Assembly: GCF_030068505.1 (NCBI RefSeq)
Contig: NZ_JAQOSO010000074.1
Span: forward strand, 1 to 64,000
DNA: 64,000 nucleotides
DNA from: Roseofilum capinflatum BLCC-M114
GTDB taxonomy: Bacteria > Cyanobacteriota > Cyanobacteriia > Cyanobacteriales > Desertifilaceae
Direction: 5' to 3'
The notes under the pieces are model-generated. The model was not told the DNA's origin and did no database searches. It saw nothing but the letters and a program-made list of their open reading frames with translations. Position 1 is the stretch's first letter. Every line of letters starts with the position of its first letter. This document shows positions 1 through 64,000 of this stretch, in pieces. Position numbers and translations under genes: made by a program.

Positions 1-57
1 GTACATGGCTTTGAGCCTTTAAGACTGTACACCATAACAGCGAAAACTGCTGTATTA
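1..57. repeat. Dispersed palindromic repeat, copy 1 (downstream of secA)
   Basis: Positions 1-42 are identical, by direct reading, to 7646-7687. The unit is bounded by GTACA (1-5) and TGTAC (26-30), holds an inner GGCT-ttg-AGCC hairpin, and ends in an ACAGC/GCTGT palindrome (37-53). It lies about 75 nt downstream of the secA stop, in the same relation to that gene as the other copy has to purH. The copy may extend left of the window. Confidence 0.8.
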
Positions 58-64
58 CTGGAGT

Positions 65-90
65 GGGAGCGTCTCGCTCCCTAGATTTTT
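65..90. terminator. Hairpin with T run, terminator-like
   Basis: A perfect 7-bp stem GGGAGCG/CGCTCCC (65-71 and 75-81) with loop TCT is followed by a T run at 86-90. It would end plus-strand transcription coming from the left of the window. Read on the minus strand it lies downstream of secA and could help end that transcript, though without a T run on that strand. The same hairpin motif is also a common dispersed repeat in cyanobacteria, so it need not be a dedicated terminator. Confidence 0.5.
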
Positions 91-130
91 AATTATGCAG
101 ACATGATATAATCAGCAACGCTCCTTCTAG

Positions 131-2959
131 CTACACCGTCTCCTGTTGAGCAGTCGCTTTCGGTTGAGTTTGGGGTTGGAACTGGAAGAGGGAATAGACC
201 ACATTCCGGCGAATCGAAATCATCATCTCTAAGAACAGCTCATAACCCTCACTCTTGTACTCAATCAGAGGATCTTTTTGCCCATAACCGCGCAACCCAA
301 CCGACTCTCTTAAGGCATCCATTTGTTGCAAATGCTCCCGCCAGAGGGTGTCAATTTGCTGGAGAATAAAGAACCGTTCCGCTTGACGCATTAACCCCGG
401 TTGAATTTGGTCAACTTCCGCTTCTTTCAAGTCGTAGGCAATGCGGACTTGTTCGTGCAAGAAGGTTTTCATCTCGCTAAAGCTCAGGTCTTCGAGTTGC
501 TGCGGTTGCAGGTCTCGAAGCAGATACACAAACTCCTGCACCTTACTAACGAGTTGCCCTAAATCCCACTCTTCAGCCGGCAATTCTGGATTCACGTAGG
601 CTTCTACAATATCGTCCATCGTCCGTTCCGCATAGGCAATTACCTGTTCCTTCAAGTCTTGCCCTTCCAAGACGCGGCGACGCTCGGCATAAATGGCGCG
701 GCGTTGGTTATTCATCACCTCGTCATATTCAAAGACCTGCTTACGGATATCGTAGTAGTAAGTCTCAACCTTCTTCTGCGCCCCTTCTAGGGAACGGGTG
801 AGCATACCCGACTCGATGGGCATATCTTCCTCTACGCGGAAGGCATTCATCAGACCGGCGACGCGATCGCCCCCAAAAATTCGCAACAAGTTATCCTGTA
901 AGCTCAGGAAAAACTTCGTCGTTCCAGGGTCACCTTGACGACCGGCCCGACCTCGGAGCTGATTATCAATCCGTCGAGAATCATGACGTTCCGTCCCCAC
1001 CACAAACAACCCACCAAGGGAAATCACCTCCTCATGTTCTCGGTCAGTCCACTCCTCATACTCCGAGCGAATCAGATTAAACACTTCCCGCAATTTTTGC
1101 ACCACCGGGTCATTCGTCGGCGCTTTTTCCGCCGCTACCGCCACCTTATCCTCCGCCAACAACTCCGGTAAAGAGCGCTCCCCATACTCAGCCACCGCAA
1201 AATCAACCACCTCTTTTAACTTCGCTTCCGTACTCGCCGACAACTGGGTAGGGAAAATCTTGGGCGACACCTTCCAGGTTTTCACCTTCTTATCCAAACT
1301 AAACCCTTGGGCCGCCTTCCGTTTAGCCATACCGGGCACTTTAGCCATTTTCATTCCCTCATCATCTTCCGGCTTCACAATTCGGGGCATAAAATATTCC
1401 CGCAACTTCAACCGGGCCATATAATCGGCATTTCCACCCAAAATAATATCCGTACCCCGTCCTGCCATGTTCGTGGCAATCGTCACTGCTCCTTTGCGTC
1501 CCGCCTGAGCCACAATTTCCGACTCCCGCTCCACATTCTCCGGCTTCGCGTTCAGCAACTGATGGGGCACACTCAACTGACTCAACAGATTCGACAACAC
1601 TTCCGACTTTTCTACACTCGTTGTTCCCACCAAAATCGGCCGCCCCTGGTGATGGAGTTCGGCACAATCTTGGGCCACCGCTTTCCACTTGGCCTCTTCT
1701 GTCTTGTACACCACATCCGCCATATCTTTACGTCCCGTAGGCCGGTTGGTGGGGACAATGGTCACCTCTAAGTTATAGATTTTCTCAAATTCCGCTTCCT
1801 CCGTTTTTGCCGTCCCCGTCATTCCCGACAGCTTAGGATAGAGCAAAAAGAAATTTTGATAGGTGATGCTCGCCAAGGTCTGGGTTTCCGGCTGAATTTC
1901 TACATGCTCCTTGGCTTCAATGGCCTGATGCAGTCCATCACTCCAGCGACGACCGGGCATGACCCGACCGGTAAACTCATCGACAATGACAATTTCATCC
2001 TCGCGGACAATATAGTTAACATCTTTAATAAACAACTCCTTAGCCTTAATCGCATTAAACACAAAATGGGCCCAAGGGTCATCCGGGTTAAACAAGTCGG
2101 AAACTTTTAAGAATTCTTCAGAGGCAATATACCCTTCATCGGTTAACAGTACATTGCGAGCTTTTTCATCCACTTCATAATGGCCCTGTCCGCTTTCCTC
2201 ATCTAAGGCCGTCAAGGTTTGGGCTAGTTGAGCGGCTTTAATATACTTCTCGCTGGGCCTATCCACCTGGCCTGAAATAATCAGAGGGGTTCGCGCTTCA
2301 TCGACTAAAACCGAATCCACTTCGTCAATAATGCAGAAGTTAAATGGCCGCTGGACGACTTCTGCCATGGAGGAAGCCATATTATCGCGCAGATAATCAA
2401 ATCCAACTTCGGAGTTAGTGGCGTAGGTAATATCACAGCTATAGTTCTTGCGCCGTTCGGAGGGGGCCATACCTTGCTGAATTAAGCCGACGCTCAAGCC
2501 CAGGAAGCGATGAACTTGTCCCATCCATTCCGCGTCCCGACGGGCGAGGTAGTCGTTGACGGTAATAATATGAACCCCTTTGCCGCTCAGAGCGTTCAAG
2601 TAAGCAGGAAGTGTTGCCACCAGGGTTTTACCTTCCCCGGTTTTCATTTCGGCAATCTGGCCATCGTGGAGAACCATCCCCCCAATCATTTGTACGTCGT
2701 AGTGGCGCATTCCTAGGACGCGCTTGGAGGCTTCGCGGACGACGGCGAAGGCTTCGGGAAGGATTTCATCGAGTAATTCGTTCTGCGCTTGCTCAGAACC
2801 GGCTTTTTCTAAGCGCTGCTTAAATTCTCCGGTTTTACCCCGCAACTGGTCATCCGATAGACCTTGGATGTCTTCTTCGTAGAGACTAATTTCAGAAACG
2901 AAGGGCTGATATTTTTTGAGTTTGCGGGTGTTGGGGTCACCAAACAGGTTTTTCAGCAT
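131..2959 (-). CDS. secA: Protein translocase subunit SecA
   Basis: The 942-aa product is the ATPase motor that pushes unfolded preproteins through SecYEG in the plasma and thylakoid membranes. Walker A MKTGEGKT lies at residues 105-112 and the DEVD Walker B at 212-215. The helicase-like second nucleotide domain is present (GRGTDI and [11 protein letters not shown] motifs), followed by the helical wing/scaffold. The C-terminus ends in a Gln-rich tail with no cysteine zinc motif, as is usual for cyanobacterial SecA. Length fits the family (about 930 aa). The gene stands alone: the glutaminase gene diverges from it and a repeat lies behind it. No clear ribosome site precedes the ATG at 2959. 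Confidence 0.98.
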
Positions 2960-3024
2960 AATCGATATAACTCTACCAGACGACGCGCGGTGTAAAAGAC
3001 TTTCCTTATGGTATCACTTCTAAG

Positions 3025-3047
3025 ATGGGTAATGGGTAATGGGTAAT
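3025..3047. repeat. Heptamer tandem repeat (ATGGGTA)n
   Basis: Three tandem copies of ATGGGTA lie in the secA-glutaminase intergenic space. The same heptamer recurs, longer, at 22521-22577. This is the class of short tandemly repeated repetitive (STRR) sequence known from filamentous cyanobacteria. Confidence 0.75.
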
Positions 3048-3082
3048 CGCTCAATGGAAAAATCAAAGGTTAAAGATTTGGT

Positions 3083-3982
3083 ATGAGAGATTTGAATAGC
3101 ATAACTCAATCTACTGTAGAGCAATGGTTAACCGACATTGAACGGCTCGATTTGTCGGGGGAACTGCCCAGTTATATTCCTCAATTGGCTAAAGTCGATC
3201 CACAACATATGGGTATTTATATACAAAGTTTAGATCGTCCAGGGTATGGATGGGGGGAAAGGGATGTACCGTTGATGAGTGTGATTAAGCCATTTGTTTT
3301 GTTGTATGCTTTAGAACAGATGGGTATGGATAAAATCAAGGCAATTGTGGGTCATCTTCCTTCGGATTTTCCTTATAACTCGGTGGAGCAGTTGCAGCTC
3401 GATAAGGGATTTCCCCGAAATCCGATGATTAATAGTGGGGCGATCGCACTCTGTTCCCACTTGCCGGGTCTTACTGGTATAGAAAAATGCCAGAAATTCT
3501 GTGATTGGCTCAATGATTATGGTCAAACTGGCTTATTTTTGGATGGGCAACTTTTAGCGTCGGTAGAATCTTTACCCAATCGCATCAATCAGAATTTAAC
3601 GAAAATGCTGGCACAATCGGGTAATTTGGGGAGTTCTGAAGCGGTGGCTTTAGATACCTATCAACGGGTTTGTTGTCTATCCTCAAGTCTGGCAGATTTA
3701 GTCAAATTGGGATTAGGATTAATTGACCCGCAAGCCCGCACGAACTCAGAGCATCAACTCTGGGTAACTGAGTTAATCCAAACCTGTGGATTATATGAAT
3801 ATTCCAGGGAATTTTCTCGTTTGGTGGGATTACCGACAAAATCGGGAGTCAGTGGAGTCTTATTGTCCTTAATTCCCCAGCAGGGGGCGATCGCGATTTA
3901 TAGTCCTCTTCTTGATTCTACGGGAAATTCGGTTGTAGGCATGGCATTATTAAAACAAATAGCTGCTTATTTGCATGATTAA
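3083..3982 (+). CDS. glsA: Glutaminase
   Basis: The 299-aa product is a glutaminase of the beta-lactamase-like fold family that hydrolyses glutamine to glutamate and ammonia. The catalytic SxxK appears as S66-V-I-K69, followed by the family motif NPMINSGAIA near residue 113. The end has the expected G-KSGVSGG-like loop in the form KSGVSGVLLS. Length matches GlsA (about 300-310 aa). It diverges from secA and is nearly tail-to-tail with a small minus-strand gene (2 bp apart). It is probably cytosolic, as no signal peptide is seen. Confidence 0.93.
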   Translation: MRDLNSITQSTVEQWLTDIERLDLSGELPSYIPQLAKVDPQHMGIYIQSLDRPGYGWGERDVPLMSVIKPFVLLYALEQMGMDKIKAIVGHLPSDFPYNSVEQLQLDKGFPRNPMINSGAIALCSHLPGLTGIEKCQKFCDWLNDYGQTGLFLDGQLLASVESLPNRINQNLTKMLAQSGNLGSSEAVALDTYQRVCCLSSSLADLVKLGLGLIDPQARTNSEHQLWVTELIQTCGLYEYSREFSRLVGLPTKSGVSGVLLSLIPQQGAIAIYSPLLDSTGNSVVGMALLKQIAAYLHD

Positions 3983-3984
3983 AA

Positions 3985-4284
3985 CTATATATTTTGGGTG
4001 TCAATTAAACTTTGGCAAGATTCCCAAGGAGTCTTGACGGCCGCGACAGATGCGGTGACCTCTTGGGATTCGGGTTGATGAGAAACGAGAAAAACTCGAT
4101 AGAGCGTGCCTCCAATTTCAATAAATTCCCCCATCATAGGAATGCGACTGACTTCAATGAACGTCGATAGGGGCTGACTTTGGGGAGAGTCCTTAAGATA
4201 CAGACAGATTTGAATTGTGGTGTGTATAGGTCTGCTGGATTCGCTCGATAGAATGGGGGGAGTTGAGTTAGAGGATGTGGCCAT
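3985..4284 (-). CDS. Hypothetical protein, 99 aa
   Basis: I do not recognise the family. The product has a Ser/Thr/Pro-rich N-terminus (residues 1-25), then a beta-rich core (TTIQICLYL, IGGTLYRVFLVSHQ) and no signal peptide or membrane segment. The core reads like a small cytosolic beta-barrel or sandwich. It converges on glsA with only 2 bp between the stops, which supports a real gene boundary. The start at 4284 is the first ATG; a clear ribosome site is not visible. Confidence 0.6.
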   Translation of the reverse strand: MATSSNSTPPILSSESSRPIHTTIQICLYLKDSPQSQPLSTFIEVSRIPMMGEFIEIGGTLYRVFLVSHQPESQEVTASVAAVKTPWESCQSLIDTQNI

Positions 4285-4641
4285 AGCTAGGAAAGATTGA
4301 AGATAACAGTCAGAATGGGTGATTATAGGAAGGCCTCAACACTGGAGAGGCTTGATTCCGGTTTCAGTTAGATAAGTTTACACTTGTTGGGTGTTAAACA
4401 ACACACTTATCATGGAAATCAACGGAACATCAGGATTAAAGAAGTGCAGGAACCCAGATTTGATCGATCGCCTTGAGAGAGGGACTCAACCAGATATAAT
4501 GGTTAAGAATTATAAACCCCTAATGATCGATAGTGGCTATCTGCTGCCATTTTTCCGCAAGCGGACATGAAAAGGTTAAACCCGAACTCCATCGACTCAT
4601 TATTCCCAATCCTGACGCTTACCCTGCCCTTGGAGGTTTCG
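4285..4641. other. Intergenic region with a long inverted repeat
   Basis: This stretch separates two divergent genes. It holds an inverted repeat at 4371-4411 (GATAAGT ... ACTTATC, with TGTTG/CAACA inside) and, at 4550-4572, copy A of the TTCCGCAA-GCGGACATGAA palindrome that also sits in tnpB. A 52-codon frame (4412-4570) ends in that repeat and lacks a ribosome site, so I do not call it. Confidence 0.5.
4550..4572 (+). repeat. Short palindromic repeat, copy A
   Basis: The unit reads TTTTTCCGCAAGCGG then ACATGAA. It matches the complement of 52409-52432 inside tnpB with one gap, and its second half matches 7566-7576. The core CCGC-AA-GCGG can form a hairpin. It falls over the first possible ATG of the ABC-F gene, which argues against that upstream start. 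Confidence 0.7.
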
Positions 4642-6360
4642 ATGCTGCGATTAGAGCATATCAGCAAAATTTATTCGACTGGCCAAGTGCTATATGATAT
4701 CAACTGGGAAGTAAAACCGGGCGATCGCGTGGGTTTAGTCGGGGTCAATGGGGCAGGAAAATCGACGCAGCTTAAGATTATTGCCGGGGAAATTGAGCCG
4801 ACTTCTGGGGAGGTGATCCGGCCGTCCAATTTGAAGATCGCCTATTTAACCCAGGAATTTGATGTGAATCCTGGGGATACGGTGCGGGAAGAGTTTTGGA
4901 AAGTGTTTCATGAAGCGAACCAGGTTCATCATGCGATCGCCGAAATTCAGCATCAAATGCAAACCGCTACCCCAGAAGAGCTAGACATCTTAATCCATAA
5001 GCTGGATAAGCAACAACGGCATTTTGAAGCCCTGGATGGTTATGGGTTAGACGCGCAGATCGAGAAGATGTTACCGGAAATGGGATTTGAACCCGATGAT
5101 GGCGATCGCCTCGTCAGTGCCTTTTCTGGAGGCTGGCAAATGCGGATTCAACTGGGTAAAATCCTCCTACAATCTCCCGATCTACTCCTCCTGGATGAGC
5201 CAACCAACCATTTAGACTTAGAAACCATTGAATGGTTAGAAACCTATCTGAAAACCTCCACCCTGCCCATGGTGATCGTCTCCCATGACCGGGAATTTCT
5301 CGATCGCCTCTGCACCCAAATCGTAGAAACCGAGCGCGGAGTTTCCACCACCTACCTCGGCAATTATTCCGCTTATCTGGAACAAAAAGCCGAGCAAAAA
5401 GCCGCCCAACAGAGTGCCTACGAAAATCAGCAAAAAGAACTCGAAAAACAACAAGCCTATATCGAACGCTTTCGCGCCAGTGCCACCCGCAGCACCCAAG
5501 CCAAAAGTCGCGAGAAACAGCTCGACAAAATAGAACGGATCGAAGCGCCTGTCAGTGACCTCAAAACCCTGCATTTCCGCTTTCCTCCTTCCCCCCGCAG
5601 TGGTCGGGATGTGGTCAATATCAAGGATTTGACCTATCTGTATGATGAGAAAATCCTGTTTCTGGGGGCATCTCTGGGGATCGAACGGGGCGATCGCATC
5701 GCCATTTTAGGGCCCAATGGTTGCGGAAAATCCACCCTACTTAGATTAATGATGGGCTGGGAACATCCAGTTGAAGGGAGCGTCAGCCTAGGAAAACATA
5801 ACGTTATTCCCGGCTATTTTGAACAAAACCAAGCGGAAGCCTTAGACCTGAAGAAAACTGTCATGGATACCATTCATGATGAAGTCCCCGATTGGACAAA
5901 TGAGGAAGTGCGTACCCTCTTAGGTCGCTTCTTATTTAGTGGAGCTATGGTTTATAAACAGGTGCAAGCCCTCAGTGGAGGGGAAAAAGCCCGGTTAGCT
6001 CTGGCGAAAATGCTCTTACAACCGGCAAACTTGTTAATCTTAGATGAACCGACCAACCATTTAGATATTCCCGCCAAAGAAATGTTGGAGGAAGCCCTTC
6101 AACATTATGATGGCACAGCGATCGTTGTCTCCCACGACCGTTATTTTATTTCTCAAGTCGCTAATAAAATTGTAGAAATTCGCGACGGTGAATTTCAAGT
6201 GTATCTGGGGAACTACCATTATTATCTCGATAAAATCGCCGAAGAGAAAGAAAAGGCGAAATTAGCGGAAATTGCCAAAGCTAAGGCGGAAAAAGCGGCC
6301 GCTAAACGGGAGAAGCAGAAAGCGAAGCAAAAGGCGAGAAAGCAAGCCAAAGCGAATTAA
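4642..6360 (+). CDS. ABC-F family ATPase (two ABC domains)
   Basis: This is a soluble ABC-F protein without membrane segments, of the EttA/Uup/YdiF-like group that acts on ribosomes. Both ATPase domains are complete: Walker A GVNGAGKST and GPNGCGKST, signatures SGGWQMRIQLG and SGGEKARLALA, and Walker B LLLLDEPTNHLD and LLILDEPTNHLD. The domains are joined by a charged linker, and the tail is Lys/Ala-rich (KAEKAAAKREKQKAKQKARK). The frame is open from 4567, but ATG 4642 is chosen: TGGAGG lies 5 nt upstream and MLRLEHISKIY is the normal domain start. The product is then 572 aa. Its exact target is not shown by the sequence. Confidence 0.93.
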   Translation: MLRLEHISKIYSTGQVLYDINWEVKPGDRVGLVGVNGAGKSTQLKIIAGEIEPTSGEVIRPSNLKIAYLTQEFDVNPGDTVREEFWKVFHEANQVHHAIAEIQHQMQTATPEELDILIHKLDKQQRHFEALDGYGLDAQIEKMLPEMGFEPDDGDRLVSAFSGGWQMRIQLGKILLQSPDLLLLDEPTNHLDLETIEWLETYLKTSTLPMVIVSHDREFLDRLCTQIVETERGVSTTYLGNYSAYLEQKAEQKAAQQSAYENQQKELEKQQAYIERFRASATRSTQAKSREKQLDKIERIEAPVSDLKTLHFRFPPSPRSGRDVVNIKDLTYLYDEKILFLGASLGIERGDRIAILGPNGCGKSTLLRLMMGWEHPVEGSVSLGKHNVIPGYFEQNQAEALDLKKTVMDTIHDEVPDWTNEEVRTLLGRFLFSGAMVYKQVQALSGGEKARLALAKMLLQPANLLILDEPTNHLDIPAKEMLEEALQHYDGTAIVVSHDRYFISQVANKIVEIRDGEFQVYLGNYHYYLDKIAEEKEKAKLAEIAKAKAEKAAAKREKQKAKQKARKQAKAN

Positions 6361-6375
6361 TATCCATTCTGAATT

Positions 6376-7473
6376 ATGTGGAACTTTATACCCTATTTGA
6401 CGCTCCGAAAAGATCCCTCCCAGCCCTTAAGAAAGGGGGAGTGTGAGAAAAGTCCCCCTTCTCAAGGGGGATTGAGGGGGATCGGGCAGTTCGCAAGACA
6501 AACCGATCCCCCCCAACCCCCCTTAGAAAGGGGGGAGAGCAAGAAAAGTCTCTCTTGTCAAGGGAGATTTAGGGGGATATTCATCTCTGGCGCGTGTTTA
6601 ATTCTACCCTTACTTTGGACTCTCCCTAGCCTCGCCCAAATCCCCACAGACGAGCCATCGTTTATTCCCTTACGACCGAATCCAGAACAACTTTGCCCCA
6701 AAGAACCCGCTATAGATCGCTTTATTTATCACATCATTGCTCCGGGAGAAACCTTAAACCAGATTGCCGCCAACCATCAATTAATGCCCTCAACTTTAAT
6801 GGGTCTCAATCGTTCCCTACGCAACGGAGAAGCCCCCGTAGGCACGCAAATTGTCATTCCGCCCTATGATGGGGTATTGGTACGGATTCCAGTGGGTAAA
6901 ACTTGGCGAGATGTAGCGGAAGCTTACGGAGTGCCGGCCGATGCCCTGTTTGAGGTGAATGGATGTCAGCAGAACCCAGAAATGGTCTTTGTGCCAGGGG
7001 TAAACTGGTCTCCCGGTCGTCCATCCAGGGAAACACGAACCCGGCTCTCGGCCTATCCCCTGCCAGAGATTGCCCCCTTACTCAAGGGCTATGGTTGGTA
7101 TTTAAATCCACAGACCTCTAAACGAGAATTTAGTAGTGGTGTAGATATTCGCGCTCCTATTGGTACTCCTGTGTCGGCGGTGGGGGATGGTATTGTGGCT
7201 TATGCTGGCGATCGCGGTTCCTATGGTCAACTGGTGGTCATTAACCATCCAGGAGGACGACAAACCCGTTACGCTCATCTGCAAACCCTTCAAGTTTCCC
7301 CCGGTCAAACCGTCCGTCAAGGAGACCGATTGGGAACTGTGGGAACCACGGGAAATCCGACATTTTCAATTCCCCATCTCCATTTTGAAATGCGCTATCG
7401 ATCGGCTGTGGGTTGGGTGGCTGAAGATCCGGGGTTATATATTCAGGCTTTAGGTCGAAATCTACGGTACTGA
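6376..7473 (+). CDS. LysM and M23 (LytM) peptidase, periplasmic
   Basis: The 365-aa product has a hydrophobic export segment (FISGACLILPLLWTLPSLAQ) near residues 72-91, a LysM-like segment (YHIIAPGETLNQIAANHQLM), a second LysM-like stretch (VRIPVGKTWRDVAEAYGV), and a C-terminal M23 domain. M23 metal and active-site motifs are HxxxD-like (SGVDIRAPIGTP), RYAHL and HLHFEM. It should cut or, with its activator-type relatives, help remodel cell-wall peptidoglycan. The first ~70 residues come from a dispersed repeat (6404-6584), and no ATG or GTG lies between that repeat and the export segment. It starts 15 bp after the ABC-F gene, so the two may be co-transcribed. Confidence 0.85.
   Translation: MWNFIPYLTLRKDPSQPLRKGECEKSPPSQGGLRGIGQFARQTDPPQPPLERGESKKSLSCQGRFRGIFISGACLILPLLWTLPSLAQIPTDEPSFIPLRPNPEQLCPKEPAIDRFIYHIIAPGETLNQIAANHQLMPSTLMGLNRSLRNGEAPVGTQIVIPPYDGVLVRIPVGKTWRDVAEAYGVPADALFEVNGCQQNPEMVFVPGVNWSPGRPSRETRTRLSAYPLPEIAPLLKGYGWYLNPQTSKREFSSGVDIRAPIGTPVSAVGDGIVAYAGDRGSYGQLVVINHPGGRQTRYAHLQTLQVSPGQTVRQGDRLGTVGTTGNPTFSIPHLHFEMRYRSAVGWVAEDPGLYIQALGRNLRY
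6404..6584 (+). repeat. Dispersed G/C-run repeat inside a coding region
   Basis: Alternating blocks of GGGGGA/TCCCCC (for example at 6433-6440, 6453-6460, 6474-6481, 6506-6535 and 6570-6580) make several nested hairpins. The layout is that of a known class of cyanobacterial intergenic repeat. Here it is read in frame as residues ~10-70 of the M23 peptidase gene (QPLRKGE, SQGGLRGIG, PPQPPLERGE). A smaller piece of the same type is at 7600-7622. Confidence 0.7.
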
Positions 7474-7511
7474 ATCAAGGCCTGATGGACTCCATTATGG
7501 TGTCTGAAACT

Positions 7512-7532
7512 CCCCTGCCGATGAAGCAGGGG
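7512..7532. terminator. Hairpin downstream of the M23 peptidase gene
   Basis: CCCCTGC (7512-7518) pairs with GCAGGGG (7526-7532) around a 7-nt loop. It lies 39 nt after the stop of the peptidase gene. There is no T run, so termination is inferred from position only. Confidence 0.4.
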
Positions 7533-7548
7533 ATTGGGCGGATCGATA

Positions 7549-7582
7549 TAGCGCTTTCTGCTTCGCGGACATGAACGCGCTA
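7549..7582 (+). repeat. Short palindromic repeat, copy B, inside a TAGCGC/GCGCTA inverted repeat
   Basis: The CTTCGCGGACATGAAC core (7561-7576) matches copies A (4550-4572) and C (52409-52432, complement). It is framed by TAGCGC (7549-7554) and GCGCTA (7577-7582). The region 7474-7707 is a pile-up of such elements: this one, AGGGAAT repeats, a C-run/G-run hairpin (7600-7622), and the 42-nt repeat. Confidence 0.65.
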
Positions 7583-7645
7583 GGGAATAGGGAAACCCCC
7601 CCTGTGTCCCCCCAAGGGGGGAAGGGAATAGGGAATAGGGTTGTA

Positions 7646-7700
7646 GTACATGGCTTTGAGCCTTTAAGACTGTACACCATAACAGCGCGAAGCGCTGTAA
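7646..7700. repeat. Dispersed palindromic repeat, copy 2 (downstream of purH)
   Basis: Positions 7646-7687 equal 1-42 base for base. The unit ends in a 7-bp perfect palindrome ACAGCGC-gaa-GCGCTGT (7682-7698) ten bases past the purH stop. The palindrome can act as a transcript-end hairpin for the minus-strand gene. Confidence 0.85.
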
Positions 7701-7707
7701 CGGGCAA

Positions 7708-9246
7708 TTAATGTAGAAAATGGCGCATTCCGGTGAACGCCATCACAATGCCTAACTCATTGGCTGCGGCGATCGAATCCTTATCGCGCAGACTGCCCCC
7801 AGGCTGGACGATCGCCTCAATACCAGCCGCCGCAGCCGTCCGTACTGAGTCGTCAAAGGGGAAGAACGCATCACTACCGAGTATGGCCCCACGAGCCTTT
7901 TCTCCTGCCTGTTCTAGGGCGATTTGCGCCGCCCCTACGCGGTTCATTTGACCCGCACCAATCCCGCAGGTCGTTTGATTTTTCGTCACCACGATCGCAT
8001 TCGATTTCACATGCTTGACCACCTTCCAAGCAAAAAACAGCTCTTCTAACTGTTCTGGAGTCGGTTGTTTTTCCGTCACCACTTGCCACTGATCCGGGGT
8101 GCTAATGGTGCGATCGCTCTGTTGCAACAAAAACCCACCGGCAATACTCTTAATCATCACTTCTGGCCCTTGCATCAGATCCGGTAAAACCAACACCCGT
8201 AGCTTCGATTTCTTGTGTAAAATCTCCTCAGCCTCCGGATCGCAACCCGGAGCCACCACACATTCTAGGAACATCTTCTTCAACTCCTGGGCCGTAGCTG
8301 CATCCAGGGGTTTATTCAGGGCTACAATCCCCCCAAATGCCGAAGTAGAATCCGCCGCTAACGCCTTCTGATAGGCTTCCAGCAAGGTATCCGCCACCGC
8401 CAGACCACAGGGATTCGTATGTTTCAAAATAGCCACGGCTGGCTGATCCGTAAACTCGGTAATAATTTGCCGCGCCGCTTCCAAATCCACCAAATTGTTA
8501 TAGCTCAGTTCCTTACCTTGCAATTGGGTGGCTCCAGACCATCCCTCTTTTCCCGTCCCTGTCTGATACCAAGCCGCGCTCTGGTGGGGATTTTCCCCAT
8601 AGCGCATGGTTTGCCGCTTCTGGCCCGATAGGCTAAATTCAGGGGGAAGAAGTTCCTCTTGCTGACCGGTTAAATAGGCAGTAATGGCTCGGTCATAAGC
8701 CCCAGTATGGGCAAAGGCTTTAATCGCCCGTTCTTTACGAAATTCTGCGGAGGCTTTGCCCCCTTGCTGACGCAGTTCTGTCAAATAAGCATCATAATCA
8801 CTCGGATCGCAGAGGACAGTTAAATGGGCATAATTTTTAGCCGAAGCTCGCAGGAGCGTGGGGCCGCCAATATCGATATTTTCGATCGCCTCTTCTAAAC
8901 TCACATCCGGTTTGGCGATCGTCTGTTCAAACGGGTATAAATTCACCACCACCAAATCAATCGGGCGAATCTCATTATCCGCCAACTCCTGAACGTCACT
9001 ATGGAGATTTCGCCGCGCTAAAATTCCCCCATGAATGCGAGGATGAAGCGTTTTCACCCGGCCGCCTAAAATTTCCGGCGATCCCGTATAGTCAGAAACC
9101 TTAGTTACCGTTAAGCCAGACTCTTGTAGGGTTTTCGCTGTCCCTCCACTACTGACTAAATCAAATCCAAATTCTTCCACCAAACTCCGGGCCAGATCCA
9201 CCAGTCCCGTTTTATCCGATGTGCTAAGAAGGGCGAGAGGAGCCAT
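7708..9246 (-). CDS. purH: Bifunctional AICAR transformylase / IMP cyclohydrolase
   Basis: The 512-aa product carries out the last two steps of purine synthesis: formyl transfer from 10-formyl-THF to AICAR, then ring closure to IMP. The N-terminal MGS-like cyclohydrolase domain (ALLSTSDKTGLVDLAR, residues 4-19; SGGTAKTL, 34-41; GRVKTLHPRIHGG) is followed by the transformylase domain with the KHTNPCGLA motif. Length matches the family (about 510-530 aa). Start ATG 9246 aligns with the usual N-terminus. It is a lone gene with a repeat directly behind it. Confidence 0.97.
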   Translation of the reverse strand: MAPLALLSTSDKTGLVDLARSLVEEFGFDLVSSGGTAKTLQESGLTVTKVSDYTGSPEILGGRVKTLHPRIHGGILARRNLHSDVQELADNEIRPIDLVVVNLYPFEQTIAKPDVSLEEAIENIDIGGPTLLRASAKNYAHLTVLCDPSDYDAYLTELRQQGGKASAEFRKERAIKAFAHTGAYDRAITAYLTGQQEELLPPEFSLSGQKRQTMRYGENPHQSAAWYQTGTGKEGWSGATQLQGKELSYNNLVDLEAARQIITEFTDQPAVAILKHTNPCGLAVADTLLEAYQKALAADSTSAFGGIVALNKPLDAATAQELKKMFLECVVAPGCDPEAEEILHKKSKLRVLVLPDLMQGPEVMIKSIAGGFLLQQSDRTISTPDQWQVVTEKQPTPEQLEELFFAWKVVKHVKSNAIVVTKNQTTCGIGAGQMNRVGAAQIALEQAGEKARGAILGSDAFFPFDDSVRTAAAAGIEAIVQPGGSLRDKDSIAAANELGIVMAFTGMRHFLH

Positions 9247-9390
9247 AATCTACTTGTTCCATGATTGATGCGCCATGTTTAAGGATACAGCAGGGGTTTA
9301 TTACCAATTAGAAATTAAACCTTAAAATTCTTGCCAGTTGAGAATGGGTTGGAATTCAGGCATGTTTTGTGTTATGATGCTTTAGGTTAA

Positions 9391-9463
9391 GGGCACGTAG
9401 CTCAGTGGATAGAGCACCAGATTCCGGTTCTGGGTGTCGGGGGTTCAAATCCCTCCGTGCTCG
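9391..9463 (+). tRNA. tRNA-Arg (anticodon CCG)
   Basis: The 73-nt cloverleaf has acceptor GGGCACG (9391-9397) pairing with CGTGCTC (9456-9462, one G-U), a D arm with GCTCA...GAGC, and an anticodon stem CCAGA/TCTGG around loop TTCCGGT, so the anticodon is CCG. A T arm GGGGG-TTCAAAT-CCCTC follows. The discriminator is G and the CCA end is not encoded. It reads CGG arginine codons. It is monocistronic, 144 nt upstream of the purH start and divergent from it. Confidence 0.95.
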
Positions 9464-9969
9464 TTATTTGAACCTAAACCGACCCTAACAGCCCAGACGC
9501 GGAGAGGACAGTCTCAATCTGCAACCTCCAACCAGCATCAGGAAATGGTAGGGGTCGTAAGGCGCAATTTTCGCACCTCGACCTATTGTTTAGTCCAGGT
9601 GCTGTATGGCAGATTCCATAAGGCTTTTGCCCCCAAAATTAGTCTTAGCTGGTGTCCGGAAATTGGGTTAGAGTCCTTTGTCCGCACCAGAAACACCTAA
9701 CCAGTTGGCTCTTTATCCCGAAAGAGACCGGCTTGGGCTAATATTTAACCTCAAGAGGTAACCGGATAAACCCATCCCAATTACACCCAATTGAGCCGGA
9801 AATAGGTTAACCTAATAAGTAATATAAATCATAGGAGTCTTCTCATTCAATATACGGTTTAAACGTATTCATGAGAAACAAAGTATTTCTTTAGTATGGC
9901 AAGATTTCCATGCAATGAGGTATGCTTTAGGGCTTGGGGTGCGGAACAATCCAAAAAGGGGCAACTAAG
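9464..9969. other. Intergenic region, no gene seen
   Basis: A frame running from inside the tRNA to 9700 shows no known motif and no start signal of its own. The rest is AT-richer towards 9840-9930 and probably holds the promoter of the next gene. I see no RNA gene or strong hairpin here. Confidence 0.4.
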
Positions 9970-11331
9970 ATGGGACCTAGTTTAATGGATGAAAATTATC
10001 CACCTTCTGGTTTCAAGATAAAAGAACTCAAGAAAAATCTTGGTCAATACCAAGAAACAATTTATCGTTATTTCTTATCGATTGTCAAACAAGAAAGTCC
10101 AGAACAAGTTCTGAAAGAATTTAGGCAGTTATTTATTGCTCACCTAGAAGTTAGCAATAAAGCTGTTAATCAAGCCTTGTTTAATCTTGTCTTTGCCAAT
10201 CAAGAAGAAGAGTTTACCCATACCTTAAAACGGTGTTGTTATATCTTAATTAATAACTGGGAAGCCAGTAGACATCATGAGGCAGTTCAGGATTTAGTCA
10301 ACAGTTTTGACGATCAAACAATTGGTCGTCCTAGCCATTCTACACCCATCAAGAGATTGAGGAAGTGGACGCTCAATTTTGTCAAGAGCAGCGACTATGA
10401 AGAAATCAAACTCTTTTGTGCTAAGTTCGGTGTAGAAGAGCAGAATTGGAGTAATCGCTACACCTCCTATCTGTTAGTTCCCCAATATATTAATATCAAG
10501 AACTCTGCTGAACAACGGCAAGCCGCAAAAGTGAGATCCCGTGAACTCAAAGAAAAGTTTAAATTTGATTTAGCGATGTACACTACCCGGTCTCAGCTTA
10601 CCCATAAACAGGACAGTGAACCGCCTCAAAATCCCACCCAGTTAGGGGACGAGGTATTACATCTAATTAAAACTATTCTTCTTAGACGCGGGCCATACAA
10701 TTATCTAAATTTAGCTAATATTTTCCTGCAACAAACTCAGGATATTAGTTATCAAGAATTTAAGCAGGCTCTCCAGCGTTATTTGGTGTTTTCTGTAGAT
10801 GATACGGCCTTTATCCATTTAATCGAAAACAAATTATCGGTTCAGTTAGATCATCTCTATACTGACTATGACGATCTGCCGGTCAATAAAGCTCTACTGC
10901 TGAGAACTTGTAACCGCGTTGTTGAATATCTGACCACGGAAGATCGGAAAACTCCCTCAAATTTATTTGTGCTGTGGGTGGCTCAAAATAATCCTCTGAC
11001 GTTAGTCACCATGATGCTGAAGTTGATTTTGATCAGTAAACCGACTAGAGTTCACCTGGAAGCCAGAATTGCGGATTTAATTCATTACTACAAAGATTAT
11101 CCAGAAAATGAATGTAAGTGGCTGATTAATTTTATGGAAGTGTTGAACATTGCTTTTGCGATTTATGCGGATAATGTTCAGTACAACTTGGTTCGCATTG
11201 ACCAAAAAAGCTTGGGTAGTCAGTCTGCATCAAATTTAGATAAATATCAGATTTTTTCACAATTACATATGGATAAACCTGTGGATTTTCTCCATGAACA
11301 TCAGGAGGATTTTTTGGAGGAAGAGGAGTAA
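9970..11331 (+). CDS. Conserved-looking hypothetical protein, 453 aa
   Basis: I do not recognise the family. The product is soluble, helical and charged, with no signal peptide or membrane span. It has an Asn/Gln/Glu-rich body with a Cys-Cys pair (TLKRCCYILINNWE) near residue 90, and an acidic end (EHQEDFLEEEE). The repeated helical pairs suggest a scaffold or regulatory role, but that is inference. The frame is open from TTG 9934; ATG 9970 is preferred because GGGG lies about 8 nt upstream, and ATG 9985 is a further option. It converges on larC through an inverted repeat. Confidence 0.75.
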   Translation: MGPSLMDENYPPSGFKIKELKKNLGQYQETIYRYFLSIVKQESPEQVLKEFRQLFIAHLEVSNKAVNQALFNLVFANQEEEFTHTLKRCCYILINNWEASRHHEAVQDLVNSFDDQTIGRPSHSTPIKRLRKWTLNFVKSSDYEEIKLFCAKFGVEEQNWSNRYTSYLLVPQYINIKNSAEQRQAAKVRSRELKEKFKFDLAMYTTRSQLTHKQDSEPPQNPTQLGDEVLHLIKTILLRRGPYNYLNLANIFLQQTQDISYQEFKQALQRYLVFSVDDTAFIHLIENKLSVQLDHLYTDYDDLPVNKALLLRTCNRVVEYLTTEDRKTPSNLFVLWVAQNNPLTLVTMMLKLILISKPTRVHLEARIADLIHYYKDYPENECKWLINFMEVLNIAFAIYADNVQYNLVRIDQKSLGSQSASNLDKYQIFSQLHMDKPVDFLHEHQEDFLEEEE

Positions 11332-11392
11332 TGAGTAAGGAGTGTTTCAGGAAAAAACAGTTTGCCCGTTGACCCATTAATTCTTACTCATT
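11330..11392. terminator. Inverted repeat between convergent genes
   Basis: AATGAGTAAG (11330-11339) is the exact complement of CTTACTCATT (11383-11392). It overlaps the TAA stop of the upstream gene and lies just before the larC stop, so it may end both transcripts. The loop is long (43 nt), so strength is uncertain. Confidence 0.4.
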
Positions 11393-11401
11393 CCTCATTC
11401 C

Positions 11402-12634
11402 TTAACAGCGCAAAGCGCTGTAAGTGGCTCGCGCTAATTCTAGGGCAGTTTGATAAATTTGTCGCCAGGGTAAGTTGTGTTGGCGGGCAAGTTGGGCGCA
11501 GTCTTCATATTCGGGTTGTAGATTGGAGAGTTGTTCCCCTTGCCACGCTAATTTAACCTGAACGGAACCATAGGGCGTTTCTAGAGATCGCAGTTCTCGA
11601 CGTAAAATAGAACGCTCTTGGAGAGTGCGGCGAATGCCTAATGTAGTGGTTTCGCTAAATAATACGGTTTCACAGGCGGTAATTTGAGCGGGTGGACAAA
11701 TGACGGTTAAGAGTATCCCTAGGCGGGATTTTTTCATGGTGATGGGTTGGGTAAATACATCTAAGGCTCCGGCAGTAAAGAGTCGATCGCCACAATAAGC
11801 GATCGCCTGGGGACTGAGGTCATCGATCTGAGTTTCCAGCACCGCGATCTGTTCTAAACCCTGTTGTTCGGTTGGGGAACCCACCCACAAGCGCAGCAAA
11901 TTGGGTAGGGGTAACTGGGCCGATCCTGCTCCTAGTCCCACCTTCTCTAACCTCATGGAGGGAACTGAACCGAAACTTGTGGCTAATGTAGTGGCGATCG
12001 CCGCCCCCGTAGGGGTCACCAACTCCCGCTCAATGCCATTACTGTACACCGGAACCTGGGCCATTTCCCACAACTTCAGCACGGCTGGCGCAGGAACCGG
12101 TAAAATCCCATGGGCCGCCTTGACTGTACCTCCTCCCGTGGGCAAAGCCGAACAAAATAGGCGATCGATCCCTAACCACTCCAACCCCAAACAAGTGCCC
12201 ACAATATCCACCAAAGCATCGGTCGCCCCCACCTCATGGAAATGCACCCGCTCCGGTTCAATGCCATGAACTGCCGCCTCCGCTAAGGCCAAACGGTGAA
12301 AAATAGCTAAACTACGCTCTTCCACCCGTGGCGGAAATTTCGCCCCCTGAATCATGTCCACAATTTCCGGTAAATGGCGGCTTCCGTGGTGATGATCCTG
12401 ATGGTGATGATCGTGATGATCGTGAGGGGAGTGACTCAGATCCACATGCACTTTAGTGCCGACTTGGCCGTGATGGGTGACCGTTTCCTGGCGTAACTGA
12501 TACTCATCCTCTATTTGTAAGGATTTTAATTGCTCTTGCAGGTATTCTAGAGGAACTCCTCCATCCACCAAAGCTCCCAAACACATATCACCGGCTAAAC
12601 CGGTGGGACAATCGAGATACCCTATTTTATTCAT
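11402..12634 (-). CDS. larC: LarC-type nickel insertion protein
   Basis: The 410-aa product belongs to the LarC family, which inserts nickel into the pyridinium-3,5-bisthiocarboxylate mononucleotide cofactor of lactate racemase-like enzymes. Seen: the N-terminal [21 protein letters not shown] motif region (residues 6-26 approx.), a His-rich metal loop ([14 protein letters not shown], near residue 70), [16 protein letters not shown], and PVPAPAVL. No larA, larB or larE lies in the window, so its partner is elsewhere or absent. The last residues (SALRC) and the stop are encoded by a palindromic repeat (11405-11421), so the C-terminus may be recently altered. Only 17 bp separate its start from a divergent gene. 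Confidence 0.88.
11405..11421. repeat. ACAGCGC/GCGCTGT palindrome at the larC 3' end
   Basis: A perfect 7-bp inverted repeat with loop AAA. The same palindrome, loop GAA, is at 7682-7698. Here it lies inside the coding frame and forms the last codons of larC. Confidence 0.75.
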
Positions 12635-12651
12635 TCATCTACCCCCAACTT

Positions 12652-13317
12652 ATGGCAATTCTGTATACCCTGCATCCAGAAACACCGCAACAGCGAACCC
12701 TCCAAGAGATCAAAGAGGCTCTTCAAGATGGAGCGGTGATGTTATATCCTACCGATACCGTATATGCGATCGGCTGCGATCTGAGTGTTAAATCAGGTAT
12801 TGAGCGCGTTAGACGGATTAAACAACTCTCTAATGATAAACCGTTAACCTTCCTCTGTTCCTCCCTGTCCAATGTGGCCAGCTATGCCATCGTCAGCGAT
12901 GTGGCCTATCGAATTATGAAGCGTTTAATTCCTGGCCCCTATACTTTCTTGCTCCCAGCAACCAAGGCGGTTCCCCGGTTGGTGATGTCTCCCAAACGCC
13001 GAACAACCGGGATTCGAGTCCCCAATAATCCCATCTGCTTAGGTCTGTTGGAAGCCTTAGAGAATCCTCTGATCTCCACCTCCGCGCACTTAGTGGGGGA
13101 TGAGGAAATGTCGGCTAGTCCCAGCGCTCCTGAATATACCTCAACCCAAGAACTATTTGACCGTTTGGATAAGCTAGTCGATATCATTATTGATGATGGT
13201 TTACCCGTCCAGTCAGACGTTTCCACCGTTTTGGATTTAACGTCAATGGAACCAAAAGTGGTACGTGAAGGTCTGGGATGGGAAGCAGCATCGGATTGGG
13301 TGTCCGAGGCTTCTTAG
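12652..13317 (+). CDS. Sua5/YciO/YrdC/YwlC family protein (L-threonylcarbamoyladenylate synthase-like)
   Basis: The 221-aa product has the YrdC fold: PTDTVYAIGCDL near residue 31, the RRIKQLSNDKPLTFL segment with the conserved K/R and S-x-N-like positions, and PGPYTFLLPATK. The family makes threonylcarbamoyl-AMP from Thr, bicarbonate and ATP for the t6A37 tRNA modification; the YciO branch lacks proven activity. The 221-aa length, without the C-terminal Sua5 domain, leaves TsaC-like and YciO-like both open. It diverges from larC with a 17-bp gap, so their promoters must overlap each other's genes. Confidence 0.85.
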   Translation: MAILYTLHPETPQQRTLQEIKEALQDGAVMLYPTDTVYAIGCDLSVKSGIERVRRIKQLSNDKPLTFLCSSLSNVASYAIVSDVAYRIMKRLIPGPYTFLLPATKAVPRLVMSPKRRTTGIRVPNNPICLGLLEALENPLISTSAHLVGDEEMSASPSAPEYTSTQELFDRLDKLVDIIIDDGLPVQSDVSTVLDLTSMEPKVVREGLGWEAASDWVSEAS

Positions 13318-13717
13318 TCTAGAAGATCATCACCCCTAGGGTTGGATGGTCTTCCTAGAGTGTAGGAATCAGGGAATCTCAGAGGCATCTACCCCACACG
13401 AGTTTTTTTAGCCACTCCTGCAATTGTCTACTGAGGCATTCTCTAGGGGGTTTGCTGCTCTACCCCCGAATTAGGGAATTGAAAATGGCTTAAAGTCTAG
13501 CGTTGACAACGGTTTGGCCGATCGCCCCTTGGGGTGCGATCGCCAAGTCTTCCCCTGCGCTCTTGTTGTGGGGTGGATCTGCCTGATCAAAGAGTGCCAC
13601 AGCAGCACCCCTTTATTTTCTGAGGGACACCTACAGTCAGAGTATAGACAGCGCGAAGGATTCCACCCGAAACGGTGTCATCACTGGAGTGCATTCAACC
13701 CAAAGGAGATTGAAATT
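13318..13717. other. Long leader of the HetZ-like gene with hairpins
   Basis: Three hairpins are visible: CTAGAAGATCATC/GATGGTCTTCCTAG (13319-13358, one bulge), a GGGGGT/ACCCCC pair (13446-13469), and CGATCGCCCC/GGGGTGCGATCG (13519-13544) that includes HIP1-like bases. The first probably ends the YrdC gene. The frame of the next gene stays open through 13514-13717 but has no ribosome site there. Confidence 0.5.
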
Positions 13718-14956
13718 ATGAATACTAAGTCCAGCCCTTCTGTTACCCTTAAATCCAACCCTTCTTTAACACCTGTTAACTCTTGTGCAACTGCAAGCGC
13801 CCAACTTCCGGAGTCTTCTGAGCCGGTGATGGATGTAGAGGCTCTACGAGAGTTGATTAGCAGAGAGCTTCGCAGTGCAATGCAGATTAACTGTCGCTCC
13901 ATTCATGGGGTAGCTGAACGGATGGCGCGGGAAGTGGAACGCATTTGCCAAAAGAGCGATCGCATTCAAAAATCAGGAATTATCGAATCTTGGCAACGGA
14001 CTCTAGCCCATAACCGGATTGAGAAATGCCTACAATACTATAAACTCGGCTCCCGTCAGGGGCGCAGTGAACTCCATAGTAATCTGAGTGTGATGGTTTA
14101 TCGCCATGTGGCTAAAAGTAGCGCTCGCTTAGGATTTAAGGCTCGCTATAGTTTGATTGAAGACTTCATGCAAGGGTTTTATGTGGAAACGCTGAAAGCG
14201 TTCCGGCGGGAAAATGATGTGGCGGAAAATTATAGCCCCCGCACCCGCTTAGAGTTAGCTGAGTATATGGGGTTTACGGAACAATATGCCAAACGACGCA
14301 TTCATTTACCTGGTGGTATTTCCCAACGGTTAATTGTCCTCAGAGCGCAAGGGTTTTCTCGCCGTCAGCCCCAAGAGATGTCCGTGGATATGGAAATGGC
14401 CGTAGAATCGGGTAAGACGGAAGAAGCGCAAATGTACAGCCGCGATCCTGCTCTGCATCAAATTCGGGAGAAAATGGTGGCTGGTGCGATCGATCCTTCG
14501 GAGTCGGTACTGCGCGATCGCGTGATTCGGGAATTAACTGAATATCTCCAATCTCAGGAACAATTTGATTGTATCGATTACCTGAATCTCAAACTGCAAG
14601 ATTTTTCTGCTACCGAAATTGATGAAACTTTGGGCTTAACCCCTCGCGAACGGGACTATCTCCAACAACGGTTTAAGTACCATGTAGAGAAATTTTCCCG
14701 CTTCCATAACTGGCATTTGGTTCACCAATGGCTGGGAGCGGATCTCGATCAAAATCTGGGGATGGCTCCAGCTCAATGGGAAGATTTCTTTAATCAATTG
14801 GCTCCTGAGCAGCAGCAACTGTTCCAACTCAAGCAAGCTGGAGTTGAGGATGCTGAAATTGCTACTGCGATCGGCTGTACTCCCAAACAATTACAAAAGC
14901 GCTGGAATAAATTGCTGGAATTGGCTTGGAAGGCTCGTAATCAGGCTAACGCCTAA
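13718..14956 (+). CDS. HetZ-family protein
   Basis: The 412-aa product resembles HetZ, a DNA-associated regulator of early heterocyst differentiation in Anabaena, by length and by shared wording: GRSELHSNLS-VMVYRHV, LIEDFMQGFYVE-LKAFRREN, LELAEYMGFTEQYAKRRI, and LGLTPRERDYLQQRFKYHVE. The last two are helix-turn-helix-like. HetZ relatives also occur in cyanobacteria without heterocysts, so the gene does not prove differentiation. ATG 13718 is chosen over the open upstream frame: AAGGAG at 13703-13708 is 9 nt away. No hetP or patU neighbour is seen. The recognition is from memory of the family, not a search. Confidence 0.72.
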   Translation: MNTKSSPSVTLKSNPSLTPVNSCATASAQLPESSEPVMDVEALRELISRELRSAMQINCRSIHGVAERMAREVERICQKSDRIQKSGIIESWQRTLAHNRIEKCLQYYKLGSRQGRSELHSNLSVMVYRHVAKSSARLGFKARYSLIEDFMQGFYVETLKAFRRENDVAENYSPRTRLELAEYMGFTEQYAKRRIHLPGGISQRLIVLRAQGFSRRQPQEMSVDMEMAVESGKTEEAQMYSRDPALHQIREKMVAGAIDPSESVLRDRVIRELTEYLQSQEQFDCIDYLNLKLQDFSATEIDETLGLTPRERDYLQQRFKYHVEKFSRFHNWHLVHQWLGADLDQNLGMAPAQWEDFFNQLAPEQQQLFQLKQAGVEDAEIATAIGCTPKQLQKRWNKLLELAWKARNQANA

Positions 14957-14979
14957 TGGGAACAGCAGGGTCAGGAGAT

Positions 14980-15040
14980 GAGAAAGGGGATCTTGATTTC
15001 AGACTGTTCACCTCGAACACTATCCCCTCCCCTTTTTCTC
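14980..15040 (+). terminator. Probable terminator after the HetZ-like gene
   Basis: GAGAAAGGGGA (14980-14990) can pair with TCCCCTTTTTCTC (15028-15040), a 2-nt bulge aside. The T run is within the 3' arm rather than after it. It lies 24 nt after the stop. Confidence 0.4.
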
Positions 15041-15116
15041 TATGGTAGTATTGAGGATTAAATCTTTATGCATACCATCAACCCACCCTTTTGTTTTATC
15101 CCCTTCACACCCGCTC

Positions 15117-17915
15117 ATGGCAGGGAAACTAAAAAATCCTTTATTTCCAGAATCTAAACAAGTACCGCTTGGTTGGGTTCTGATTGTTCCGTTTCTGATC
15201 CAGATTTTCGCCGCAGTGGGTTTAACCGGTTGGTTTTCTCTGCGTAATGGTCAAACGGCGGTAGAACAGGTGACGACGCAACTGCGAAATGAACTGACTG
15301 CTCGCATTGAGCAACATTTGGACACTTATCTGCAAACGCCTGCTCTGATTAATCAGATTAATGCACAGGCGATCGCCAGCGATCAATTAGCCCTTGGCGA
15401 TCGAGATGCGGTTCGGACTCATTTATGGCAGCAAATTCAACTGTTTCCTAATATCGCTCAAATTGGATTTTTGACTCCCGGTGGTTCTTTTCAAGCCGTT
15501 CAACAGACCTTTACTCCACCAGGGTTTCAGTGGATCGTCAGCGATCCCAATACTCCCGAATCCTTAATACTTTATACTCTAGATTCCCAAGGAAATCCTC
15601 AGCAGTCCTCCACTCTGTCATCTTCCGGCGATCCTCGTCAGTCAGAATGGTATCAAGAAGCACTTAAAAAGGACACTCTGGTTTGGACACAGCAGCAAAC
15701 GTTCGATCCCAGTCAGTCCCCAGAATTAATCCTCAATGCTAGTGAGCCTTTAGATCTCCGGGATCGGGAAATTACAGCCGTTCTAAAAACGAGTCTGAGT
15801 CTATCTCGAATTAGCGAGTTTTTACAAGGGCTACAAATTGGGCGATCGGGACAAACCTTTATTATGGATAGTCAAGGCTATTTAATTGCCAGCTCCTTAT
15901 CAGAGCGATCGCCCCAAAATCCTACCGAAACCCCCTTTCCCATTCCCGCACAACAGAGTCCCAATGCTCTAATTCGATTAACCACCCAATCCCTACACTC
16001 TGAATTTGGGAATATTGAAAGCCTCAATCAATCTCAGCAACTCAGTTTTTTATTTAAACATCAACGGCACTTTGTCCAAGTGACTCCCATCGAGCAAAAC
16101 CAAGGACTCGATTGGTTTATTGTCGTAATCATCCCCGATTCAGACTTTATGGGGGTCATCTATGAAAATATCCGCAATACCATTTTACTCTGTTTTGTTG
16201 CTCTGCTAGTGGCCGCTATTTTAGGATTAGTTACAGCTCGTTGGATCTCTAAACCCATTCTCAAATTAATTCAAGCCTTAGAGTCCATTTCTGCCGGGAA
16301 CTTAGATCAAACCCTCGATTGGCAAGAATCACGGTTACCTAAAATTTATGAACTGGAAATTTTATCCCGCTCCTTTAATCAAATGGCAGCTCGGTTTCAG
16401 CGCTCCTATGAAGAACTAGAAATTCGGGTAGAATTGCGGACATTTGAACTCAAAGAAGCCAAAGAAGCCGCCGATGCTGCCAACTCGGCCAAAAGCGAAT
16501 TTTTAGCCAACATGAGCCATGAGTTACGCACCCCCCTAAATGGAATTCTCGGATATACTCAAATCCTCAAACGATCCCAAAACATCCCTGAAAAAGAACA
16601 AGATGGAATTGCAATTATTCATCAATGTGCAACACACTTACTTACCCTGATTAATGATATTTTAGATCTGTCTAAAATTGAAGCTAGAAAACTAGAAATT
16701 CATCCCTCTGACATGAATTTTAGGACATTTCTAGAAGGAGTCGCTGAAATTTGTCGAATTCGGGCCGATCAAAAAGGAATTCACTTCAACTATATTCCCG
16801 ATCCCGATTTACCCAATAGCATCCATGGAGATGAAAAACGTATTCGGCAAGTTTTAATTAATTTATTGGGCAATGGGATTAAGTTTACGGATACAGGAGA
16901 AGTCTCATTTGAAATAAAAAGTATAGAAAAGATCCAGCAAGGAGAGCAGACCCTTCATAAAATTCGCTTTAAAATTCAAGATAGTGGCATCGGTATTCCC
17001 TCAGAAAAACTCGATGCAATTTTCCTTCCCTTTGAACAAGTAGGAGAAGTTTCTAGACAGGCGGCTGGAACAGGTTTAGGATTAGCCATTAGTCAAAAAA
17101 TTGTGGCTATGATGGGCAGTGAAATTCAAGTAGAGAGTGAAGTCGGTCAAGGGAGTTTATTCTTTTTTGATTTAGAGTTACCAGAGGTGTTACAATACCA
17201 AGAAGAAACAATGACTCTGCCCACTGAAGAAATCATTGGCTTTGAAGGACTAGAAAGTGCAAAAATCATGGTTGTTGACGATCATTGGGAAAATCCATCC
17301 ATCATTAAAAATCTTCTAGAACCGATGGGATTTACAGTCGCACAAGCCAATCAGGGTCAAGAAGCTCTAGACTTACTGCCTGTATTTACCCCAGATTTGA
17401 TCATTACAGATTTAGAAATGCCGATCATGGATGGTATTGAGTTAATCAAAGCTGTGAGATCCCATCAAGAGTGGCAACATTTACCCATTATTGTTTCTTC
17501 TGGGCGCGTTTTTGAAGCCGATCGCAACCGCTCTTTAGAAGTGGGAGCCAATGCATTTTTACCCAAACCATTAGATACGAATCGTCTCCTAGAACAAATT
17601 CAAATTTGCTTAAATCTGCAATGGATTACACAACAGTCATCAGTAGAAAATCTGGCCGTTCCTATTGCTTCGGATGCTTCTGAAACTCTGTTAGTCCCCG
17701 ATCGGGAAAACTTGGCTGAATTATATCGCTTGGCAATGGAAGGAAATTTGAAAAAAATCCAAAAGAAAGTCAACTCACTGGCCGAAGCCGATCCAAATCT
17801 TAGTCCATTCTCCGAGCAAGTGAATCGACTGGCAAAAAGTTTTAAGGAAAAAGAACTGCTGGAATTAATTGAAACTCATTATCAGAGCCTCAGAGGAGAA
17901 AACCATGAGCTATAG
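15117..17915 (+). CDS. Hybrid sensor histidine kinase (sensor-HAMP-HisKA-HATPase-REC)
   Basis: The product is a membrane kinase. In order: a TM helix ([20 protein letters not shown]), a periplasmic Cache-like sensor of ~320 residues, a second TM ([17 protein letters not shown]), HAMP ([22 protein letters not shown]), an H-box with the phosphorylatable His ([15 protein letters not shown], near nt 16511), the G boxes ([15 protein letters not shown]), then a receiver with MVVDDH and the phospho-acceptor [13 protein letters not shown]-terminal helical stretch follows the receiver. Frame is open from 15042; ATG 15117 is chosen because it starts a normal cytosolic tip just before the TM. It overlaps the next gene by 11 nt, so the two form one operon. 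Confidence 0.9.
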
Positions 17916-19302
17916 CGATCCTGAATCGAATGTTATTTTAATTGTTGATGATAATCCCAACAACTTAGCAGTCTTATCCGATTTTTTGGATGAATCTGGA
18001 TTTGAAGTGAGGGTAGCTAGAGACGGAGAAAGTGCTTTAGAAAAGGTCAACTATGCTCCTCCGGATTTAATCTTGTTAGATGTGATGATGCCAGGAATTG
18101 ATGGATTTGAAGCTTGCAAACGTCTGAAGTCGAATCCAGATACTGAAGAAATTCCGATTATTTTCATGACGGCTTTATCTGACACCGTGGATAAAGTTAA
18201 AGGTCTGGAATTGGGGGCAGTCGATTATATTACTAAGCCCTTTTCCCAAGAAGAGGTTCTCGCTAGGGTTAGGCTACATTTGAGGCTGAGAAAGATGGCT
18301 AAAAAGTTAGCGAAACAAAACCAGATTCTTAAGCAAGAAATAGAAGAAAAGAATCGAGCTGAGGCAGCCTTACAAGCCTTGACTCAAGAATTAGAACAAC
18401 GGGTGAGCGATCGCACGGCTGAGTTGCAACAGGCAATGACGGATTTACAAGATACTCAGGTGCAGTTGGTACAAAATGAGAAAATGTCTACGTTGGGTCA
18501 ATTGGTGGCGGGTGTAGCCCATGAAATCAATAATCCGGTGGGATTTATTATGGGAAATTTAAGCCATGCACAGGAGTATATTCAGGATATTATTGAACAT
18601 CTGAGCTTGTATCAAACCCATTATCCGGAACCCGATCCCGAAATTCAGGATCATTATGAAGATATCGAACTGGATTTTTTGCTCAAGGATTTGCCGGATT
18701 TAATTTCGTCGATGCACGAAGGGACGGATCGGATTCGGAATATTAGTCAGTCTTTGCGGACATTTTCGCGATCGGATACAACCAGTAAGGTGAACAGTAA
18801 TATTCATGAGGGGATTGATAGCACGCTGCTGATTCTCAAACATCGATTAAAAGCGACGGAGGAGCGCCCGGCGATCGCCATCATCAAAGAATATGGAGAG
18901 ATCCCCGAAATTCCCTGCTATCCGGGGCAACTGAACCAGGTGTTTATGAATTTGCTGGCTAATGCCATTGATGCCTTAGACGAGTCAAATCAGGGGCGCA
19001 GTTTCCAGGAGATTGAAGCCCATCCCAACCAAATTACCATCAAAACTGAATTGTCCCCTGCCCAAACGGAAGCGATCATTAGCATTGCCGATAATGGTAA
19101 AGGGATTCCTGAAGACATCCAAAGTAAAATCTTCGACCATCTCTATACGACCAAAGCCTCTGGACATGGCACGGGTTTAGGGCTATCGATTAGTCGGCAG
19201 ATTGTGGAAGAAAAGCATGGGGGTAAAATTAGTTGCCATTCAGGGAGCGCGACGGAGTTTGATTGTGGCTCGGTCTTTACGATTACTTTACCCCTCAAGT
19301 AA
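17905..19302 (+). CDS. Response regulator receiver - histidine kinase hybrid
   Basis: The 465-aa cytosolic product has a receiver at the N-terminus (ILIVDDNPNN; phospho-acceptor Asp in LILLDVMMPGIDG; Lys in YITKPFS), a coiled-coil linker (about residues 120-185), an H-box of the type found after such linkers (LGQLVAGVAHEINNPVGF), and an ATPase domain with DNGKGIPE and GTGLGLSIS. ATG 17905 is chosen: GAGGAGA lies just upstream, and the start overlaps the preceding kinase gene (stop at 17915). The overlap suggests translational coupling. It probably receives phosphate from the hybrid kinase and passes it on; no output DNA-binding protein is nearby. Confidence 0.92.
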   Translation: MSYSDPESNVILIVDDNPNNLAVLSDFLDESGFEVRVARDGESALEKVNYAPPDLILLDVMMPGIDGFEACKRLKSNPDTEEIPIIFMTALSDTVDKVKGLELGAVDYITKPFSQEEVLARVRLHLRLRKMAKKLAKQNQILKQEIEEKNRAEAALQALTQELEQRVSDRTAELQQAMTDLQDTQVQLVQNEKMSTLGQLVAGVAHEINNPVGFIMGNLSHAQEYIQDIIEHLSLYQTHYPEPDPEIQDHYEDIELDFLLKDLPDLISSMHEGTDRIRNISQSLRTFSRSDTTSKVNSNIHEGIDSTLLILKHRLKATEERPAIAIIKEYGEIPEIPCYPGQLNQVFMNLLANAIDALDESNQGRSFQEIEAHPNQITIKTELSPAQTEAIISIADNGKGIPEDIQSKIFDHLYTTKASGHGTGLGLSISRQIVEEKHGGKISCHSGSATEFDCGSVFTITLPLK

Positions 19303-19436
19303 ACGGATGCCTTGGCTAACGCAATGTCATGTAGAATTAGAATACTTATAGTGAATTTTGTCTTAATTAGATTATTAGATTAATAAAGTTGTGTGTTTCG
19401 TCATTGACAAATTTTGCAATCTGTTGGTAAAAAATC

Positions 19437-20696
19437 GTGATTGAACAGCAGTTATATCAAGACGGGATCAAAAAAGCGAGTCAAAAAGATTATGAGGGAG
19501 CGATCGCCGCTTTCACTGAAGTGATCGCTCTCAATCCAGATTGGTCTGATCCTTACTACCAAAGGGGTTTAGCCTACTTCGACCTGGGGCAAATCTATCC
19601 AGCTATCTCCGATTATAGCCAAGCTCTAGAGCGCGATCGCTACCATAGTCAAGCCTACTATGCCCGCGCCCTAGCCCGAATCAGCCTCAAAAACCTCCCT
19701 GGAACCCTAGAAGACATCAATTGGGTGATTCAGCTCAAACCCGAATTTGCGGCTGCCTATCAACTGCGAGGCACTGTAGAGCGCAAACGGGGTAACCTGC
19801 AAAGTGCGATCGCCAACTTCAAACAAGCCGCCCACCTGTATTTAGACCAAAAAGACAAAGAAAACGCCAGTCGTTGTCTCGATCTAATTCAACAACTCAA
19901 ACCCAAAGACCACACCCCAAAACCTACCACCCCATCGCCATCTTTAATTACTCAATCTGACTTTTACCAAAACCTAATTAACAAAGCCCAACAGGGAAAA
20001 CCCCAAGAAGCCAAAGAAGAATTAAACTGGATCTTAAAAACCGATCCAAATGACGCTCGCGCCTATGGTTGTCGTGGAATTATTGAGTGTCAACTAGGCA
20101 ACTATCAAAACGCCATATCTGATTTTAACCGCGCTCTTTCCCTAAACTTCAAAGACCCTATTATTTACCGCAACCGAGGCAGAGCGCGTGCCCAAATTAG
20201 CGATCATTTAGGAGCCATTGAAGACTTTAATCAAGCCTTAAATAATGAAAGCAACGATCCCCTCATTTACCTCGCCAGAGGAGACGCTTATCGCCTCACC
20301 AGTAACTACGCCCAAGCCATCCAAGACTATACCACTGCCCTCAAACTTGACCCCAACAATGGCACAGCCTATTATAGCCGAGGTCTTACCCATGCTTGCT
20401 TAGAAGAAATGAAAGAAGCCATTGAGGACTATCAACGGGCAGCCAGTAAATTTTGTGAACAAGAAAAATGGTCAGACTACAATCAGGCGATCTCCCAATT
20501 GAAGAAACTGCAAAAAGCCGTCCCCCAAAGTAACACCATTCAACTCGAATCCCTATTACGTCAGCGACTTTTACGCCTCGTCGGAGGACATTGGGAAATC
20601 GCCCAACGGTTGATCGATCAAGCCAAACAAGACTATCCCGGAATGGCTCAAGAATGGTATCTCGAAAAAGTCATTACCGATTTAGAACAAAGGTGA
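19437..20696 (+). CDS. Tetratricopeptide repeat protein
   Basis: The 419-aa product is mostly TPR units, for example DPYYQRGLAYFDLGQIYPAISDYSQALE, split into two arrays: residues ~1-130 and ~180-335. A Pro/Thr-rich spacer (KPTTPSPS) lies between them. There is no signal peptide. TPRs bind proteins; the partner is unknown. The start is GTG 19437, as no ATG lies before the first repeat; its ribosome site is weak. The gene ends in a palindrome (20697-20715) and converges on the bicarbonate transporter gene. Confidence 0.85.
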   Translation: MIEQQLYQDGIKKASQKDYEGAIAAFTEVIALNPDWSDPYYQRGLAYFDLGQIYPAISDYSQALERDRYHSQAYYARALARISLKNLPGTLEDINWVIQLKPEFAAAYQLRGTVERKRGNLQSAIANFKQAAHLYLDQKDKENASRCLDLIQQLKPKDHTPKPTTPSPSLITQSDFYQNLINKAQQGKPQEAKEELNWILKTDPNDARAYGCRGIIECQLGNYQNAISDFNRALSLNFKDPIIYRNRGRARAQISDHLGAIEDFNQALNNESNDPLIYLARGDAYRLTSNYAQAIQDYTTALKLDPNNGTAYYSRGLTHACLEEMKEAIEDYQRAASKFCEQEKWSDYNQAISQLKKLQKAVPQSNTIQLESLLRQRLLRLVGGHWEIAQRLIDQAKQDYPGMAQEWYLEKVITDLEQR

Positions 20697-20715
20697 TACA
20701 GCGCTACGCGCTATA
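20697..20715. repeat. AGCGC/GCGCT palindrome at a gene 3' end
   Basis: AGCGC (20700-20704) pairs with GCGCT (20708-20712), loop TAC, directly after the TGA of the TPR gene. It is a looser member of the ACAGCGC/GCGCTGT family seen at 7682-7698 and 11405-11421. Confidence 0.55.
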
Positions 20716-20759
20716 TTGTGCCCTGTTCCTGCCCACCTTACTGCTTCTTTTGAAATCTT

Positions 20760-22478
20760 CTAGGACAAGTTGATATTTTCGTTCATTCTCTCACCCACAC
20801 TTGAACCGGTAATCACTTCGTGAACCTGTAACTGCCCCAGTAAACCCATTGCTTGTTCTAGAGCTTTTCCACGGGTTTCTGGTTGATGTTCAGCCGGAAT
20901 TCGCTCCAGTAACTTCAAGCGTTGTAGCCGTTGTTTCACATCTCCTGTCGCGCCTACCACAAACACCCAACGGCGTTGATTTAAAGTCTCATTGACCATA
21001 TTTTCGATCGCCAAAGAAGCGGTAACTCCTAACAACGGCACATCCTCTAGATCCAAAATTAATACATCATAGTCTTCTACCATTCCCATTCGTTGGGAAA
21101 TGGACTTAGCCGCCCCAAAACTCATCGGCCCCCCTAAACGCAATAACAGAATTCTGCCCTGTGCATCCTGTAATACTTTCCGTTCCCACTCCGTTAATGG
21201 TAAATGATGATTGCCATGATGTCCGGTAGTAGCTTGCACATCCTGTTGTTGCAAATCGCTTAACTTTTTCACCGTTAATAGATTAGCGACAAATACCCCG
21301 ACTGCTACGGCCGTAATCAGATCGACAAAGACTGTTAGAAACAGCACGATATACATTAAACCCGTGGCTTTAACCGATAATTTATGGGCCCGTTTGAGAA
21401 AACTCCAATCAATAATGTCAATGCCCACCTTAATTAAAATTCCTGCCAAGACTGTATGGGGAATCGTTGCGGTTAAGGGCCCTGCACCAAACAAAATCAC
21501 CATTAACACTAACCCATGGATAATGCCAGAAAGGGGGGTTTTTCCTCCCGCTTGTACATTAATCACGGTTCGCATAGTAGCCCCAGCACCGGGTAAACCC
21601 CCCAAAAATCCGGAGGCCATGTTGCCAATCCCTTGACCGATTAACTCGCGATCGGAATCATGTTCAGTACGGGTAATATTATCGGCTACCAAAGAAGTGA
21701 GCAAAGAATCAATCGATCCGAGTGTGGCTAAAATTAGCCCATAACCCACCATATCCTTTAAGTCTTGCAAGCGAAAGTGGGGAAAATGAAGGCTAGGTAG
21801 TCCGCTCGGAATTTCGCCAATACGAGGAATCTGAGTTCCTTCTGGGAAAAAGAGGGACACTGAAGTACACACAATTAAGGCGAGTAGGGGAGAGGGAATG
21901 ACTCGATTAACTCGCTTAGGATTTAAAAATACGATCGCCAAGGTGAGTAATCCTAACCCTGTGGCTTCTGGATCGGCATTTTGGAAGAAATACCCAAAGT
22001 TTTCCACCGCTTCAATCACGTTGGCTGAATTGGGATGACCCAATAGGGGGCCGACTTCAATCAGGATAATGATTACCCCAATACCAGACATGAAGCCAGA
22101 GATCACCGTGTAGGGAATCAAGGTGATATATTGTCCCAGTTTCAGCACTCCAAACAGGATTTGTAAGGCTCCACCGAGCATAATGACGGTAAAGCTCATG
22201 GCTAGACCGGTGTCTGGATATTTGGCAATCAGTGCTGTAAATACACTGGCCATGACTACGGTCATTGGCCCCGTGGGGCCCGAAATTTGTGAGGGAGTCC
22301 CCCCACACAGGGCTGCCAACAGGCCGATGCAAACTGCACCATAGAGACCGGCGATCGCCCCTGCACCAGAGGAGACCCCAAAGGCTAGAGCCAGAGGAAG
22401 GGCAACAATGGCGGCCGTAATCCCGCCAAAGAGGTCACCTCGCAGGTTCTTAAACGTAATCTGATTAATCAGTTGCAT
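20760..22478 (-). CDS. bicA: SulP-family bicarbonate transporter, BicA-like
   Basis: The 572-aa product closely follows the pattern of BicA, the low-affinity, high-flux Na+-dependent bicarbonate transporter of the plasma membrane in the CO2-concentrating mechanism. It begins NQITFKNLRGDLFGG, has the conserved GGTPSQISGPTGPMTVVM and PYTVISGFMSGIG segments, 12-14 membrane spans, TRTEHDSDRELIGQG, and a cytosolic STAS domain (DVLILDLEDVPLLGVTASLA). A His-rich loop (TGHHGNHHLP) precedes the STAS domain. Other SulP carriers move sulfate, but the match is to the BicA branch. A heptamer repeat lies in its leader. Confidence 0.88.
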   Translation of the reverse strand: MQLINQITFKNLRGDLFGGITAAIVALPLALAFGVSSGAGAIAGLYGAVCIGLLAALCGGTPSQISGPTGPMTVVMASVFTALIAKYPDTGLAMSFTVIMLGGALQILFGVLKLGQYITLIPYTVISGFMSGIGVIIILIEVGPLLGHPNSANVIEAVENFGYFFQNADPEATGLGLLTLAIVFLNPKRVNRVIPSPLLALIVCTSVSLFFPEGTQIPRIGEIPSGLPSLHFPHFRLQDLKDMVGYGLILATLGSIDSLLTSLVADNITRTEHDSDRELIGQGIGNMASGFLGGLPGAGATMRTVINVQAGGKTPLSGIIHGLVLMVILFGAGPLTATIPHTVLAGILIKVGIDIIDWSFLKRAHKLSVKATGLMYIVLFLTVFVDLITAVAVGVFVANLLTVKKLSDLQQQDVQATTGHHGNHHLPLTEWERKVLQDAQGRILLLRLGGPMSFGAAKSISQRMGMVEDYDVLILDLEDVPLLGVTASLAIENMVNETLNQRRWVFVVGATGDVKQRLQRLKLLERIPAEHQPETRGKALEQAMGLLGQLQVHEVITGSSVGERMNENINLS

Positions 22479-22520
22479 AGCTTAGGTTGGAGACAATAGG
22501 GAAAATTGGCGATCTATATA

Positions 22521-22577
22521 GTTAATGGGTAATAGTTAATGGGTAATGGGTAATGGGTAATGGGTAATGGGTAATAA
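22521..22577. repeat. Heptamer tandem repeat (AATGGGT)n upstream of the BicA-like gene
   Basis: About eight tandem heptamers, one of them imperfect (AATAGTT), lie 43 nt upstream of the transporter start. The unit is that of 3025-3047. Slippage here could change promoter spacing between strains. Confidence 0.85.
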
Positions 22578-22734
22578 TAACCAGTTACAGTTATACAGAA
22601 AGTTGGCTTTGCTATGAGTGAATTATGAGCGTCAGGAGCGATCTTATCCATTAAATAAACATTAAAAATACCCCCAATAAGTAAATACTTTGGGGGAGAG
22701 GTTAATAGATATTTGATCCTAGGCTCTTGAAAAA

Positions 22735-23961
22735 TTACTGAGTGGGAAAGACTCCTGGACGAACAGTTAACGGCAAGGACTGGTCTCCCCGACGAATTAA
22801 TACCTTCAAAGGACTACCCACCTGGGTATTTTGTACTGCTTCTTGAATTTCTGTGGCTTCTTTCATCGGTTTGCCATCAATCTCGATAATCACATCTCCA
22901 GCCCGAAGTCCAGCTTGGGCCGCTGGAGATTGGGGCATCACTTGCACAATTAAAACGCCCTGATCTGCGGAGAGATTAAAGCCACTGTTGGGATTTTGAT
23001 TAATATCTTTCTGTAGATCGGAGGTTAAGGTGACCATCTGAATGCCGAGGAATGGATGGTCTACTTGTCCTTTGGTGACGAGTTGATCGGCAATATTTTG
23101 GGCTGTATTGATGGGAATAGAAAAGCCTAAACCTTGGGCCCCTTGAATGATAGCGGTATTGATGCCAATCACTTCCCCATTTTGGTTGAGGAGGGGGCCG
23201 CCGGAATTACCGGGGTTAATAGCGGCATCGGTTTGAATAAAGCTGACTCGTTTATCGGGAATCCCTACTTGGGCGCTAGAGCGACCGGTGGCGCTGATAA
23301 TGCCTACGGTAACAGTGTTGTCTAAACCGAGGGGGTTGCCAATAGCGATCGCCCATTCACCCGGTTGTAAGGTATCGGAATTTCCCAATCTTACCGTGGG
23401 CAGATTTTCCCCGTCAATCTTAACCACTGCCACATCGGTTACCGGATCTGTGCCTAAAACTTTTCCTTCTAACGTGCGGCCATCTTTCAGGGTCACATCT
23501 ACGGTATCTGTGCCCTCAATGACATGGGCATTGGTTAAAATTACACCCTCTTTATTAATGATAAATCCAGAACCCGACCCCTTAACTTCTCGCTCTTGGG
23601 GCATGGGGGTAGCGCCACCAAAGAAGCGCCGGAAAAAGGGATCGTTGAACACATCTGGCACTTGTTGGGTGACAATTCGGGAAGCATCAATGCGAACCAC
23701 AGCCGGCCCCACATTTTGCACCACCTGACTGACAAAACTCCCCTCACTGGAGGGGACTAGGGGCGCAGTTGGAGTTGAAGGGAGCGCCGAGATGGTATTA
23801 GAAGCTTGTTGAGTCGCAGGAGATGAATGGGGCGATCGCGATAAAACCTGAGTCCCTGCTAAGGTTAGGGTACTGCCAAAGAGCATCAGGGTGATATAGA
23901 TCAGGGGTTGTTTCCAGGGGGCTGGAGTGACAGGCTTATCGGATGGATGGGAATTGGTCAT
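22735..23961 (-). CDS. HhoA/HtrA-type serine protease (Deg family)
   Basis: The 408-aa product is an envelope serine protease. An N-terminal anchor or signal ([21 protein letters not shown]) is followed by a trypsin-like domain with His in [10 protein letters not shown], Asp in [11 protein letters not shown] and Ser in [11 protein letters not shown], then one PDZ domain ([21 protein letters not shown]). One PDZ and the length fit cyanobacterial HhoA/HhoB/HtrA, which degrade or refold damaged envelope proteins under light and heat stress. Which of the three it is cannot be settled by reading. It lies upstream of the BicA-like gene on the same strand (256 bp apart) and downstream of an M48 peptidase gene. 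Confidence 0.93.
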
Positions 23962-24073
23962 GGGTTACACTCTGGCGATATCAGGTTAAGTCAATGCTGA
24001 CTGTTTAGATTCATATTATCTGTTATTAGATTAGCGATTTTTTCAGTCGATTGGCTGTTTCGGTTAACCGCAC

Positions 24074-24121
24074 TGAATGGGGAATGGGGGATAGGGAATG
24101 GGGAATGGGGAATGGGGAATA
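24074..24121. repeat. Heptamer tandem repeat (GGGGAAT)n
   Basis: About six tandem copies of GGGGAAT, with variants, directly abut the stop codon of the M48 peptidase gene. It differs by one or two bases from the ATGGGTA repeats at 3025 and 22521. Confidence 0.8.
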
Positions 24122-24126
24122 GATAA

Positions 24127-25041
24127 TTACAAGGGCCAAAAGCCTTCATCGGTTTCATCGGATGAAGAATTATCGCCACTTTCCCTATTCAAGGAAGCAA
24201 TCTGACGTTGATAATGATTGGCATCGAGGCCGTCACCGATGGTGGCAAATTCGGGATCGATCGCCTGCTCTAAAGCCTGAATGCGATCTTTAGTATGGGG
24301 ATGGGTGCTGAGAAATGTGGGCATAGAGCGCGATCGCACTAATTTTTTCATGAAGTCTACCATACCGATTTGGGCATAGCCGGCCGCTGTCATCATGTTC
24401 AGTCCTACCTGATCCGCTTCATATTCGGCTTCCCTAGAATGGGGTAAACGTAGGGCAATTTCTACACCGATTTGTACAATTTGGCTTTCATCGACTCCCG
24501 CAGCAGTGGCTAACCCATTGGTTAAAGCCATCCGACGCATCTGATTAATGGCATGACGTTCGGCAATATGGGCAATTTCATGGCCGACGACGCTGGCGAG
24601 TTCGGCTTCGTTTTCAGCTTCTTTAATCAGTCCGGTGTGGATATAGACAAAGCCACCGAGGGTAGCAAAGGCATTCACGGAATCATCATCAACGACTTGG
24701 AATGTGTACTGATAATCAGAGGTGGGGGGACGATAACTTTCTTGTGCCAGTCGTTGACCGATGCGATCGATGTAATCCGTTAATTCTGGATCGTCATCAA
24801 TTCTTACTTCCTGGCTGATCAGTTGCTGGTTGATTTGTTTGCCTAGGGCCATTTCTTGGCGATCGCCTAAACTCGCCAATTGCACATATTGAATCACATC
24901 TGGCAAAATATCCCAAATCGAAAACCCTTGGCTCACTTGGGGACTGCCCACCCAAAGTCCGAGGGCAACCCACAGGGAAATGAGGGGATAGATCCATCGC
25001 CGAAACTGCGATCGCTTCATAAGGTTTAACATGATGCTCAT
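24127..25041 (-). CDS. M48 family metalloprotease
   Basis: The 304-aa product has an N-terminal hydrophobic segment (WIYPLISLWVALGLWVGS) for export or anchoring and an M48 domain. The zinc motif HEIAH is in SVVGHEIAHIAERHA, the third ligand Glu in SREAEYEADQVGLNMM. The fold and length match BepA/LoiP-type periplasmic proteases that clear misfolded outer-membrane proteins, without BepA's TPR tail. Several ATGs lie close together at 25041, 25032 and 25020; the shortest form starts MKRSQFRRW. The Ser/Asp-rich C-terminus (SGDNSSSDETDEGFWPL) is not part of the fold. Confidence 0.9.
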   Translation of the reverse strand: MSIMLNLMKRSQFRRWIYPLISLWVALGLWVGSPQVSQGFSIWDILPDVIQYVQLASLGDRQEMALGKQINQQLISQEVRIDDDPELTDYIDRIGQRLAQESYRPPTSDYQYTFQVVDDDSVNAFATLGGFVYIHTGLIKEAENEAELASVVGHEIAHIAERHAINQMRRMALTNGLATAAGVDESQIVQIGVEIALRLPHSREAEYEADQVGLNMMTAAGYAQIGMVDFMKKLVRSRSMPTFLSTHPHTKDRIQALEQAIDPEFATIGDGLDANHYQRQIASLNRESGDNSSSDETDEGFWPL

Positions 25042-25120
25042 TCATCGTCACACAAATAGAGTTGACGCACCCACAGCCTTAAAAGTTGCTTCAGCTTCTA
25101 CTAGAGACTCTCCACAGAGC

Positions 25121-25153
25121 CAAAGTAGGGGCAAATAGATTGCCCCTACTTTG
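25121..25153. terminator. Perfect 14-bp hairpin
   Basis: CAAAGTAGGGGCAA (25121-25134) pairs exactly with TTGCCCCTACTTTG (25140-25153), loop 5 nt. It lies downstream of the small minus-strand gene at 25228-25464 and upstream of the M48 gene, so it most likely ends the small transcript. No T run follows on either strand. Confidence 0.6.
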
Positions 25154-25227
25154 ATTAGGATTAATTTAGCCATATTGCATACAAATCTTGAACATTGAGG
25201 TTGAGCTAAAGACGATTGTTGATATCC

Positions 25228-25464
25228 TCACCGCTCTGAGTCCGCCTCTAAAGCCTGTTCTACAGGAGAAACAATCCCCAATGCTAAGAACAGAACTCCC
25301 ACAGTCGTTACTCCCAATAGGAGCAGAAAAATTAGACTTTTGACCCATCCAAGCCAGCCCCAATCAACAGAAGTCATCGTCTCTAAGGCATTGTGTTCAG
25401 CTTGCAGATCTGGTACACCCGCAGAAGCCACAGGTGTCGGGGTGAAATAGGATAATTCTCTCAT
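25228..25464 (-). CDS. Small membrane protein, 78 aa
   Basis: I do not recognise a named family. The product has a polar N-terminal half (TPTPVASAGVPDLQAEHNALETM) and one long membrane helix (GWVKSLIFLLLLGVTTVGVLFLALGIV) with a short charged tail. An own hairpin (25121-25153) follows the gene, which supports a separate transcript. A TM anchor with a soluble N-terminus would suit an adaptor role, but no function can be read off. Confidence 0.6.
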   Translation of the reverse strand: MRELSYFTPTPVASAGVPDLQAEHNALETMTSVDWGWLGWVKSLIFLLLLGVTTVGVLFLALGIVSPVEQALEADSER

Positions 25465-25675
25465 AGCAGTTTTACCGAAACTAAAGGGAATAAAATGATG
25501 AATGATGCGTTTTATTCCTGACTAACTGATTGTTGTTCTCTCTTTTATCTTATGGTATCACTTTCCGGAAAAATTTTCCATCGGGATTTCTACTATTTTG
25601 ATAAAAAACATTTATTATTAAGCTAGGATTACAGGAAAAACAACTTTATATATATTATAACAATACTCTTTTAAT

Positions 25676-26644
25676 ATGGGGATCAATTTTCACAATTCTC
25701 AAACTAACGATCGATATCGGGTAACGATCAAGCCGTATAGCCGTCCATTTAAGCAGCCCTTGCAGACCCATCATGGACTGTGGCGCGATCGCCAAGGAAT
25801 TTGGATTCAGTTGCATCCGATGGCAGCATCAGACGCTAGAGAGTGTGGCTGGGGAGAAATTGCCCCCTTACCTGAGTTTGGTTCAGAACACTTAACAGAA
25901 GCCTTACAATTTTGTCAGTCCTTGAGGGGTGAGATTTCCCGTAAAGAGATTGACTCAATCCCCGATCGCTTCCCCGCTTGTCAATTTGGTTTTGAATCAG
26001 CTTTAATCGATCTGCACACTTTAGACGATCCCCCCCATTTCAAGAACATTTGTGGATTATTACCTACAGGAAAATCCGCCCTCGACCCCCAATTGCCCAT
26101 TTGGAATCAAGACTATCCAACCCTGAAATGGAAAATAGCAGTAGCCGAGATTTCCCAAGAATTAGCCCTGTTTCAAGACCTGTTATCGATGCTCCCAGAA
26201 GGGGTACAACTGCGCCTCGATGCCAATGGGGGACTGACAGAAACTGAGACCCATCAATGGTTACAAGCGTGCGAACGTCAGCCGGTGGAATTTTTAGAGC
26301 AACCCCTAGGGAAATCTGAATTTGAGGCGATGTTAGACCTCTTTCAACAGTATCAAACCCCTTTAGCTCTCGATGAGTCGATCGCCACCTGGAACCAGTT
26401 CCTACACTGTTATCACGCCGGATGGCCGGGAATTATGGTGATTAAACCCGCAATTTTCGGCTTTCCCTCCCGGTTAATCGACTTTTGCCAAGCTCATTCG
26501 GTGGATCTGGTACTCTCTTCCGTCTTTGAAACGGCGATCGCCCGTAACATGCTCCTCAGATTAGCCAACACTCTCCCGAACCTCAATCGTGCCCTAGGAT
26601 TCGGAACCGATCGCTGGTTTGAGGTTGGGGAAATGAGAGAATAG
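25676..26644 (+). CDS. menC: o-Succinylbenzoate synthase
   Basis: The 322-aa product is an enolase-superfamily enzyme that dehydrates SHCHC to o-succinylbenzoate in phylloquinone synthesis; phylloquinone is the A1 acceptor of photosystem I. Seen: catalytic lysine pair in LKWKIAV, metal-ligand Asp in LRLDANGG, Glu in FLEQPLG, Asp in LALDESIA, and the second catalytic lysine in VIKPAI. Length fits the family. Start ATG 25676 follows an AT-rich leader with no strong ribosome site. It converges on the cysteine desulfurase gene (31 bp). Other men genes are not in the window. Confidence 0.92.
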   Translation: MGINFHNSQTNDRYRVTIKPYSRPFKQPLQTHHGLWRDRQGIWIQLHPMAASDARECGWGEIAPLPEFGSEHLTEALQFCQSLRGEISRKEIDSIPDRFPACQFGFESALIDLHTLDDPPHFKNICGLLPTGKSALDPQLPIWNQDYPTLKWKIAVAEISQELALFQDLLSMLPEGVQLRLDANGGLTETETHQWLQACERQPVEFLEQPLGKSEFEAMLDLFQQYQTPLALDESIATWNQFLHCYHAGWPGIMVIKPAIFGFPSRLIDFCQAHSVDLVLSSVFETAIARNMLLRLANTLPNLNRALGFGTDRWFEVGEMRE

Positions 26645-26675
26645 GGAGATAGGGAGATAGGCTTATTACCCATTC

Positions 26676-27842
26676 TCAAAGGGTCAGTAGACGAGCAGAG
26701 TCTGAGGGTAAGCGGTGTAGAATTTGCTTGAACACCATCGCTGTCCAATCCACATCTGCTGCTGTCGTTTGTTTACCCAACGTAAAGCGAATCCCGCCGA
26801 TCGCCTCTTCATCTGAATATCCCATGGCCCTTAAAATCGGACTGGGAGAGAGCTTCCCACTATGACAAGCTGAACCGGCACTCATACCAATTCCGGCTAA
26901 ATTCAGTTGTCTTACCAAAGTTTTGCCCGTAATCTTCTCGGTATCTTGCCAACACAAGCTTACATGATGGGGCAAACGATGGAGGCGATCGCCCGTCGGA
27001 ACCAAGCCCTCAATATCGACTAATTGCTCAAACAGGCGATCTCGCAACCCCCTTAAGCGCAGCCGTTCCTCCGGTAACTCCTCCATAGCCAACTCCGCAG
27101 CCACTCCAAAACCGGCGATCGCCACGGTTGCCTCAGTTCCCGAACGCAGTCCCCGCTCTTGTCCCCCTCCACCGATCAACGGATGTAACTCAACCCCAGG
27201 CCGCACATACAACGCCCCCGCCCCTTGGGGGCCATAAATTTTATGACTCGACAACGACAGCAAATCCACAGGTAAACTGTCCACATCTACCGGCAACCGT
27301 CCCGCCACCTGTACCGCATCCGTATGAAACACAATGCCACGGGCCCGAGCAATTTTGCCCAACTCCTCAATCGGTTGTAGAGTTCCCACCTCACTTTGAC
27401 CATAAATGATCGAAATTAACACCGTATCAGCAGCAATAGCCTGCTCTAGATCCGCCGGATTCACCCGTCCCTGGCGATTCACCGGTAAACGGGTGACTCT
27501 CCATCCTTGTTGCTCTAAAAATTGGGCCGGTTGTGCAACAGCCGAATGCTCCACACTAGAAATAATTAAATGTTGGGGTCGAGTGTATTGCCGAGCAATC
27601 CCCATCAGGGCTAAATTATCCGCCTCTGTACCACCAGAGGTAAAAACAATCGACTCGCTAGAAGTCGCTCCAATTAAACCCGCCACCTGCATTCTGGCTA
27701 ATTCTAATACCGTTGCCGCCCGTTGCCCCCAACTGTGTAAACTCGACGGATTACCCCATTGATGGAGCAAAATATCCTGCATCGCTGCGATCGCCTCTGG
27801 GCGCGTCGGGGTAGTAGCACTATAATCCAGATAAATTTGCAT
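26676..27842 (-). CDS. Cysteine desulfurase (NifS/IscS type)
   Basis: The 388-aa product is a PLP enzyme that takes sulfur from cysteine for Fe-S clusters and thio-cofactors. Seen: SGGTEADNLA (PLP phosphate loop), HTDAVQVAG, the Schiff-base lysine in LSSHKIYGPQGAGA, and the active-site Cys in AGSACHSGKLSPS. The length and this loop put it in the group I (IscS/NifS) class. No scaffold gene (iscU, nifU) adjoins it, so its acceptor is elsewhere. The start at 27842 (MQIYLDYSATTPT) is the standard N-terminus. Confidence 0.94.
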   Translation of the reverse strand: MQIYLDYSATTPTRPEAIAAMQDILLHQWGNPSSLHSWGQRAATVLELARMQVAGLIGATSSESIVFTSGGTEADNLALMGIARQYTRPQHLIISSVEHSAVAQPAQFLEQQGWRVTRLPVNRQGRVNPADLEQAIAADTVLISIIYGQSEVGTLQPIEELGKIARARGIVFHTDAVQVAGRLPVDVDSLPVDLLSLSSHKIYGPQGAGALYVRPGVELHPLIGGGGQERGLRSGTEATVAIAGFGVAAELAMEELPEERLRLRGLRDRLFEQLVDIEGLVPTGDRLHRLPHHVSLCWQDTEKITGKTLVRQLNLAGIGMSAGSACHSGKLSPSPILRAMGYSDEEAIGGIRFTLGKQTTAADVDWTAMVFKQILHRLPSDSARLLTL

Positions 27843-28036
27843 AGGTGGGGTTTAGTTGCATGGGGATCTCCTTTTTTCAGCTTAGTATGGTTTGACCGCT
27901 CTGTGTCAATTGGCATCTTCCCCCAGAGATTGGATACACTAAGCAAGGCGATCGTCATACTGGACTAAGATCACCTTAGTCCCAACATTGAGGCGACAGG
28001 GAGCATTATCGCCAATTGATCTACCATACTTAATTC

Positions 28037-29470
28037 ATGATGGAAATTTTGGCTAAACAACAGCATAAACAGGGAATTCGCTGGTTGATGGGATCGGGGG
28101 CGATCGCCACCATTTCTGTTTTTAGCCTTCTGGGTTATACCTGGATGGCTCAACGTAGCCCTGCACCCGTAAAAGTGACCACGACGGCGATCGAATTAGA
28201 GTCAGTAAAAACGACCATTAATGAAAGTGGGATCTTAGAATTAGCCGATCAGCAAACCCTGAAAGCCCCCAATGATAGCACCGTCGAGCAAGTGTTAGTG
28301 ACCGTGGGTCAACGGGTACAGGCGGGAGAAGAGGTGATTCGTCTACGCAATCCCGAACGGGAAACTCGTCTGCAAGAGCAACTGACTCAGATCGAAGAAA
28401 CCATGGTTCAATTGGCTCACCATCAACAGAGGGTACAAACCGCCCAAGAGCAATTAGAGACTGCCCAACGACAACTTCAGATTCACACTTTGGAATTGGA
28501 AGAAAAACAGTTAAGACTAGAGCGATCTCGGCAAGAGGTACAGGAAAAACAAGCGAATTTAGAGGATGCCCAGGAAGAGTTAGAGAATATCCTGGAATTA
28601 GAAGAGAAGGGATTTATTTCTGGGGATCAATTGCGAAGCCAGCGCCAAGAGGTGCGAAATGCCGAAATTGCCGTGCGCGATGCCCAATTAACAGTCGAAA
28701 CAGAAACGTTAAGCTTAGAACGGGACAGATTACAAAAATCGAATCAACAGCAAACGGCGATCGCGAACGCCACTTCTGAGCTGCACAATGCCCAACTCAA
28801 TGTCAACAGGACGCAACTGCAACTGCAACGGCAAGAGCTAGAACTCCGCAAAATTGAACAAGAACTACAAGATACTCTGATTATGGCTCCCCTTGATGGG
28901 GTGATATTAGGGGTGAATGTGAATAATGGTGAGGGGATTGCACGGGGACACGACTTATTGACCCTCGGAGACCCCACCCAGGAATATGTACGGCTGAGTT
29001 TATCGACCCTGAATGCGGCAAAAGTGCGCTTGAATCAACTGGCTCGGATCACGATTATTGGCCCCGATTCTCCGGTTTATGAGGGTCACGTGGTGGCCTT
29101 ATCTCCCCAGGCAACAGCTCCTTCGGAAAGTGAGGGGAGTGGACTGGCTACGGTTTCGGCGATCGTTCAACTCGATCAGCCCACAGGAACCTTGATTCCT
29201 GGAAGTCAGGTGAATGTGGAAATTATCCTCGATCAGCGTCAAGATGTGGTAGGGGTCAGTTTAGAAGCCCTACAAAGGTCAGGTAAAACCCCCTTTGTTT
29301 GGGTTAAAGATGAGCAGGGATTAGCCCAAAAACGAGAGGTTACCCTAGGCTTAGAGGGGTTGGCCACGGTTGAGGTACTTTCAGGATTAGAAATCGGAGA
29401 TCGAGTGGTTATACCGACTCCCGATCTGAATTTGGAACCGGGAATGCCCTTAGAAAGCGAAACCCCTTAG
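28037..29470 (+). CDS. HlyD-type efflux adaptor (membrane fusion protein)
   Basis: The 477-aa product has one N-terminal anchor (LMGSGAIATISVFSLLGYTWM), a biotinyl/lipoyl half-motif (LKAPNDSTVEQVLVTVGQRVQAGEEVIRL), a long coiled coil rich in Gln/Glu/Leu (about residues 110-265), then the second lipoyl half (DTLIMAPLDGVILGVNVNNGE) and beta-barrel parts. Such adaptors bridge an inner-membrane ABC or RND pump to an outer-membrane duct. No pump gene adjoins it: the next gene is on the opposite strand. Its partner must be elsewhere. Start choice between the two ATGs at 28037 and 28040 is open. Confidence 0.9.
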   Translation: MMEILAKQQHKQGIRWLMGSGAIATISVFSLLGYTWMAQRSPAPVKVTTTAIELESVKTTINESGILELADQQTLKAPNDSTVEQVLVTVGQRVQAGEEVIRLRNPERETRLQEQLTQIEETMVQLAHHQQRVQTAQEQLETAQRQLQIHTLELEEKQLRLERSRQEVQEKQANLEDAQEELENILELEEKGFISGDQLRSQRQEVRNAEIAVRDAQLTVETETLSLERDRLQKSNQQQTAIANATSELHNAQLNVNRTQLQLQRQELELRKIEQELQDTLIMAPLDGVILGVNVNNGEGIARGHDLLTLGDPTQEYVRLSLSTLNAAKVRLNQLARITIIGPDSPVYEGHVVALSPQATAPSESEGSGLATVSAIVQLDQPTGTLIPGSQVNVEIILDQRQDVVGVSLEALQRSGKTPFVWVKDEQGLAQKREVTLGLEGLATVEVLSGLEIGDRVVIPTPDLNLEPGMPLESETP

Positions 29471-29497
29471 ACAAGGCATCGAGTTCAAAGGAGTAAC

Positions 29498-30106
29498 TTA
29501 AGAATCGGTGAGTGAGGTATGTTGAAGAACTCGATACAGTAGCCATAGCGTAACCATTAAGCCAACCAGTTCGGCGGCGATCGTATTGATCATCGCTTGC
29601 AGGGCAATCATATTCATAGGCACAATGATCGAGCCAGGATTAACCACGGCTGCTCCTGGAACAGGAGTATAAATAGTGGAGGCTCCAGGGGGTAAGGATA
29701 ACATCCGAAATAATAGGGTTCCCACTCGCCAAAGAGCCACAATTAAGGCACAGCTCATGCCACACAAATTCACCAAAATGCCAATCCATAAGCTACGCCT
29801 AATTTCTGCTTTGGAAGGGCGAGTGTCTGGATTGCTGAGTCGATCCGACAGTTGAGTATAATGAAAACACCAATAAATCGTAAAAATTAAGGTTAATAAA
29901 CATCCATAGGCTAAAATTGTCCCAAGCCAAGCATTCCCAGCTTGTGAAGCATTCGGCGTGTTATCAAATAACAAGACAAACAGCAAAATCAGAATCGGGA
30001 TAATGCCTAAACCGAGTTGTACCCAAAAGCCCATCCATCCCCATCGATGGAACGCTCTGGCAATTTGGTGGACGTTAAGATTGGGGTTGGGTATCGGATC
30101 AAACAT
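29498..30106 (-). CDS. DUF3611 family membrane protein
   Basis: The 202-aa product has four predicted membrane spans: WVQLGLGIIPILILLFVLLF, WLGTILAYGCLLTLIFTIYW, ILVNLCGMSCALIVALWRVG, and MINTIAAELVGLMVTLWLLY. The N-terminal HQIARAFHRWGWMGFWVQL pattern fits DUF3611, a family shared by cyanobacteria and plastids with no settled function. It converges on the HlyD gene (27 bp). Confidence 0.75.
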   Translation of the reverse strand: MFDPIPNPNLNVHQIARAFHRWGWMGFWVQLGLGIIPILILLFVLLFDNTPNASQAGNAWLGTILAYGCLLTLIFTIYWCFHYTQLSDRLSNPDTRPSKAEIRRSLWIGILVNLCGMSCALIVALWRVGTLLFRMLSLPPGASTIYTPVPGAAVVNPGSIIVPMNMIALQAMINTIAAELVGLMVTLWLLYRVLQHTSLTDS

Positions 30107-30244
30107 AAATTAGGGAATTTAGGGGTTATGATCGATAGTGTACAGGGAAGAGGAAGATAAGGAGTATGGCATCTCTTGTTTTAGAGAATTGGTTTATCCT
30201 AAAAACAACTATGTCAGGATGCATCTAGGGACATCATAACTGTA

Positions 30245-31249
30245 ATGAGGCAGTCCACAGTGAGCTTAAATACTCATCCTTATCTTGTCCTTAAAACCCA
30301 GTCATCAATTCGCCATTTTTCGTTAACGGGGAATCAGTGTTGGACAATTGGACGAACTCAGGACAATACGGTGGTATTGCCTGACCCGTGGATTTCGCGA
30401 AACCATGCCATGATTCAACATACAGATACGGGATCGGTTTACTTGATCGATCTGGGAAGTCGTAACGGAACGTTTGTGAATGGCCGTCGGGTGAATGTGC
30501 CGGTGACTCTACAGGATGGGGATCATTTAATGTTTGGCCAAACGGAGGCCCATTTTCACGATCCTTCGGCGGCTCCAGACGCAACTTTGGACTTGGAAGA
30601 GACGGAGGATAATTCCCATGTGACGGCTGCTTTGCATGTGCGGCGGTTGATTTCGGTGATGGTGGTGGATATTCGCAATTTTACGGGTCTGACTCAACAG
30701 ATGGATGATGTGACCTTATCGACGATGATGGGGAATTGGTTTCGGAATGTGGGCAAGATTCTCCGCAAGTACGATAGCTGGGTGGATAAGTATATTGGGG
30801 ATGCGGTGATGGCGGTTTGGTTCCATGGAACGGAGGGGGTGAATCAAACGGAGGTGATGAAAATCCTCTATGCTCTCCATCAATTGCATCAGATGACTGA
30901 GGCGTTAGCTCAAGAGTATCCTTTACCGTCACCGATGCGGATTGGGGCCGGGGTAAATACGGGCCATGCAATGGTGGGAAATACGGGAAGTGGCGATCGC
31001 CCCGATTATACAGCTTTGGGCGATACGGTGAATGCGGCCTTTCGACTAGAATCTTGTACGAAGCAAATTCAGAAGGATATTGCTTTAGGTAAAACAACTT
31101 ATCAATATCTATTTAGTGTGGGAACGAATCCTAACCTATTTGAAAAACATATGGTGCAACTGAAAGGGTATGAACATCCGGCGGTGACCTATGGCTGTTC
31201 CTTTCGTCAACTCCAGGCATTTTTACTTAAATCGGCTAAATTTCACTGA
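30245..31249 (+). CDS. FHA domain - class III adenylate cyclase
   Basis: The 334-aa cytosolic product joins an FHA domain (residues ~25-95: TIGRTQDNTVVLPDPWISRNH, GSRNGTFVNG), which binds phosphothreonine, to a class III cyclase domain (~145-315). Metal Asp residues are in VVDIRNFTG and YIGDAVMAVW. The substrate Lys is in VDKYIGD, and its partner position is Thr (DYTALGDTVNA), the class IIIb pattern typical of bicarbonate-responsive adenylate cyclases. So it should make cAMP; bicarbonate control is inference. No kinase gene adjoins it. Confidence 0.9.
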   Translation: MRQSTVSLNTHPYLVLKTQSSIRHFSLTGNQCWTIGRTQDNTVVLPDPWISRNHAMIQHTDTGSVYLIDLGSRNGTFVNGRRVNVPVTLQDGDHLMFGQTEAHFHDPSAAPDATLDLEETEDNSHVTAALHVRRLISVMVVDIRNFTGLTQQMDDVTLSTMMGNWFRNVGKILRKYDSWVDKYIGDAVMAVWFHGTEGVNQTEVMKILYALHQLHQMTEALAQEYPLPSPMRIGAGVNTGHAMVGNTGSGDRPDYTALGDTVNAAFRLESCTKQIQKDIALGKTTYQYLFSVGTNPNLFEKHMVQLKGYEHPAVTYGCSFRQLQAFLLKSAKFH

Positions 31250-31344
31250 TGCATGGTATCAATGGGCCAAATCAGTCCCATAATAGGAAGGATGGCTGTG
31301 TCATGGTTTAGTAATAACTGATTAACAAAGGAGGAATGATACCC

Positions 31345-31764
31345 ATGAAACGATTGCTGTGCCTGTTCTCTGCTTTCGTGATTTTGATTGCCACTCTGAT
31401 GACCCTGAATACAGTGCCTGCTACGGCTGGGTCTTTGCAGGTTTTGAGTGGACAGCCGATCTTGGCCGAGGCGGATGTCCGCAATAAGGCAGATGATAAA
31501 CTGGCAGAAATTGGCGATCGCATTGATTTGAATAACTCAAGTGTCCGCTCCTTTCTAGACCTGAAAGGATTTTATCCAGTCTTGGCCACCAAAATTGTCA
31601 ACAATGGGCCTTATGAGAAGGTTGAAGATGTTCTGAACATTCCTGGACTGAGCGATCGCCAAAAAGCTAGACTTGAGGCCAACTTAGATAACTTTACCGT
31701 TACTGAACCCACAGAAGCTTTTGTCTATGGACAAAATAATGTGAACAATGGTAACTATGACTAG
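31345..31764 (+). CDS. psbU: Photosystem II extrinsic protein PsbU (12 kDa)
   Basis: The product is a lumenal extrinsic subunit that stabilises the manganese cluster of photosystem II together with PsbO and PsbV. A signal peptide (LFSAFVILIATLMTL...ATAG, ending near residue 30) leads to a helix-hairpin-helix-like mature domain (KLAEIGDRIDLNNSSVRSF, GFYPVLATKIVNNGPY, LNIPGLSDRQK). ATG 31345 is chosen over 31336 because AAGGAGG (31328-31334) is 10 nt from it. The gene is monocistronic with its own terminator. The product is 139 aa before processing. Confidence 0.95.
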   Translation: MKRLLCLFSAFVILIATLMTLNTVPATAGSLQVLSGQPILAEADVRNKADDKLAEIGDRIDLNNSSVRSFLDLKGFYPVLATKIVNNGPYEKVEDVLNIPGLSDRQKARLEANLDNFTVTEPTEAFVYGQNNVNNGNYD

Positions 31765-32241
31765 ACCCAATGGGTGACTGACGGTTAGGGATCATCTCAG
31801 ATGATTCTCCTTCAGACTCCGGCTCAGTTTTAAGTTAACGTTAAGTTAAAGTTTTGTATCCCAGTCCCTTACTCTATTCATGGAAAGAGACTGGGATTTT
31901 TTATCGACTTTGTTGTGGTTGCCTGATTGAGAAGGTGTTATACTGAAGGAGATGGATAAGTTATCGAACTTCATAACAATTAAAAACGCCCAGAACTGTG
32001 AACCATCTGTTACCAAGATTACTGAATGATCCAACCCCCCTAAGCTACAGTAGGAGGTTGTGGAGTCCATATCTTCGTCGAGCAGGTTCGATCGAGTTGC
32101 GACTCACCCAGATAAAAGTTCACTTCAAAAGCGGACACACAAAACAGCCGGGTTAACTTATCCCCGTTGTCCTTTTGGTTTTGGCTTCCTGAATATTAAC
32201 GCTCCATTAATCTAATGGTCTAAGCCTCTTTAGAGATCGCC
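31765..32241. other. Intergenic region with terminator and hairpins
   Basis: Besides the psbU terminator (31859-31902), there is an ATCATCT/AGATGAT-type hairpin at 31790-31805 and a CAACCCCCCTA/TAGGAGGTTG hairpin at 32032-32060. The latter is strong but fits no RNA family I know. A reverse frame at 31846-32070 has no features of a gene. Confidence 0.4.
31859..31902 (+). terminator. psbU rho-independent terminator
   Basis: TCCCAGT (31859-31865) pairs with ACTGGGA (31890-31896), followed by six T. It lies 95 nt after the psbU stop. Confidence 0.7.
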
Positions 32242-32448
32242 TTAGCGACCTCCCGTATCTCCAGTTCGCTCAGGAGACCCGTTATCAGGAGGTTCGTACC
32301 CTTTGAGCAGTTGGATTATATTTTGATGGGTTGGGTCAACCCTCTCAATCGAGGTGTGTCCCCAACTTGGTTGTGAACAGGTGGCGATCGCTAATGCTCC
32401 AGCGAATAGGATTGCTGTGTGTTTTTCAAGTCTTAACTGTGTTCCCAT
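32242..32448 (-). CDS. Small exported protein, 68 aa
   Basis: The product has a signal-like start (HTAILFAGALAIATCSQPSWG) and a C-terminal tail PPDNGSPERTGDTGGR. That tail recalls the PP-[DN]-x-G-x-P-x-R-x-x-G-G-x-R motif found at the N-terminus of exported cyanobacterial DUF928-type proteins, so this may be a remnant or a short relative. A Cys follows the hydrophobic stretch but is not a clean lipobox. ATG 32448 is preferred to the upstream TTG at 32454. Nothing else supports expression. Confidence 0.45.
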   Translation of the reverse strand: MGTQLRLEKHTAILFAGALAIATCSQPSWGHTSIERVDPTHQNIIQLLKGYEPPDNGSPERTGDTGGR

Positions 32449-32719
32449 ACCCAATAGCCCTAGTCAACGCGAGACTTACTTTCCATTATACCGGCAATTT
32501 TACTGGCAGTTTTACTCAATTTAACAATTATTGTCAATTCGTCAAATCTGGAGATTCCGTAAATATACGGTTTTTTCTTCAGAGGTTTCACGATACAGCC
32601 CCGTACTGCCTTCCAGCAATTAATCTGGAAATTTACGGAACCTTATTCTTCTATTCTTACTACGAAATATTAAAACCGGAAGAAAAAGCCCAGAATTTAT
32701 AAAGATTTCATAAAGTCCC

Positions 32720-34885
32720 CTACTGAGGACAAGAAGCAAGAAGATAGCGATTCTTTCCCTGTAACTTGGCTTGGTACATCGCTTGATCGGCCGATTTAAT
32801 TAGCTCCTCAAGAGTCTTGCCATCTTGAGGATAGACACTAATCCCCAAACTTAAAGTAATCTTAAGATTCTCTCCTCCGTTGAGCATCAGGGGTTGAGTG
32901 ACAGCCAAGATGATTTTTTCGGCGACGCGAATAGCTATAGATGGATTGGGAATTTGAGGCAACAGAACCGTAAATTCATCTCCTCCAAGTCGAGCAACCG
33001 TATCGCTACCGCGCAAACAATGGGTGAGCCGTTGAGCAACTTCCTTAATCACCAAATCTCCCATATCATGGCCAAACGTATCGTTAATCTGCTTAAAGCC
33101 GTCTAAGTCGAGAAAGAAAGTGGCCAGCATGGTTTCATTGGCTTGGGCATAAACGAGGGCTTCTTGCAGTTTTTCTTCAAATAACTTGCGATTGGCTAAA
33201 CCCGTGAGGACATCATGATTAGCCATATGGCGCATCTGGTCTTCCGAGAGTTTCAGTTCCGCATTGTGGCGTTTGAGATCTTCAGCTAACCGTTGCAGTT
33301 CAGCTTCCCGTTCTTTCTGCTGGGTAATATCTCGGATCACACCCACCAAAAATAGATTCCCCCCAGAATCGCGATGGAGCGATCGCTTGGTCTCAATCAC
33401 TCGGTGAATTCCCCCAGCATCCGTAAATTCTTCTTCCTGCTGGGTGCTTTCCTGAGTCAGAAACAAGTTCTCATCTTGCTGCCAAAATTGTTCGGCTTCT
33501 TCAGGAGCAAACAAATCATAATCCGATTTGTCCATGAGCATTTCTAAAGGATAGCCGATTAACTGGGAGTAGGCTTGGTTTAAGACAATCCACCGATGGT
33601 TTTGATCTTTAACAAAAATCGGATCGGGAATGCTATTAATAATGCCCTGGAGCAATTCTGTAGAGCGTTTGAATTCTCCTTCTTGATGGGCAAAGTGAAT
33701 TAAAATCATCAGGGCCGAGCCAGTAAATCCGAATATAGGAGGAATTAGGGGAAACCACCAGCGAGAGATAAACAGGACATAGCTGGTTAGACCTAAGCTT
33801 CCTAGGGTAATTCCTGAACTGACGATTAACTGGGAGGGGTCTCTTAACTTCCAAGCGAGAATGGAGCCTAATGCTGACCAAGCGAAAGTCCAGAGTGCTT
33901 CAATGGGATCGGGCAAGGTTTTGATCGGGGTTTGTTCCCCAATGGCCAGATCTAAAATAAAGCTAATTAAATTGGCTTGAGCTTCAACGCCGGGAACCTC
34001 ATCGGGATTGCTGTAAGGAATGGGTACAAAGTCTTTGAGGCTAACAGCCGTTAAACCAATTAAAACAATGCGATCGCGAAATAAATTGGGGTCAACCCCT
34101 CCATTCAAAACCTCAGAAACAGAAACCGTGGTGAAGGTATCGCGAGGGCCGCGAAAATCGGCTAAAAAAGGGTATCCACTGGCATCTGCATTCACATAGG
34201 CTCCATCATTGGGCTGAAAAGGATAGAAGACTGCTTTGCCGAGTTGTAAGTATTTGGGATTAACAGATGCTTCTTCTTCTTCAATGTCGAACTGGTCTAG
34301 GTACTTCAGAGCCAGTTGTAGGGCAAAACTTTTGTGAGGGGTGTCTGTATGTACATAGAGTAACCCTCGACGCACTGTCCCATCTACATCTAAGAGAACA
34401 TTATTGAACCCAACTTGGGTTTGAGGATCTAAAGCTGGAGGAGGGGGAATATTCGGTACAGTTTTATCGGCGACTCGCTCAATCCCTACCAGGTTCGGTA
34501 ATTCTTGCATGACCTGTTGTAAGTGTTCGTAACCGGGATTGACGGGTAAATCTCGATATAAATCTAATCCAATTGCTTGAGGTTGGCTCTGGGCAATCGT
34601 TTCTAGGAGAGTCGCCAAGGTGCGATCGGGGATCGGCCATCCTAGGTTTTGCAAATCTGGCTCATCAATGCCTACAATGATAATCCGGTCATCTTTGGGT
34701 AAGGGCGGTCGAAGACGAACCAGGGTATCAAGGGCGATTAATTCGATCGCCTGTAAGAGACCGAAAAAGCGTAGGGTCAGGATTGCTAGAGTAATCGCGG
34801 AAGCGGTAAAAACCACTCGATTTTGATGGAAAAAGCGTCGGGTGAGCCGATGCCAAAAAGCCTGTATGGAAGTTGGATATGACAC
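32720..34885 (-). CDS. CHASE2-PAS-GGDEF diguanylate cyclase
   Basis: The 721-aa membrane protein has an N-terminal TM helix, a CHASE2 extracytoplasmic sensor (DRIIIVGIDEPDLQNLGWPIPDRTLA region, to about residue 310), three TM helices (~330-400), a PAS domain (IPDPIFVKDQNHRWIVLNQA; residues ~420-530), a short coiled coil, and a GGDEF domain. The catalytic motif RLGGDEFTVLLP is intact. The product should make c-di-GMP in response to an external signal. There is no EAL domain. A ~150-nt gap separates it from a possible 47-codon gene upstream. Confidence 0.95.
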   Translation of the reverse strand: MSYPTSIQAFWHRLTRRFFHQNRVVFTASAITLAILTLRFFGLLQAIELIALDTLVRLRPPLPKDDRIIIVGIDEPDLQNLGWPIPDRTLATLLETIAQSQPQAIGLDLYRDLPVNPGYEHLQQVMQELPNLVGIERVADKTVPNIPPPPALDPQTQVGFNNVLLDVDGTVRRGLLYVHTDTPHKSFALQLALKYLDQFDIEEEEASVNPKYLQLGKAVFYPFQPNDGAYVNADASGYPFLADFRGPRDTFTTVSVSEVLNGGVDPNLFRDRIVLIGLTAVSLKDFVPIPYSNPDEVPGVEAQANLISFILDLAIGEQTPIKTLPDPIEALWTFAWSALGSILAWKLRDPSQLIVSSGITLGSLGLTSYVLFISRWWFPLIPPIFGFTGSALMILIHFAHQEGEFKRSTELLQGIINSIPDPIFVKDQNHRWIVLNQAYSQLIGYPLEMLMDKSDYDLFAPEEAEQFWQQDENLFLTQESTQQEEEFTDAGGIHRVIETKRSLHRDSGGNLFLVGVIRDITQQKEREAELQRLAEDLKRHNAELKLSEDQMRHMANHDVLTGLANRKLFEEKLQEALVYAQANETMLATFFLDLDGFKQINDTFGHDMGDLVIKEVAQRLTHCLRGSDTVARLGGDEFTVLLPQIPNPSIAIRVAEKIILAVTQPLMLNGGENLKITLSLGISVYPQDGKTLEELIKSADQAMYQAKLQGKNRYLLASCPQ

Positions 34886-35036
34886 GGATCGGGTTTTTGG
34901 TTAGGAGAAAGCAGAGTAACCACACAAAGAGGATGGCATATCCTGTTCTTGATCGGAAAAAATAGATGCACAGAACTTAAGTTGAGAAATCAGACTGCAA
35001 AATTCTTCACAGAAGGGGGGTGAGGGTCATGTGAAT

Positions 35037-35180
35037 TTATGAATGGGTGTTGACCTTCTCAATGGATAGGTTTGGATCGAAGTCCTGATTGAAGGGCTGA
35101 TCGAGATGAGCGATCGCGCTCAGACCTATAGTTAAGGCGATCGCTTGCACAAAAATCCATCCCTTAAATTGTAAACGCAT
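35037..35180 (-). CDS. Possible small membrane or exported protein, 47 aa
   Basis: A 47-codon frame starts at ATG 35180 and stops at TAA 35037. GGAGGGTCGAGG stands directly before the start at 35184-35195, a strong ribosome site. The product is MRLQFKGWIFVQAIALTIGL followed by SAIAHLDQPF and a polar tail (SIEKVNTHS), so one helix or signal peptide plus a short acidic end. It lies between the VKOR gene and the GGDEF gene on the same strand. No family is known to me. Confidence 0.5.
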   Translation of the reverse strand: MRLQFKGWIFVQAIALTIGLSAIAHLDQPFNQDFDPNLSIEKVNTHS

Positions 35181-35273
35181 GATCCTCGACCCTCCTAACA
35201 CTACAGGATTCTTTTATAGAAGGTTTTGCCTTGTAGGAGTGTGATGGTTTACCCATGGGTTGAGTGATTTACA

Positions 35274-36182
35274 TCACTGTTGCCCAAAGTCACGGGGCCC
35301 CTGATAATCGGATAGATCGGCTAATTCGTTGAGCGATCGCACTCCAGCATAGAGTTGACCGTTTATTTCCCAACTGGGAAAGGCTTGAACTCCAGCCGCT
35401 TTACATTGTTCAACTTGGGCATTTACGCCATCAGCAGCACATTCAACATAGTCAATGTTAGAGGCTGCCTCTTGACCAAACAACTCCTTCTGTTCATGGC
35501 AGTGGGGACACCAATACGCGCCATAATATTTAGCTCCCATGTCATTCAGGTGTTCAACTAAGGCCACTTCAGCCGGGCCAGAAGTTGTAGTCACTGGAGG
35601 AGGTGTTCCTGGGGTAGCTTGGGGATTATTCACATTGCCATAGACTCCGAGGGTCGCCACTAAGGTAACCATGGCCACGGTTAACCCGGTAAAGGCTAAT
35701 TGGCCGATATCTTCCCAAGCATGGCCGATGAGGGTAACCACAAATAGGGAGAGGGACAAGAAAGCCGAAAGCACGCAGTAGGGACAAAATGCGCCAATGG
35801 TGAAGGCCATGATGTACATCAAATAGGCACTGCCCACGACCATTACCGTACTGGTAACGAACATCAGGAAACGAGTCCACTGGTCTAGGGTGGTTCGCAG
35901 TTCCTTGTTTTGATCGGGATTAATTAATAAGGGGGCGATGGCCAACATCAGCATTCCGGCATAGCCAAAAAAGCCAAACAGAGTTAGAGGTAGCCCAAAC
36001 ACGGTTGCATAGGGACTGCCCAAGACCTCTTTACAGCCACTGGTTGGGCAAACCGCTTCTGCACTACCCATGACCTCGACCACAGTTAAAAATGCTGTTT
36101 CGATCGCTCCCAGGGTCGCGATGCCAGCAGTTATGGGTCGAGACCAACGATGAATCCAGGGACTAGAACGCCTACGCCTCAT
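35274..36182 (-). CDS. VKOR - thioredoxin-domain fusion
   Basis: The 302-aa membrane protein is a vitamin K epoxide reductase homologue fused to its partner. Four to five TM helices carry the outer Cys pair C45/C50 (VCPTSGC) and the quinone-side pair C133-x-x-C136 (FCPYC). After a Pro/Thr linker (~190-203), a thioredoxin-like domain has C225-x-x-C228 (YWCPHCHEQK). It makes disulfides in exported proteins and passes electrons to quinone, the role DsbB/DsbA have in other bacteria; in cyanobacteria and plants it supports photosystem II assembly. The N-terminal 5-residue Arg run is cytosolic. A second thioredoxin copy lies just upstream. Confidence 0.93.
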   Translation of the reverse strand: MRRRRSSPWIHRWSRPITAGIATLGAIETAFLTVVEVMGSAEAVCPTSGCKEVLGSPYATVFGLPLTLFGFFGYAGMLMLAIAPLLINPDQNKELRTTLDQWTRFLMFVTSTVMVVGSAYLMYIMAFTIGAFCPYCVLSAFLSLSLFVVTLIGHAWEDIGQLAFTGLTVAMVTLVATLGVYGNVNNPQATPGTPPPVTTTSGPAEVALVEHLNDMGAKYYGAYWCPHCHEQKELFGQEAASNIDYVECAADGVNAQVEQCKAAGVQAFPSWEINGQLYAGVRSLNELADLSDYQGPRDFGQQ

Positions 36183-36285
36183 AGCTTTAATTTAGTAATA
36201 AACGATAGGGATATTTTTGATTGCAGCATAAAACTCTTCGGCTTGCCACCTGAACTCGATTCAGGTCAAGCCTATTTTTTGCGCG

Positions 36286-36777
36286 TTAAAACTCTTGTGA
36301 GCCTTGATATCCAGAGACTTCCGCCAACTGCTGCAAGGGCAAATTGCCTTCATATTTTTCCCCATCAATCACCCAAGTTGGATAAGCGCTAATTCCTGCC
36401 TGTTGGCAGACTTCGGCTTGGGGAGCTGTTCGCCCTTCTGGAGAACATTCGATATAAACCGGCTCTCTTTCGGCCAGCATCACTTGAGCCACTGCTTGTT
36501 CGCCAAACCGTTCTTTTTGGGAATGACAATGGGGACACCAGTAAGCCCCATACATTTTAGCGCCAATGTTCTGGAGATGTTGGGCTAGGGCTAAACTCGC
36601 TGGAGTTGAAGCCGTTTCGATAGGGGGACTTTGGGAGGGGGAAACTTGAGCTTGAGCGCGAGTGTTGATAGGGGAAGGATTCAGATTTCCGAGGAAGAAT
36701 AATCCTCCTGTGCCTAATCCTAGCCAGAAGAGGGAAAGGGTCAACTTTTTGGCAATCGGTTTTAGGGAAGAGTTCAC
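36286..36777 (-). CDS. Exported thioredoxin-like protein, paralogue of the VKOR C-terminal domain
   Basis: The 163-aa product has a signal or anchor (LTLSLFWLGLGTGGLFFLGNL), a low-complexity linker, and a thioredoxin-like domain with C81-x-x-C84 (YWCPHCHSQKERFGE). From LAQHLQNIGAKMYGAYWCPHC to the end it repeats the VKOR domain LVEHLNDMGAKYYGAYWCPHC, including YVEC/YIEC, AGVQAFPSW/AGISAYPTW and INGQLYAG/IDGEKYEG. It lies 103 bp upstream of that gene on the same strand, so it arose by duplication and probably shares its transcript. Probably lumenal or periplasmic. Confidence 0.85.
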   Translation of the reverse strand: MNSSLKPIAKKLTLSLFWLGLGTGGLFFLGNLNPSPINTRAQAQVSPSQSPPIETASTPASLALAQHLQNIGAKMYGAYWCPHCHSQKERFGEQAVAQVMLAEREPVYIECSPEGRTAPQAEVCQQAGISAYPTWVIDGEKYEGNLPLQQLAEVSGYQGSQEF

Positions 36778-36858
36778 AGATTTTCCTCCATTAATTAGGG
36801 TTTAGATAGCTCTAGGCCATGGACTGGGATTGAATCGGGGAAGTTTCCTTAAGCTGGT

Positions 36859-37734
36859 TTAGTTGGGGGTTAAACTCCGTTGAGTGGCTTCCACAAACTG
36901 GCTCACGCGGTTGGGATCGATGGGTTGTTCAATTTGGCCATGGCGTTTAAGGGTACTGGCAACAATGATGCCATCGGCATGGGGGAGCAGGTTACTGATA
37001 TTGTGCCAATTGGCTCCACTGCCTATAAATACGGGGGTTTCTGGGGCCAGTTGGCTGGCCAATTTCAGGTCTTCGATATCGGGGGGCGTGCCGGTGGTTG
37101 GCCCAGATAGGATGATGGCATCAGCCAGACCTCGTTCTATGGTGTCTTTAATGGTAGCCGCCAGGGGTTGATGCCCTAGGGGGTGTGCATGTTTGACGAG
37201 AACATCTGCGAGGATTTTTACGTCTGCGCCGAGTTCGCGCCGATAGCGTAAAAGTTCATGCGCTTTGCCTTCGATTAAGCCTTGATCGGTGGCCATTACG
37301 CCTGTGAGGACGTTGACGCGAATAAATGCCGATTCGGTGCAGGAGGCGATCGCCAAGGCACTGTGGGCATCGTTGCGTAGGACATTGACCCCAATGGGTA
37401 AGGTCACGAGATTTTTTAGGCGATCGATAATTAAGCTCATGGCACTCACTACGGCCGGATCGACCCGATCTTTCGTGAAGGGAGCATCAAAGAAGTTTTC
37501 TACCATGATGCCATGGACTCCGCCCGACGCTAGGGCCGTGGCTTCTCGTTCGGCCCTAGCAATGACGGTTTGCAGGTTCGATCCCCACCGCGATGACGTG
37601 GGTAGGGGGAGAAGATGAACCACACCAATAATGGGGTTTGAGGTTTGAAAAATCTTAGTTAAGTCCACCCGTTTTCTCTTTCCGGACTCATCAACAACAA
37701 CTCCAGATGGGCTTCTCCGATGGGGTTCGTGCAA
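36859..37734 (-). CDS. btpA: BtpA family protein (photosystem I biogenesis)
   Basis: The product is the BtpA-type TIM-barrel-like protein needed for stable PsaA/PsaB accumulation. Seen: PIIGVVHLLPLPTS near the start, GVHGIMVENFFDAPF, LPIGVNVLRNDAHSALAIA, and IILSGPTTGTPPD. The frame is open from ATG 37734, but GTG 37668 gives VDLTKIFQTSNPIIG, closer to the usual family start. The first 22 residues (RRSPSGVVVDESGKRKR) may therefore not be translated. It is on the strand of the two redox genes upstream of them, so all three could share one transcript (81 bp gap). Confidence 0.9.
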   Translation of the reverse strand: MHEPHRRSPSGVVVDESGKRKRVDLTKIFQTSNPIIGVVHLLPLPTSSRWGSNLQTVIARAEREATALASGGVHGIMVENFFDAPFTKDRVDPAVVSAMSLIIDRLKNLVTLPIGVNVLRNDAHSALAIASCTESAFIRVNVLTGVMATDQGLIEGKAHELLRYRRELGADVKILADVLVKHAHPLGHQPLAATIKDTIERGLADAIILSGPTTGTPPDIEDLKLASQLAPETPVFIGSGANWHNISNLLPHADGIIVASTLKRHGQIEQPIDPNRVSQFVEATQRSLTPN

Positions 37735-37937
37735 CCGGGGTAAACGTTATGGGTTAGGAATCGCTTTTTCATAGGTTTAGGCCTGCTTACAGGAACACAT
37801 AGAAGGATCAGCCGAGATTTCCTCTCTAGTCAGATTGACTTTATGGAGTTGCTTTTTGCCTGTGTTGGTAAGACAACACCGTATGATAATACCATAGGCT
37901 TGATCGGTGAGATTTAATCACGCAAGGGGATAGCCAT

Positions 37938-38564
37938 ATGCTCAGTTATCTGAGGGGAACTGTTGCCCAGGTTCAGAAGCGATCGCCCAATCGCGTCACC
38001 CTGGTGTTGGAGGTTCAGGGTCTCGGTTATGAGATTCAAGTGACTCGTCAATTCGGAGAAGCGGTTTCGGAGCATCAGGACACTCAGGTGCAAGTGTTTA
38101 CTCATTTGATGATGCGGGAGGAGCAACCTCTGTTGTATGGTTTTGCGTCCTCAGCAGAGCGGGATCTATTTCGCCAGTTGGTAGCAGTCAGTGGCATTGG
38201 AGCGCAGTTGGCGATCGCTCTTTTGGATACCCTGGGCCTGTCGGATTTGGTTCAGGCGATCGTTACCGGTAATATTAAACAACTGGTTCGCACACCTGGC
38301 GTGGGCAGTAAAACCGCCGAACGCATTGCCTTAGAATTAAGAACTAAGTTATCCCAATGGCGAGATACCTCTGGCGTTGCTCTACCCGTGTCTAGTACCC
38401 TTCCTTCTGCTTTACAAGAAGATGTGGAAATGACCCTTCTGGCTTTAGGATATAATCAGCAAGAAATTGCCCAAGCTTTGGGTGCATTGAGTCAGAAGCC
38501 TAATCTCATGAAAACAAAAGATCCGGAAGATTGGATCAGGGAAGCGATTAGTTGGTTAAGTTGA
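37938..38564 (+). CDS. ruvA: Holliday junction branch migration protein RuvA
   Basis: The 208-aa product binds Holliday junctions and guides the RuvB motor. An OB-fold N-terminal domain (MLSYLRGTVAQVQKRSPNRVTL) is followed by two helix-hairpin-helix motifs (LVAVSGIGAQLAIALL, LVRTPGVGSKTAERIALEL) and a C-terminal RuvB-binding domain (VEMTLLALGYNQQEIAQAL). Length fits the family. A GTGTTG/CAACAC hairpin (37862-37879) precedes it. ruvB is not in the window, as is usual in cyanobacteria. Confidence 0.96.
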   Translation: MLSYLRGTVAQVQKRSPNRVTLVLEVQGLGYEIQVTRQFGEAVSEHQDTQVQVFTHLMMREEQPLLYGFASSAERDLFRQLVAVSGIGAQLAIALLDTLGLSDLVQAIVTGNIKQLVRTPGVGSKTAERIALELRTKLSQWRDTSGVALPVSSTLPSALQEDVEMTLLALGYNQQEIAQALGALSQKPNLMKTKDPEDWIREAISWLS

Positions 38565-38589
38565 AATTAATTTTTTAAGAGGTAATTCC

Positions 38590-39498
38590 ATGAATTCATC
38601 TGTTAAGTTACCTAATTTTTTGATCATCGGTGTTCAGAAATCAGGCACAACTTCAATCTATCATTATTTAAAAGAACATCCTCAAGTCTACATGAGTCCT
38701 CGGAAAGAAACGAATTTTCTGTCTAAAGATCCGAATAAAGACCCCAAAGACAGACCGCCTTTACCCTCCCAGAAGAAACGAATTGATACATTTGAAAAGT
38801 ATTCTGAGCTATTCCAAGATGTAACGGATGAAATAGCTATTGGTGAAGCGTCTCCCAACTATATGGCTAACTATGAAATCGCAACCCAACAGATTAAGCG
38901 TTATGTGCCGGATGCCAAGTTAATCGCTATTTTGAGAAATCCAGCCGATCGCGCCTATTCCGATTATCTGATGCATGTTCGCGATGCGATTGGCAAACCG
39001 AGAAAGTTGTCCGAACAGATCGTTAAAAAAGGCAAGCAATCAGCCACTTTAAAAAAAGGGTTTTATGGAGAACATTTGAGCTATTTTTATGAAAATTTTG
39101 ATCGGAACCAAATTCAGGTTTTTCTGTATGACGATTTACGCAAGAATTCCCAAGAATTAATGAGAAATATTTATCAATTTATTGGAGTAGATGAAACGTA
39201 TCAACCCGATACTTCTAAACGATCGCAAGTGGCTAAATTACCAAAAAACAAAAGCCTAAATCAAATCCTCAATACTCATAACCCCTTGCGAGAAACAACA
39301 GCTAAGATTTTAAATAGTCTATTTCCAGCAAGTGTTGTCCAATCCTTTCGCCAAAAGCTCATGGACTTAAACCAATCCCAGGAAAAGATCCCCCCTCTGT
39401 CAGATGAAGAGCGTCAACAGTTAATTGAGTTCTATCGTGAAGATATCCTCAAGCTGCAAGAGTTGATTAACCGTGACCTTTCCCATTGGCTCCTGTAG
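38590..39498 (+). CDS. Sulfotransferase family protein
   Basis: The 302-aa product has the 5'-phosphosulfate loop IIGVQKSGTTSIYHYL (residues ~12-27) and the 3'-phosphate motif ILRNPADRAYSDYLMH (~118-133) of PAPS-dependent sulfotransferases. It resembles the heparan/N-sulfotransferase-like branch that works on sugars, but the acceptor is unknown. It follows ruvA by 25 bp and may be co-transcribed. TAAGAGGT before the ATG is a fair ribosome site. Exopolysaccharide sulfation is a plausible role. Confidence 0.9.
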   Translation: MNSSVKLPNFLIIGVQKSGTTSIYHYLKEHPQVYMSPRKETNFLSKDPNKDPKDRPPLPSQKKRIDTFEKYSELFQDVTDEIAIGEASPNYMANYEIATQQIKRYVPDAKLIAILRNPADRAYSDYLMHVRDAIGKPRKLSEQIVKKGKQSATLKKGFYGEHLSYFYENFDRNQIQVFLYDDLRKNSQELMRNIYQFIGVDETYQPDTSKRSQVAKLPKNKSLNQILNTHNPLRETTAKILNSLFPASVVQSFRQKLMDLNQSQEKIPPLSDEERQQLIEFYREDILKLQELINRDLSHWLL

Positions 39499-39593
39499 CT
39501 GGCTGATTTAGCCTGAAGCTTGGTTTCAAATCGAAATTCGTGTTATAGTGTAAAATTGCTGAATTTTGATGAATTACACCAAACGAATCCCCT

Positions 39594-39863
39594 ATGAGTC
39601 TCACACAAACCCAAAAACATCAAATTATGGCTGAGTACCAGGTTCACGAAACGGACACGGGTTCAGCCGATTTGCAAGTTGCTGTTTTAACTGAACGGAT
39701 TAACCGTTTAAGCGCGCACTTAAAATCGAATAAGAAGGATTACGCTTCTCAGCGAGGTCTGATGAAAATGATTGGCCAGCGCAAGCGCTTGTTAAGTTAT
39801 ATTAACAAACAAGACAAGGATCGCTACAAAGCGTTAATTAGTCGTTTGAGTATTCGAGGCTAG
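39594..39863 (+). CDS. rpsO: Ribosomal protein S15
   Basis: The 89-aa product is the small-subunit protein that binds the 16S central domain early in assembly. The four-helix layout and motifs are standard: HETDTGSADLQVAVLTERI, LSAHLKSNKKDYASQRGL, MIGQRKRLLSYI. Length is exactly that of the family. TATAGT (39543-39548) about 45 nt upstream is a possible -10 box. The PAM68-like gene starts 10 bp after the stop. Confidence 0.97.
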   Translation: MSLTQTQKHQIMAEYQVHETDTGSADLQVAVLTERINRLSAHLKSNKKDYASQRGLMKMIGQRKRLLSYINKQDKDRYKALISRLSIRG

Positions 39864-39873
39864 AGAATTGCCC

Positions 39874-40356
39874 ATGTCCCCTGAACCAGATCAAAAGGGT
39901 GGATCGGCTTCTAAGGAACGGTTACCTTTCGAGCCAAAAACCAGTCGAAAAAAAAATAGCCCTACCCCTTCATCCTCCTCTGCAAAGGAGCCGAAGTCCT
40001 CTAAAGGGTCGAAGAAGCGAACCCCCATTCGTAAAGAAGACCGGGTGATTCCTGATGCAGTGAGTAAGCGGATGATTAGGCGTATGGCTTTGTTGTCTGG
40101 TATACCGACTGCCCTAGGTGTGTTAACGTTTGCGGCCAGTTATTGGATTTTGACCCAAACGGAGTTCGATTTACCCCATATTGCTGTGGTGTTGGTGAGT
40201 ATGGGTTTTTTTGGACTGGGTGTCCTCGGTTTAAGTTATGGGGTACTCTCGGCCTCCTGGGATGAAAATCGGGTAGGGACGTTGCTCGGTTGGCAAGACT
40301 TTACCCAAAATTTAGGTAGAACGATCGCCGCGTGGCGATCGGTCAAACAAGATTAA
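39874..40356 (+). CDS. PAM68-family protein
   Basis: The 160-aa product has a basic, Ser/Lys-rich N-terminus (~1-60), then two membrane helices (LLSGIPTALGVLTFAASYWIL and VVLVSMGFFGLGVLGLSYGVL) and the family ending LSASWDENRVGTLLGW. PAM68 is a thylakoid factor in photosystem II assembly (CP47 module). ATG 39874 is chosen over the in-frame TTG at 39868. It follows rpsO by 10 bp, the same pairing found in other cyanobacteria. Confidence 0.87.
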   Translation: MSPEPDQKGGSASKERLPFEPKTSRKKNSPTPSSSSAKEPKSSKGSKKRTPIRKEDRVIPDAVSKRMIRRMALLSGIPTALGVLTFAASYWILTQTEFDLPHIAVVLVSMGFFGLGVLGLSYGVLSASWDENRVGTLLGWQDFTQNLGRTIAAWRSVKQD

Positions 40357-40395
40357 GTATTTCAAAATAACCCTATCGAATCAGGATAATCAACC

Positions 40396-41454
40396 ATGAT
40401 TGTAGTAATGAAAAGCGGTACACCGACCGCAGAGATTGACCGAGTAAGTGGTGAACTGGGCACTTGGGGCCTGACACCGGAGAAAATTGTCGGCCAGCAC
40501 AAGGTCGTGATTGGTTTAGTTGGGGATACGGCAGATTTAGACCGGGAAAGAATTCAAGAATTGAGTCCTTGGATTGAATTAGTATTGCGCGTTGAACAAC
40601 CCTTTAAGCGGGCTAGTCGTGAATATCGTCATGGTCAAGCCTCGGATGTGATTGTTTCCACACCTCAAGGGGATGTTCCCTTTGGCGAAAGTCATCCTCT
40701 GGTCGTGGTGGCCGGCCCTTGTTCAGTAGAGACGGAGGAGATGATTACCGAAACGGCCCTGCGGGTGAAAGCGGCTGGGGCGAAGTTCCTCCGGGGGGGC
40801 GCTTATAAACCCAGAACCTCTCCCTATTCCTTCCAAGGTCATGGGGAAAGTGCCCTAGAACTGCTGGCGGCCGCACGAGAAAAGAGCGGCTTGGGAATTA
40901 TTACGGAAATTATGGATACGGCGGATCTCGATGCGGTGGCCGAAGTGGCTGACGTGATTCAGATTGGAGCCAGAAATATGCAAAATTTCGCTCTGCTGAA
41001 GAAAGTGGGAGCGCAGGATAAGCCGGTTTTACTGAAGCGGGGGATGGCAGCCACGATTGAGGATTGGTTGATGGCGGCTGAGTATATTTTGGCGGCAGGA
41101 AATGCCCAGGTGATTTTGTGTGAGCGGGGAATTCGCACGTTTGACCGTAAGTATACGCGCAATACATTAGATCTGTCGGTGGTTCCGGTGTTGCGGACGT
41201 TGACCCATTTACCGGTGATGATCGACCCGTCCCATGGTACGGGATGGTCTCAGTATGTGCCGGCGATGGCGAAGGGGGCGATCGCCGTGGGAGCCGATTC
41301 TTTGATGATCGAAGTTCATCCCACCCCCTCGAAAGCGCTCTCAGATGGGCCCCAGTCCCTCACCCCCGATCAATTTGATGAATTGATGAAAGAATTGGCG
41401 GTGATCGGTAAAACAGTCGATCGCTGGCCTGTCCCGGAAACTGTTCTCGCTTAA
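40396..41454 (+). CDS. aroF: 3-Deoxy-7-phosphoheptulonate (DAHP) synthase
   Basis: The 352-aa product condenses PEP and erythrose 4-phosphate, the first step of the shikimate pathway. It is of the AroA-I-beta type: a ferredoxin-like N-terminal domain (MIVVMKSGTPTAEIDRV, about residues 1-70) before the barrel. Barrel motifs: VVAGPCSVET, FLRGGAYKPRTSPYSFQG, PVLLKRGM, MIDPSHGTG, and GADSLMIEVHP. The N-terminal domain of this type can give feedback control by aromatic products. It has its own terminator at 41487-41517. Gene naming varies (aroF or aroG). Confidence 0.95.
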   Translation: MIVVMKSGTPTAEIDRVSGELGTWGLTPEKIVGQHKVVIGLVGDTADLDRERIQELSPWIELVLRVEQPFKRASREYRHGQASDVIVSTPQGDVPFGESHPLVVVAGPCSVETEEMITETALRVKAAGAKFLRGGAYKPRTSPYSFQGHGESALELLAAAREKSGLGIITEIMDTADLDAVAEVADVIQIGARNMQNFALLKKVGAQDKPVLLKRGMAATIEDWLMAAEYILAAGNAQVILCERGIRTFDRKYTRNTLDLSVVPVLRTLTHLPVMIDPSHGTGWSQYVPAMAKGAIAVGADSLMIEVHPTPSKALSDGPQSLTPDQFDELMKELAVIGKTVDRWPVPETVLA

Positions 41455-41486
41455 GCGCTTTAGGCGTTATTCGCACTCCATAATTT

Positions 41487-41517
41487 GGGTAGGGTGGTTT
41501 TCCACTCTACCCTTTTT
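41487..41517 (+). terminator. DAHP synthase rho-independent terminator
   Basis: GGGTAGGGTGG (41487-41497) pairs with CCACTCTACCC (41502-41512, one G-U) around a TTTT loop and is followed by five T. It lies 32 nt after the stop. Confidence 0.85.
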
Positions 41518-41574
41518 AGTGAAATAAACTATAATTAAAATTGAAAGTAATAATAGTTTGGGTTATTATTCACC

Positions 41575-42537
41575 TTGTTTACTGCCGTCCCGTCCCCCAA
41601 TCGCTTCTCGGAAGTGCCTGACGATCTCTTTGAGGCGATCGCCACTCTCAAACGAGAACTGAACGCCATAGTCCTCGCTCACTACTACCAAGACCCCGAT
41701 ATCCAGGACATTGCCGACTATATCGGCGACTCCCTCGGTTTATCCCGCAAAGCCGCCCATACCGATGCGGAAGTCATTGTCTTTGCTGGCGTTCACTTTA
41801 TGGCCGAAACTGCCAAAATTCTTAATCCTGATAAATTGGTACTTTTACCAGATCTCGATGCCGGTTGCTCCCTCGCTGAGAGTTGTCCACCAGATGCTTT
41901 CGCTGCGTTTAAGGCTCAACATCCCGATCACTTGGTCATTTCCTACATTAACTGCACGGCCGAAATTAAGGCCATGAGCGACATTATCTGCACCAGCTCC
42001 AACGCTGTTCAAATTGTCCAGCAAATTCCCGCTAACCAACCCATTATTTTTGCTCCAGATCGCAACTTGGGACGCTATGTCATGGAACAAACGGGGCGGG
42101 ATCTGCTCCTCTGGGATGGCAGTTGCATCGTTCATGAAACCTTTTCGGAAAAGAAACTGGTGCAATTGAAAGTCCAGCATCCCGAAGCCGAAATCATTGC
42201 CCATCCCGAATGCGAACCCCCCGTACTGCGCCATGCCGATCATATCGGTTCCACCACTGCTCTACTCAACTATGCCCAAACCAGTCACAGTCCCGCCTTC
42301 ATTGTCGCCACTGAACCGGGAATCATCCATCAAATGCAGAAGGAAGCGCCCCACAAACAATTTATTCCTGCTCCCCCGATGAATAACTGCGCTTGTAATG
42401 AATGTCCCCATATGCGGCTCAATACCTTAGAAAAACTCTACTTAGCCATGAAAAACAGGACTCCAGAAATTACTCTACCCCAAGAGATTCAGGTCGCCGC
42501 TTTACGTCCCATTCAACGGATGCTGGAGATGACTTAA
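41575..42537 (+). CDS. nadA: Quinolinate synthase
   Basis: The 320-aa product condenses iminoaspartate with DHAP to quinolinate in NAD synthesis, using a [4Fe-4S] cluster. Seen: [57 protein letters not shown] and [11 protein letters not shown], the last three holding the cluster cysteines. The start is TTG 41575: the product [15 protein letters not shown] fits the family, no ATG is possible until far inside, and no strong ribosome site is visible. Low expression through the weak start is likely. Confidence 0.94.
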
Positions 42538-42571
42538 AGGATATAGGACTGGAGCTAGAACAACATTCAGC

Positions 42572-44389
42572 CTAGGGTTGTGTATCTCCTCCTGGTGTAG
42601 AGAGCATTTGTTGCCACTCGGAGGCTTCCGTTTCTGAAGATTGGGTTGGGCGTTCTATGGGAGTGGATTCCATGGGAGCCATTTTTATGGGTTCTTCTGG
42701 CGACATAGAATCGACTAAATTGGGTAACTCGATTGCCTTTGGCTCTTCTTCTAACTCTTCTGGAGTCTCGACTTCTTCTTCTACAACTTCGGGTTCAAGA
42801 TCCTGGGGTTCTTGAGCTTCAACTTCTTCTTCTAAGGGTTCTGGTTCAGAGGGAGATTGAATGGGTTCTTCAACAACTGCAGGTTCTGGGGCAGTGTCTA
42901 GAGTCTCTTCTGTCTCTACAGCCTGATTACCAAAGGGATTAATCGAATCAAAATCTAATTGATTCCATTTGGATTGCAAATCTAATTGATTCCATTTGGA
43001 TTTTAGGCGATCGCGCCATTGATTCAGATTCAGTTGCTTACGCCATGCTGGAGGTTCACTCACTACTGGTTCAGTTTCCTCTTCCACTGCTGAAGGTTCG
43101 GGCGCAATGTCTTCTGGCTCAACAGTTTCCATCGGTTCTGACTCTGGCGTTTCCGAAACCTGTTCCTCTACCTCTGGCGTTTCAGGAACGGCTTCTTCTT
43201 CTACCTCTGGCATTTCAGGAACTACTTCTTCTTCTACCTCTGGCATTTCAGGAACGGCTTCTTCCTCTACCTCTGGCATTTCAGGAACTACTTCTTCCTC
43301 TACCTCTGGCATTTCAGGAACTGCTTCTTCCTCTACCTCTAGGATTTCTTCAACTTCTACCGGTTCTTCCTGGGGTTCTACAACTTCCGTCTCAGTTTCG
43401 GTTTCAGGTGTAGCAGTAGACGGAGCAATATAGTCTGGATCGACAATTGCTTGGGCAACTTCAGCGCTAATTTCACCCCGGATCAGTTGAGATAGGGGAT
43501 CGGTAGCTTGAGGATCGTAAGTCACCAAGCGAGCAGTGGTATTGAAAATATTGTTAATCGGGTTACCCAGCTCGTCTAAGATTTCCAGTTTCACCCAGTT
43601 ATTGCCTCGATCAAATCCTTGTAAATAGAGCGGTTCCCATTGATCGAGGATAAATTCTTCACCGTTAACAGATGCCCGAATCCGCCAATCTAGGATGTTG
43701 TCGTCTGGGTTTTCTTGGGCGACGACATGCAGGGGCGCATTACTGAGATAGAAGTCTAGGAGGATCGGTTGTGCGCCATATGTGCCGATGGGATTGCTAT
43801 AGGTGAGTAGGGGAAGGTCAGGATTGGGGATTTGGTCTTCGGTTTTCGTAAAGATATGAAACGTCGTTTGCGCGTAAGCGCCTTCATTTTTGAAGCTCTC
43901 TCCCCAGGGAGTGGTAGCGAATACTCTTAGGGTATGGGTTCCGGGATTGAGATTTGTAAAGGTAACGGGTTGGGAGAGGTCGTAAAGGCTGGTGTAGGCT
44001 TCGTTATCGAGGATAACTTCTAGGTGAGGGCCCAGGTCTAGGTTGGGGTCTTGATAGATGGGTAGGTCTTGAACGTCAAGTTGGACGGTCAGGGTTGTGT
44101 CTTGGAGGGTTTGGTTGGGTCGGGGATTGAGTATTGTGACCTGGGGTTGGTAGGTTTCCAGAATTGGCCGCAGTTTTTGGATCGCTTCTGGGGGCGATAC
44201 TTCGCTGATTTTGGGTTTGGCTTTTCGCTTGAGGGGATTGGAGATCCCAGAGCTAGGATTGGGGATATTGAGGCGATCGCCTCCCTGATTCCCACAACCG
44301 ACCATGCCCAGGGACAGACCCAGCACTAAGATCAGTCCCAACAGGCTGATTCTGATCCTTTTTCTGATTCCTTGACTCAACACCAACAT
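42572..44389 (-). CDS. Lipoprotein-like protein with acidic repeats, 605 aa
   Basis: I do not recognise a named family. An N-terminal hydrophobic segment ends in LSLGMVGCG, a plausible lipobox with the Cys near residue 32. A beta-rich region follows (~60-300), with a domain reading VTILNPRPNQTLQDTTLTVQLDVQDL and HTLRVFATTPWGE that resembles Ig-like surface domains. The second half is acidic and Pro/Glu-rich, with five copies of an 11-residue unit (EVEEEAVPEMP) and a doubled SKWNQLD unit. It probably sits on the outer face of a membrane with a flexible tail. It lies downstream of the psaA leader, on the opposite strand. Confidence 0.8.
   Translation of the reverse strand: MLVLSQGIRKRIRISLLGLILVLGLSLGMVGCGNQGGDRLNIPNPSSGISNPLKRKAKPKISEVSPPEAIQKLRPILETYQPQVTILNPRPNQTLQDTTLTVQLDVQDLPIYQDPNLDLGPHLEVILDNEAYTSLYDLSQPVTFTNLNPGTHTLRVFATTPWGESFKNEGAYAQTTFHIFTKTEDQIPNPDLPLLTYSNPIGTYGAQPILLDFYLSNAPLHVVAQENPDDNILDWRIRASVNGEEFILDQWEPLYLQGFDRGNNWVKLEILDELGNPINNIFNTTARLVTYDPQATDPLSQLIRGEISAEVAQAIVDPDYIAPSTATPETETETEVVEPQEEPVEVEEILEVEEEAVPEMPEVEEEVVPEMPEVEEEAVPEMPEVEEEVVPEMPEVEEEAVPETPEVEEQVSETPESEPMETVEPEDIAPEPSAVEEETEPVVSEPPAWRKQLNLNQWRDRLKSKWNQLDLQSKWNQLDFDSINPFGNQAVETEETLDTAPEPAVVEEPIQSPSEPEPLEEEVEAQEPQDLEPEVVEEEVETPEELEEEPKAIELPNLVDSMSPEEPIKMAPMESTPIERPTQSSETEASEWQQMLSTPGGDTQP
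43170..43342 (-). repeat. 33-bp coding tandem repeat (11-residue EVEEE[AV]VPEMP unit)
   Basis: Five near-identical 33-bp units, with a sixth degenerate one, encode the acidic repeats of the 605-aa protein. Alternate units differ by the Ala/Val codon (EEA, EEV), so the basic duplication was probably a 66-bp pair. Opposite-strand frames through it are shadows. Confidence 0.85.
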
Positions 44390-44951
44390 CCTTCAATCCC
44401 TTGCACGTTAAAGTACAGCGCTATTTTATCACCAACCTGGAAAGGTCTAAACAGCTCTTGTTTATTTATATTGACTTTTGTAAATATTATTCATAGATTA
44501 TTGACTTTTGTTCTCTTTTTTGAACAAAAAGCCATCTTGGATTGAACCCCAGAGTTGATGAAAGCAAATTTGAATTATTGTTAAGGAGCTTCCTCAAACG
44601 GAAGACAAGTCCTATAATTCACATTCAGTACACTACTTAAAAGCGGTGACCTTCTGGATCTCCGGATCTTCGTGAAACCTTCGGAGTATTGGGGTCTACA
44701 GAGAAAGGGCTACCCAAAAGCGGTGTTCTGAGAGAGGACATAAAATTTCCTCAAATTCAGTAACAAAGCTTTACATTGCCCTAAATCTGGAAAAAAAACT
44801 GATCTTGAACATCAAGAACTCTAATCTTGAGCATCAAGAGATAACAATAGATCTCCATCCGACCTCGAAGGAACTCACAGAAATAACCTAAATTAATGTA
44901 GTGCCTGGCGTTCTGTAATGACGCTACTTGTCTAAAGAGAGGAGAGTCTCA
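44390..44951 (+). promoter_or_regulatory. psaAB leader region with direct repeats
   Basis: This 560-bp stretch before psaA carries no gene. It holds a pair of AAAAGCGGTG direct repeats (44639-44648 and 44716-44725) and a tandem pair ATCTTGA[AG]CATCAAGA (44812-44827 and 44832-44847). TTGACTTTTGTAAA and TTGACTTTTGTTC stand as near-copies at 44470-44515. A long 5' leader fits the light control known for psaA in other cyanobacteria, but I see no full HLR1 site (only TTTACATT at 44771-44778). Confidence 0.55.
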
Positions 44952-47219
44952 ATGACAACTACCCCAAAGGAGCAAAAAGCAAAGGCGAGGGTGGTCGTCG
45001 ATAAAGATCCAGTCCCCACTTCATTTGAAAAATGGGGCAAGCCGGGTCATTTTGACAGAACCCTAGCTAGAGGACCCAAAACCACAACCTGGATTTGGAA
45101 TCTTCACGCCGATGCTCACGATTTCGATAGTCATACCAGTGATCTAGAAGACGTATCTAGAAAAATCTTTAGTGCCCATTTCGGTCACCTAGCCGTTGTA
45201 TTTGTCTGGCTAAGTGGCGCTTACTTCCATGGTGCTAAATTCTCAAACTACGAAGCTTGGTTGAGCGACCCCCTAGGGATTAAACCGAGCGCCCAAGTCG
45301 TTTGGCCCATCGTCGGGCAAGATATTCTGAACGGCGATGTTGGTGGCGGATTCCACGGAATCCAAATTACCTCCGGATTATTCCAACTCTGGAGAGCCTC
45401 CGGATTTACGAACTCTTACCAACTCTATTGCACCGCAATTGGTGGGTTGGTGATGGCTGGCTTAATGTTATTTGCCGGTTGGTTCCACTATCACAAAGCA
45501 GCTCCCAAACTGGAATGGTTCCAGAATGTGGAGTCGATGATGAACCATCATCTCGCCGTGCTTTTTGGTTGTGGTTCCCTCGGTTGGGCTGGTCACCAAA
45601 TCCACGTTTCCTTACCCATCAATAAGCTTTTGGATTCAGGAGTGGCGGTCAAGGATATTCCTTTGCCCCATGAATTTATTCTCAATCCCAGCTTGATGAC
45701 GGAATTATATCCTGGTGTAGAGTGGGGAGGTCTTAGTGGAATCCAGCCTTTCTTTACCCTGAATTGGGGGGCTTACACTGACTTCTTAACCTTCAAAGGT
45801 GGACTGAATCCGGTAACCGGTGGATTGTGGCTCTCTGATACAGCCCATCACCACCTGGCGATCGCGGTACTGTTCATTATCGCTGGACACTTCTACCGGA
45901 CAAACTGGGGGATTGGTCATAGCTTTAAGGAAGTCCTAGAAGCTCATAAAGGACCCTTCACTGGTGAAGGTCACAAGGGAATGTATGAAGTATTTACCAC
46001 TTCATGGCATGCTCAACTTTCATGGAATTTAGTTTGGGTGGGATCTCTGTCGATTTTAGTCGCCCACCATATGTATGCGATGCCACCGTATCCATACATC
46101 GCAACAGACTATCCAACTCAGCTATCCTTGTTTACTCACCATATGTGGATTGGAGGCTTCCTAATTGTAGGAGCTGGCGCTCATGCTGCCATCTTTATGG
46201 TGCGTGATTACGATCCAGCCGTGCATGTGGATAACCTACTTGACCGGGTGATTAGACATAGAGACGCTATTATTTCCCATCTGAATTGGGTTTGCATATG
46301 GCTAGGCTTCCACAGCTTTGGCTTGTATGTTCATAACGACACCATGCGTGCGTTAGGTCGTACCCAAGATATGTTCTCGGATACGGCGATTCAACTCCAA
46401 CCGATCTTTGCCCAGTGGGTACAGAATCTACATAATCTTGCTCCTGGAAACACAGCTCCCAATGCGTTGGCGAGTGTCAGTCCTGCCTTTGGTGGTGATG
46501 TTGTAGCGGTTGGTGGAAAAGTAGCTATGATGCCGATCGCGCTGGGAACAGCCGATTTCATGGTTCACCACATCCATGCCTTTACCATCCACGTTACGGT
46601 ACTGATCCTGCTCAAAGGTGTTCTCTATGCCCGTAGCTCTCGTCTAATTCCTGACAAGGGCAATCTGGGCTTCCGCTTCCCCTGCGATGGTCCGGGTCGG
46701 GGCGGTACTTGTCAAGTCTCAGGATGGGATCATGTCTTCCTGGGTCTATTCTGGATGTACAACTCCTTGTCCATTGTGATTTTCCACTTTAGCTGGAAGA
46801 TGCAATCGGATGTCTGGGGTACTGTATCCTCTGACGGAACCGTTTCCCATATCACCAATGGTAATTTTGCCCAAAGCTCAATTACTATCAATGGTTGGTT
46901 ACGTGATTTCTTGTGGGCGCAAGCTTCTCAAGTGATTACGTCCTACGGGTCTGCTTTGTCCGCCTATGGCATTATGTTCCTAGCCGGTCACTTCATCTTT
47001 GCTTTTAGTCTCATGTTCCTCTTTAGTGGTCGTGGCTACTGGCAAGAGTTGATTGAATCGATTGTTTGGGCCCATAATAAACTCAAAGTCGCACCCGCGA
47101 TTCAGCCTCGTGCCTTGAGTATTATTCAAGGTCGCGCTGTAGGGGTAGCCCACTACCTCTTGGGAGGAATTGTCACTACTTGGGCATTCTTCCTGGCTCG
47201 AATTATTGCAGTAGGATGA
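44952..47219 (+). CDS. psaA: Photosystem I P700 chlorophyll a apoprotein A1
   Basis: The 755-aa product is one of the two core subunits that bind P700, A0, A1 and half of the Fx iron-sulfur cluster. It has eleven membrane helices with many His chlorophyll ligands and the Fx loop [12 protein letters not shown] with both Cys ligands. ATG 44952 is chosen over the in-frame TTG at 44928: GGAGAG (44941-44946) lies at good distance and MTTTPKEQ is the standard N-terminus. It is 19 bp from psaB and shares one transcript. Confidence 0.99.
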
Positions 47220-47238
47220 GGTCGAGAAGGACTTAAAC

Positions 47239-49467
47239 ATGGCAACTAAATTCCCCAAGTTTAGCCAAGACCTCGCACAAGATCCCACAACTCGTCGGAT
47301 CTGGTACGGGATAGCTACCGCCCACGATTTTGAAACCCATGATGGAATGACGGAAGAAAATCTTTACCAAAAGATTTTTGCTTCCCACTTCGGTCACCTG
47401 GCAATCATCTTCCTGTGGACCTCTGGCAACCTGTTCCACGTAGCTTGGCAAGGTAACTTTGAACAGTGGATCAAAGATCCTCTCAATGTCCGTCCCATTG
47501 CTCACGCGATTTGGGACCCACAGTTTGGACAAGCGGCGATCGATGCTTACACTCAAGCCGGTGCGTCTAGTCCAGTAAACATTGCTTATTCTGGTGTCTA
47601 CCACTGGTGGTACACCATCGGAATGCGGACGAATGGCGATTTATATCAAGGGGCTATTTTCCTGTTGATCTTAGCTTCGTTGATGCTGTTCGCTGGCTGG
47701 TTACACCTCCAGCCGAGCTTCCGTCCTAGCTTGTCTTGGTTCAAGAATGCTGAATCCCGTATGAATCACCACTTGGCTGGTTTGTTCGGTGTTAGCTCTT
47801 TGGCTTGGACAGGTCACTTAGTTCACGTTGCGATTCCCGAATCTCGCGGACAGCACGTGGGCTGGGATAACTTCCTTAGCACTTTGCCTCACCCGGCTGG
47901 TTTGGTTCCCTTCTTCACAGGGAACTGGGGCGTATATGCCCAAAATCCAGATACGGCAGGTCATGTGTTTGGCACATCTGAAGGTGCAGGGACTGCAATT
48001 CTAACCTTCTTAGGTGGTTTCCATCCCCAAACTGAGTCTCTGTGGCTCACGGATATGGCTCATCACCATTTGGCGATCGCAGTTCTCTTCATCGTTGCTG
48101 GACATATGTACCGCACGAACTGGGGCATTGGCCACAGCATGAAGGAAATCATGGAAGCCCATAATCCTCCCAAAGGAACCCCCTTTGGAGGCATGATCGG
48201 TGACGGTCATAAAGGAATGTACGATACCTACAACGAATCGTTACACTTCCAGTTGGGATGGCACTTGGCTTGTCTGGGTGTTGTGACTTCCTTAGTCGCC
48301 CAACATATGTATTCCATGCCTCCTTATGCTTTCATGGCTAAGGACTACACCACCATGGCAGCTCTATACACCCATCACCAGTACATCGCTGGATTCCTGA
48401 TGGTTGGAGCTTTCGCTCACGGTGCGATCTTCTTAGTTCGGGACTACGATCCAGAAGCCAACAAAAACAACGTATTGGCTCGGATGCTTGAACACAAAGA
48501 AGCTCTCATCTCTCACCTGAGCTGGGTTTCCTTGTTCCTCGGTTTCCATACCCTGGGACTGTATGTTCACAACGATGTTGTGGTTGCCTTTGGTACTCCT
48601 GAGAAGCAAATCTTGATTGAACCGGTTTTTGCCCAGTTCATCCAGGCTTCTCACGGTAAGTTAATGTACGGAATGGATATTCTACTGTCCAATCCCGATA
48701 GCGTTGCTTATACCGCATTCCCCAATCACGCCAACTTCTGGCTACCCGGATGGTTAGATGCCATTAATAGCACCTCTAACTCTCTGTTCCTACCCATTGG
48801 CCCTGGTGATTTCTTGGTTCACCATGCGATCGCCCTCGGCCTGCACACCACCACCTTAATCCTCGTGAAAGGTGCGTTGGATGCACGGGGTTCCAAGCTG
48901 ATGCCCGACAAAAAAGACTTCGGTTACAGCTTCCCCTGCGATGGCCCCGGTCGTGGCGGTACTTGCGACATCTCTGCTTGGGATGCCTTCTACCTCGCCA
49001 TGTTCTGGATGCTGAATACCCTAGGCTGGTTAACCTTCTACTGGCACTGGAAGCATTTGGCCATCTGGCAAGGAAATGTGGCTCAGTTCAATGAGTCCTC
49101 TACCCACCTGATGGGTTGGTTCCGCGATTACCTGTGGTTAAACTCCTCTCAGTTGATCAACGGATATAATCCCTACGGCATGAATAACCTGGCTGTTTGG
49201 GCTTGGATGTTCCTCTTCGGACACCTGGTCTGGGCAACTGGCTTCATGTTCCTGATTAGCTGGCGGGGTTACTGGCAAGAGTTGATTGAAACGATTGTTT
49301 GGGCCCACGAGCGCACTCCTCTGGCGAACCTGGTTCGTTGGAAAGATAAGCCCGTTGCTCTATCTATCGTTCAAGCTCGTGTAGTTGGTCTAGCTCACTT
49401 CACCGTTGGCTATGTCCTCACCTACGCGGCCTTCTTAATTGCCTCCACTGCGGGTAAGTTCGGTTAA
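47239..49467 (+). CDS. psaB: Photosystem I P700 chlorophyll a apoprotein A2
   Basis: The 742-aa product is the second core subunit, partner of PsaA in the thylakoid. It begins [20 protein letters not shown], has eleven membrane spans and the Fx loop [12 protein letters not shown] near residue 560. Length is standard (about 734-742 aa). GAGAAGGA stands before the ATG. A strong terminator follows, so the operon ends here. Confidence 0.99.
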
Positions 49468-49495
49468 ATCCTAGCTGGACTGATTCTTAAGTGAT

Positions 49496-49530
49496 AAAAA
49501 CCCCTCACCTTCGGGTGGGGGGTTTGTTGT
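49496..49530 (+). terminator. psaAB rho-independent terminator
   Basis: CCCCTCACC (49501-49509) pairs with GGTGGGGGG (49514-49522, one G-U) around a stable TTCG tetraloop, then TTTGTTGTT. It lies 33 nt after the psaB stop; an A run before the stem lets it work weakly in the other direction for the PPK2 gene. Confidence 0.9.
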
Positions 49531-49575
49531 TGGATATCGTAGGGAAAATTTAAGGATTTGATATCAGCCCCGATA

Positions 49576-51063
49576 TCAGTGGTTTCTCAAACCTAGTTCG
49601 ATCGCCTCAATCACCGACTCTAAGACCTTCACTCGCGCATAGAGCTTATTATTGCCCGCGACCACTGTCCAAGGAGCATTGGGGGTATGGGTGCGGCCAA
49701 TAGCCTGATTCACGGCGACCTCGTATAAGCCCCATTTTTCCCGGTTTCGCCAATCTTCATCGGTTAACTTATAGCGCTTAAAGGGATCGTTCTGACGGGA
49801 CTCAAATCGCTCTAACTGTTCCTCTGGACTCACATGGAGCCAAAACTTAACTAAAACATACCCGGCATGGGTTAACATGGCTTCAAATTCATTAATCTCG
49901 CGATAGGCTCGCCGCCATTGGATATCGGTGGCAAAGCCTTCAATGCGTTCGACTAAGACCCGACCATACCAGGTGCGGTCAAAAATGCCAATTTTGCCGG
50001 CCGTGGGTAAATCCCGCCAAAACCGCCATAGGTAATGATGCATTTTTTCCTCAGAAGTGGGCGCGGAAAATGCTCTCACTTCATAACTGCGAGGGTCTAG
50101 ATTATTGGTTAAGCGCTTAATGGCTCCTCCTTTTCCGGCAGCATCCCATCCTTCAAATAGGGCCAATACGGGCAATTTCTCCTTAAAAATCTTCAGTTGT
50201 AATTCCTGTAGTCTTACCTGGGCTTTTTTCAGCCGTTTTTTATATTCTTTCTTCGATAAGGAAGCACCCAGATCCACCCGTGCCAGAAAGTCGGGTTCTG
50301 TAGGTTCTAATTGCTCTTGGGGAGGTAAAGGAGCAGGAATGAGTTGACTTTGGCGACGGTCTAGGGCTTCTCGCAGGGTAGCGGCGACGGTTTGCAAGAC
50401 TTTCACTTGGGCCCAGCGCTGACAGTTGCCTTCCACTAATGTCCAGGGGGCAAACCCGGTACTGGTTTGGATAATCATTTCTTCTGCCAGCATCCGATAG
50501 TCATGATACCGTTTGACTTGTTGCCAATCTTCGTCCCGGACTCGCCAAGCATTGAGCCGGTCTTTGGCGTAGGCTTTGAGCCGTTGCTTGAGTTCTTTTT
50601 TACTCACATGAATCCAAAATTTGGCGATCGCACAGCCATCATCGCTCATTTGCCGTTCAAAGGCATTAATATGGCGCATCAGGGCGGGAACTTGGGATTC
50701 TTGGACGCGATCGAAGAGCCGGTCTTCGAGAACATGGGTATACCAGCTATGGTAAAATAGCCCGATGCTGCCGTAGTGGGGAATTTTGTGCCAAAAGCGC
50801 CAGAGGAAAGGATAGTTTTTTTCTTCGGCATTGGGCGGCCAAATGGGATGGACGGCAAATCCCCTAGGGTCCATATAACCAATGACATTTTTGACCAGAG
50901 CGCCTTTACCGGCTGCTGCCCACCCTTCAAGCACGATAATCATGGGTAATTTTTTCTCCCAACAGGCATGTTGAAGCGATCGCAACTGTTGCATCAGATC
51001 TTCTATTTCTGTTTTGTAGCGGTGCTTGTCGAGAGAACGATCCAAATTCAGTTGCTTGAGCAT
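49576..51063 (-). CDS. Polyphosphate kinase 2, two-domain (polyphosphate:AMP phosphotransferase type)
   Basis: The 495-aa product has two PPK2 domains in tandem. Walker A loops are GWAAAGKGALVKN and GWDAAGKGGAIKR, and each domain has the lid region (WPPNAEEKNYPFLWRFW, APTSEEKMHHYLWRFW) and DRTWYGRVLVERIEG-like motif (in the first, degenerate: YHSWYTHVLEDR). Two-domain PPK2s of this layout usually phosphorylate AMP with polyphosphate. In such proteins only the C-terminal domain is active as a rule, which fits the changed motif in the first. ATG 51063 is chosen over 51126: AAGGA lies upstream. Confidence 0.9.
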   Translation of the reverse strand: MLKQLNLDRSLDKHRYKTEIEDLMQQLRSLQHACWEKKLPMIIVLEGWAAAGKGALVKNVIGYMDPRGFAVHPIWPPNAEEKNYPFLWRFWHKIPHYGSIGLFYHSWYTHVLEDRLFDRVQESQVPALMRHINAFERQMSDDGCAIAKFWIHVSKKELKQRLKAYAKDRLNAWRVRDEDWQQVKRYHDYRMLAEEMIIQTSTGFAPWTLVEGNCQRWAQVKVLQTVAATLREALDRRQSQLIPAPLPPQEQLEPTEPDFLARVDLGASLSKKEYKKRLKKAQVRLQELQLKIFKEKLPVLALFEGWDAAGKGGAIKRLTNNLDPRSYEVRAFSAPTSEEKMHHYLWRFWRDLPTAGKIGIFDRTWYGRVLVERIEGFATDIQWRRAYREINEFEAMLTHAGYVLVKFWLHVSPEEQLERFESRQNDPFKRYKLTDEDWRNREKWGLYEVAVNQAIGRTHTPNAPWTVVAGNNKLYARVKVLESVIEAIELGLRNH

Positions 51064-51218
51064 TCGGGTATATGTCCTTGTATGGTGGTTCTGATATGAT
51101 CGGCGATCGCCTCCTAATTTTACCAATCCTTTGGTTTATTTTTAACTTTGAATCCTCCCTTCTATCCTTTCCTCTCCATTTGATATACTGAAGGGATAAC
51201 AACTGAGGAGATCCCATC

Positions 51219-51491
51219 ATGGAAACTCACTCCGATAACGATCTTTCCCTAATCTCGGTTATCCCTTCCGCGTGCCTCTCCCCGATTTTCTCCACAAGTC
51301 TCAGACTTATTTTAAGGGAGGTTGTAGGGCTTTTGAAATGGATTCTAGAGGGCGGATTATTGCTGGTCTTGATCGGGGGAGCGACTCTGTTTGGGTCTCC
51401 AGAATTGAGTTATATCCTGGTCTGTGGACTTGTTTTTTTAATTTTTATGGCTGTGATTATTCAACTCCTGAAAGTTAAAGTAATTTCTTAA
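51219..51491 (+). CDS. Small membrane protein, 90 aa
   Basis: I recognise no family. The product has a polar start (METHSDNDLSLISVIP), an amphipathic stretch, and two membrane helices (ILEGGLLLVLIGGATLFG and LSYILVCGLVFLIFMAVIIQLL). GAGGAG at 51205-51210 precedes the ATG at good spacing, which supports translation. It is divergent from the PPK2 gene and ends 22 bp before the IS-type left end. Confidence 0.55.
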   Translation: METHSDNDLSLISVIPSACLSPIFSTSLRLILREVVGLLKWILEGGLLLVLIGGATLFGSPELSYILVCGLVFLIFMAVIIQLLKVKVIS

Positions 51492-51628
51492 ACCATTCTT
51501 TTATCATAGAAATGGGTTGAAAACCCCGTCCTTCAGGACGGCTTTTCTTGCTTTCTAATATACCAGTTTCTTCTGTGTTACAATATTTGTGATATAATGT
51601 AAGAGAAGTCAAAACTAAGCTTTACTTC

Positions 51629-52844
51629 ATGGAAAAAGCACAAAATTACCGATTTTACCCAACACCTGAACAAGAGTCGCTATTACGACGAACTTTAGGA
51701 TGTGTAAGATTTGTTTACAACAAAGCTCTCCATGAAAGAACTCAAGCTTGGTATGAACGGCAAGAAAGAGTGGGTTACAGCGAAACTTCTTTTATGCTAA
51801 CTCTTTGGAAGAAGGAAGACGACTTAAGTTTTCTTAATGAAGTTAGTAGCGTTCCATTACAGCAAGGGTTAAGACATTTACAAACTGCTTTTGCCAACTT
51901 TTTTACTAAACGGGCAAAATATCCCAATTTCAAGAAAAAACATCAGGGCGGTAGCGCCGAATTCACTAAAGCTGCTTTTAAGTTCAAAGATGGTGAAATC
52001 TATTTAGCCAAATGTAAAGAACCTTTACCCATTCGATGGTCTCGTCAAATTCCTGAAGGATGTCAGCCAACTTCGGTAACAGTGAAGCTCCATCCGTCAG
52101 GGCGTTGGCACATTTCCATCCAGCTTGATGATCCGACTATCAAGCCTTTACCTGCGAATAATAAAGCAGTAGGGATTGACTTAGGTCTGAGTAGTTTGGT
52201 AATTACCAGTGATGGGGAAAAATTTCCTAACCCTAAGCACTTAAAAAAACACTACCGTAAACTCAGAAGACTTCAAAAAATTCTATCCCGTAAACAGAAA
52301 GGATCTAATAATCGGTATAAAGCCAGGGTCAAATTAGCTAAAGCTCACCTAAAAATTACCGACACACGAAAAGACCATTTACACAAAATAACTACTCAAC
52401 TAATTCGTGTTCATGTCCGCTTTGCGGAAAAATCAAACGATTGGTGTTGAAGACTTAGCTGTGAAAAATATGGTCAAAAACCGAAAACTGTCTCAAGCAA
52501 TATCTGATGCAAGTTGGGGAGAGTTGACCCGTCAGTTGGAATATAAGTGCCAATGGTACGGTAGAAACTATATGGAAATTGATCGATGGTTCCCTAGTTC
52601 TAAGCGATGCAGTAATTGTGGACATATTGAAGAAAGAATGCCGTTAAATATTCGGGAATGGGATTGTCCTAAATGTGGAACACACCACGACCGAGATATT
52701 AACGCATCAAAAAATATTTTGGCGGCAGGGCTTGCCGTGTCAGTCTGTGGAGCGAGTGTAAGACCTGATCTGAGTAAATCAGTGAAGGCAACTGCTATGA
52801 AACAGAAACCTAAAGCCTCCTGCGGAGGAGCTTCGCTAACGTGA
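51629..52844 (+). pseudogene. tnpB: TnpB RNA-guided endonuclease, frameshifted
   Basis: Two overlapping frames (51629-52450 and 52407-52844) together make one TnpB. The first holds the N-terminal helical/wedge part and RuvC-I Asp in AVGIDLGLSSL. The second holds the RuvC-II Glu (VEDLAVKNM), the zinc finger CSNCGHIEER...CPKCG and the RuvC-III Asp (DRDINASKN). All catalytic residues remain. The break follows TTQLIR: a net 19-nt insertion (52409-52432) shifts the frame before NQTIGVED. The inserted DNA supplies GTG 52407 and ATG 52413 for the second half, so two separate peptides are possible but an active enzyme is doubtful. TnpB cuts DNA under guidance of the RNA from the element's right end. 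Confidence 0.88.
52409..52432 (-). repeat. Short palindromic repeat, copy C, inserted in tnpB
   Basis: The complement reads TTTTTCCGCAAAGCGG then ACATGAAC and matches copy A (4550-4572) with one extra A. It sits between codons for LIR and NQT, where an unbroken TnpB would read on directly. Confidence 0.8.
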
Positions 52845-52883
52845 GGTTTAGGAATCCCCTCGCCTTCAGGCAGGGGTTGGATG

Positions 52884-53921
52884 TCAATCACTTAACGCTT
52901 CAGTTAAGTTCTGAGCATTGTTTTCCATGATTCTTAAATAAGCCGTTGGTTCACTCCTGGTTGTGTCTCCTGTCGCGATCGGATCGAACATGCTCACTTC
53001 AATGTTCAGGTCTTGAGCTAAGGTTTCAAAGGCTTTAGTGCCGACTCCTGGTTCTTCTAGCAAGGCTTGAATTTGTTCTGCTTGCACAATTTCGATCAAA
53101 CGGCGCACGTCTTCAGGAGAGGGGTTTTCTTCGGGGATGTCCACTAAAAATTCAGATCTCAGACCATAACTCTGGGCGAAATAATTGGCGAAATCATGAA
53201 AGGTGATAAAGGTTTGTCCTGCGTAAGGTTGCAGTTTTTCGGTGATTTGAGCATCTAAGGCTTTGAGTTCTTCGATAAAGACCGCCGCATTTTGGGTGTA
53301 AATTTCTTGTCCTTCTGGGTCGGCGGCAATGAAAGCATCACGGATATTTTCGACTTGCTGAATGGCTCGTTTGGGATCGAGCCAAATGTGGGGGTCGAAT
53401 TCTCCATGATGGTGATGACCATGGTCGTGGTCGTGGTCGTGGTCATGGTCATGGTCATGGTCATGGTCGTGGTCGTGGTCATGATCGTGGTCATCATGGC
53501 CATGGTCTTTTTCTGCAACCCTCAAGAGTTCAATGCCGGAACTCGAATCAACGATGATTAAATCGCTATTCTCGGCATTGTTGATCATGTCATCCAAGAA
53601 AAACTCTAGTTCTAAGCCATTTTTGACTAAGATATCTGCTTGGGCGATCGCCTGAACATCCGCAGGTTTGGCTTGGTAATCGTGGGGGCCAACATTGGTC
53701 GGTAGTAATTGGACAACTTCTGCGCGATCGCCTACCACTGCCTTGGTAAATTGAGTCATGGGCAAAAATGTGGTCACCACCTCCAACTCGTCCTGCTCTT
53801 CTACAACGGCTGTATTTTCTTCGGTGGTGGATTCAATACTGGAGTTAGAAGCACAACTGACCACAGAGAGCGCGGTGACAACGGCGATCGCCAACTGACT
53901 GACCCTTTTTCCTAGAAGCAT
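52884..53921 (-). CDS. znuA: Zinc ABC transporter substrate-binding protein (ZnuA-like)
   Basis: The 345-aa product captures zinc in the periplasm for an ABC importer. An N-terminal signal ends in the lipobox-like SVVSCAS (Cys near residue 23). Metal His ligands are in GPHDYQAKP, FDPHIWLDP, and FHDFANYF. A long His/Asp loop ([HD]n, ~52 bp units near 53395-53515) binds zinc before it enters the pocket. Its stop codon lies in the right end of the IS element, so the last residues may be altered. znuB and znuC are not in the window. The Zur-like box upstream points to zinc control. Confidence 0.92.
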   Translation of the reverse strand: MLLGKRVSQLAIAVVTALSVVSCASNSSIESTTEENTAVVEEQDELEVVTTFLPMTQFTKAVVGDRAEVVQLLPTNVGPHDYQAKPADVQAIAQADILVKNGLELEFFLDDMINNAENSDLIIVDSSSGIELLRVAEKDHGHDDHDHDHDHDHDHDHDHDHDHDHDHGHHHHGEFDPHIWLDPKRAIQQVENIRDAFIAADPEGQEIYTQNAAVFIEELKALDAQITEKLQPYAGQTFITFHDFANYFAQSYGLRSEFLVDIPEENPSPEDVRRLIEIVQAEQIQALLEEPGVGTKAFETLAQDLNIEVSMFDPIATGDTTRSEPTAYLRIMENNAQNLTEALSD

Positions 53922-53935
53922 GATCGACTAAACAT

Positions 53936-53958
53936 AGAATGATTATCATTTTTTATTT
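53936..53958 (-). promoter_or_regulatory. Zur/Fur-type operator upstream of znuA
   Basis: The complement holds AAAATGATAATCATTCT, the core TGATAATCATT of Fur-family boxes, 15-37 nt before the ATG at 53921. Next to a zinc-binding protein gene, Zur is the likely repressor; Fur cannot be excluded by sequence. Confidence 0.75.
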
Positions 53959-54038
53959 TACCCCTCTTGTGTCAAACTGTGTGAATCCTGTTCGAGAATC
54001 CAACCGTTACGGACTCTGGAAGATTTATACTGCTTCTG

Positions 54039-57000
54039 CTAACCCTCGGCAGGGGGTTGGTAAATGACAGTTTCGCTCCCTTCCTCCTCTTCTGCATCTA
54101 GTTCAGGGGGTGGGGTATATAAAACCGTTTCACTATCATCATCATCGTCTTCTTCCGAATCATCGCCGCCATCAGGAATTTGATCGGGCATATAGGCAGC
54201 CGTCAGCATATCCTCCGCCTCTTCCGGAGTTTCCATATCCTCAATCGTGGATTGATCCGAGTGGTCTGACCGATTGAAATAAGATCCCGGTTCAAAGGCA
54301 ACGGTTTCGTCTTCAGCGATTTCAATCAGGGGGAAGAAGTCGCCATCAGGAGGCACTGGGGTCATATTGGGTTCACTTTCATCATCAGTCCAACTGGCTT
54401 CTTGGTAAGCGCAATATTGTTCCCAAGTCCAAAAAACTCCTTGGGACTGGATAAAGTTTTGGTGCTGGGGATCGATGAGAGCTTGATAGAGACAAGAATT
54501 CGTAAAGTTAGCCGAGTCTAAACGAGCGCCTTGTAATTTAGCTCCGGTGAGGTTGGCGAGGCTGAGATTGGCTCCGGATAAGTCAGCCCCGGATAAGTCA
54601 GCCCCGGATAAGTCAGCTCCCGATAGGTTGACTTCTTGGAGTTGGGCCCCACTCAGGGTTGCTCCAGTCAGGTTTGCCCCTTGGAGGTTAGTATTTTGCA
54701 GGAGACTTTTGGGTAGGATGGCGTGTTGTAAGTTGACCCAAGGCAGTTCCAGGTCATGGAAATCTCGCCCCAGACGTTGCCAAAAGGTAAGGGGAGCAAG
54801 AATGGAGGCTCGCCCGGCTAGGGTGAGGAGTTGATTGGGGTTGTAGGGCAGCCATCGACCCAGGGTGGGGGCTTGCAAATTGGGATCGGTGGCTGTGGAG
54901 GGTTCAGAGGAGATGAGGAGATCGGGAATACCACAGGGATAGAAGGGGATGGAGGTAGCGCGGGCAAGGGCTGCGAGGAGGAGGAGAAGGTTAACACCAA
55001 GGACGGCATCGACTTGTAGGAGGTTGATGGGATTACCCAGGGATTGGAAGCGAGCGTGGGCTTGTTTGGCGATGGGGGTGTCGATCCATTGTCCTTGGCA
55101 GTAACTAGCCCAGAAGCGATCCAGGCGATCGCAGAGGGTGGTTAAATTGAAGGATTGGGGATAGTTTTTCTGATCCCGTTGCAGTCGCTCTAGGAGTAGG
55201 TCTTCACTGTTGTAAGGCAGGAGACCAAATCCGAGTAGAGGATAGAGAATTTGGGCAATGGTTTGCAGGTCAATTTCTTGGCTCGGATCGAGGAGGGGTT
55301 GGAGTTGTTTGGCGATCGCCTCAGTCGCCAAGTATTCACCGAAACTGCGATGGGTAAATTGATATTCAATCCTTTGAGGGTGTAGTTTCGGAGTCACCTG
55401 AAATAAAAATGAAGGTAAATCTAGGGGTTCAGATTCCGGAATGTTCAGTTGGGTGTGCAGGTGGGTACTGTTGAGGGTATCTTGTCCACTTTGGAGTAAA
55501 GTCAGGGCAGCATTTTGGCAGAGGATACGCAGGTTTAAGGGAGAGCGACCTTTGAGGAAGCGGGATATGGTTTCTTGCGATCGCCCCGCATGGCCAAGTC
55601 CAATCCGAATCAGCTTTTGAGTTTGTCTTCCCCGCAGTCGTCCCGTCGTAATTTCACCGAGTAGCCAGGTCATCATGCGATCGTAGAGTTCTAATTTTAC
55701 CCCTGGAAACGGAATTTCAATTAAATCTTTCTCGAAAAACCCATCCCGATGCAAAACCCCCAGTAGATAGAGGATTAAGGGTTGCCGCACCATGGCAGCT
55801 AATTCTTTAGCTCCTGTTTTCCCACTAAATAATCCAGCTTGCTTCAGAAAGTCAAAATAGGACTTTGCAATTTCTCGACTTTGCAATTTTGACCAATTCT
55901 TAAACCATTCTTGCACCGATTCCAAGTCCATCGCTTCTATCTTAAATCGGGCAATTTTGAGAGGAAATCTAGTTTTCAAGACCCCAGAGAGCAAACCCAC
56001 ATCAGAATCGGGTTTTCGATCTCCACTCTTTTGTAGTTTTTGTTCTAAGGCTAAACGGGAGCGAAAATCAGAACGACTGGTTAAGACAATTTTATGGCGA
56101 GGCCATCCTCTGGGATCGCGGTGTTTTTGTTGAAATTGGGCAATTTGTTCCAGCAGTTTCTGATAAGGGTCATCTCCGACACAAGAATAAGGCAGAGAAT
56201 CTAGACTATCCAAAATTAATAAACAAGGGGGTAATCCTGGCTTTAACCAACCATCATTTCGAGTAAACTCAGCTTTCTTAAACGCCGAATCCAAAGTTTC
56301 TTCTAAGGAATTTCCTAACTGAATGGAACCCAAATAAATCACAATCGGCATCCATTGAGGATAGATGTTTTGAGCAATTTCGGCTGCCCACCATTGACAA
56401 AAGCGAGTTTTTCCTAACCCTGATGGCCCTTCAATCAGGGCTAAACTGTGGGAATCTGCAAGCTGTTCGTTGGCCCAATCGAGTAAGGATATACTTTTCT
56501 CAGATTCTGCATGATTGGCAGGCAATCCTTTAGGAATGACATATAGTTGTGACCAAGAAAACGATTCTTCAAAACAGGGTAAACCTAGATTAATTTGCAG
56601 ATCCGATCGATAAAATTCTCTGGGTAAATCAATCACGGCTCGTGCCCCTGGTGAGGCCGGTTCTAAGAGTTCATAATCTCCTGAACCAACTCCATAAAAT
56701 CCCTGGCTAGAATCGCCAATCCGAACAAATTTTTGCAGTTGAGGCAAATAAATATGATATTCGGAAACCGTTTTGAGCAGTTGTCCTAATAAGGCTTGAT
56801 GGAGCCGTTGCACTAAGAGTTGACTTTCTCGCTCTTCAGCGCCATTGGCTACTAACCAAGCTTGGATCACTTGATGAATGTGGCCAATAATAGGAGAATG
56901 AGTCAAATTGGAAAGGAGTTTTTCGGTTTCTAAATCGGTGATCCGTTTACGGTGAATCGCTTCAAGCTGAGAAACCCAGGGGGTAGAGTCCGTTTCCGTA

Positions 57001-57470
57001 GAGGAAGAAGAGGGAAATTGGGTAATCCAACTGCGATTTAACCAGGGTTTACAGAGGGTTTCTTCTTGAATTAAGAGGCTTTCTAAAGCATCTAAATAGG
57101 CAATTTCTAGGGCTAACCAGGTGCTATGGTTGCGAGGCATCGGTTTATACTGACTCTCTACCTGGATCATGGCTCCAGTCAGTTGGCTTAAGGGGCGAAG
57201 ATGCGATCGCCCCTTGGAGAGGGGTCTTTCGAGAAATTCCGCCAGAATATTGGTGTGGAAACTGGTTAATTGTTGCTCATGTAGGGTTTGCACCAACCGA
57301 AACGCTACCCCGACTAAATCAGCTTGGCTTAACTGCATCAGGTTAATTGTACCGGGGGCATCCTTGACTCGATCGGATGTAGAGGCAGATTGTATCAGGG
57401 ACAGACTTGGCTGAACCGAGCCAAGGCCAATCTGGGATGCTTGAAGCCAATCATAAATCTTGAAGTTCAT
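54039..57470 (-). CDS. NACHT-type NTPase with pentapeptide repeats, 1143 aa
   Basis: In order: an N-terminal helical region (1-270) unlike any domain I know; a NACHT-like P-loop NTPase (~340-520) with Walker A GPSGLGKT (348-355), Walker B LLILDSLDSLP, and sensor LTSRSDFR; a helical C-terminal part of the NTPase region including a typical FTHRSFGEYLATEAI segment; ~12 pentapeptide repeats (A[DN]LSG type, ~917-990); and a Asp/Glu-rich tail (~1010-1143). Proteins of this layout belong to the STAND class (signal-driven switches); NACHT-pentapeptide relatives occur in multicellular cyanobacteria. Function is unknown: defence, or cell-state signalling. It lies alone; its 3' neighbour is the znuA-like gene. 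Confidence 0.85.
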   Translation of the reverse strand: MNFKIYDWLQASQIGLGSVQPSLSLIQSASTSDRVKDAPGTINLMQLSQADLVGVAFRLVQTLHEQQLTSFHTNILAEFLERPLSKGRSHLRPLSQLTGAMIQVESQYKPMPRNHSTWLALEIAYLDALESLLIQEETLCKPWLNRSWITQFPSSSSTETDSTPWVSQLEAIHRKRITDLETEKLLSNLTHSPIIGHIHQVIQAWLVANGAEERESQLLVQRLHQALLGQLLKTVSEYHIYLPQLQKFVRIGDSSQGFYGVGSGDYELLEPASPGARAVIDLPREFYRSDLQINLGLPCFEESFSWSQLYVIPKGLPANHAESEKSISLLDWANEQLADSHSLALIEGPSGLGKTRFCQWWAAEIAQNIYPQWMPIVIYLGSIQLGNSLEETLDSAFKKAEFTRNDGWLKPGLPPCLLILDSLDSLPYSCVGDDPYQKLLEQIAQFQQKHRDPRGWPRHKIVLTSRSDFRSRLALEQKLQKSGDRKPDSDVGLLSGVLKTRFPLKIARFKIEAMDLESVQEWFKNWSKLQSREIAKSYFDFLKQAGLFSGKTGAKELAAMVRQPLILYLLGVLHRDGFFEKDLIEIPFPGVKLELYDRMMTWLLGEITTGRLRGRQTQKLIRIGLGHAGRSQETISRFLKGRSPLNLRILCQNAALTLLQSGQDTLNSTHLHTQLNIPESEPLDLPSFLFQVTPKLHPQRIEYQFTHRSFGEYLATEAIAKQLQPLLDPSQEIDLQTIAQILYPLLGFGLLPYNSEDLLLERLQRDQKNYPQSFNLTTLCDRLDRFWASYCQGQWIDTPIAKQAHARFQSLGNPINLLQVDAVLGVNLLLLLAALARATSIPFYPCGIPDLLISSEPSTATDPNLQAPTLGRWLPYNPNQLLTLAGRASILAPLTFWQRLGRDFHDLELPWVNLQHAILPKSLLQNTNLQGANLTGATLSGAQLQEVNLSGADLSGADLSGADLSGANLSLANLTGAKLQGARLDSANFTNSCLYQALIDPQHQNFIQSQGVFWTWEQYCAYQEASWTDDESEPNMTPVPPDGDFFPLIEIAEDETVAFEPGSYFNRSDHSDQSTIEDMETPEEAEDMLTAAYMPDQIPDGGDDSEEDDDDDSETVLYTPPPELDAEEEEGSETVIYQPPAEG
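54577..54621 (-). repeat. 15-bp repeat in the pentapeptide region
   Basis: Three identical 15-bp units (GCCCCGGATAAGTCA with one variant) encode successive ADLSG pentapeptides, showing recent copy gain in the beta-helix. Confidence 0.75.
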
Positions 57471-58005
57471 TCTACAGGTTCCGGATCGCGAATAGTCTGG
57501 CGGCTAGTTTTAGAGAGGACAAGAAACAAGGCGTTCGTTAACCCTTACAATTTCCAAGTTAACAATCAGAAGATACCCATGGCATCGGATGAGGCTCCTG
57601 AATTGGGTAAGGCACTTCCGAATAAGAGAAGTTGAGGACAATAGCCAAGAGCAGCTAGGATCGATCGGGTCAATCTCCTGAACCGTTCCCTTATGAGTCA
57701 AACTATACAAAACGAAGGCTAGAGGACACAAGGGTGAGTGTGGCATAGGTGATATCAAGGATTTTAAAGACCAAAACCCATTACACTAAACAACGGTTAA
57801 ACTCTAGAACAAGGCCAGAGGCCCTAGGCTACTCTGGTTAGTCTATACCTATATTCGGCGATCGCCCTGAACTGAATCCGGATTTCCCCCTCTGGATCAG
57901 GATTAAACTCTTTTCTAAATGATTGAAACCCAGTTGAATGACTGGAATTACATTTACGTCTTCTTGATTGAGTCCATTGCGTTATACCCATTTCTCCCCT
58001 AGTCT
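57471..58005. other. Intergenic region between divergent genes
   Basis: It should hold the promoters of the NACHT gene and of the VYQEP protein gene. Small frames on both strands (57390-57635, 57510-57758) show no motif or ribosome site. HIP1-like GCGATCGC stands at 57857. I see no RNA gene. Confidence 0.4.
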
Positions 58006-59928
58006 ATGAAAGAAGTTTCAACTGCCATTAACCCCCCCCAAGAGACTCCATCGAGTCCCTCAAACCAAAATACAACCCTGAACGCCATCGGGTTATCTCT
58101 GTTATGGCTGATGATTATCCTCATGTTTGGCAGTGCTGGGTTTGTAGCCACTTGGCTGTTAACTCGCGTGCCTCCCACCCCAGACTGTAAAGAGTTGTCG
58201 CCGTTGGCTGCTGATGGCGAGCAACTCTATTGTGTGGAACAGCAAGCCCTTTCTGGCAAGCTAGAGGATCTAGAATCGGCGATCGCCTTTGTAGAGCAAT
58301 GGGACTCTGACCATGCTCTCTATGCCGAAAGTCAACGGTTGATGAACAATTGGTCAAAGGCAATTTTAGAATTTGGTCGCCAGGAAATGCAGGCGGGTAA
58401 TCTGGAAAAAGCAATTGAGATGGCTCGTAAAGTGCCCCAGAGCAGCCCCTTATATGCTGAAGCTCAGACCAAGATTAACTTATGGCAAGCCGACTGGGAG
58501 ACCGGTCAAGAGATCTATGAAAAAGCGCTTAAGGCCATAGAAACTCAAAATTGGACGCTTGCCTATCAACAGGTAGCTCTGTTGGGCAAACTCGATGACC
58601 CCTTCTGGAGTCAAGAGCGCTTTGTCGAGGTGACTCAGTTAATGGCCTCGGAAAAACAACATCAGAAACAGTTAAAGGATGCTCGCTATTGGGCCAGTTA
58701 TGGTACGGTCGCCGACTTAGTAGAGGCGATGGAGCGAGTGAATGAAATTCCGGCCGATAGCTTGACTCGGAAAACAGCAAACGAGGAAATCGCCACTTGG
58801 AGTCGTCAGCTTCTGGAAAAAGCGGAAGAGCGCTTAGAAGAAGAGGATCTTGAAGGGGCGATCGCCATTGCTGAAAACGTTCCTAGTTATTCCCCTCGTT
58901 ATGCGGAAGCTCAAGATTTTATTCGCTTGGGAGAGGCCATTGATACCGTTGAAGAGGAAAATTTAGGGGCTTTGTTATTAGCCCAAACTCAAGCGGCTCA
59001 AATTAAACCCGATCGCCCCCTCTATGAAGAAGCTCAAGCCAAAATTGGCCAGTGGCAAGAACAAGTGCAAGATGAAATGCAAATCCAGTTTGCTACTTTC
59101 ATTGCTAACGTGGGCCAACCCATGGCCCTGAAACAAGCGGAAGAATTTGCCCAAATGGTCTCCGTTGACCGTCCCCGACGCATTCAAGCCCAGACTAAGG
59201 TGGCCCATTGGCGCAAGGAAATTCAACGGCTAGAAGCACGACCGGTTTTGGCGATGGCTCGCCAAGCGGCAGCCAGGGAAACTTTGGAAGATTTTGAACA
59301 AGCCATATCCTTAGCTGCCGAGATTGAGCGGGGCCATCCCCTACGCATTGAGGCTCAAACCTTAATCGCGGAATGGGATAAGCGGATTGAAATTATTGAG
59401 GATGGGCCGATTCTGGATCGGGCTAAATCTTTGGCTCAGGCAGGAGATTTGTGGGCCGCTATTGAGATGGCGGAAAAAATTACGCCCGATCGCGCCTTGT
59501 ATGGTCAAGCCCAGGATATTATTTATGAGTGGGAAGTGGAAATTCAAACGGCTCAGGATGAAGCGGATATGAGGGATGCTGAATATTTAGCCTCTTTGGG
59601 TCGTTACAATGAAGCCATTAGCGCTGCTTCCCGTATTGGTTGGGGTAGACCCCTGTATTACCAGGCTCAAGATGCGATCGCCCGTTGGCAAGCAGAACTC
59701 GATGCCTTATACACTCCTCCTGCTCCAGTGTATCAAGAGCCGGTTTATCAAGAACCGGTTTATCAGGAGCCGGTGTATCAAGAGCCGGTGTATCAAGAAC
59801 CGGTGTATCAAGAACCGGTTTATCAGGAGCCGGTTTATCAAGAACCGGTTTATCAAGAGCCAGCACCCGAACCCGTTTATGAAGCGGCTCCTGAGCCTTC
59901 AGATTATAGCCCTGAGCCGCAGTTTTAA
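58006..59928 (+). CDS. Membrane-anchored helical-repeat protein with VYQEP tail, 640 aa
   Basis: I recognise no named family. One TM helix (ALLWLMIILMFGSAGFVATWL-like, residues ~30-52) precedes an extracytoplasmic or lumenal body of degenerate helical repeats, each with a pattern like LEKAIEMARKVPQSSPLYAEAQ and DLEGAIAIAENVPSYSPRYAEAQ (Tyr-Ala-Glu-Ala-Gln endings recur eight or so times), akin to TPR. The tail has nine VYQEP pentapeptides in a row. The tail is probably extended and Pro-rich and could cross the cell wall or bind a partner. It is followed by the DUF3685 gene on the same strand. Confidence 0.8.
   Translation: MKEVSTAINPPQETPSSPSNQNTTLNAIGLSLLWLMIILMFGSAGFVATWLLTRVPPTPDCKELSPLAADGEQLYCVEQQALSGKLEDLESAIAFVEQWDSDHALYAESQRLMNNWSKAILEFGRQEMQAGNLEKAIEMARKVPQSSPLYAEAQTKINLWQADWETGQEIYEKALKAIETQNWTLAYQQVALLGKLDDPFWSQERFVEVTQLMASEKQHQKQLKDARYWASYGTVADLVEAMERVNEIPADSLTRKTANEEIATWSRQLLEKAEERLEEEDLEGAIAIAENVPSYSPRYAEAQDFIRLGEAIDTVEEENLGALLLAQTQAAQIKPDRPLYEEAQAKIGQWQEQVQDEMQIQFATFIANVGQPMALKQAEEFAQMVSVDRPRRIQAQTKVAHWRKEIQRLEARPVLAMARQAAARETLEDFEQAISLAAEIERGHPLRIEAQTLIAEWDKRIEIIEDGPILDRAKSLAQAGDLWAAIEMAEKITPDRALYGQAQDIIYEWEVEIQTAQDEADMRDAEYLASLGRYNEAISAASRIGWGRPLYYQAQDAIARWQAELDALYTPPAPVYQEPVYQEPVYQEPVYQEPVYQEPVYQEPVYQEPVYQEPVYQEPAPEPVYEAAPEPSDYSPEPQF
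59728..59862 (+). repeat. 15-bp tandem repeat (VYQEP x9)
   Basis: Nine 15-bp units of the form GT[GT]TATCA[AG]GA[AG]CC[GA] follow with no gap, encoding VYQEP nine times. Silent changes (Glu GAG/GAA, Val GTG/GTT) show groups of units copied together. Confidence 0.95.
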
Positions 59929-60015
59929 GCAGAGGTAGAGGTGGCAGAGGATATACAAAGTATTGGTATTCCCTGAACCAGTGAGCCTACCCCTGGTCTC
60001 TCAATTAAGTGTCCC

Positions 60016-61779
60016 ATGTCCCATTCTCAACCGTTTCCGATTCGCCTGTTATTCATCGTTCCCAGTCGAATTTTTCGGCTGGGACTTCAGGCAACTGTAC
60101 AAGCCTATCCTGAATTAGAGATTATGGCTGAAGTAGACACCCCTAGCGCTGCTTTGCGGTATCTACAAGACCAACGGCTATCGATTAGCGATCGCCCCCC
60201 TGGTGTGGGCATTATCGTGATTGATTCTGCCCTAGAAGCCTCCCTCTCCAAAGATGCCTTACTACAGTTTTGTCAAAATCTGAAAACCTGGTATCCCTCC
60301 TATAAACTGGTTTTATTGAGCGATCCAGGGACAGTCAGTTGGCAAAGAGCGCACGCGGTAGGGGTTGACGGCTATTGTCCGAAAACGGCGGATCAGAGCC
60401 AGTTGGTGGCTACGCTCAAACAAGTCGCCCTCGGAGAATCTTATCAGGTCAGTGTTGCCCCATCCTGGGTTGAGAGCGATCGCCCATCCTGGTGGACGAG
60501 AGTAAAACACCGTTGGTATCTCTGGGGGATTAAAACCATCTCGGAAGTCGAAACCAAGTTAAAAGCACAACTGAATCAACCCGATTTATCCCTATTAGAA
60601 CGGGCAGTGATTCGCGGCAGACTGCGGGAGTTATTAACCGCTCGATGGTGTATTCATTGGTTATTAGCGCCCCAGTTAGAAACGGTAGAATTTGAAGAAA
60701 CCAGAGCAAATCCTGCCAACCCCAATTCTGAACGATCAGCCAATCCCTCCCTAGTTCCTTCTCCTCCCCCAATTTTAGACCTCGAATCTAGTGAATCATT
60801 AATCCCCATTTCTCCCCTTCAGCAAGTCTTAGAAAACACTGCGGCTCATCTGCAATTTCAACTCAATAACTTAACCCACACCCCCCTAGAGCTAGATATC
60901 CTCAAACCCCAAAAACGGCAAGAACTCTTACAAGTTGTGTTGGAAGAGTGGGAAGTCCTGCTTCAAGATTTGAAAATCTCCCAAATTCAAGGAGAGCAAT
61001 TAGTCGCCAAAAAAATCGATTTACTGCGAGATTTATGGTCAGCTTCTGTAACTGAGTTCTTCGGCAAATATTCACGAATTAGGGTCAAAGGGAAAGAAGT
61101 CGAGATTGTCCCGATTGTATTGCAGGATATCGACCGAATTCAGACCGAGTATTTAGAGAAAATCCCCTTATTCATGGACTTGCTCAATTATTTAGTCTAT
61201 GAAAGCCCCCTGATGATTGATAATCGTTTATATGCCCCTGGCACACCAGAAGCGCGAAAACGTGCTGAAATGTTAACCCAAAATCTGATTGTTCAGCTAG
61301 GGAATAGCGTGGTTAATCCTCTTTTAAATCACTTTGCTGATTTTGTAGAAGTGAAGCAGATTTTTTACGATGAACAGTTGATTACCAGTCGCAAAATAGA
61401 ACGCTTTCGCAATGATTTATCCTGGAGATCTCGCCAACAACAATGGTTAGGAGAACCCAAAGCTATCTTTGAAAGTCAATATTCTTTATTCATCTTAGAG
61501 GGGCGAGGCATTGAAAAAGTATCGATTTATGCCCCCAGACGGGAAGAATTAGATGGGTTAAAAGGGTGGTCTTTAGTAGTAACCTTAGTCCTTGAAGGTC
61601 GAGATGCTGTTGCTCCTCGCTTACAAGCCTTAGTTGGCTCAGTTGGCCAAGTTTTAATCTATATTTTAACCCATGTGATTGGACGAGGAATTGGCCTTGT
61701 TGCGCGGGGAGTCCTGCAAGGAATCGGTAATTCTTGGTCAGAGAGTCGGTTAAGTGGGAACGGCGATCGCCCAAAATAA
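60016..61779 (+). CDS. DUF3685 protein with receiver-like N-terminus
   Basis: The 587-aa product begins with a response-regulator-like fold (IRLLFIVPSRIFRLGLQATVQAYPELEIMAE, then IIVIDSALEAS and YKLVLLSDPGTVSWQRAHAVGVDGYCPKTAD). The acidic pair at the start is replaced, so it is probably not phosphorylated. The rest fits DUF3685, a family found in cyanobacteria and plastids. A Pro/Ser linker (residues ~240-260) divides the two parts. A C-terminal hydrophobic helix (VGSVGQVLIYILTHVIGRGIGLVARGVL) suggests membrane contact. It is 87 bp after the VYQEP gene. Confidence 0.8.
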   Translation: MSHSQPFPIRLLFIVPSRIFRLGLQATVQAYPELEIMAEVDTPSAALRYLQDQRLSISDRPPGVGIIVIDSALEASLSKDALLQFCQNLKTWYPSYKLVLLSDPGTVSWQRAHAVGVDGYCPKTADQSQLVATLKQVALGESYQVSVAPSWVESDRPSWWTRVKHRWYLWGIKTISEVETKLKAQLNQPDLSLLERAVIRGRLRELLTARWCIHWLLAPQLETVEFEETRANPANPNSERSANPSLVPSPPPILDLESSESLIPISPLQQVLENTAAHLQFQLNNLTHTPLELDILKPQKRQELLQVVLEEWEVLLQDLKISQIQGEQLVAKKIDLLRDLWSASVTEFFGKYSRIRVKGKEVEIVPIVLQDIDRIQTEYLEKIPLFMDLLNYLVYESPLMIDNRLYAPGTPEARKRAEMLTQNLIVQLGNSVVNPLLNHFADFVEVKQIFYDEQLITSRKIERFRNDLSWRSRQQQWLGEPKAIFESQYSLFILEGRGIEKVSIYAPRREELDGLKGWSLVVTLVLEGRDAVAPRLQALVGSVGQVLIYILTHVIGRGIGLVARGVLQGIGNSWSESRLSGNGDRPK

Positions 61780-61794
61780 TTAAGCATTAACCAC

Positions 61795-62202
61795 TTAACC
61801 ATGATGGTCTTCAAAGATTTGCAGGGCTAAATCAAAGGGATATTCCGGCGATCGCGTCAGCAAAATTTCGTAAGCCAAATCCACAAACGCCTGATCTAGA
61901 CTGGCTTGTGGTCTAATTAACTTACTGGAAGGGTAACGTTCTGGAGTAATATTAATCTCTTCCGTAAACCCCGTTTCTAGACCCTGATGGTGATGCCAAG
62001 TTAAGCATTTTCCCCTTAAGGTTAACTGAAACCAAATCAGTTCCCGATCCTGAATGTCAAAAAAGACATCAAAATAAGGCTCTTCTCCCTGATACCAAAA
62101 GCGTAAAATTCCCTGCTCTTCGTCGAATTTTAACAAATTCTGGCGAATTGGTCTTAAGGAAGCTCCCAGCTTTTGAATATGATCGCGAGTCATGGTTAAC
62201 AT
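61795..62202 (-). CDS. Conserved-looking small protein, 135 aa
   Basis: I do not recognise the family. The product is soluble, with a beta-rich middle (GILRFWYQGEEPYFDVFFDIQDRELIWFQLTLRGKCLTWHHHQG) and a helical end (DQAFVDLAYEILLTRSPEYPFDLALQIFEDH). A HHH cluster near residue 90 could bind metal. It converges on the DUF3685 gene (15 bp). A start at ATG 62193 (MTRDH) is an alternative to 62202. Confidence 0.7.
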   Translation of the reverse strand: MLTMTRDHIQKLGASLRPIRQNLLKFDEEQGILRFWYQGEEPYFDVFFDIQDRELIWFQLTLRGKCLTWHHHQGLETGFTEEINITPERYPSSKLIRPQASLDQAFVDLAYEILLTRSPEYPFDLALQIFEDHHG

Positions 62203-62361
62203 AAGAATAGGAAGGAATCATAGGGGAAATCGTGAGAATAGGATTGAGGGAACTTAGGGCAGGTCGCCCGAATTGGCTCGGAGAATAGACCGAAAGTATG
62301 GTAGCCTTTGTTTAATCCTATAGTTCCTTATCCATTGAGCGTGTTGGGAATCCGTAATAAA

Positions 62362-62946
62362 ATGCTATTGAATCAAATTGATCGATGGAAACAAACGTTC
62401 GTCAGTGGATGTTTGTTGCTGATGGTACTCTGTGTCACTTGCTTCTTGAGTTTGGGGACACCAGAGGCGATCGCCGGTATGAATGAAGATACCTTTGATG
62501 GTAATATTTTTGCCCTCTATGGGGGGAATGGTTCCCTTGTTCCTCCTAGAGTTGCATTTAAAGATTCCCTAAAACAAGATCGGGCTACATTATTAGTGTT
62601 CTATCTTGATGATAGCCGAGATTGTAAGCAGTATGCGTCGGTGATCTCCCAGCTTCAAGCTTATTATGGGCGAATTGTTGATTTTGTGCCCCTGAGTGTG
62701 GATCAAATTATCTTTGATGAGACTAAGGATAGCACGAAAGCGGCTTACTACTATAAGGGCAAAGTGCCCGAAACCATTCTCTTCGATCCGCAAGGTAATG
62801 TGGTTTTTGAAGGGACGGGTAATATCCCCTTTGAACAGGTGGATGATGCTCTACGGGATTTATTTGATTTTCCCCCCAGAGAAAATACCCAACCCCGTGT
62901 TCCCAAAGCGGTGAATGAGCTGAATACGGAGTTAGCCCCGAATTAA
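62362..62946 (+). CDS. Probable thylakoid photosystem I accumulation factor
   Basis: The 194-aa product has a hydrophobic segment (GCLLLMVLCVTCFLSLG) followed by a thioredoxin-like fold: ATLLVFYLDDSRDCKQYASVISQLQ, DFVPLSVDQIIF, KVPETILFDPQGNVVFEG. The active-site CxxC is absent (DSRDCKQY), so it is not a normal reductase. I recall this wording (EDTFDGNIFALY-GNGSLVPPR) from a cyanobacterial and plastid PSI accumulation factor, but no search was run. The frame is open from TTG 62308; GTG 62341 and ATG 62362 are the better starts, none with a clear ribosome site. Confidence 0.65.
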   Translation: MLLNQIDRWKQTFVSGCLLLMVLCVTCFLSLGTPEAIAGMNEDTFDGNIFALYGGNGSLVPPRVAFKDSLKQDRATLLVFYLDDSRDCKQYASVISQLQAYYGRIVDFVPLSVDQIIFDETKDSTKAAYYYKGKVPETILFDPQGNVVFEGTGNIPFEQVDDALRDLFDFPPRENTQPRVPKAVNELNTELAPN

Positions 62947-62966
62947 AGGAACGCAGGGGACAAGAA

Positions 62967-63000
62967 ACAATGAACAATGAACAATGAACAATCAACAATG
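62967..63000. repeat. Heptamer tandem repeat (AACAATG)n
   Basis: Five tandem heptamers, one AACAATC, lie 20 nt after the PSI factor gene. This is another member of the STRR class, unrelated to the GGGTAAT units elsewhere in the window. Confidence 0.8.
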
Positions 63001-63030
63001 GGGAGCGGTTGAGAACCGTTGGCTCTAGCG

Positions 63031-63094
63031 GTAGGGTGGGCAGGGCAAGAGTTATCAAAGTTGAATCAATGGCTTATTCTTCTGCCCACCTTAC
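63031..63094. terminator. Inverted repeat between convergent genes
   Basis: GTAGGGTGGGCAG (63031-63043) pairs with CTGCCCACCTTAC (63082-63094), 13 bp with one G-U, loop 38 nt. Its place between two stops suggests a shared terminator. A TGCCCACCTTACTGC piece recurs at 20731-20745, so it is also a dispersed motif. Confidence 0.5.
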
Positions 63095-63104
63095 TCCCTA
63101 CTGC

Positions 63105-64000
63105 CTAACTTAAAACCTTGGCTGCTGCGGTTACCCCTGCACCGGGAGTAAAACCGGTATCGCCTAAGATTTGTAAGCTGGTTTCTAGGGCAGAAATGCA
63201 GGTGAGAATATCGCGATCGCCCACAAATCCCAAATGACCAACCCGGAAAATTTTACCCTTCAAATGGTCTTGTCCACCGGCTAGGGCAATATTAAACTGT
63301 TTCCGCATCGTCGAACGAATGGCTTCTGCTTCCACGCGATCGGGTGCAACTGCGGTGACTGCGGGACTGGCGGCATCATCAGGAGCAAAGGTGGGCAAAT
63401 TGAGGGCTTTTACGGCTTCGCGAATGGCTGTTTTCGATCGCTGATGACGGCTAAAAATACTCTCTAATCCCTCATCTTTGAGCATCTGTAGAGCCACTTG
63501 CAAGCCATAAAATAGATTCACGGGAGGGGTAAAGGGATTACTGTTTTTAGCGGCGGTTTTGCGATACGGGCCCAAATCTAAATAGAATTTGGGTAAGTTG
63601 GCACTTTCATAAGCTTCCCAAGCTTTCGCACTCACAGAGACAAATCCTAAGCCTGGAGGAATCATATAGCCTTTCTGGGAACCCGACGCAACTACATCTA
63701 ATCCCCATTCATCAATGGGAACGCTAATTGCGCCTAAACTGGTGACGGCATCCACCATAATCAGGGCTTGTCCATGGGTTTTCACGTAGCGGTTAATGGT
63801 TTCTAGGTCATTGAGTACCCCTGTGGAGGTTTCCGAGTGGGTGATAATCACCGCTTTAATTTGCTTGTCGGTATCTGCTTCGAGCTTTTCCCGGAATGCT
63901 TCGGTATCGAGGGGTTGTCCCCATTCGGCGGTAATGATTTCTACCTCTAGGTTATAGGCTTTAGCGACTTTGGCCCAGCGATCGCCAAATTTACCATTAC
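63105..64000 (-). CDS. Alanine-glyoxylate / serine-type aminotransferase, 5' end outside window
   Basis: The frame runs from the stop at 63105 to the window edge (about 298 residues seen). It is a class V PLP aminotransferase: VDAVTSLGAISVPIDEWGLDVV holds the cofactor Asp, and SGSQKGYMIPPG the Schiff-base Lys. The ending VGDRDILTCISALETSLQ is typical. Such enzymes take alanine or serine to glyoxylate; in cyanobacteria they serve photorespiration. The frame continues upstream of 63851 without a break (WGQPLDTEAFREKLEADTD), so the missing N-terminus is only cut by the window. Confidence 0.9.
   Translation of the reverse strand, partial: NGKFGDRWAKVAKAYNLEVEIITAEWGQPLDTEAFREKLEADTDKQIKAVIITHSETSTGVLNDLETINRYVKTHGQALIMVDAVTSLGAISVPIDEWGLDVVASGSQKGYMIPPGLGFVSVSAKAWEAYESANLPKFYLDLGPYRKTAAKNSNPFTPPVNLFYGLQVALQMLKDEGLESIFSRHQRSKTAIREAVKALNLPTFAPDDAASPAVTAVAPDRVEAEAIRSTMRKQFNIALAGGQDHLKGKIFRVGHLGFVGDRDILTCISALETSLQILGDTGFTPGAGVTAAAKVLS

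What the first reader, a model, noticed from the sequence alone, without database searches (positions are those of the whole stretch)
52409..52432. A mobile-looking palindromic repeat has broken tnpB
Inside tnpB, a 24-nt stretch whose complement matches 4550-4572 (one gap) interrupts the coding sequence between LIR and NQTIGVED. The third related copy at 7561-7576 shares the GCGGACATGAAC half. The net gain of 19 nt shifts the frame, and the insert itself brings a GTG and an ATG for the downstream half. So a small repeat seems able to move into new sites, and here it splits a nuclease into RuvC-I and RuvC-II/III parts. It is an interruption of known architecture by an element with no described mechanism that I can name.
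Basis: partly seen in the sequence, partly recalled or inferred. Interest (0 to 1): 0.75.

Follow-up and report, generated by a model that had tools for sequence, protein, structure and literature searches.

The report
Tiny hopping hairpin breaks tnpB
A DNA hairpin of only about 18 to 21 letters has spread to hundreds of places in some Roseofilum cyanobacteria, nearly always just after two T's, and one copy has cut a gene of another mobile element in two; how anything so small can move is an open question that these copies make easier to test.

Summary
A 19-nt element (52410-52428, minus strand) interrupts tnpB; relatives show the exact empty site. It belongs to a family, TCCGC-loop-GCGGA-CATGAA, expanded in one genus (Roseofilum). 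The 11-nt core occurs 203 times in this genome, 384 and 122 times in two congeners, 5-15 times in three others, 0-6 times in 33 genomes outside the genus. Empty and filled sites in about a dozen contexts show insertion of exactly 18-19 nt directly after TT, without target duplication. TT precedes 110 of 111 Roseofilum copies examined but 6 of 94 same-motif matches in other records. A second subfamily keeps the tail and the TT but has a compensatory stem change. A second tnpB copy in this genome and a tnpB fragment in a congener carry the same insert. Known kind: small dispersed repeats of cyanobacteria (original paper not readable here; recalled). Mechanism (inferred): mobilisation in trans as single-stranded DNA by a Y1/HUH enzyme, REP-like, with the element's terminal AA (TT on the other strand) acting as guide for the TT target. 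No enzyme is identified; the resident REP transposase has its own GTAG hairpins. The tnpB break itself is ordinary; a functional restart of its downstream half is unsupported.

The parts
52410..52428 (-). Copy of the mobile hairpin element (AAA-loop type, 19 nt) inside tnpB
52429..52430 (-). Target dinucleotide TT (reads AA on the plus strand), directly 5' of the element in the element's own orientation
51629..52450 (+). Upstream open frame of the interrupted tnpB (273 aa; HTH_OrfB_IS605 and OrfB_IS605 domains); its last codons run through the insert into the shifted frame
52407..52844 (+). Downstream open frame of the interrupted tnpB (145 aa; Cas12f1-like_TNB domain)
4554..4571 (+). Second copy (AA-loop type, 18 nt) at a unique site; congeners G002 and G001 have the empty site
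7557..7575 (+). Third copy (TTC-loop type, 19 nt) inside a larger repeat with an AGCGC-TTC-GCGCT palindrome

Best explanation
The insert is one copy of a family of very small mobile hairpins (18-21 nt: TC[C/G]GC, a loop of 2-5 nt, the complementary arm, then CATGAA) that has multiplied in some species of Roseofilum. Shown by sequence comparison: insertion of exactly the element, directly 3' of TT in the target, with no target duplication; later copying of the insert inside larger repeats (minitransposons, IS200/IS605 elements). Inferred: the element codes for nothing and is moved in trans. The anatomy best fits single-strand transposition by a Y1 (HUH) enzyme of the REP-transposase / IS200 kind: on the bottom strand the element reads 5'-TTCATG-hairpin, followed in the target by AA, so an unpaired tag at the hairpin foot would act as a guide whose TT chooses the complementary AA (TT on the top strand) as the joining site. 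In tnpB the 19-nt insert shifts the frame and leaves RuvC-I apart from RuvC-II/III (residue assignment recalled), so this copy is very probably dead as a nuclease and survives as a passenger.
For: Copy number 203 against a control of 1. Burst limited to three of six Roseofilum genomes. Empty/filled pairs in eight repeat contexts, in tnpB, at C40 upstream of tnpB, at window 4554 and in a G002 tnpB 3' end. TT before 110 of 111 copies in loci fetched without asking for TT, against 6 of 94 outside Roseofilum and 2 of 40 in viral contigs. Paired stem changes: 90 TCCGC/GCGGA and 11 TCGGC/GCCGA against 1 cross-combination (Fisher p 7e-14; related copies make this too small, and 13 of the 104 GCGGA rows were left out: 8 with no TT-preceded arm, 3 TGGGC, 2 TCTGC). 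Tail nearly invariant: 12 places with another last dinucleotide in the six genomes against 641 with TT and CATGAA. For the enzyme type: passages of PMC8266576 report TnpAREP cutting at CT or CA, chosen through the GTAG tag at the hairpin foot, and one REP with a 5-bp stem and 4-nt loop, about the size seen here.
Against: No enzyme is identified. The one full-length REP transposase shared by the three burst genomes is flanked by its own GGTAGGGTGTG hairpins, not by this element; a 62% identical relative occurs in G006, which has no core match; with 3 against 3 genomes the association has p = 0.10. The tag is neither GTAG nor CGTC. The guide idea could not be tested by covariation because the tail hardly varies: of the 12 variants, 9 are still preceded by TT. 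The hairpin is weak by energy: z about -2.5 for 3-4-nt loops but only -1.0 for the common AA loop. Copies within one repeat family are not independent events.
Confidence: 0.45

Rival explanations
1. The element moves through an RNA copy (as I recall Elhai and colleagues proposing for their small dispersed repeats), for example reverse splicing or reverse transcription primed at TT.
For: Precise insertion without target duplication and a conserved hairpin are compatible with it.
Against: Nothing found here points to RNA: copies lie on both strands in nearly equal number (110 against 93), and 28 of the 29 loci of the first batch that could be tested lie outside any open frame longer than 161 codons. 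Neither point excludes it. I did not search for reverse transcriptases.
Confidence: 0.2
2. No enzyme of its own: copies arise by template switching at replication forks, using TT as microhomology to a donor copy.
For: TT is shared by donor and target in nearly all cases, and inserts often lie in or beside other palindromes.
Against: The other end is just as exact (ends in CATGAA) with no shared bases there, which a one-sided microhomology does not explain; the same sequence is not amplified in the 33 genomes outside the genus.
Confidence: 0.15
3. The element is an ordinary REP moved by the resident 179-aa REP transposase.
For: The protein (NF047646) is present at 92-100% identity in exactly the three genomes with the burst.
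Against: Its gene is flanked by GTAG-tagged hairpins of another sequence and by no copy of this element; p = 0.10; the 62% relative in G006 goes with no copies.
Confidence: 0.15
4. Precise excision rather than insertion: the empty sites are derived.
For: Empty/filled comparison alone is symmetrical.
Against: Nine tnpB relatives in five congeners lack the insert and read through, and at window 4554 G001, G002, G003 and G005 all lack it; insertion is simpler.
Confidence: 0.03

Closest known systems
Small dispersed repeats (SDR) of cyanobacteria, Elhai et al. 2008 Genome Research (not held; recalled, with citing passages in PMC4390886, PMC3116915, PMC3733652)
   Different: Another genus (Roseofilum); target is TT, not HIP1; slightly shorter than the 21-27 nt that I recall. 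I could not compare the sequences with the eight published families.
REP sequences and their transposases (REPtrons; PMC8266576, PMC6006769, PMC3733652, passages only)
   Same: Short palindrome with an unpaired tag at the foot, high copy number; joining or cutting at a dinucleotide; one studied REP has a 5-bp stem and a 4-nt loop.
   Different: Tag is TTCATG, not GTAG or CGTC; no transposase gene seen flanked by it; TT/AA instead of CT or CA.
IS200/IS605 element ends
   Same: Hairpin, insertion 3' of a short T-rich target without duplication (recalled), guide-to-target pairing (passage in PMC6006769).
   Different: One hairpin only, no left and right ends around a gene.
GC clusters of yeast mitochondrial DNA (PMC4478555, passages)
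   Same: Mobile GC-rich hairpins without genes and without a known enzyme.
   Different: About 42 nt for the best studied one, flanked by AG or ACT direct repeats; here no duplication.

Membership tests
Small dispersed repeats (SDR) | About 21-27 nt, many dispersed copies (recalled) | tested here: met
   18-21 nt without the TT, 178 full copies in this genome; slightly under the recalled range
Small dispersed repeats (SDR) | Shared hairpin supported by paired changes (recalled) | tested here: met
Small dispersed repeats (SDR) | Found inside minitransposons, short tandem repeats and copies of themselves (recalled) | tested here: met
   apparent nesting
Small dispersed repeats (SDR) | Sequence match to one of the eight published families | not testable with these tools
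   paper not held
REP | GTAG or CGTC tag at the hairpin foot | tested here: not met
   tag is TTCATG
REP | REP transposase gene flanked by the same hairpin | tested here: not met
   the full-length REP transposases examined in G000, G003 and G005 have other hairpins; not every Y1 gene of the six genomes was fetched
MITE / classical transposon | Terminal inverted repeats and target duplication | tested here: not met
   no duplication; the element is itself one hairpin
Y1/HUH single-strand transposition | Insertion 3' of a short fixed target, no duplication | tested here: met
Y1/HUH single-strand transposition | Cutting of the element by a Y1 enzyme; bias to the lagging-strand template | not tested
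   needs purified protein and a closed genome

The most novel reading that the evidence does not exclude
These 18-21-nt hairpins are the smallest guide-directed mobile DNA: each carries its own two-base guide (the TT of TTCATG on one strand), which chooses the complementary dinucleotide in single-stranded target DNA, so that the whole transposon is one recognition hairpin moved by an enzyme that belongs to something else.
Probability: 0.25. Interest if true: 0.8.

Novelty: new member of a known kind. Interest (0 to 1): 0.5.

Why it matters
How repeats of about 20 nt move has, to my knowledge, been open since they were described. Here the ends, the target rule and the absence of duplication can be read directly from paired empty and filled sites, and the six congeners give a contrast (three with about 100 to 350 full copies, three with 0 to 11), so candidate enzymes can be tested. 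Such hairpins also break genes: here a tnpB, and in R. acuticapitatum one copy lies in frame inside a tnpA.

Tried and rejected
Searching the literature for the core letters (18 papers, listing only, none on cyanobacteria by title) and for Roseofilum with repeat terms (1,198 papers hold at least three of four terms; the 8 listed never name Roseofilum) gave no earlier description; both searches cover only the held open-licence library.

The REP transposases were examined as the mover and put second, because their genes carry other hairpins and the association is weak. Rfam found nothing at 50000-54000.

A test whether targets are themselves hairpins gave a weak result (29 representative sites, mean -4.4 against -3.2 kcal/mol for 1000 random TT windows, one-sided p 0.011); some of these loci had been fetched with TT in the pattern and many hosts are palindromic repeats, so I do not build on it. 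The TT count (167 of 168) has the same bias and is not used.

A ribosomal frameshift rejoining the tnpB halves was considered by eye: the run of five A's would favour -1, the halves need +1; rejected. L015, inside a 667-codon frame, lacks the TT and the 5' arm and is taken as a chance match.

Full report
What is there. The window lies in a draft genome of 5.37 Mb (G000, contig C74). tnpB at 51629-52844 is read in two overlapping frames (273 and 145 aa) with the N-terminal and OrfB domains in the first and the C-terminal nuclease domain in the second. Between them lies the 19-nt insert 52410-52428.

Empty site. Nine tnpB relatives visible (from G001, G002, G003, G004 and G005) lack exactly 19 nt. 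Two other tnpB sequences carry the same insert at the same place: a second copy in this genome (G000:C40, 94% identical over the first 260 residues, with one TGA in it) and a 325-bp fragment in G003 (C22, 90%). Between the two copies of this genome no substitution occurs in the 414 nt around the insert (52184-52597), against 86 in the rest of 51560-52862; in 20000 uniform random placements no such run arose. So gene conversion, or another exchange between IS copies, probably carried the insert from one to the other.

The C40 copy has a further element upstream of its tnpB. The window copy lacks it, and relatives in G005 and G002 have the uninterrupted sequence; the G005 sequence differs from the filled one by exactly the 19 nt at that place. 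The window copy at 4554-4571 is absent from G001, G002, G003 and G005 at the same place; G001 and G002 show the clean empty site, while G003 and G005 differ locally.

The family. The core GCGGACATGAA occurs 203 times in G000, 384 in G005, 122 in G003, 15 in G002, 14 in G001, 5 in G004, and 0-6 times in each of 33 genomes outside the genus, where the reversed control is just as frequent. Full elements with TT: 178, 347, 96, 11, 9 and 0, control 0 in all six. Loops are mostly TTC, AA or AAA. A second subfamily, TCGGC-loop-GCCGA-CATGAA, mostly with the loop TGTC, has 49, 19, 19, 5, 8 and 2 copies in G000, G005, G003, G002, G001 and G004. In loci not chosen by the 5' arm, GCGGA goes with TCCGC in 90 of 104 rows and with TCGGC in 1; GCCGA goes with TCGGC in 11 of 11. 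The other 13 GCGGA rows were 8 with no arm preceded by TT, 3 TGGGC and 2 TCTGC.

Target rule. Eight repeat contexts have both forms in the sequence held: empty/filled counts 6/19, 2/15, 2/14, 3/7, 5/4, 6/14, 2/10 and 14/1. Loci were chosen for the element, so the ratios mean nothing, and the short patterns also catch other members of the host repeats. In each, 18-19 nt stand directly after TT with nothing duplicated; where the next base is T the boundary can slide by one. TT precedes 110 of 111 distinct copies in loci fetched without TT in the query (copies within 20 nt of a locus end dropped); many are relatives by descent. The same motif outside Roseofilum has TT in 6 of 94 copies and in viral contigs in 2 of 40, while the Roseofilum loci of that scan have 32 of 32. 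TT makes up 8.5% of dinucleotides in the window.

Where copies sit. Most copies seen are passengers in larger repeats: a minitransposon with ends ATATCAAGTCCGG carrying two copies about 117 nt apart, palindromes, short tandem repeats. Of 29 loci of the first batch, 7 have an open frame of at least 100 codons across the repeat; six of these are 161 codons or shorter and the seventh is the chance match L015. IS200/IS605 elements are hit repeatedly: tnpB here, upstream of tnpB at C40, a tnpB 3' end in G002 (L065), the right end in G005 (L071), and in one G005 element (L088) both tnpA, in frame, and the 3' end of tnpB. Most of those loci were fetched because they hold IS genes, so this is no fair count. 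Apparent copies within copies occur in L334, L361 and L364.

How it may work. The element codes for nothing, so it must be moved in trans or by replication error. Exact ends on both sides argue against error alone. The lack of duplication, the hairpin, and a two-base target complementary to the element's own last two bases resemble REP and IS200/IS605 chemistry, in which an unpaired tag at the hairpin foot guides the cut (passages of PMC8266576 and PMC6006769). On the bottom strand the order is TTCATG, hairpin, AA. This is inference. No enzyme was tied to the element: the 179-aa REP transposase present only in the three burst genomes (92-100% identical) is surrounded by GGTAGGGTGTG hairpins, a 62% relative in G006 goes with no copies, and three against three genomes gives p = 0.10. 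G004, which has no Y1 protein hit, has no full TCCGC copy but two of the second subfamily.

Against the reading. The AA-loop hairpin is weak on its own (z -1.0). Twelve copies with another last dinucleotide were found; nine are still preceded by TT, so target and tail do not visibly co-vary, though such changes may have followed insertion.

Compared with the known. The nearest kind is the SDR of Elhai 2008, which I could not open and know from recall and from citing passages. It shares size, hairpin, dispersal, hosts and nesting. It is not a REP by tag or by neighbouring transposase, and not a MITE. The tnpB break is one casualty among many insertions.

Noticed in passing
window 52184-52597 and G000:C40 (L050): 414 nt without a substitution between two tnpB copies that otherwise differ at 86 places, suggesting gene conversion between IS copies.
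   Followed up: partly
L088 1529 and 3137 (G005:C123): One IS200/IS605 element carries two copies: 18 nt in frame inside tnpA, and 19 nt at the 3' end of tnpB.
   Followed up: partly
L074, L076, L078; L075, L077: Two REP transposase genes with their own hairpins (GGTAGGGTGTG and GTAGGTTGGGTT types); the second has a TAG stop inside in G000.
   Followed up: partly
L347, L350 position 1503: Copies of the second subfamily sit in the loop or at the loop edge of other, REP-like palindromes.
   Followed up: partly
window 53393-53509: The open frame on the minus strand at 52884-53921 has a long His-Asp run (DHDHDHDH), like a metal-binding protein; not part of this finding.
   Followed up: no
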